From a virus, in the IMG/VR virus record IMGVR_UViG_3300037808_000510, positions 1 through 20,569 of that record: a stretch of DNA of 20,569 nt; one strand, written 5' to 3'. The notes below the pieces were generated by a model. That model ran no database searches. It was not told where the DNA came from and worked only from the letters and a program-made list of their open reading frames with translations. This document shows, in pieces, positions 1-20,569 of the stretch (positions are counted from its first letter, which is position 1; each line of letters starts with the position of its first letter). Position numbers and translations under genes: made by a program.

Positions 1-1
1 G

Positions 2-40
2 TGGAATGTTAACGCGAGATACGCATACTTGGGGGTGTAG
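2..40 (+). CDS. C-terminal end of a truncated upstream gene (uncertain)
   Basis: The frame is open from the window edge to a TAG at 38-40 and would encode the last 12 residues of a protein (ending in RYAYLGV). The next gene starts 39 bases later behind a clear ribosome binding site, which fits an operon that continues to the left. The piece is too short to assign a family. It could equally be non-coding leader sequence, since another frame is also briefly open here. Confidence 0.3.
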   Translation, partial: WNVNARYAYLGV

Positions 41-79
41 ACGAGACCGACGACGAACCCGAACACCGAGGAGACCGAC

Positions 80-163
80 ATGACCCGCCGAGACTACCTG
101 ATCGACCTAGCCTGCGCCCTGCTGTTTGCGCTCGCAGTCTTCGCGCCGGTCTTCTGTCTATGA
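80..163 (+). CDS. 27-residue membrane micro-protein
   Basis: This short gene is called from three features. A strong GAGGAG ribosome binding site lies at 68-73, the ATG is at 80, and the stop overlaps the next start as ATGA at 160-163. The product has a short charged N-terminus (MTRRDY) and one hydrophobic stretch from about residue 7 to the end, finishing in FCL, so it is probably a single-pass inner-membrane peptide with a cytoplasmic basic end. Small membrane peptides of this kind are common in phage early operons, where some modify host envelope or defence functions. No specific role can be read from the sequence. A second micro-protein of the same style occurs at 3611-3721. Confidence 0.6.
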   Translation: MTRRDYLIDLACALLFALAVFAPVFCL

Positions 164-753
164 GCCGCCACTGGAAAGGCGACGACCTCGAAGCGCACCT
201 CGCCGCCGAGCGCATGGAGAAGCGCAGAGAGGCCAGGCTGTCTTTCATGGACAAGCCCGAACTCATTAACGACTGCTGCGTCAGTTGCGGCAAGATCGGC
301 GGGACCACGCCCCACCTATCAGGCCCACGCGACCCGGCCGGGAATCGCTCCTGCCCAGACTACATGGGGTGCATTGAGCGCCAGAAGGCATTGCTCGAAA
401 AGCGCAAGCGCGAGGCCGAGTCCCCTACGGTTGAGCGTCTCCGCGAGATCTCCAAGGCACTGACAGACGCAGAGCCCGTAGCTGACTGCGGCTGCGGATC
501 CGGCGACAAGTGCGGAACGCCCGAGCACTGCGACCTACGCAGGGCATGGGACGAGACCTTCGACCAACCCGAGCCGCGCCTCGACCTCGTCGCCCATATC
601 CGCGACAAGATCGCGCAGGGCGCCTACGACGGCGACCGGGTCCTCGAAGCCGCCGCCGACGCCTTTGTCCGCTCGACCGAGGCGCGCGACCTCTGCGAGC
701 ACGGAACCCCTCACGACGATTGCACCGAACACAACACCAAGGAGACTGACTAA
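160..753 (+). CDS. Cys-rich hypothetical protein, likely metal-binding
   Basis: This 197-residue protein has no family that I recognise. It carries eleven cysteines in clusters: C39, C40, C43, C65 and C71 (a possible first zinc site), C110, C112, C118 and C124 (a second), and a C-terminal block CEHGTPHDDC at 179-188 followed by a His. A charged helical, possibly coiled-coil stretch (residues about 72-105) links the first two clusters. The repeated Cys pairs suggest structural zinc sites, but no complete known zinc-finger consensus is matched. The ATG is coupled to the preceding micro-protein by an ATGA overlap, and the stop directly abuts the start of the annealase gene, whose ribosome binding site (AAGGAG, 739-744) lies inside this gene. 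The position in front of the recombination module suggests an accessory early function. Confidence 0.75.
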   Translation: MSRHWKGDDLEAHLAAERMEKRREARLSFMDKPELINDCCVSCGKIGGTTPHLSGPRDPAGNRSCPDYMGCIERQKALLEKRKREAESPTVERLREISKALTDAEPVADCGCGSGDKCGTPEHCDLRRAWDETFDQPEPRLDLVAHIRDKIAQGAYDGDRVLEAAADAFVRSTEARDLCEHGTPHDDCTEHNTKETD

Positions 754-1734
754 ATGTCCAACCAGAAGCTCTACGCCGCGCTGATCGCGGCCCAGCGCGA
801 GGCGCAAACCGTCCCGAAGGACGGGAAGAACGATCACTTCGGCTTCAGTTACACGAAGGCCGACACAATGTATAGGCACGGCAAGGCCTTGCTGAACCGC
901 CACGGCCTCGCGCTCATGCCGCTAGGCCTGACGACGAGCCACCACGTTGCGCCGACCTCGGTGATCGACGCGGGCGTCCGCAAGATCGCCGACATGCTCG
1001 AATACGACGTGACCCGCGCATTCAAGCTCGTCCACGAGTCCGGGGGCTCCGAGGAGTTCACGTTCACTTGGCCGGTCGACCTCGCCGGGGGGAAGAAGAG
1101 CCGAGACAAGAGCGTCGCCGCCGCCGACACGACCCTCCTGTCCTACGCCTACCGCGACCTCCTCGCGCTGGGGCGACTCGGAGAGGGCGAGGTCGACGCG
1201 CTGACGCCGCTCGTCCGCGACGAGCGCGGAGTCGATCGCAAGGCTGGGAAGGTCGAGATAAGGCCGCTCGGCGAGCATACCGCCGCGTCGAGCCATGCGG
1301 AGCGCGAGGCGCTCGCGGCCGCCCAAGAGCTTGCAGAACTGGCAAAGGCCGAGGCCGCCCTCGGCTGGGAGTCGAAGATCGAAGACGCCGCCGAGCGCAA
1401 GGCGATCCAAGACCTCGCGAAAGAGGAGGAGGTCGAGCACGCGCAGAAGGTCCTGGAGACCGTCCCGCTCGGCGCGGACGACTTCGAGTCGCGCGGCTGG
1501 GAGCCCGAGATTGCCGAGGAGATCGCCGCTATCGACGACACCGACCCGGTCGCCAGGGCGGTCGTGAATCACCTCGCGAAGCTCTGCACGTTCGCCCACG
1601 GGATCAAAGGGGCCGCAGCGAAGAAGCGGCTCACCGAGGACTACGCGAAGGTCGGCGTCGACATTAAGATCAAGCAGACGCCGACAGGCACTCAACTCAA
1701 ACAGTGGGCCATGTCGGCCCTCCTGCCTTTCTAA
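754..1734 (+). CDS. erf: ERF-family single-strand annealing protein
   Basis: This 326-residue protein has the layout of the ERF superfamily of phage recombinases, which anneal complementary single strands during recombination and genome circularisation. Residues 8-57 match the family N-terminus: a helix with AQREAQTVPKDGKN, then an HFGFSYTKADTMYRHGKALL segment and HGLALMP. Residues about 88-108 give the sheet segment with the FKLVHESGG motif. Residues 118-148 give the end of the core (DKSVAAADTTLLSYAYRDLLAL), corresponding to the usual GSAITYAxRYxL block, although here the canonical G-S-A-I is replaced by A-D-T-T. The region after about residue 165 is charged and helical and probably regulates or recruits partners. 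The ATG follows the previous stop without a gap, with AAGGAG 9 bases upstream. An ssDNA-binding protein and an exonuclease-like gene follow directly, which is the usual partnership. Confidence 0.88.
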   Translation: MSNQKLYAALIAAQREAQTVPKDGKNDHFGFSYTKADTMYRHGKALLNRHGLALMPLGLTTSHHVAPTSVIDAGVRKIADMLEYDVTRAFKLVHESGGSEEFTFTWPVDLAGGKKSRDKSVAAADTTLLSYAYRDLLALGRLGEGEVDALTPLVRDERGVDRKAGKVEIRPLGEHTAASSHAEREALAAAQELAELAKAEAALGWESKIEDAAERKAIQDLAKEEEVEHAQKVLETVPLGADDFESRGWEPEIAEEIAAIDDTDPVARAVVNHLAKLCTFAHGIKGAAAKKRLTEDYAKVGVDIKIKQTPTGTQLKQWAMSALLPF

Positions 1735-1760
1735 CACCACCACCGAAACCGAGGAATACC

Positions 1761-2246
1761 ATGAGAGTCCCAGCTAAATCCAAGCGCCCCACGCAGGGGA
1801 ACCGCAGCAACGTGAACTTCGACGACTACGACTGGAGCGTCGAGCCCGAGCCTGGCTGGAACGAAGGCGTCGTGATCAAGGCAGACGAGGGCACGTCCAA
1901 GGCCGGGAACGAAATGATCACGCTCGTCTTCGGGATCGAGTCCCGCAGCGACCTCCCCGGAGCGGTCGGCGGTCGCGTCTCCTTCTGGGTCCATGACTAC
2001 ACGATCGACGAAGTCCTCGCGTGCTTGGTCCCGGAGCAGAACGAGAACGAGGAGGCCTTCGACCTCACGCCGAAGAGCCTCATGTTCAAACGCTGCGCCT
2101 TGCTGATCGAGGAGGACGTCGAGTATCAGCGCAGGGACGGACGGAAGTCCTACAAGGTCGAGAAGCTCGCGACGCTCGAGGCCGCCGCCGGAGAACTCAC
2201 CGCCGCCGGAGAGGGCGACGACTCAGACGACGAGGACTTGATCTAG
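1761..2246 (+). CDS. DUF669-like ssDNA-binding protein
   Basis: The product is 161 residues. The ATG at 1761 is preferred over an in-frame ATG at 1704, because GAGGAA lies at 1751-1756 and the upstream extension would run through the end of the annealase gene in another frame with a low-complexity sequence. Residues 28-60 (GWNEGVVIKADEGTSKAGNEM, then ITLVFGIES) match the opening strands of DUF669-type phage proteins, which are OB-fold-like and found beside recombinases. A second β-rich section follows, and the chain ends in an acidic tail (DDSDDEDLI) resembling the C-terminal tip of bacterial SSB, which binds partner proteins. The likely role is coating ssDNA for the ERF annealase. Its stop is one base before the nuclease start. 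The family assignment is by pattern only. Confidence 0.75.
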   Translation: MRVPAKSKRPTQGNRSNVNFDDYDWSVEPEPGWNEGVVIKADEGTSKAGNEMITLVFGIESRSDLPGAVGGRVSFWVHDYTIDEVLACLVPEQNENEEAFDLTPKSLMFKRCALLIEEDVEYQRRDGRKSYKVEKLATLEAAAGELTAAGEGDDSDDEDLI

Positions 2247-2247
2247 C

Positions 2248-3363
2248 ATGGCCGTCAAACTCCCCACCCTCTCGCCCTCTCGTCTGTCGTCCGCACTCAT
2301 GTGCGGGCGGCAGGCCCGACTCAACTCGCAGCACGGCCAAGGCCCGCCCGGTGCGCCCGCGCTGATCGGGTCGCTCGTTCACCGCGTCCTAGAGATCGCC
2401 GCCGAGTGCGGCGGGAAGGTCGGCCCCTCGACGTTCCTGCGGATCCTCGCAGCGGAGACCCCTGACTACGAGATCGGCGCTGCTGCTGGGCTGATCCTCG
2501 CCGACATGGACCCGGTCGACTTCTCGCGAACGATCGAGACCGAGAAGCGGTTCAGCGATCACGTCAAATACGGGTTCAGGTATCGCGGGATCATTGACCG
2601 GATCGACCAGCGGACGCCGTCGAAGATCAGGATCACCGACTACAAGTCAGGCGCGTGCAAGACCCGCGCTGAGCTCGAGGGCGCAGCCCAGACGCTCGTC
2701 TACCTATCGTGGGCCGTGGAAGAATACGGCACGGAAGACGTCACCATGATCTACCACTACGTCTCGGCAGGTATCTCGATCAAGATCGGATACGACGAGG
2801 AGAAGGTTGAGGCCGGGCTAAGCCGAGCAGGTGACCTATACAGGGCATTCCTCGACGAAGAGAACCCCGAGCCGACCATGGGCGACTCGTGCGCCTGGTG
2901 CTCGCACAAGGCCGGCTGTTCGATTGTCGAGGCGCAACTCGAAGGCGTCGCGTATCCTACACCATGGGACGGCCTCGGAATGACGGACCTCGTCGCGCTG
3001 CGGCAGCAGGTCGCGGGAGACGCTAAAATGCTGGAGAGCGCACGCAAGGGGATCGACAAGACGATCCTGGGCAAGCTCAACGAGGACGAGGTCGAATCGT
3101 GGGCTCCGGCGGGATCGCCCTACTCTGTCAAGATCACGAGCCGCTCGTCGAAGAAGGTTCTTCCGGCCGCCCTGCCGACGATCTCGAAGTCCCTGGGCAT
3201 TCCGCTCCTCGACCTCGTCGAGCGGTCCTGCTCGATCTCGGCCCCTAAGTTGACGAAGCTCGTCAAGGGCAACGTCGCGGCAGAGGGCGCGCTAAGCCTG
3301 AACACGACCAAGCAGGCCGGAGCGAAGTTCCTCAAGGTCACGTCAAAGGGTGGCCTGCTTTGA
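2248..3363 (+). CDS. PD-(D/E)XK nuclease, RecB/Cas4-like, with 4Fe-4S cysteines
   Basis: This 371-residue protein shows the motifs of the RecB-type exonuclease family (PDDEXK_1, as in Cas4 and the AddB C-terminus). They are a GSLVH motif with H45, GIIDRID with D117, DYKSG with D131 and K133, and a QxxxY motif with Q148 and Y152. Four cysteines are placed as in the iron-sulfur nucleases: C19 near the N-terminus and C215, C218 and C224 in a CxxCx5C cluster downstream of the active site. Such enzymes resect DNA ends to make ssDNA for an annealase, and the gene follows the ERF and ssDNA-binding genes with a one-base gap. The C-terminal 130 residues, after about 240, are lysine- and serine-rich and match nothing I recognise. 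They could be a DNA- or partner-binding extension. Confidence 0.85.
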   Translation: MAVKLPTLSPSRLSSALMCGRQARLNSQHGQGPPGAPALIGSLVHRVLEIAAECGGKVGPSTFLRILAAETPDYEIGAAAGLILADMDPVDFSRTIETEKRFSDHVKYGFRYRGIIDRIDQRTPSKIRITDYKSGACKTRAELEGAAQTLVYLSWAVEEYGTEDVTMIYHYVSAGISIKIGYDEEKVEAGLSRAGDLYRAFLDEENPEPTMGDSCAWCSHKAGCSIVEAQLEGVAYPTPWDGLGMTDLVALRQQVAGDAKMLESARKGIDKTILGKLNEDEVESWAPAGSPYSVKITSRSSKKVLPAALPTISKSLGIPLLDLVERSCSISAPKLTKLVKGNVAAEGALSLNTTKQAGAKFLKVTSKGGLL

Positions 3364-3614
3364 GCAGCATGGGCAGAGACCAGATCGAGCCCGTGCATTA
3401 CACCGAGCCCGACGGCATGGGAGGGACGATCACACCGTACGTCGGCCCGACCGTCTCCTTCGCTGCCGACGCCGTCGAACCGTCAGCCGACTACGCCGAC
3501 GTGATCGCGTTCGTCATGCGGCGGACGGGCTGCAAGCCGTCGATCGCGGAGTCGATCGTCGGCGAGGTCGCCGCGTGGCTCAACGCCGGCGAGTTGAAGA
3601 GGTCGGAAGCATGA
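3360..3614 (+). CDS. Hypothetical protein, 84 residues
   Basis: I do not recognise this protein. It starts with TTG overlapping the nuclease stop (TTGA). AAAGGG sits about nine bases before the TTG and would be too far from the alternative ATG at 3369, so the TTG start is preferred. The N-terminal half is loop-like and Gly/Pro-rich. The C-terminal half (about residues 42-80) is helical, with the sequence DVIAFVMRRTGCKPSIAESI suggesting a small helix-turn-helix-like or helical-bundle fold. This is not enough to call it a regulator. The stop overlaps the next start as ATGA. Confidence 0.6.
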   Translation: MSSMGRDQIEPVHYTEPDGMGGTITPYVGPTVSFAADAVEPSADYADVIAFVMRRTGCKPSIAESIVGEVAAWLNAGELKRSEA

Positions 3615-3721
3615 CCGAACTCGAACACGACCGCTTCGACTACCTCCTCGTGACAGGGCTATTCTTCCTCTTCTTCGCCGTGGCCTTCGGAATGGTCGAG
3701 GTGGCGAAGTGGATAGCATGA
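3611..3721 (+). CDS. 36-residue single-pass membrane protein
   Basis: The gene is bounded on both sides by ATGA overlaps (3611-3614 and 3718-3721), which strongly supports real, coupled translation. The product has an acidic N-terminus (MTELEHDRFD) and a 20-residue hydrophobic helix rich in Phe and Leu (about residues 12-31), and ends with KWIA. The acidic N-terminus and the lysine after the helix suggest an N-out, C-in orientation. No function can be assigned. Its length and position resemble small phage membrane peptides that act on the host envelope, and a holin-like role is possible but unsupported because no endolysin is visible nearby. Confidence 0.65.
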   Translation: MTELEHDRFDYLLVTGLFFLFFAVAFGMVEVAKWIA

Positions 3722-4107
3722 CGGCGGAAAGGACGTGCTTGCTCCCGGAGTGCAAGAGGACCTGGGTTCCTCGCGACACGCCGGTCGAGCAAATCTACTG
3801 CTCTAGGAGCTGCGCGTCCAAGGCGAGCAGTCGGAGGCCGGACGTTAGGGCGAGGCTCACAGCCAAGCAGACAGCGAAGAGAAACGCAACGACCGGAAGG
3901 GTATGCAGTTACTGTAAGCGCGACGACAACGGCCGTCAGTTCCAGAGCCCTGGCGTCTGCACGCGCTGTGCGCGTGCTAGAGCCCGCAGCAGTTGCGACC
4001 GCTGCGGAGGTCCGTTCTACCGGGTTGCGATCGCTGGGCGCCCGCAGACGGGCTGTCTCGTCGCGTCTGACCTACCGCCTGGATTTGACTGCCGGGACGA
4101 GGTATGA
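3718..4107 (+). CDS. Zinc-finger-like protein with several Cys pairs
   Basis: This protein has 129 residues from the ATG at 3718, which overlaps the preceding stop as ATGA. A GTG nine bases upstream is possible but less likely. Cysteines form successive pairs: C7/C12 with C28/C32 (the CSRSC element resembles FCS/MYM-type or phage zinc-ribbon fingers), C63/C66 with C81/C84 (a second treble-clef or ribbon site), C93/C96 (CDRCGGPF) and C113/C125. Lys/Arg-rich linkers (about residues 39-60 and 84-92) suggest nucleic-acid binding. Similar small zinc proteins near phage replication or HNH genes are frequent, but the catalytic His and Asn of an HNH nuclease are not present, so this is called as a binding protein of unknown target. 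Confidence 0.65.
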   Translation: MTAERTCLLPECKRTWVPRDTPVEQIYCSRSCASKASSRRPDVRARLTAKQTAKRNATTGRVCSYCKRDDNGRQFQSPGVCTRCARARARSSCDRCGGPFYRVAIAGRPQTGCLVASDLPPGFDCRDEV

Positions 4108-4238
4108 GGTCCCGCGCCGTCGAGGAGTCAGGCATGGTCAAGTGCGCGGGCTGCGGCGAACTGAATGCACCAGGCGAGGGCTTCGAGACCTGCTGGCTGA
4201 TAATGAAGCACGACGAGGAAGAGACGGCGGGGACATGA
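4104..4238 (+). CDS. 44-residue zinc-ribbon-like micro-protein
   Basis: This short gene is supported by ATGA overlaps at both ends (4104-4107 with the zinc-finger gene and 4235-4238 with the nuclease gene). The product has CAGC at residues 14-17 and a third Cys at 30, which looks like half or three-quarters of a zinc ribbon. It ends in an acidic stretch (KHDEEETAGT). An internal ATG at codon 11 could be an alternative start (MVKCAGCGEL) and is closer to the usual first-residue pattern of zinc ribbons. The function is unknown. It may work with the Cys-rich neighbours. Confidence 0.55.
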   Translation: MRSRAVEESGMVKCAGCGELNAPGEGFETCWLIMKHDEEETAGT

Positions 4239-4618
4239 GCCGCTGGACGACCGTCAACAAGGCGAAGGCCCGCGCGCGCAAGAGCGGCAAGGTCGGAGGC
4301 ATGAACAAGACCGAGGCAGAATATGCCGGGCGGCTCGAAGGCCACGCACGCCTCGGGTATATCGTATCGTGGGCATTCGAGCGCGTCTCGTTCAAGCTCG
4401 GTGAGGGTTGCTGGTATCGGCCTGACTTCTACGTGGTCGGGAACAATCACGTTGAAATCCACGAGGTCAAAGGGACGCGCGGCTTCAAGCTCGACCCGCA
4501 AGGCCGAGTGAAGCTCCGGGTCGCCGCCGCCCTTCACCCTGAGCTTGTGTTCTTTCAAGCCGTCAAACAAACGAAGAAGGCCGGCGGAGGGTTCGCCGTC
4601 GAGGAGGTGAAGGCATGA
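4235..4618 (+). CDS. DUF1064/resolvase-like PD-(D/E)XK endonuclease
   Basis: This 127-residue protein resembles the small phage nucleases grouped as DUF1064 and the Holliday-junction-resolvase-like PD-(D/E)XK proteins. The order of elements is a basic N-terminus (residues 9-20), NKTEAEYAGRLE with E27 or E29 as the first acidic residue, hydrophobic strands, WYRPDFYVV with D64, and VEIHEVKG with E77 and K79, followed by a basic helix and a final strand (LVFFQAV). These would be the metal-binding and catalytic residues of a structure-specific endonuclease that resolves branched intermediates left by the annealase. The start is the ATG at 4235, coupled by ATGA. An in-frame open stretch further upstream is noise. 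The family identity is inferred from motif spacing, and the exact substrate is not shown. Confidence 0.7.
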   Translation: MSRWTTVNKAKARARKSGKVGGMNKTEAEYAGRLEGHARLGYIVSWAFERVSFKLGEGCWYRPDFYVVGNNHVEIHEVKGTRGFKLDPQGRVKLRVAAALHPELVFFQAVKQTKKAGGGFAVEEVKA

Positions 4619-4833
4619 GCAGACCGAAAATGGGTAGGTCGTCGGCGAATCGCCGAGCGATCAAGCGCTTCAATGCAATGGAGGATTCCGGGTCCGTGCT
4701 CCAGCGCGCCCGGAGAAGGCCGGGGATACTCGCTCACGAGAAGGAGGTCCCCACCTTCGCGCCGGCGAAGGTGAGGCGGAACGACCCGTGTCCGTGCGTG
4801 TCGTCGAAGAAGTTCAAGTGGTGCTGTCTATGA
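4615..4833 (+). CDS. Small SEC-C motif protein
   Basis: This 72-residue protein has a very basic N-terminal half (many Arg, residues 3-38) and a C-terminal SEC-C zinc motif, RNDPCPCVSSKKFKWCC, with C59, C61, C70 and C71. The family consensus has GSGKK where this protein has VSSKK. SEC-C motifs are known from SecA, where they bind SecB and zinc, and they also occur as free-standing tails on many small proteins. The basic N-terminus suggests RNA or DNA contact, or ribosome association. The gene is coupled on both sides by ATGA overlaps (4615-4618 and 4830-4833). Whether it touches the host Sec machinery is not shown by the sequence. Confidence 0.75.
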   Translation: MSRPKMGRSSANRRAIKRFNAMEDSGSVLQRARRRPGILAHEKEVPTFAPAKVRRNDPCPCVSSKKFKWCCL

Positions 4834-5069
4834 GGACCCTACTCGTCGCGCTCGCCCTGCTCGCCGGTTGCTACGCGCCGACGCCGCCCGACATTGAGGT
4901 CGAGCTTCTGCCGGGTGGAGGCGTGAAGATCTGCGGCCCAGTAATCATGAAGGTCGAGGCGGGGACGCTCAAGGTCGAGGCGGGGACGCTCAAGGTCGGG
5001 ACGCAAGCGATCCGCGTCACGGTGACAACGATCGAGCCGGTCAAGCCGGAGCGCGTCGAGCGCTGGTAG
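4830..5069 (+). CDS. Small lipoprotein, possible o-spanin
   Basis: The product has 79 residues starting at the ATG at 4830, which overlaps the SEC-C stop. A longer GTG-start version would place 14 extra residues before the signal peptide and is rejected. The N-terminus MRTLLVALALLAGC is a lipoprotein signal with lipobox LAGC and lipidated C14, followed by Pro-rich residues. The mature part is β-like and contains a duplicated heptapeptide KVEAGTL encoded by an exact 21-bp tandem repeat. Phage lipoproteins of this size at the end of an operon can be outer-membrane spanins (Rz1-like) or superinfection-exclusion lipoproteins. No i-spanin or endolysin is visible nearby, so the spanin idea is weak. 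This is the last gene before the central hairpin. Confidence 0.7.
   Translation: MRTLLVALALLAGCYAPTPPDIEVELLPGGGVKICGPVIMKVEAGTLKVEAGTLKVGTQAIRVTVTTIEPVKPERVERW
4950..4991 (+). repeat. 21-bp tandem repeat, two exact copies
   Basis: Two identical 21-bp units (4950-4970 and 4971-4991) are followed by the first bases of a third (aaggtcgg). The repeat length is a multiple of three, so the lipoprotein frame is kept and the heptapeptide KVEAGTL is doubled. It looks like a recent slippage duplication. Confidence 0.95.
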
Positions 5070-5077
5070 TACACGAA

Positions 5078-5110
5078 GCGACCCGCCGGCTGAGGAGCCC
5101 GGCGGGTCGC
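5078..5110. terminator. Bidirectional hairpin between convergent operons
   Basis: A perfect 12-bp stem, GCGACCCGCCGG at 5078-5089 and CCGGCGGGTCGC at 5099-5110, encloses a 9-base loop. It begins nine bases after the lipoprotein stop and lies 23 bases beyond the stop of the gene converging from the other strand, which is the expected place for a shared terminator. No U-rich tract follows on either strand, so termination may need Rho or another factor, or the hairpin may mainly protect 3' ends. Confidence 0.7.
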
Positions 5111-5133
5111 GACGTCTCTAACGGCGAGGGCCG

Positions 5134-5457
5134 CTAGGCCTTCTTCTTCGCGGCCTTCTTCTTCGCCTTCTTGACGACCTTCTTCGCTGCGGACTCTTTG
5201 CCCCAGACGAAGTAGCGGACGTCGCCCTCGTCGAGGACCTTCGCGTCGGCGGGGATCTCGACTCCATGGTCGGCGCCGACGAGCTTGAGCATTTCGGTCT
5301 CGCCGAAGCCGGCCTGTTCGGCGATCTTCTTCGCCGTCTCGGTCAACTCTTTGACGCGCGCGTTGAGGGCGTTCACTTCCTCGTGCGCCTTCATTGTCAC
5401 TTGCCGAGTCGAGAACGAGAGAAGGCGCTGCACGGGGGTCAGTTGGATCTTAGGCAT
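5134..5457 (-). CDS. Small protein with Lys/Ala histone-H1-like tail
   Basis: This 107-residue protein is the last gene of the virion block. The start at 5457 has AGGAGC five bases upstream (reverse strand). Residues about 22-52 form a charged helix (HEEVNALNARVKELTETAKKI), likely a coiled coil for oligomerisation. Residues 53-88 are a small mixed domain ending in VRYFVWG. The last 18 residues are almost only Lys and Ala, as in histone H1 C-terminal tails and bacterial H1-like proteins, and should bind DNA or another polyanion. Its place after the tail fibre could mean a late DNA-binding, packaging or host-chromatin role, or a fibre chaperone that uses the coiled coil. I do not recognise the family. 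Confidence 0.7.
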   Translation of the reverse strand: MPKIQLTPVQRLLSFSTRQVTMKAHEEVNALNARVKELTETAKKIAEQAGFGETEMLKLVGADHGVEIPADAKVLDEGDVRYFVWGKESAAKKVVKKAKKKAAKKKA

Positions 5458-5479
5458 GGAAAGCTCCTGAGCTTGTAGC

Positions 5480-5515
5480 CGGTTGGTGAGAGCTTGAGTC
5501 TACCACCGTTAACCG
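5480..5515 (-). other. Imperfect hairpin between fibre and downstream gene
   Basis: In the 61-base gap between the fibre stop and the next start, CGGTT+GGTG (5480-5488) can pair with CACC and AACCG (5504-5507 and 5511-5515), leaving a three-base bulge and a 15-base loop. It could reduce read-through or stabilise the fibre message. There is no U tract, and the pairing is weak. Confidence 0.25.
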
Positions 5516-5518
5516 ACG

Positions 5519-8500
5519 TTAGCCAACCTGTTCGCAGGTGAAGTAGAGCGGGTAGAACAACCGGTTAGTGCCGGAGTTTTGGAAGACGCCGATCTCGATG
5601 TACTGACCGGCGGTCGTCTTGACGAGCCCATTCACCTCTTGCGTCTCGAACTGTCCACCGTTGCCGGCCTGCGCCGAGATCGCGTCGGCCGTGCCGTTGA
5701 CCGTAATAGACATTTGGCGCGTACCGGTGCCGTTAATATCCCATGTGCCTTTCGCGCCGACGCGCCAAGTGCCAGCACCGGGTGAGATTCGCGAGGTGTT
5801 CGAGCTTGTAGAGTGCCAGCCCAGATTGTCCCAGTGCTCGTGCGACCAAGTGACCGAGGTCAAGCCCCCGCCCGTCGTGATCGACTGCGAGGCGTTATTG
5901 TTGTGGACCTTCGCGGTGTAGTTCCAGCCGAGTTCGAGCGCAGTCGTCGCCGAGTTGACGCGGACGGGCGTGTAGCTTTGACTCCCGAAGCTCCCCGCCG
6001 TGTCGGTGAGTCCGAGCCATGTCGACGCGCCTCCGCCCCAAGCCGTGTCCGTCGTCCCGTTCCAGTAGTAGGCCTCGTCGTCGTCGGAGTCGATCCAGAA
6101 TCCCCGGTTGCTCGCCGTGAACTCCGACGGCCGGGTCGAGACCGCTTCGATCTCGACGCCGCGAGGGTCGACCCAGTCCGCCGTGAGCTTCTGGCACGTG
6201 ACGTCCTGGTGAAACTCAATGTTGCCATTGGACGAGTCGGTCGAGAAGTAGTCGTAGGTGTCGTCGAAGAGGCCGAACCCGCCGGCGAACTGTCGCAGGC
6301 TCGCCGTGTAGGTGTCGGCCGTGTCGGTGAAGTCTGCCCGCGCGCCGGCGAGGTGGTGCGTGCCGGTCGTGTTGACCGCGAACTGCTGCGTCGTCGCGAC
6401 GCCGTCGGCGTGAGGCTGGAAGAGCATACCGCCGTTCGTCGAGGACGCCGCGAGCTTCACGCCGGTCCCTTGAACGCCGACGCTGCTCAAGCTCTGATTC
6501 GGAGTGCCGTAGTAGGTCGAGCCGAGCCCCTCGGGGTAGAAGAGGCCGACGTCACTCCGCGCGTGCACGTAGGTCCCTGCGAGGACCGCAGCGAGCGTAG
6601 CCGGGTCGGTGATCTCAGCCGGCCCGAATACGACGCCGCCCTCGATCGGCTTCCCGTCGTTCGCGAGCGACTCCCATGAGCCGTCGCCGGCGCCGACCAC
6701 TGTCATGCCGCCGACGCTACCTGCGTTCGCCGCGAGGTGCACCTCGTTCTGGATCCAGCCGCCGGCCGTGAAGTCTGTCTGCCCGCCTGCCGTCGCGTAG
6801 GCGTCGAGCTTGATTCCGCCGCCGGCCGCCATGGTCTGGAGCATTGTCGGAGTCCGCGAGGTCGCGCCGCCCGACCGCTCCTTCTTCGCCGCGTCACCGT
6901 CACCGACGCGAGGCGGAGGGTAGGCCTTCGGTCGACCGTAGGCGTCGAGCACGCCGGTCGACACGAGGAGTTGGTGCGTCGCGTAGGGGAGAGAGCCGCC
7001 GCCGAAGACCGAGAACGAGTTCGCCGGCAAGTCGGTGTCGCGAATGTTCCCACCCGGCGGGTAGTGACCTCCGCCTTGACCTCCGCGCCCGACGCTCGTG
7101 TATCCCTGCGCGCCTCCGCCGCCGGCCTTCTGCCGAGGTCGCGTCGGCTCACCAGGGCCGGGCTCACCAGGGACCGGCTCGCCGGAGTTCGGCCAAGGCG
7201 TGCCGGGTCCTTCCTGGTCCGACCCGGTGGTGCCGGGCTCGCCGGTGCCGTCCGGTTTCGTCGTCGTCGTCGTGCCCTCGGATCCTGGCCCAGTGCCGGG
7301 AGGGTAAGAGACCGGAGGCGTCCAAGTGTCGGCGCCGGTGTTCGCGAAGATCCCGCCGCCCGGCGCGCCGGAGGTCGCCGAGTTCAACACGGCCGGCTGT
7401 CCGGTGCCTCCGCCGCCAGTCATTGCGTCTTGCCCGCCGCGCTCGCGCGTGCCGCCTACCGCCGTCTGGCAATCCTTCGGCGGAGGCTGCGAGAATGGCG
7501 GAGCAGTCTCGGTGAGGTGAGGCGGGGGAGTCGTCGTCGCCTGCGTCGTCGTCCGCTTGTCCTCGGGGACGTAGAAGAAGGCCTCGGCGGTCCACCTCCA
7601 CTTACCAGGGCCGACGCCCTTCGCCCACTCGTGAGGCATTGCCGGATCCCAGCGGAGGTGAACCGGCGCTAGGAACGGGCCGCCGACCGTCGGTTCTTCG
7701 TAGGCCTGCACCTCAAAGTCGAGGGGGCCGTCGCCGACTTCATTCTTGAAGAGCGCGTTAGCGTGAATGTGCGCGGCGTTGATCGGTAGCCCGTCGACGG
7801 TCCGGCCGATCGTGTGCACGTCCTGATTCTCGCCGACCTCAATGAAGCCGCCCTGCCTTGCCGTCGTGCTCGCGACGATCAAGTTGCTAGCAGCCGGAGC
7901 GTCGGCACCTCCCGGCGCGTCCTTCGGGTCGGGCTCGATCGGTCGGCCGGAGCTTGAGAACGGCGACCCCGGCTCGCCTGCGCCGGTCCCTGTCCGTTGA
8001 TCCGGCGTCGTCGATTTGCTCCCACGGATCCTGTCTTGAAGCTCCTTTAGGTAGTCGGAGACGAGCGTCACCGCGCCTGTCTGCCCCGACTTGTCCTCGC
8101 CTTGCCCCGGAGCTTCCTCCGGGTCCGGCGCGACGGGTCCGGCACTCGGCGCGCCGCCGGTGTCGACGACGTAGCCGTAGCCCGCGATCCCGTCCTGATC
8201 GGCGGTCGTGAGTTGCCAGGCAAGCGCGCCGACCTCGGGTGCCGCTTGGATCACTCGCCAGAACGAGTGAACGTGCGCGCGCCGAGTCTCGTCGGGTTCG
8301 TCCTCGACCGTGAGGTCGTAGACGAAGGTGCCGATCTCCGGGTCGCCTGCATTGTTGACCGCGATCAAGTTCGACGAGGTGACGGGGATCCCGAGAAGGT
8401 TCTGCTCGTTCTCGTTCGTCGACGCGAGGACGACGATCGGGGTCTTCTTCGGAATGTCCGGCGACCCCGGCGGGAGCGTCACGAGGACACCCTTGTCGAA

Positions 8501-8896
8501 TCGCTCGTCGAGCTTCCAATCGTCGCCCGAGAGTCCGACCTTGATCGTGCGCGGAGCTTCGGCCGCGTCTTGCTGGTCGCGCGTGCGCGTGCTCCCGTTG
8601 TCCTCGGCCGCCTGCGGCTTCTTCGACGCGCTCGTTGTCAGCCCGGGAGCGACGAAGAACCACGCGCCCATTTGCCGGTCCTCCGGCGAGGCCTGAGGCC
8701 AATGGAAGCCGCCAAGCAAATCGCCGCAAGTCATGACCGCCGAGTCAGACCCTTCGTGCCCCTCGAAGATCCAGTCGCCGAACTCGGTGCGACCCTCGAT
8801 CCGCGCGACGCGGACCGCCTCACGGTGTTCTGGGAGGAGTCCTCGGTGATCCTGTAGCGGCAGAATGCCGAGTTGCTTGTAGCCTCCGAGCTTCAT
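5519..8896 (-). CDS. Large tail fibre / receptor-binding protein with C1q-like tip
   Basis: This 1125-residue protein is the largest in the window. The N-terminus (1-110) is a compact domain that probably attaches to the tail. Two β-rich modules (about 115-260 and 345-450), each containing an A-H-(V/I)-H element, alternate with disordered Pro/Gly/Asp/Thr-rich linkers (about 262-340 and 450-615). The second linker holds runs such as TTTTT and TTTQATTTPPP. From 615 onwards the chain is β-structured with many Gly and Thr, including a fibre-like FWIDSDDDEAYYWNGTTDTAW segment (about 930). The last 100 residues (GTWRVGAKGTWDIN to LFYPLYFTCEQVG) look like a C1q/TNF-type jelly-roll trimer tip that could bind the receptor. 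The start overlaps the glycosyltransferase stop as ATGA. Domain names are inferred from sequence style. Confidence 0.8.
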   Translation of the reverse strand: MKLGGYKQLGILPLQDHRGLLPEHREAVRVARIEGRTEFGDWIFEGHEGSDSAVMTCGDLLGGFHWPQASPEDRQMGAWFFVAPGLTTSASKKPQAAEDNGSTRTRDQQDAAEAPRTIKVGLSGDDWKLDERFDKGVLVTLPPGSPDIPKKTPIVVLASTNENEQNLLGIPVTSSNLIAVNNAGDPEIGTFVYDLTVEDEPDETRRAHVHSFWRVIQAAPEVGALAWQLTTADQDGIAGYGYVVDTGGAPSAGPVAPDPEEAPGQGEDKSGQTGAVTLVSDYLKELQDRIRGSKSTTPDQRTGTGAGEPGSPFSSSGRPIEPDPKDAPGGADAPAASNLIVASTTARQGGFIEVGENQDVHTIGRTVDGLPINAAHIHANALFKNEVGDGPLDFEVQAYEEPTVGGPFLAPVHLRWDPAMPHEWAKGVGPGKWRWTAEAFFYVPEDKRTTTQATTTPPPHLTETAPPFSQPPPKDCQTAVGGTRERGGQDAMTGGGGTGQPAVLNSATSGAPGGGIFANTGADTWTPPVSYPPGTGPGSEGTTTTTKPDGTGEPGTTGSDQEGPGTPWPNSGEPVPGEPGPGEPTRPRQKAGGGGAQGYTSVGRGGQGGGHYPPGGNIRDTDLPANSFSVFGGGSLPYATHQLLVSTGVLDAYGRPKAYPPPRVGDGDAAKKERSGGATSRTPTMLQTMAAGGGIKLDAYATAGGQTDFTAGGWIQNEVHLAANAGSVGGMTVVGAGDGSWESLANDGKPIEGGVVFGPAEITDPATLAAVLAGTYVHARSDVGLFYPEGLGSTYYGTPNQSLSSVGVQGTGVKLAASSTNGGMLFQPHADGVATTQQFAVNTTGTHHLAGARADFTDTADTYTASLRQFAGGFGLFDDTYDYFSTDSSNGNIEFHQDVTCQKLTADWVDPRGVEIEAVSTRPSEFTASNRGFWIDSDDDEAYYWNGTTDTAWGGGASTWLGLTDTAGSFGSQSYTPVRVNSATTALELGWNYTAKVHNNNASQSITTGGGLTSVTWSHEHWDNLGWHSTSSNTSRISPGAGTWRVGAKGTWDINGTGTRQMSITVNGTADAISAQAGNGGQFETQEVNGLVKTTAGQYIEIGVFQNSGTNRLFYPLYFTCEQVG

Positions 8897-9738
8897 GCCG
8901 CGACCTCTTCGAGTTGCTCATAGAAGGCCGCCGCGCGAACGATCTCCCGGTGTACCCAGCCCTGAACGGACGCGACGGGAAGCCTCGGCGGATCCCATGG
9001 CGACCCGTCGCCGGGCTCAGCATACCAACCCTTCGCGAAGTGCGAGTTAGGGTACGCGTAGTGAATGAGCGCGGACGTGACGCGCGCCTCCGGCCGCCAG
9101 TTCGTTTGTGTGAGCGTGATCCGGTTCGGAGCGAGGTCGAGGGCGGCGAGCGCGAGACTCCACGCGCGCATTTGGTCGGACCAATGGAACTCGTGCTCGG
9201 CGAATCGGTCCATGAAGTGCCACCAGGCCCAGCCGATAGTTTCTGCCTGCTCGATCGGGACGACGTAGGGGACGCGAGACCCCCATGTCGTGTCTGCGTT
9301 CTCGCCGAGCTTGAGACCGGCCTCGGTCGCGAGCTTCTTCGCGAGGCCTGTCGTGAGATCGTTCGGGCACCGGTCGACCGAGAGGACACCAGGCCACGAG
9401 ACTTTGCGGGTCCATACGAGGTCAGGATCCATGAGGACGATATGGGTCGCGTCAAGGTCGCGACCGATCCGCGCGGCGTCGATCAAGGCCGCAACGGTGT
9501 TGCGCGCCGCCCAGTCGACCCCGTTGTGCACGCGGTGATTCCTGGTCGGGACGACGAGCGCGCCGGCCTTCTCTGCCTCCGTGAAGCCGGCGTCGAGGTT
9601 CTCATGTCCGCCGTGAACGAGGATCAATGGCGACACGCCCTGGTGGGTCATACACGAGTAAGCGAATACCTTCGCCTGCCAAGCGTGGTAGTGGCGGTTT
9701 TCGCATGACGCGACGACGAGGTGCCTAGGGTTCGACAT
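8893..9738 (-). CDS. HPAT/SerGT-like peptidyl O-glycosyltransferase
   Basis: This 281-residue protein resembles eukaryotic hydroxyproline O-arabinosyltransferases (GT95) and peptidyl-serine galactosyltransferases (GT96). The shared features are YHAWQAKVFAY at 17-27 (compare the Y-x-x-W-Q motif of HPATs), an LVHGG/HENL segment, a long helix leading into HIVLMDPDLVW at 99-109 with the D104-x-D106 metal site in place of the usual EPDH, and IHYAYPNSHFAKGWY at 225-239, like the I-H-Y-x-Y-…-K-G block near the HPAT C-terminus. There is no signal peptide or membrane segment, so it would act in the cytoplasm on nascent virion protein. It overlaps the upstream tail gene by 14 bases and the fibre start by 4. 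The sugar and acceptor are unknown. The closest alternative call is a generic GT-A glycosyltransferase. Confidence 0.65.
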   Translation of the reverse strand: MSNPRHLVVASCENRHYHAWQAKVFAYSCMTHQGVSPLILVHGGHENLDAGFTEAEKAGALVVPTRNHRVHNGVDWAARNTVAALIDAARIGRDLDATHIVLMDPDLVWTRKVSWPGVLSVDRCPNDLTTGLAKKLATEAGLKLGENADTTWGSRVPYVVPIEQAETIGWAWWHFMDRFAEHEFHWSDQMRAWSLALAALDLAPNRITLTQTNWRPEARVTSALIHYAYPNSHFAKGWYAEPGDGSPWDPPRLPVASVQGWVHREIVRAAAFYEQLEEVAA

Positions 9739-11896
9739 AACCTTCGATCATGCGCCGAACGTCCGGCGGTAGCAAGGCCTGAGCGTCGACAGCCGACGGC
9801 GTAGACGCAAGCTCGACGGTCGTGAGCGCGCCCTCGCGTGTGAAGGAGTGAACGACACGGTCGACCGATCCGGCGATCGTGGCAGGCCTGTAGTCCGTCG
9901 TCAGGCCGCCCTCGTTGTGATCCCGGAAGCGGATAAACTCGGCGAGCGCGTAGGCCTTCGCGACCGAGGTCAACTCGCCGAGGTTCACGGGGTCGCCGAG
10001 GTTCGGGAGGTTGAGGTCGGTGCCGGCCGCGTCGAAGGCCGCGAGAAACTCTGCCTCAATGTCGTCGTTCCACGGGAAGCGAGCGACCGCCCTCGGAGCC
10101 CGAACGTAGAGTTCGAGGATCGGACCCTTGCCGGCGACCGACCTCGTGAGCGTCGGCGTCAGTTGTGCCTCGGCCTCTCCGACGGTGACGTCGATCGCAT
10201 GAAAACGCCGGCGGTCATTCGGCGCGCCGACCGCGATCGTGAGGAGGATCGAGACCTCGTGGTCCACGGTCAAGTCGGTGTCGGCGAGCATGAGCTTCCG
10301 CGCCCTGAAGTCGGCGCGCCCTCCCTCTTCGGTGACGGTAGCGGACCGAACGTAGCGGTCGGCGACTCCGGTGAAGTCCGTCACGAGTTCGACGCGAAGG
10401 ATCCCGAGGTCCTGGTCGACGATCGTCACCTTCGCCGGCGCGGCCTGTAGGTCGCGGAGTGAGTTGTCGATAATGGGGGTCGAGTTCGTCAGGCTGTTGT
10501 TGAGCAGAGGCGAGGCGTATCGGTTCGCGGTCAGTTGCCAGATCTCGTCGTCGACCGTGTCGTAGCCGGCACCGAGCGGAGTCCATGCACGGACGACGCA
10601 GTAGTCGAGGAACGCGAGCGCCGGAGCGCGCGACCCCGTCTCGTAGTCCTCGATCCCGACTCGGTTCGCCTGGTAGGACTTGATCCGGTCGTTCCACTTC
10701 TTCGTGACACGGTAGGTCCGCCGGTAGTGCGCGCGAAGCTGTGCGATCCTCACGGCCCACAAGCCGCTCGGGTCAAGCTGCGGAGCGCTGTAAGAGTTGA
10801 TCGCGTTCGAGAGCCAGAGCTTGCGGATCCTCTCGCGGGTGAGCGGTAGCCGCTCGGCGAGCGGGTTACCGGTTGTGTTCTCCGCGAGGAACAATATGTA
10901 ATCGTCGAGCGAGACCCATGTCCCTTGAACGACCGCGCGCCCGTTTATCGTCCCGTCCTCGGGGAGGGGGATCACGTTGACGCAGCGAAGAAGCTCGGCT
11001 TGCTGCCGCGTTCGCGTCGTGTTGCTAGCGCCGGTCGGGTCGCTCTCCGACGCGTTTATCCGCGCCTCCATGAACCGGTCGAAGTAGACGCGGACCTTCT
11101 CCGGCCGTTCCATGACTCGGTTCTGAAGCTCGAAGAGTTGCGACCCGACGATCGGGCGAAGGCCTGCCTCGTCCGCGCGCGTGCGGGTCGTACCCTGCGC
11201 CGGGAGGCCAAGCTGAGCGACCTCGCCCTCGTTCTGAGTGTCGTAGAGCACGAGCTTGCCCTCGTCGTCGACGAAGGTGTTCGCCGCTCCGCCGAGGTAG
11301 CCCATGAGCGCAGCGATCGCCGCGTCGCCTTGGAAGTTGAAGATCCAGCCCTCGACCTGAACCGTCGAGGTGGAGAGGACGTTGTCACGGTCGCGCCAGT
11401 TGCCGGCGCCGACGACGAGGTCGAGGATATCCGTCGCGACCTCGATCACGAGCCAAGCCCGAAGGCCGAGGTTGAGCGAGTAGGGCGCGTAGGCGACGTC
11501 GTCGGACACAACGGTCGTCTGACTCGCAGCGTCCGGCGGGAGGTTGCTGCCGCGCGGCTCTGACCGCCTCACGAGCGGCGTCTTCCGCCTCACGTTGTAA
11601 TGCCGAGCGACGAAGACGTAGGGAAAGGCCCAGCGAGGGTCGGTGAGCCGGAGCGTCGTTGTGTTGGGGTTCGCTGTCGGTGAGAGACCTATGATAGTCA
11701 GCCGCTTCTGATCGTGGGTCCTGAGCCCGTCCTCAAGCGACAGCGCCGACCCGTGCACCTCGGCGTTATCGAAGAGCCCCTCGGCCGTGTCGCGATCGAC
11801 TTCGAGGTCGAGCACGTATGGCGAGGTCCCGGCCTGCTCGACCCAGTTCGTCGTAGCCTCGACTTCGAGCGTGACGCCGTCAAGTCGAACGATCAC
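9725..11896 (-). CDS. Large tail/baseplate protein, hub candidate
   Basis: This 723-residue protein is probably part of the tail tip or baseplate. It starts with GTG in a GTGA overlap with the preceding gene, so it is translated by coupling. The N-terminus (1-105) is β-rich (MIVRLDGVTLEVE...) and resembles the opening strands of tail-hub proteins. Residues 145-260 contain helices and a FVDDEGKLVLYD strand pair, as in hub domains. Residues 300-480 are helical, with many Arg and Tyr. The C-terminal third returns to β-sandwich-like sequence. It lies between the tape-measure candidate plus a first tail-tip protein and the fibre genes, the usual place for Dit/Tal/hub proteins. No peptidase or lysozyme motif is visible. 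The assignment rests on position and style, not on a named family. Confidence 0.6.
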   Translation of the reverse strand: MIVRLDGVTLEVEATTNWVEQAGTSPYVLDLEVDRDTAEGLFDNAEVHGSALSLEDGLRTHDQKRLTIIGLSPTANPNTTTLRLTDPRWAFPYVFVARHYNVRRKTPLVRRSEPRGSNLPPDAASQTTVVSDDVAYAPYSLNLGLRAWLVIEVATDILDLVVGAGNWRDRDNVLSTSTVQVEGWIFNFQGDAAIAALMGYLGGAANTFVDDEGKLVLYDTQNEGEVAQLGLPAQGTTRTRADEAGLRPIVGSQLFELQNRVMERPEKVRVYFDRFMEARINASESDPTGASNTTRTRQQAELLRCVNVIPLPEDGTINGRAVVQGTWVSLDDYILFLAENTTGNPLAERLPLTRERIRKLWLSNAINSYSAPQLDPSGLWAVRIAQLRAHYRRTYRVTKKWNDRIKSYQANRVGIEDYETGSRAPALAFLDYCVVRAWTPLGAGYDTVDDEIWQLTANRYASPLLNNSLTNSTPIIDNSLRDLQAAPAKVTIVDQDLGILRVELVTDFTGVADRYVRSATVTEEGGRADFRARKLMLADTDLTVDHEVSILLTIAVGAPNDRRRFHAIDVTVGEAEAQLTPTLTRSVAGKGPILELYVRAPRAVARFPWNDDIEAEFLAAFDAAGTDLNLPNLGDPVNLGELTSVAKAYALAEFIRFRDHNEGGLTTDYRPATIAGSVDRVVHSFTREGALTTVELASTPSAVDAQALLPPDVRRMIEGYVEP

Positions 11897-13296
11897 CCGT
11901 TGCCCCGATTCCCTCGGGGAAGCTCACCGGGAGGCTGTCCGGCGACCGCTGCACCTTCGAGGAGTTGCACAAGTTCGAAGACCTCGACGAGCGTTCGCGA
12001 GGTGATAAGCGTCTCGTATCCGTCGAGGCCTCGGCTCTCGTTCGCGACCGACGTGTCGCGAGAGAGGAGGACCGCCGTCACTCCGTCGCCGACCTCGCCT
12101 GCGCCGGACACCGTGGGAGTCGGCACCGACGACCCGACGACCTTCGTCACCGTCTCGACGGTTCGGATCACGACCCGGTTCGCTTGGTAGACGTGCGCCG
12201 GAGTCGAGAGGACCGTCCCCTCGGTCTCGTCGGTGACCTCGTCGGGCTCGGGCCAGACGTAGCGGACTATCTTGCCGAAGTCGATCTTGTCCTTCGTCAC
12301 CACGACGCGTTCGAGGAGGTTCCCCTCGACGGCTGCGAGACCGGAGACCTTCGCGGTGATCGTGTGGGCGTAGAAGTTGTAGGTCGGGTCGAGGAGGTCG
12401 AGCGTCAAGCCGCTCCCGAGCGCGACTTCCATTTGAGAGATCACGTAGGGCAAGCAGACACTCTCCCATACCGAGACCAAGCTCGACGCGACGGTCCGGT
12501 CGACGGCGACGGTATAGGTCGCGGTCGCCCGCGTGAGCGGTTGCGCGGTCGCGTCGGTCTCCGAGGCATCCTCGGTGATCGAGACCGCTAGCGCCGGGTC
12601 GATCAAGCTCGTGTGATTCGTCGAGCTTGCCGACTGGTCGAAGTGAATCTCTTTATAGGTCCGCGAGAAGCCGGCCTCTCCGTTGCCGAGGTTCGGCTCG
12701 TAGCCCTCGGCCGTGAGTTCGATCGTCCACCCGAGTGCCGCGCGGATCACCTCGACGCGCGCGGCGATCTCTGCGAGGTAGGTCGCCGTCGCCGTCGCGG
12801 CCGGAGACACGACGCCGGTGTATTCGCCGGACACCGTGAACTGACCGATCCGGCTCGGCGTGTAGCTCACCGAGTAGCCGAAGCTCCGAAGCGCGTCGCC
12901 GTCGGTCGTGATCGCCGGGACGCCGGCTGTGATCGTGACCTCGTAGAGCCGCGAGGTGTTCGTATCGAAGCGGGGGTCGCGCTCGCCCGGCTTGCTAATC
13001 TCTGGGGTGACGTCTATCCCGGTGTAGTCCGCGTCGTCGAGCGTGAGCGACGCGGTGCCCAAGAGGGTGACGACGAGCCGCTTGCGCACCGTTTGGAACG
13101 TGTCCTCGATCGTCTCGCAGTCGGCCGCGAGCGCTGCCGTCGTCGGCGAGTCCACGACGAACCGGAACGTCACCTCGGCCTGACCGCCGGCCTTGCTGAG
13201 CCGGTGAATGTCGGTGAGGTGCAGGGTCGAGGATCCGACGGTGCCGGGCACGGCCTGCGAGTTGTAGGTGATCGCCATTTCGCGAACGAGTGCCAT
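11893..13296 (-). CDS. Distal tail/baseplate-type protein
   Basis: The product has 467 residues, with the start set at 13296 where GGGAGG (13305-13310) lies eight bases upstream. The open frame continues 78 codons further, but that part is Arg/Ser-rich read-through inside the tape-measure gene. It contains what look like two related halves. Residues 1-120 (ITYNSQAVPG... LTDIHRLSKAGGQAEVTFRFVV, then a DTFQTVRKRL helix) and residues 125-250 (YEVTITAGVP... GYSVSYTPSRIGQFTVSGEY, then a helix) each have β-sheet followed by a helix, as in tail-tube-fold modules. This fits a tail-tip ring protein built on the tube fold. It begins one base after the tape-measure candidate stops and ends in a GTGA overlap with the hub candidate. 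Confidence 0.6.
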   Translation of the reverse strand: MALVREMAITYNSQAVPGTVGSSTLHLTDIHRLSKAGGQAEVTFRFVVDSPTTAALAADCETIEDTFQTVRKRLVVTLLGTASLTLDDADYTGIDVTPEISKPGERDPRFDTNTSRLYEVTITAGVPAITTDGDALRSFGYSVSYTPSRIGQFTVSGEYTGVVSPAATATATYLAEIAARVEVIRAALGWTIELTAEGYEPNLGNGEAGFSRTYKEIHFDQSASSTNHTSLIDPALAVSITEDASETDATAQPLTRATATYTVAVDRTVASSLVSVWESVCLPYVISQMEVALGSGLTLDLLDPTYNFYAHTITAKVSGLAAVEGNLLERVVVTKDKIDFGKIVRYVWPEPDEVTDETEGTVLSTPAHVYQANRVVIRTVETVTKVVGSSVPTPTVSGAGEVGDGVTAVLLSRDTSVANESRGLDGYETLITSRTLVEVFELVQLLEGAAVAGQPPGELPRGNRGNG

Positions 13297-13297
13297 T

Positions 13298-14023
13298 TTA
13301 GCCGCCTCCCAGTAGCTCGGTGAACTTCTTCGCGAGGTCGGTCGCGCCATACTTGAGAGCTTGAAGTTGACCGCGACGAAGCCGCCGCTTCTCGTTCCTC
13401 TCCACGGCCTCGTCCTTCCGCGCGTTGCGCGAGAAGGCCTTGCCGACGTCGCCGAAGACCGCGCCGAGCCCGACGTCCTCACCTTCTCCGGCGAACTCGG
13501 AAATGATCGGGAGGACGTTCGCGCGCTCAAGCTCCAGAAACTCCTTTATGAAGTCGCCGGAGAGGATCCGCTGCATGTCGTCTGCCATTAACGTGATATC
13601 GCCTTGGAGCCCTGGGATCGTGCCGGGGTCGAGGCCGTAAGCTCCGGCGAGCTTCGCGAACTCCGAGGCGAGTCCGCCGACGCCCTCGGCTCCTATCGAG
13701 GCCCCTCGCCTTCCGATCTCGGCAGCAATGAGGACCGCGCCGGCCGCGCCGGCCTTCCCTGCAAACGCCCCGACTCCGCCGCCGCCGAAGCTCTTCGCCT
13801 TGCCTAGGAGTTTGCCCTTGAGTCCGCCGCCGGACTTCTTCGCGCCCGCCCTCTTCGCACGGAGTCGCGAACCAAGCGACGCACGCCGGCCGTCGATAAG
13901 GCCGCCGCCTTCGGATCGCTGAACGGCACGCTCGGCGCGCTCGGCCTTCTTGCGAAGCTTCGCGGCCTTAGCTTCGGCCTCGCGAGTGTCGAGGACGACC
14001 TTGACTTCTGCCTTTTCTGCCAT
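13298..14023 (-). CDS. Short tape measure protein candidate
   Basis: This 241-residue protein looks like a miniature tape measure. It has a Lys/Glu/Ala-rich coiled-coil N-terminus (MAEKAEVKVVLDTREAEAKA, residues 1-38), a Gly/Lys-rich section, a hydrophobic Gly/Ala helix (about 84-103) of the kind that could enter a membrane, then helical sequence to a basic C-terminus (about 205-241). It sits between the tail-tube-side genes and the tail-tip genes, exactly where the tape measure gene is expected. Typical siphovirus tape measures are 600-2000 residues. With about 0.15 nm per residue this one would define a tail near 36 nm. If it is not the tape measure, none is present in this block. AGGTGA precedes the start at 14023. 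Confidence 0.6.
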   Translation of the reverse strand: MAEKAEVKVVLDTREAEAKAAKLRKKAERAERAVQRSEGGGLIDGRRASLGSRLRAKRAGAKKSGGGLKGKLLGKAKSFGGGGVGAFAGKAGAAGAVLIAAEIGRRGASIGAEGVGGLASEFAKLAGAYGLDPGTIPGLQGDITLMADDMQRILSGDFIKEFLELERANVLPIISEFAGEGEDVGLGAVFGDVGKAFSRNARKDEAVERNEKRRLRRGQLQALKYGATDLAKKFTELLGGG

Positions 14024-14030
14024 GGGTCAC

Positions 14031-14543
14031 CTATGAGGGGACGGCGGTCGTGTCGCCTGCGCCGGTCCAAGCTTCCCAAGTGTACTGCCTCTGGGCGACG
14101 TAGCCGTGGTCGGCGTCAAGCTCCGCAGCGATCGCGCTCGCGGACCTCAGTTGTATCGTCGTGCCGAGCGTCGGACCTAGCAACTTCATTGCGTCGAAGA
14201 GGACCGCCTCAAGTTCCATGAGACCGCGACCGAGGCTCGTGAGGTCGCCCGAAGGACCCGGCCCGCCTATCAGGACGGTCTCGCCCCAAGGGTCGGCAGC
14301 GACGCGCTGTGCGATCAAGATCGTGTAGCGCTGCGAGACGAGGTCCTCGGATTCGTCGTCGACCGTGAGGTCCTGCGGGAGGATCAAGCAAATGGGCCAG
14401 CGGGATTGAGACCGGATCCGCTCAATGTCGATCCCGGCCGAGATCAAGACATTCGCGAAGACGACCTCGCCGCCGACGCCGGGCCAAACCGCCGCCGCGA
14501 GCCGGGTCTTCATTGCGAGCGCGACGGTCCAGGCGTTGCTCAT
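14031..14543 (-). CDS. Tail completion/terminator-like protein
   Basis: This 170-residue protein has alternating strands and helices: RWPICLILPQ, QRYTILIAQRV, GLMELEAVLFDAMKLLG, TIQLRSAS and YVAQRQYTWEAW. This general plan is shared by phage tail-terminator and head-completion proteins that cap the tail tube as a hexameric ring. It starts in an ATGA overlap with the preceding gene and ends seven bases before the tape-measure candidate. The position would also suit the second half of a tail assembly chaperone pair, but the sequence looks like a folded ring protein and not a chaperone extension. The function is inferred from context. Confidence 0.5.
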   Translation of the reverse strand: MSNAWTVALAMKTRLAAAVWPGVGGEVVFANVLISAGIDIERIRSQSRWPICLILPQDLTVDDESEDLVSQRYTILIAQRVAADPWGETVLIGGPGPSGDLTSLGRGLMELEAVLFDAMKLLGPTLGTTIQLRSASAIAAELDADHGYVAQRQYTWEAWTGAGDTTAVPS

Positions 14544-14875
14544 GCCTCGGCCTTGTCTAGAATATCCCTGAGGGCTCCAGCGATCGCCGCTGAGCCACCG
14601 TCGAGTATCGCGAGGACTGATTGCTCGCCCTGCTCACTCCGGGCCGCTCGCGCGATCTGAACGGCTTGACGTGCGGCGAGCTTGTCGCCGGCGACGGCGA
14701 GGGTCACGCGTTCAAACTCGGACATGGCCGCGAACTCGGCGATCGTCGGGCTCCCTCCCGCGCGGATAAAGTCCATGCCGACCTGAATGAGTCGCGCGGT
14801 CCGCTCCGGTGCCTCGTCGTCCGGCCAGAGGTCCGGGTCGCCGTAGACGCCGGCCGCTTCTCCTAGAGGCCCCAT
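14540..14875 (-). CDS. Tail assembly chaperone-position protein
   Basis: The product has 111 residues from the ATG at 14875, chosen because AGGGGAG (14882-14888) lies six bases upstream. The longer frame to 14926 lacks such a site and runs deep into the major tail gene. The first 25 residues are acidic and Pro-rich (DPDLWPDDEAPERT), and the remainder is helical (FAAMSEFERVTLAVAGDKLAARQAVQ). Small helical proteins immediately after the major tail gene and before the tape measure are usually assembly chaperones (the gpG role). No slippery heptamer for a programmed frameshift is visible near its end, unlike the classical G/GT pair. It overlaps the major tail gene by 13 bases. Confidence 0.5.
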   Translation of the reverse strand: MGPLGEAAGVYGDPDLWPDDEAPERTARLIQVGMDFIRAGGSPTIAEFAAMSEFERVTLAVAGDKLAARQAVQIARAARSEQGEQSVLAILDGGSAAIAGALRDILDKAEA

Positions 14876-15348
14876 GTGACGCTCCCCTCTGGCGTAGCCG
14901 TGTCGCGGACCGCCAGGAACGTGCACAGAACGAGGTGCTCGCTTCGGGCCGCGAAGTCTATCGTCATTTCCTCGACCGTCTCGGGGATCGCGTCATTGAA
15001 TGTGAGTGTCGGGTGCGCGGCGTCGCGCGGCGTGAACACGAGCGCGGCCGCGTCGGCCCGGCGGAACTTCCCGGGCTTGACCGACCCCGGGTGATTGACG
15101 ACGGCGGTCCCAGTGAGGTTCGGGAACAACGAGTTGATCGCGTTCGCGTTCCACCCTCGCAGCGCGACAGCGAGGCGGTAGTTCGCGCCGACGAAGACCG
15201 AGTCGACGACCTCAAGACCGAACTCCTCGGCCTCTATGGGAGTCTGCGCGCCGGTGCGCCGGAGTTGCACTTGCGCGAGGAGGCCGAGGTCGGTCCCGCC
15301 AAAGGAGACCGTCCCAGGGACGCGGAGAGCGGTTAACGAGTCAGCCAT
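14863..15348 (-). CDS. Major tail (tube) protein
   Basis: This 161-residue protein has the β-rich layout of a tail tube subunit: VPGTVSFGGTDLGLLAQVQL strands at the N-terminus, an acidic strand with IEAEEFGLEVVDSVFVG (residues 38-54), YRLAVALRGWNANAINSLFPN with the tube helix, and further strands to a C-terminal SEHLVLCTFLAVRD. Tube proteins stack as hexameric rings around the tape measure. The position two genes after head completion and before the tape-measure candidate supports this. No sheath gene accompanies it, so the tail should be non-contractile. It overlaps the end of the virion morphogenesis gene by 8 bases. Confidence 0.7.
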   Translation of the reverse strand: MADSLTALRVPGTVSFGGTDLGLLAQVQLRRTGAQTPIEAEEFGLEVVDSVFVGANYRLAVALRGWNANAINSLFPNLTGTAVVNHPGSVKPGKFRRADAAALVFTPRDAAHPTLTFNDAIPETVEEMTIDFAARSEHLVLCTFLAVRDTATPEGSVTWGL

Positions 15349-15934
15349 GCTGGACCAATCTTACCACCTCTTCGGCGACATGCTCTCGGATCAATTTCTT
15401 CTCGTCGGCGCCGATCTCGACAAAGGTCCGCTTGCGCGGCGTGATTTCAAACGACGGCTGCGAGAAGAGCCAGCCGAGGCCTAGGTCCTTCCGCTCGTCG
15501 CGCGTCAACGTGCGGAGCCAGATCGCGAGCCGTCGTCGGCCTCCGGGGGTGAGCGTGAGCGTGTGCGTCTCGGCGCCGGTGTTGTGTGCGCTCGCGTAGT
15601 CGATCGAGGTCCCGACGACGAGCTTCGAGCCCTCGACCTCCCACGTGAGCGAGTTCGCAAGAATGCCGGTGTCTCTGACCGCCGGCGTGCCCTGGAAGCG
15701 TCGCGACTTCGGGTCGCCTCCGTTGTTGAGGTCCTTCACGATCCCGGCGACGTTCGGCGTCATGCGCTCGGGCCAAGGAGTGCCGTCGGGCGACTTCTGC
15801 TCGCGGAACGACTTCTGGAATCGAGACGTGAGGACCGCTCCGAGCCCGTCGAGGATCTCCTCGGTTTGCTCCCGAGAGAGCGACCGCGTCAAGACTCGAA
15901 GCTCGTCCGGCTTGACCTTGACGCGCGCGGTCAC
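15341..15934 (-). CDS. Phage virion morphogenesis protein (Mu gpG / P2 gpS type)
   Basis: The product has 197 residues from a GTG at 15934 in a GTGA overlap with the preceding gene. A much longer open frame upstream is Arg-rich read-through. It shows the order typical of the virion morphogenesis family: an N-terminal helix (ELRVLTRSLSREQTEEILDG), FQKSFREQKSPDGTPWPE, PAVRDTGILANSLTWEVEG followed by LVVGTSIDYASAHNTGA, and a late PRKRTFVEIGADEKKLIREH, with the Y-A-x-x-H-N-x-G segment and the R-x-F-V-E-I-G end being characteristic. These proteins act in head-tail joining or tail completion. A Mu-like member agrees with the Mu gpT-like capsid protein upstream. Confidence 0.78.
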   Translation of the reverse strand: MTARVKVKPDELRVLTRSLSREQTEEILDGLGAVLTSRFQKSFREQKSPDGTPWPERMTPNVAGIVKDLNNGGDPKSRRFQGTPAVRDTGILANSLTWEVEGSKLVVGTSIDYASAHNTGAETHTLTLTPGGRRRLAIWLRTLTRDERKDLGLGWLFSQPSFEITPRKRTFVEIGADEKKLIREHVAEEVVRLVQHG

Positions 15935-16383
15935 TCGTCGTCGTCCTGGTCTGCCCCCGTCGAGTTGGGCACGAAGTCGCGCCAGCGACCTCGGTCGTGA
16001 TCGGGGCGCGTGTTGTTCGTCTCGTCGGAGGGATCGAGCACGGAGTTCGAGGTCGGGAGGAGGCGCCGCTCGCTGCCGGACGTCTGCGCGATCGCAATGA
16101 GCCCGCGTTGCCAGCGCTCGGCGATCTTGTCGGAGTTGCGCCCGGTGACGCCGCTCAACTCTTGGAAGCGTGCCATGACGCCGTCCACAGCAACCTTGAC
16201 GTGTATCTTGTCGGAGTCGTCGTAGGCGAGACCCGTCTCGGCGACGAAGACACCCTCGACGTCGTCGGCGACATAGCCGAGGAACGTCGTGTTGACGCTC
16301 GTCGCGGCCGGGACGCCTTGATTGGTCCACTCCAAGAGTAGTTGCTCAGAGATCCGCTCTTGTGCCCTGCTCGAGATCGTCAC
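15931..16383 (-). CDS. Head-tail joining candidate, 150 residues
   Basis: I do not recognise a family. It starts with GTG at 16383, sharing one base with the preceding stop. The ribosome binding site is weak, so coupling is likely. The N-terminus is helical (RAQERISEQLLLEWTNQG), the middle β/α (TTFLGYVADDVEGVFVAE, then IHVKVAVDGVMARFQELSG), and the last 45 residues are hydrophilic and probably disordered, ending in DQDDDE. Its size and place between head genes and the virion morphogenesis gene fit an adaptor or stopper protein. The acidic tail could be a binding handle for a neighbouring ring. Confidence 0.5.
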   Translation of the reverse strand: MTISSRAQERISEQLLLEWTNQGVPAATSVNTTFLGYVADDVEGVFVAETGLAYDDSDKIHVKVAVDGVMARFQELSGVTGRNSDKIAERWQRGLIAIAQTSGSERRLLPTSNSVLDPSDETNNTRPDHDRGRWRDFVPNSTGADQDDDE

Positions 16384-17933
16384 TACGTCGGATCCGCGAT
16401 AGAGGCACCGGCCGCGAGGGTCGTCGTCGCCGAGACTGGACCCTCGGCCGTGAGCGATCCGGTGGCGACCGTGAGCGTCGTCGCCGCGACCGCCGTGAGC
16501 ACGTAGGTCCCGTCGTTCGAGCTTGAGCTTGCGACCGTTAGCGTCTGCCCGACGACGTAGCCGTCTGAGGTGCAGTCGCCGGTCGAGAGCGTGATCGTGT
16601 CCGGCGAGCCGCCGTTATCGTTGAACGTCAAGGTCCGGCCGCCGGCTGCGGTGATCCCTGTCGCGTCGTCGTAGTGCGGGAGGTGCCGCGCGTATACCCT
16701 CCACAACCAGTGTTGGATCTTCGAGTCGCTCGCGGTGAACGAGTCGGTGATCGTCGTCGTGTCGTCGAGGAGGAACTTCGCAGCGGACGACCCGCCCGCG
16801 TGCCACCAGGTGCCGTCGAATGGCTCCATGGAACCGAAGCGGACCTCGTCGACGAGCACTTCCTGATCGTGACTCGCGATCGAGATCGCGAACGTCGCGC
16901 CGGCGACGTTGAAGTTCGCCGGCCAGAGGAGCTTGTCCCGCGTGAGGAAAACCTGGTTCCAAGCGCCGGCCGTGAGCGTCGAGAGCGTGAAGGCCTCCGA
17001 CTGCGAGCCCCACGTGACCGTCATGGTGCCTGTCGTCAGCGAGGCGTGAGGGTAGACCCAAAGTTCGGCGAGGTATGGGAGGTTGGCGGCGAGCTTGAGT
17101 CGGTTGACGCTGAACGCCTGCGTGATCGTTCCGGTCGACCCGGACTCGAAGACGAGCGACGTCGGCGTCGTGTCGCCGACAATGTCGCGCGCGACTAGTG
17201 CCGTGTTCTGGTCGAGCGCGAAGTTCGTCTCCGCGTTCATTGTCCAGCCGGTGATAGTGTCGGCCGCCGCGAGGACGGCGCGCCCGGCCGAGAACGAAGC
17301 GGCGATCGAGTATTGAGAGAACGACGAGTTGCGGAGGAGCGAGGTCGACGAGTCCTTCGCGGTGAAGTCGCGCCGGAGCGCGCCGGACTTCGTCGCGTCG
17401 AGGGAGTCCACGCCCTTGTTCCCGCCGCGAAGCTCGAAGACCTCGCGGTATCGCTCGGCGCCGGTGTTCTCGTCCTTAATGCACGTGACGACCTTCGCCT
17501 CAACGAACTCGTGTTCGAGGTCGTAGCCGTTCTCGTCGACGGTGAGCCGGACGAGCGCGCCCTTGTTCGAGCCGAAGCTCGCGATCGACCCGTAGGTGAC
17601 GCCGCGAGACTTGATCGATTTCGAGTTGTCCACGAAATACTGATAGATCCGGTCCAGGGCGGCCTGCGGTGACCTCTCCGGCACTCCCACGACGTGGTGA
17701 GCGTAAGCGGTCAACAAAGGATTGAGGACCGCTGCGCCGGACGAGACGGCACCAGCGACGCGAGACCGGAAGAGCCTCGCGCCGCGAGCTTGAGACGCGG
17801 CGAAGTCCGACTCTAGGATCTGAACGTAAGCGTCCTCCTCCGTGGCTACCGTCTGTTGCGCGAGCATATTGTCGAGCAGCAAGACGGCGGCCTGAAGTTG
17901 AGCGTCCATTTCAGCGACGGTAGGACTCGCCAT
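16383..17933 (-). CDS. Multidomain virion protein with carbohydrate-binding-like module
   Basis: This 516-residue protein is unusual among the head-proximal genes. AGGAAGG six bases before the start at 17933 supports the call. Residues 1-110 are helical and probably attach to the virion. Residues about 205-370 look like a CBM/jelly-roll sandwich (a GWTMNAETNFALDQNTALVA opening, a TITQAFSV core strand, LPYLAELWVYPHAS, and VLVDEVRFGSM as the last strand). Residues about 430-500 contain the GYVVGQTLTVASSSSNDGTY element, a small β domain seen in many phage surface proteins. The design is that of a head or neck fibre or adhesin that could bind host or environmental glycans. The middle and C-terminus are rich in Thr and Ser. 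The exact site on the particle is unknown. Confidence 0.65.
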   Translation of the reverse strand: MASPTVAEMDAQLQAAVLLLDNMLAQQTVATEEDAYVQILESDFAASQARGARLFRSRVAGAVSSGAAVLNPLLTAYAHHVVGVPERSPQAALDRIYQYFVDNSKSIKSRGVTYGSIASFGSNKGALVRLTVDENGYDLEHEFVEAKVVTCIKDENTGAERYREVFELRGGNKGVDSLDATKSGALRRDFTAKDSSTSLLRNSSFSQYSIAASFSAGRAVLAAADTITGWTMNAETNFALDQNTALVARDIVGDTTPTSLVFESGSTGTITQAFSVNRLKLAANLPYLAELWVYPHASLTTGTMTVTWGSQSEAFTLSTLTAGAWNQVFLTRDKLLWPANFNVAGATFAISIASHDQEVLVDEVRFGSMEPFDGTWWHAGGSSAAKFLLDDTTTITDSFTASDSKIQHWLWRVYARHLPHYDDATGITAAGGRTLTFNDNGGSPDTITLSTGDCTSDGYVVGQTLTVASSSSNDGTYVLTAVAATTLTVATGSLTAEGPVSATTTLAAGASIADPT

Positions 17934-17944
17934 GTGTCACCTTC

Positions 17945-18556
17945 CTAAGAGGTCGAAGTGTCGGACTTGCGCCCGCGTCGGGAGCGAGGCGCGCTCGCCT
18001 GCTTCTCCTTCGCGAAACTCTTAGGCGCGGTCTTAGGCGCGACAGGCTTCGGGTCGACGTAGACCTTCTCGCCCTGGTCGGTCGTGCTCGGCCAGCCGGC
18101 CGCGACCTTCTCGGCCTTGTCGTGAGCCTCGGCAAGTTCTTCGGTCTTCTTCCCCATGGTCGCGCCAAGCGTTGGGTAGTTGGCTCCGACGTAGGGGTTG
18201 GATAGAGTCTCTAGCTCGATCGCATACATAAAGTTCAGAACCGGCTGGTCGCCGTTCATGGGACGATAGTTGCGCGAGCGAGTGTCGTAGATCCTCGACC
18301 GCGACTTGCGGCCCTTGGTCGATCGGATCACCTTGAACTTCGCGGACAGGAGACACTTGTCGAGGCCTCCGGGAGCCATGCGGACGACGCTGCCCTTCAT
18401 GCGGTCGCGCTGAGTCTCCGATCCGTAACCAGAAACCTTCTCCGAGTATCGCGGGAAGCACTGGCCTCCAGCGTAGATTTGGTGAACCGGACAGTCGGCA
18501 TTGACGCCGATTCGGTAGAGTGTTTCGCCTTGAACGAGTGGGACGGCTGGGGCCAT
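17945..18556 (-). CDS. Head protein of unknown function with basic tail
   Basis: This 203-residue protein follows the major capsid gene, has AGGAGA upstream of its start, and I do not recognise it. The N-terminal domain contains ADCPVHQIYAGGQCFPRYS (two Cys that could bind metal or crosslink) and a basic centre (KVIRSTKGRKSRSR). A long helix follows (MGKKTEELAEAHDKAEKVAA), then a Lys/Pro/Ala-rich, probably disordered tail ending in SRRGRKSDTSTS. A DNA- or scaffold-contacting head protein is a reasonable guess: in Mu-like phages the genes after the capsid gene encode head completion proteins, but similarity to Mu gp35/36 is not evident. The next gene starts 12 bases downstream. Confidence 0.6.
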   Translation of the reverse strand: MAPAVPLVQGETLYRIGVNADCPVHQIYAGGQCFPRYSEKVSGYGSETQRDRMKGSVVRMAPGGLDKCLLSAKFKVIRSTKGRKSRSRIYDTRSRNYRPMNGDQPVLNFMYAIELETLSNPYVGANYPTLGATMGKKTEELAEAHDKAEKVAAGWPSTTDQGEKVYVDPKPVAPKTAPKSFAKEKQASAPRSRRGRKSDTSTS

Positions 18557-18583
18557 TTGGCTTCTCCTGTGCTTCTATCCTCT

Positions 18584-18622
18584 AAAAAAAAGAGACCCAC
18601 CCGCAACATGCGAGCGGGTCCC
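18584..18622 (-). terminator. Intrinsic terminator after the major capsid gene
   Basis: On the reverse strand a GC-rich hairpin (ACCCGC at 18614-18619 pairing with GCGGGT at 18599-18604, extendable to GACCC/GGGTC with a bulge) is followed within a few bases by eight consecutive U residues (A run at 18584-18591). It lies 23 bases beyond the capsid gene stop and before the next gene's ribosome binding site. Partial termination here would give more capsid transcript than downstream head and tail transcript. Confidence 0.8.
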
Positions 18623-18644
18623 TGCAAACCTTAGCCGGGGTTGG

Positions 18645-19652
18645 CTAGTTGTTGATCTTGACGGTGCCGTATGCGGCGTTGACTCCGTATCCGCAGCGCA
18701 TGTCGAGGAGCGTCGCGAGGATCCGGTAGCGGCGAGCGCGCTCGGAGTTCTCGCGGGTCTCGTCGATCATACGAGGAGCGCGACGCATGGTCTCGAAGAC
18801 AGGCTTCGGCTCGACGCCTTGGAAGAAGACGTGAATGTCGTCGCCAGTGATCCGCTGGGTGCCCCACAGGTTGATCGACATTCCTGACTCTAGGATAGTG
18901 TTCGAGACCGAACCGACGCCGCCCGTGTTGGACGTCGAGGTTCCTGCGACGATCTGGGCCGTGCGACCCTGGAGAAACGCCTCGCGCATGACCTCTTCGT
19001 TCTGCACGCCGTAGAGGATCGTCACGCCTTGGTCGATATCGCCCTCGTTGAGGAGCGGCTCGCCTTCGGTGTCTTGGAACTGCTTGGCTTGCTCGATCGC
19101 CGACCAGAAGTCAGAGCGGACCGCGCCAGCGGTGGCGACCCCAGAGCCGGTCAGGAGGTTGCCGTTTGTCACGCCGAAGCGAGCCGAGCCGCCAGCGGTC
19201 GTCGCGTAGAGCGCCGCGCCGTCGGGGGCCGTTGGGATCGCCTTGAGGAGCGAAGCGTCGGCCGTTCCCTGAAGGATCTGGAAGAAGACCTGCTCGGGAA
19301 GCTGAGCCGCACGGATCGCGAGGCGACGAGCGACTTCACGAATGTCGCCGAGTTGAATGTCCTCGATATCCTCCTCGTGGAACCCGATCGCCTTGCCCCA
19401 GGTGAGGTTTTCGACGCTGTAGGCGATCGCGCGGAACGCGTCTTCGACGATTGCTTCGCCGCGATCAATGCGCTCGATCGTGGGAGGGCTCTCGAAGTAA
19501 CCGAACCGCTCGGTGCGCTTGCTCGAGGAGATCCCGAGGCGCATGGCGTCGGCGAGGCGAGGGTGACGCCCGACCGTGTCGCGGTAGGTTGAGAGGAAGG
19601 TCGCGTTGATATCGCGAAACAGGTCGCTGCTGGTAATAACCGCTTCGGACAT
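18645..19652 (-). CDS. Major capsid protein, Mu gpT-like
   Basis: This 335-residue protein matches the Mu gpT-like major head subunit family in length and motif order. It has SDLFRDINATFLSTYRD at the N-terminus (typical opening helix), FGYFESPPTIERIDRGEAIV (residues 50-69), then YSVENLTWGKAIGFHEEDIEDIQLGDIREVA (residues 78-108, the conserved treatment of the E-loop and spine helix) and RRLAIRAAQLPEQVFFQIL. Next comes the Gly-rich DGAALYATTAGGSARFGVTN, equivalent to the gpT D-G-x-x-F-F-D/H region. About 415 copies in a T=7 shell would be usual for an HK97-fold capsid. No N-terminal scaffold domain or protease is visible in this window. AGGAGT precedes the start, and an intrinsic terminator follows. 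Confidence 0.85.
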   Translation of the reverse strand: MSEAVITSSDLFRDINATFLSTYRDTVGRHPRLADAMRLGISSSKRTERFGYFESPPTIERIDRGEAIVEDAFRAIAYSVENLTWGKAIGFHEEDIEDIQLGDIREVARRLAIRAAQLPEQVFFQILQGTADASLLKAIPTAPDGAALYATTAGGSARFGVTNGNLLTGSGVATAGAVRSDFWSAIEQAKQFQDTEGEPLLNEGDIDQGVTILYGVQNEEVMREAFLQGRTAQIVAGTSTSNTGGVGSVSNTILESGMSINLWGTQRITGDDIHVFFQGVEPKPVFETMRRAPRMIDETRENSERARRYRILATLLDMRCGYGVNAAYGTVKINN

Positions 19653-19687
19653 TGTGGGACTCCTGTGAGTTTGTTTCTACCGCCTCA

Positions 19688-19715
19688 AGCCCGCAAGCCA
19701 CCATGGCTGCGGGCT
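19688..19715 (-). other. Hairpin between decoration and capsid genes
   Basis: AGCCCGCA (19688-19695) pairs with TGCGGGCT (19708-19715), and an inner GCCA/TGGC stem (19697-19700 with 19704-19707) continues after a one-base bulge, around a three-base loop. On the reverse strand no U tract follows, so it is not a standard intrinsic terminator. It sits in the 92-base gap between the decoration stop and the capsid start and may tune read-through, RNA processing or message stability. Confidence 0.6.
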
Positions 19716-19744
19716 AGAGACTCGACTTGCAAGAGAGGGGGGGG

Positions 19745-20569
19745 CTACAAGCCGATCATGTGCTCCACGACGAGGAAGAGATCGACCGACCCGCTAGTGA
19801 TCGTGCCGCCGGTCGAGGCGCCCTCAATGTCGATCGTGTCGCCGTCGTGGTACTCGTTCAACGCCGTGAAGGCGGTCGAGGTGAGCGTAGTCCCGAGGGT
19901 CGCGCCTGCCGATTGTGACAGCGTGAGGACGCCGCCGGTCGTGTTGGTGCCGCCGATCTCGACGTTCAGGAGGCCGGTGCCTCCGGAGCCGACGAGTGCG
20001 GTGTTGGTCACGCAATACATGGAAATGATCTTGCCGTGACCTCGCATAGCGATCCCGGTTTTGAGGTCGCCGTCAATGAGGCCTGCGGCCGTGAACTGGA
20101 CTTGACCCAGCGGGATCACGGAGAATCCGCCGCCGCTGAGTGCCAGCGCCGAGAGGACCGCGAAGCCGAAGAGGAAGACGTCGCACGTGGTGGACGTGTG
20201 CCACTCGACGACGACACCGATCGCCATTGCGTCGTCTGCCGGCTTCGTGAGCGTGACCGTTTGATCGTCGGTCGCGTAGACGAGCTTGCCAATGTCAGCG
20301 CGGGAAGCGACGCCGGTCACGGCCTTGCGCTTCCAGATCTTGTTGCGTAGGTCGACGTTGTTCTCAGGGGGAGGAGTATCGCTCGTCGCTCCGAGAGTTT
20401 GGTCGCTGAAGAACCCGCCGAGCGGGATCAAGCCAGGAGTGTCGCCGAGGACGTCGGCGTAGCCCTGCGTGGTCGCGTGACCGGGTCCGCGAATGGCCGC
20501 GAGGCCGCCCGCGTAGGTCTGCACGCCGTCGGCGATCTCAACGGAGATTCGCTCGGCACCCGCAACCGC
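19745..20569 (-). CDS. Capsid decoration protein, 5' end cut by window edge
   Basis: The frame stays open to the right edge (275 codons visible), reading ERISVEIADGVQTYAGGLAA before the first in-window GTG at 20524. The true start is therefore probably outside the window. The RKAVTGVASRADIGKLVYATD and TLTKPADDAMAIGVVVEW segments (about 70-105 counted from that GTG) are typical of phage head decoration proteins, in which a protein fluctuating between surface strands records a VYATDD-type loop and an IGVV strand. The C-terminal half (FTAAGLIDGDLKTGIAMRG, then a Gly/Thr-rich section ending VEHMIGL) is another β domain. Genes for decoration proteins usually precede the capsid gene, as here. A run of eight C residues (reverse strand) follows the stop. 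Confidence 0.7.
   Translation of the reverse strand, partial: AVAGAERISVEIADGVQTYAGGLAAIRGPGHATTQGYADVLGDTPGLIPLGGFFSDQTLGATSDTPPPENNVDLRNKIWKRKAVTGVASRADIGKLVYATDDQTVTLTKPADDAMAIGVVVEWHTSTTCDVFLFGFAVLSALALSGGGFSVIPLGQVQFTAAGLIDGDLKTGIAMRGHGKIISMYCVTNTALVGSGGTGLLNVEIGGTNTTGGVLTLSQSAGATLGTTLTSTAFTALNEYHDGDTIDIEGASTGGTITSGSVDLFLVVEHMIGL

Follow-up and report, generated by a model that had tools for sequence, protein, structure and literature searches.

A virus gene that lies between a structural gene and a fibre-like gene of a tail operon raises the question of whether phages encode relatives of the enzymes that glycosylate hydroxyproline or serine in plants, and what such an enzyme would act on. 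Hydroxyproline O-arabinosyltransferase (HPAT, family GT95) and SerGT (family GT96) transfer L-Araf to Hyp or Gal to Ser, and the family is known mainly from plants and algae. To our knowledge, few cases of glycosylation of phage virion proteins are known. A glycosyltransferase locked among tail genes over deep divergence leaves a short list of acceptors and, if the kinship to HPAT is real, a mainly plant and algal family has viral relatives.

A glycosyltransferase gene in a tail operon

The window, meaning here the whole stretch of 20,569 bases that was analyzed (virus record IMGVR_UViG_3300037808_000510 of IMG/VR), is probably a fragment. Its minus strand carries head and tail genes, including a major-capsid match, phrog_26 (neck/tail-completion) and phrog_1731 (virion structural), and its plus strand encodes an ERF annealing protein and a PD-(D/E)XK exonuclease. 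The plus strand also holds a 72-aa open reading frame (4615-4833) with the C-terminal end RRNDPCPCVSSKKFKWCCL, which we take to resemble a SEC-C zinc motif.

An earlier sequence-only reading had proposed an HPAT/SerGT-like glycosyltransferase inside the tail operon, and the open reading frame was found at the coordinates given there; it lies on the minus strand (Table 1). The claimed overlaps with both neighbours are present, while the names "tail protein" and "fibre" come only from gene order and composition; neither neighbour product had a match in Pfam (E<=1), PHROG (E<=0.01) or NCBIfam (E<=0.1). The GC and GC3 values of the gene are close to those of its neighbours and thus give no sign of recent import.

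Table 1. Features of the glycosyltransferase locus in the window (positions 1 to 20,569).
Feature	Position	Strand	Remarks
Glycosyltransferase gene, 281 aa, ATG start	8893..9738	minus	GT-A-like, distant HPAT (PF23452) resemblance; orthologues in L001, L064/L065, L066
Overlap with 3' end of upstream 723-aa gene, 14 nt	9725..9738	minus	Same junction in L001, L065, L066
ATGA stop/start overlap with downstream fibre-like gene	8893..8896	minus	Same junction in L001, L066
Upstream 723-aa structural (tail) gene	9725..11896	minus	Fixed neighbour; order kept in L001, L065, L066
Downstream 1125-aa fibre-like gene, candidate acceptor	5519..8896	minus	Conserved N-terminal part, Pro/Gly/Thr-rich middle, variable tip
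W20-Q21 of Y-x-x-W-Q motif, after first beta strand	9676..9681	minus	Invariant in four family members and marine family; W11-Q12 in HPAT bait
D104-P105-D106, presumed metal/nucleotide-sugar site, end of strand 99-103	9421..9429	minus	Invariant across both divergent phage families; strand from model; E-P-D in HPAT bait
W186-S-D-Q-M190, start of helix 186-199	9169..9183	minus	W and M invariant in both phage families; W-x-x-E-M in HPAT bait
H226-Y-A-Y229, presumed C-terminal metal/diphosphate-binding histidine	9052..9063	minus	HY invariant in both phage families and bait

Conservation of the gene and its position

Three related viral contigs encode the same protein at 81% (L001), 55-56% (L064/L065, one contig) and 55% (L066) identity, and in all four contigs, the window included, the gene lies between the same two genes. 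Substitution analysis gave dN 0.129 and dS 1.931 between the window and L001 (dN/dS ~0.07, with dS saturated) and dN 0.014 and dS 0.081 between L065 and L066 (dN/dS ~0.17). Between the window and L001, the glycosyltransferase is at least as conserved as the other structural genes compared. Given the low dN/dS and the position kept in three other contigs, the 281-aa open reading frame is a real gene under purifying selection, with conserved position.

Comparison of the 281-aa protein with annotated phages and plasmids by tblastn gave no match. Peptide-pattern scans of 84,980 bacterial and archaeal genomes, based on the 281-aa protein and on alignment A2, recovered no relative, with the limit that such scans miss distant relatives. 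A scan of viral contigs for the upstream tail gene gave no match, missing even L001, which shows that scans of this type are insensitive. We regard the glycosyltransferase as a genuine, small and hitherto unnamed phage GT-A family that is fixed in a tail operon.

Modification of the host surface is a common role of phage glycosyltransferases, and the enzyme could in principle sugar host surface structures, for receptor masking or seroconversion, and not the virion. This appears unlikely given the start/stop overlaps within a structural operon in four contigs. Furthermore, the N-terminus (MSNPRHLVVASCENRHYHAWQ) leads directly into the catalytic fold, with no hydrophobic anchor or signal peptide evident by eye, whereas seroconversion clusters usually include membrane proteins.

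Predicted fold

An AlphaFold2 model built from seven sequences was of moderate confidence (pLDDT 64, pTM 0.69), with C-terminal residues 210-268 below pLDDT 50. It superseded an earlier model from two sequences (pLDDT 49), which, poorer as it was, gave a similar GT-A type of Foldseek matches. Searched against the PDB, the seven-sequence model had 30 matches at E<=1e-3, every one a GT-A enzyme, with TM-scores of 0.27-0.43; ABO GTA/GTB, alpha-1,3-GalT, COLGALT1, B3GNT2 and related enzymes, and GnT-I were among them. The best matches (GT6, COLGALT1 and other GT-A enzymes) reached TM-scores of 0.34-0.43 over long alignments. Matches in BFVD were phage proteins and giant-virus glycosyltransferases. 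The model has the Rossmann-like core of GT-A enzymes with a DXD motif at a strand end, placing DPD, at moderate confidence, after strand 99-103, where a GT-A metal site would lie, and the long helix that the sequence-only reading had expected ahead of DPD spans residues 74-94, before the DPD-bearing strand. On this fold, H226 is presumed to have a metal- or diphosphate-binding role. Together with the conserved gene position, the AlphaFold2 and Foldseek results make the earlier claim of a glycosyltransferase inside the tail operon well supported, with the GT-A fold as predicted by the model.

The predicted fold also bears on a DNA substrate. Some phages encode DNA-glycosylating enzymes, such as the alpha- and beta-glucosyltransferases of T4, and the enzyme could similarly sugar modified phage DNA bases. 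However, the T4 enzymes have a GT-B fold while the window enzyme models as GT-A, the gene is embedded within a tail operon, and no base-hydroxymethylating or base-modifying gene was recognized among the window genes scanned, all of which makes a DNA substrate highly improbable.

A search of the PDB for an HPAT-like chain found none, and with no HPAT structure there and low TM-scores for the best matches the fold comparison decides neither for nor against kinship to HPAT. The structural matches are scattered over many GT-A families, which is in line with a generic phage GT-A enzyme that modifies a virion protein without special kinship to HPAT/SerGT, its motifs being convergent or general to GT-A.

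Motif chain and resemblance to HPAT

Residues W20, D104/D106 and H226 were found at the positions that had been named for them. As a yardstick and bait we used an approximate HPAT sequence; it scored 419 bits against PF23452 (HPAT), and is therefore a good stand-in for the family even with single wrong letters. The window protein has the collinear WQ, [DE]PD, W-x-x-[EQ]M and HY elements of HPAT/SerGT, as judged from this bait, with spacings of 82/79/35 residues as compared to 80/87/36 in the bait. Scanned as WQ-x(60-100)-[DE]PD-x(60-100)-W-x-x-[EQ]M-x(25-45)-HY, the full chain occurred in none of 200,000 shuffles of the 281-aa protein. Among 1,346 open reading frames of >=200 aa in the collected loci, many of which had been retrieved by parts of the motif, just two phage glycosyltransferase families had it, that of the window and one other.

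In Pfam, PF23452 was the sole match of the window protein (E 0.031, 14.1 bits; residues 175-238 to profile 183-252). The L001 protein matched the same family (E 0.063, 13.1 bits), and L064 and L066 had no match to it. A3, a consensus built from the four natural sequences, matched at E 0.0066, with residues 8-37 aligned to profile 3-32, a stretch that is collinear with the one aligned in the window protein. None of the natural window-family sequences reached the curated cut-off of 23.9 bits; the sole sequence above it was an artificial joint consensus of the window family and the marine family described below (E 1.3e-5, 25.2 bits). L001 also matched FAD_binding_2 at E 0.03, which was taken as chance, so a single HPAT match at 0.03 proves little alone. 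HPAT was nevertheless recurrent, and Pfam comparisons of the window family, the HPAT-like domains and the consensus sequences turned up no other GT family. An hhalign comparison with HPAT gave E 0.1, with the alignment in register. The phage profiles scored the single HPAT bait no higher than shuffles of it, and the bait itself had no match among phages and viral contigs.

The likeness to HPAT/SerGT proposed in the sequence-only reading therefore survives in part: HPAT is the best and the only recurrent Pfam family and the motif chain has HPAT-like spacing, but the scores lie below the cut-off and the bait does no better than its shuffles. The likeness goes beyond a first impression and probably reflects remote kinship, as far as sequence comparison can indicate. 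As the family threshold is not reached, the enzyme is best named HPAT-like, not a member of HPAT/SerGT. The generic GT-A enzyme introduced above is quite possible, though on balance not probable. Natural sequences below the PF23452 cut-off and the failure to separate bait from shuffles speak for it, while the recurrence of HPAT, with no other GT family appearing, and the complete motif chain with its HPAT-like spacing argue against it.

A second family in marine-type phages

A second family was found by scanning viral contigs with gapped DNA patterns derived from the motif spacing. The last such scan gave five contigs (L121, L143, L145, L157 and L166), with identical N-terminal 300 residues in L121 and L145. 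We refer to this family as marine because its neighbour genes resemble those of T4-like marine phages, with cyanophages among the matches; the label does not come from sampling sites. The gene is incomplete in L143 and L157, where it is cut off; the complete copies in L121, L145 and L166 encode 917 aa, combining an HPAT-like domain (~1-297), an O-FucT domain and a PF11397 GlcNAc-transferase domain. The name of family PF11397 recalls the Skp1 Hyp-GlcNAc transferase. The N-terminal domain matched PF23452 at E 7.7e-4 over residues 9-227 in L166 and at 0.0015 in L157, with no match for that of L121. The HPAT-like domain also matched phrog_4417 (E 1.1e-8), a profile for which the 281-aa protein, the window record and L066 gave no match. 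The phrog_4417 profile also has matches in the controls Methanocaldococcus jannaschii and Sulfolobus acidocaldarius. In seven reference phages (six cyanophages and one pelagiphage) neither PF23452 nor phrog_4417 was found.

The two phage families are alike chiefly in their motifs. Unmasked, their similarity scored 43.5-44.4 compared with 14-20 for chance pattern matches and a background maximum of 25, a comparison in which the marine sequences had been selected by motif. With the motif residues masked, the score fell from 44 to the background level of 17, a loss that again favours a generic GT-A enzyme.

A PF13640 oxygenase gene directly adjoins the marine glycosyltransferase gene in all five records, and the closest solved relatives of the L166 oxygenase are prolyl 4-hydroxylases (E 2.5e-25). 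The pair of P4H-like 2OG-Fe(II) gene and tri-domain glycosyltransferase gene occupies 6517-10524 in L166 and is also seen in L121, L143, L145 and L157. Downstream of the pair, L166 1491-6515 encodes two carbamoyltransferases, a second PF11397 GlcNAc-transferase and a nucleotide-sugar epimerase. In Synechococcus phage S-SCSM1 (L194, 5425-13507), four 2OG-Fe(II) oxygenase genes surround an O-fucosyltransferase-like gene and a carbamoyltransferase gene within 17 kb, so that 2OG oxygenases may be numerous in such phages regardless. The marine gene pair is a possible phage cassette for hydroxyproline glycosylation, and it is a more provocative lead than the HPAT likeness of the window enzyme. With a P4H and an HPAT-like gene side by side, phage hydroxyproline glycosylation becomes directly testable.

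Whether the window enzyme is itself a hydroxyproline O-glycosyltransferase, acting on prolines hydroxylated beforehand by a prolyl 4-hydroxylase of the host or of the phage, can be weighed against these findings. The P4H-like gene beside its remote marine relatives and the Pro-rich fibre linkers are in accord with such an activity. However, PF13640 was found neither in the window record nor in its three relatives, all of them fragments, the link between the two phage families is weak beyond their motifs, and marine phages can have several 2OG oxygenases in any case, as in S-SCSM1. We consider hydroxyproline an improbable acceptor for the window enzyme, and since no PF13640 hydroxylase turned up in either the window or the related contigs, Ser/Thr is no less plausible than Hyp. 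A broader and more speculative proposal, to which we give little credence, is an extensin-like pathway in phages: HPAT-related enzymes would add sugars to hydroxyproline (or Ser) in virion proteins rich in proline, a marine phage P4H would supply the hydroxyproline, and the window enzyme would be a branch of that superfamily within a tail operon. If true, HPAT/SerGT would be older than plants and algae, or shared beyond them.

Putative acceptor and function

From gene position alone, the most likely acceptor is a tail or fibre protein of the virion. The fibre-like proteins of the window and of L066 (8855-12280, plus strand) cannot be aligned at their tips, while their N-terminal part and the glycosyltransferase are conserved, a pattern that suggests, from the sequences compared, exchange of the tip. 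With the enzyme conserved while the tip varies, the acceptor is more likely to lie in a conserved portion of the tail or fibre than in the tip.

The best explanation, which we hold to be rather probable, is a metal-dependent phage GT-A glycosyltransferase that is very remotely related to HPAT/SerGT and most likely sugars a tail or fibre protein. We infer that a soluble cytoplasmic enzyme would be co-expressed late with the tail genes and, with the help of a metal ion, would move a sugar residue from a nucleotide sugar of the host onto hydroxyl groups of the tail or fibre protein. The first candidate acceptor would be the Pro/Gly/Thr/Ser-rich linker in the adjacent fibre-like protein. The gene itself, its conservation and fixed position, the motif chain and the GT-A-like model are shown by the analysis, whereas metal use, the nucleotide-sugar donor, late expression, a virion-protein acceptor and remote HPAT kinship are inferred.

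Comparison with known systems

The GT6 enzymes (ABO GTA/GTB, alpha-1,3-GalT) and COLGALT1 share the GT-A fold with the window enzyme and gave its top Foldseek matches, but at 7-15% identity and TM-scores of ~0.34-0.43, and with no sequence-family match. Mycobacteriophages such as Che8 have virion-glycosylating enzymes that are reported to target the major capsid protein (Freeman et al., 2023, as cited in PMC11256854). Like the window enzyme, these are phage-encoded glycosyltransferases with a proposed role in modifying virion proteins. In the Che8-related phage Maravista, unlike in the window, the genes lie near the 3' end of the genome and do not overlap tail genes. The marine tri-domain protein is linked to phrog_4417 through its HPAT-like domain, which also has the motif chain of the window protein, but it also contains O-FucT and PF11397 domains, and its gene adjoins one for a P4H-like protein and is not part of a tail operon.

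In plants, HPAT acts on Hyp as a type II membrane protein of the Golgi, and a relationship between GT95 and GT96 has been described (PMC8012813). In contrast, the type II membrane anchor and secretory-pathway features of HPAT/SerGT were not seen in the 281-aa protein, its sequence being judged by eye; it is an apparently soluble phage protein that scores below the family cut-off, with no Hyp-forming enzyme found nearby. A published fold classifier predicts a GT-A-like fold for GT95, the kind of fold modelled here for the window enzyme, and a possibly novel one for GT96 (PMC8476585). The window enzyme shares with HPAT/SerGT the order and near-identical spacing of its motifs, and HPAT is its sole recurrent Pfam family.
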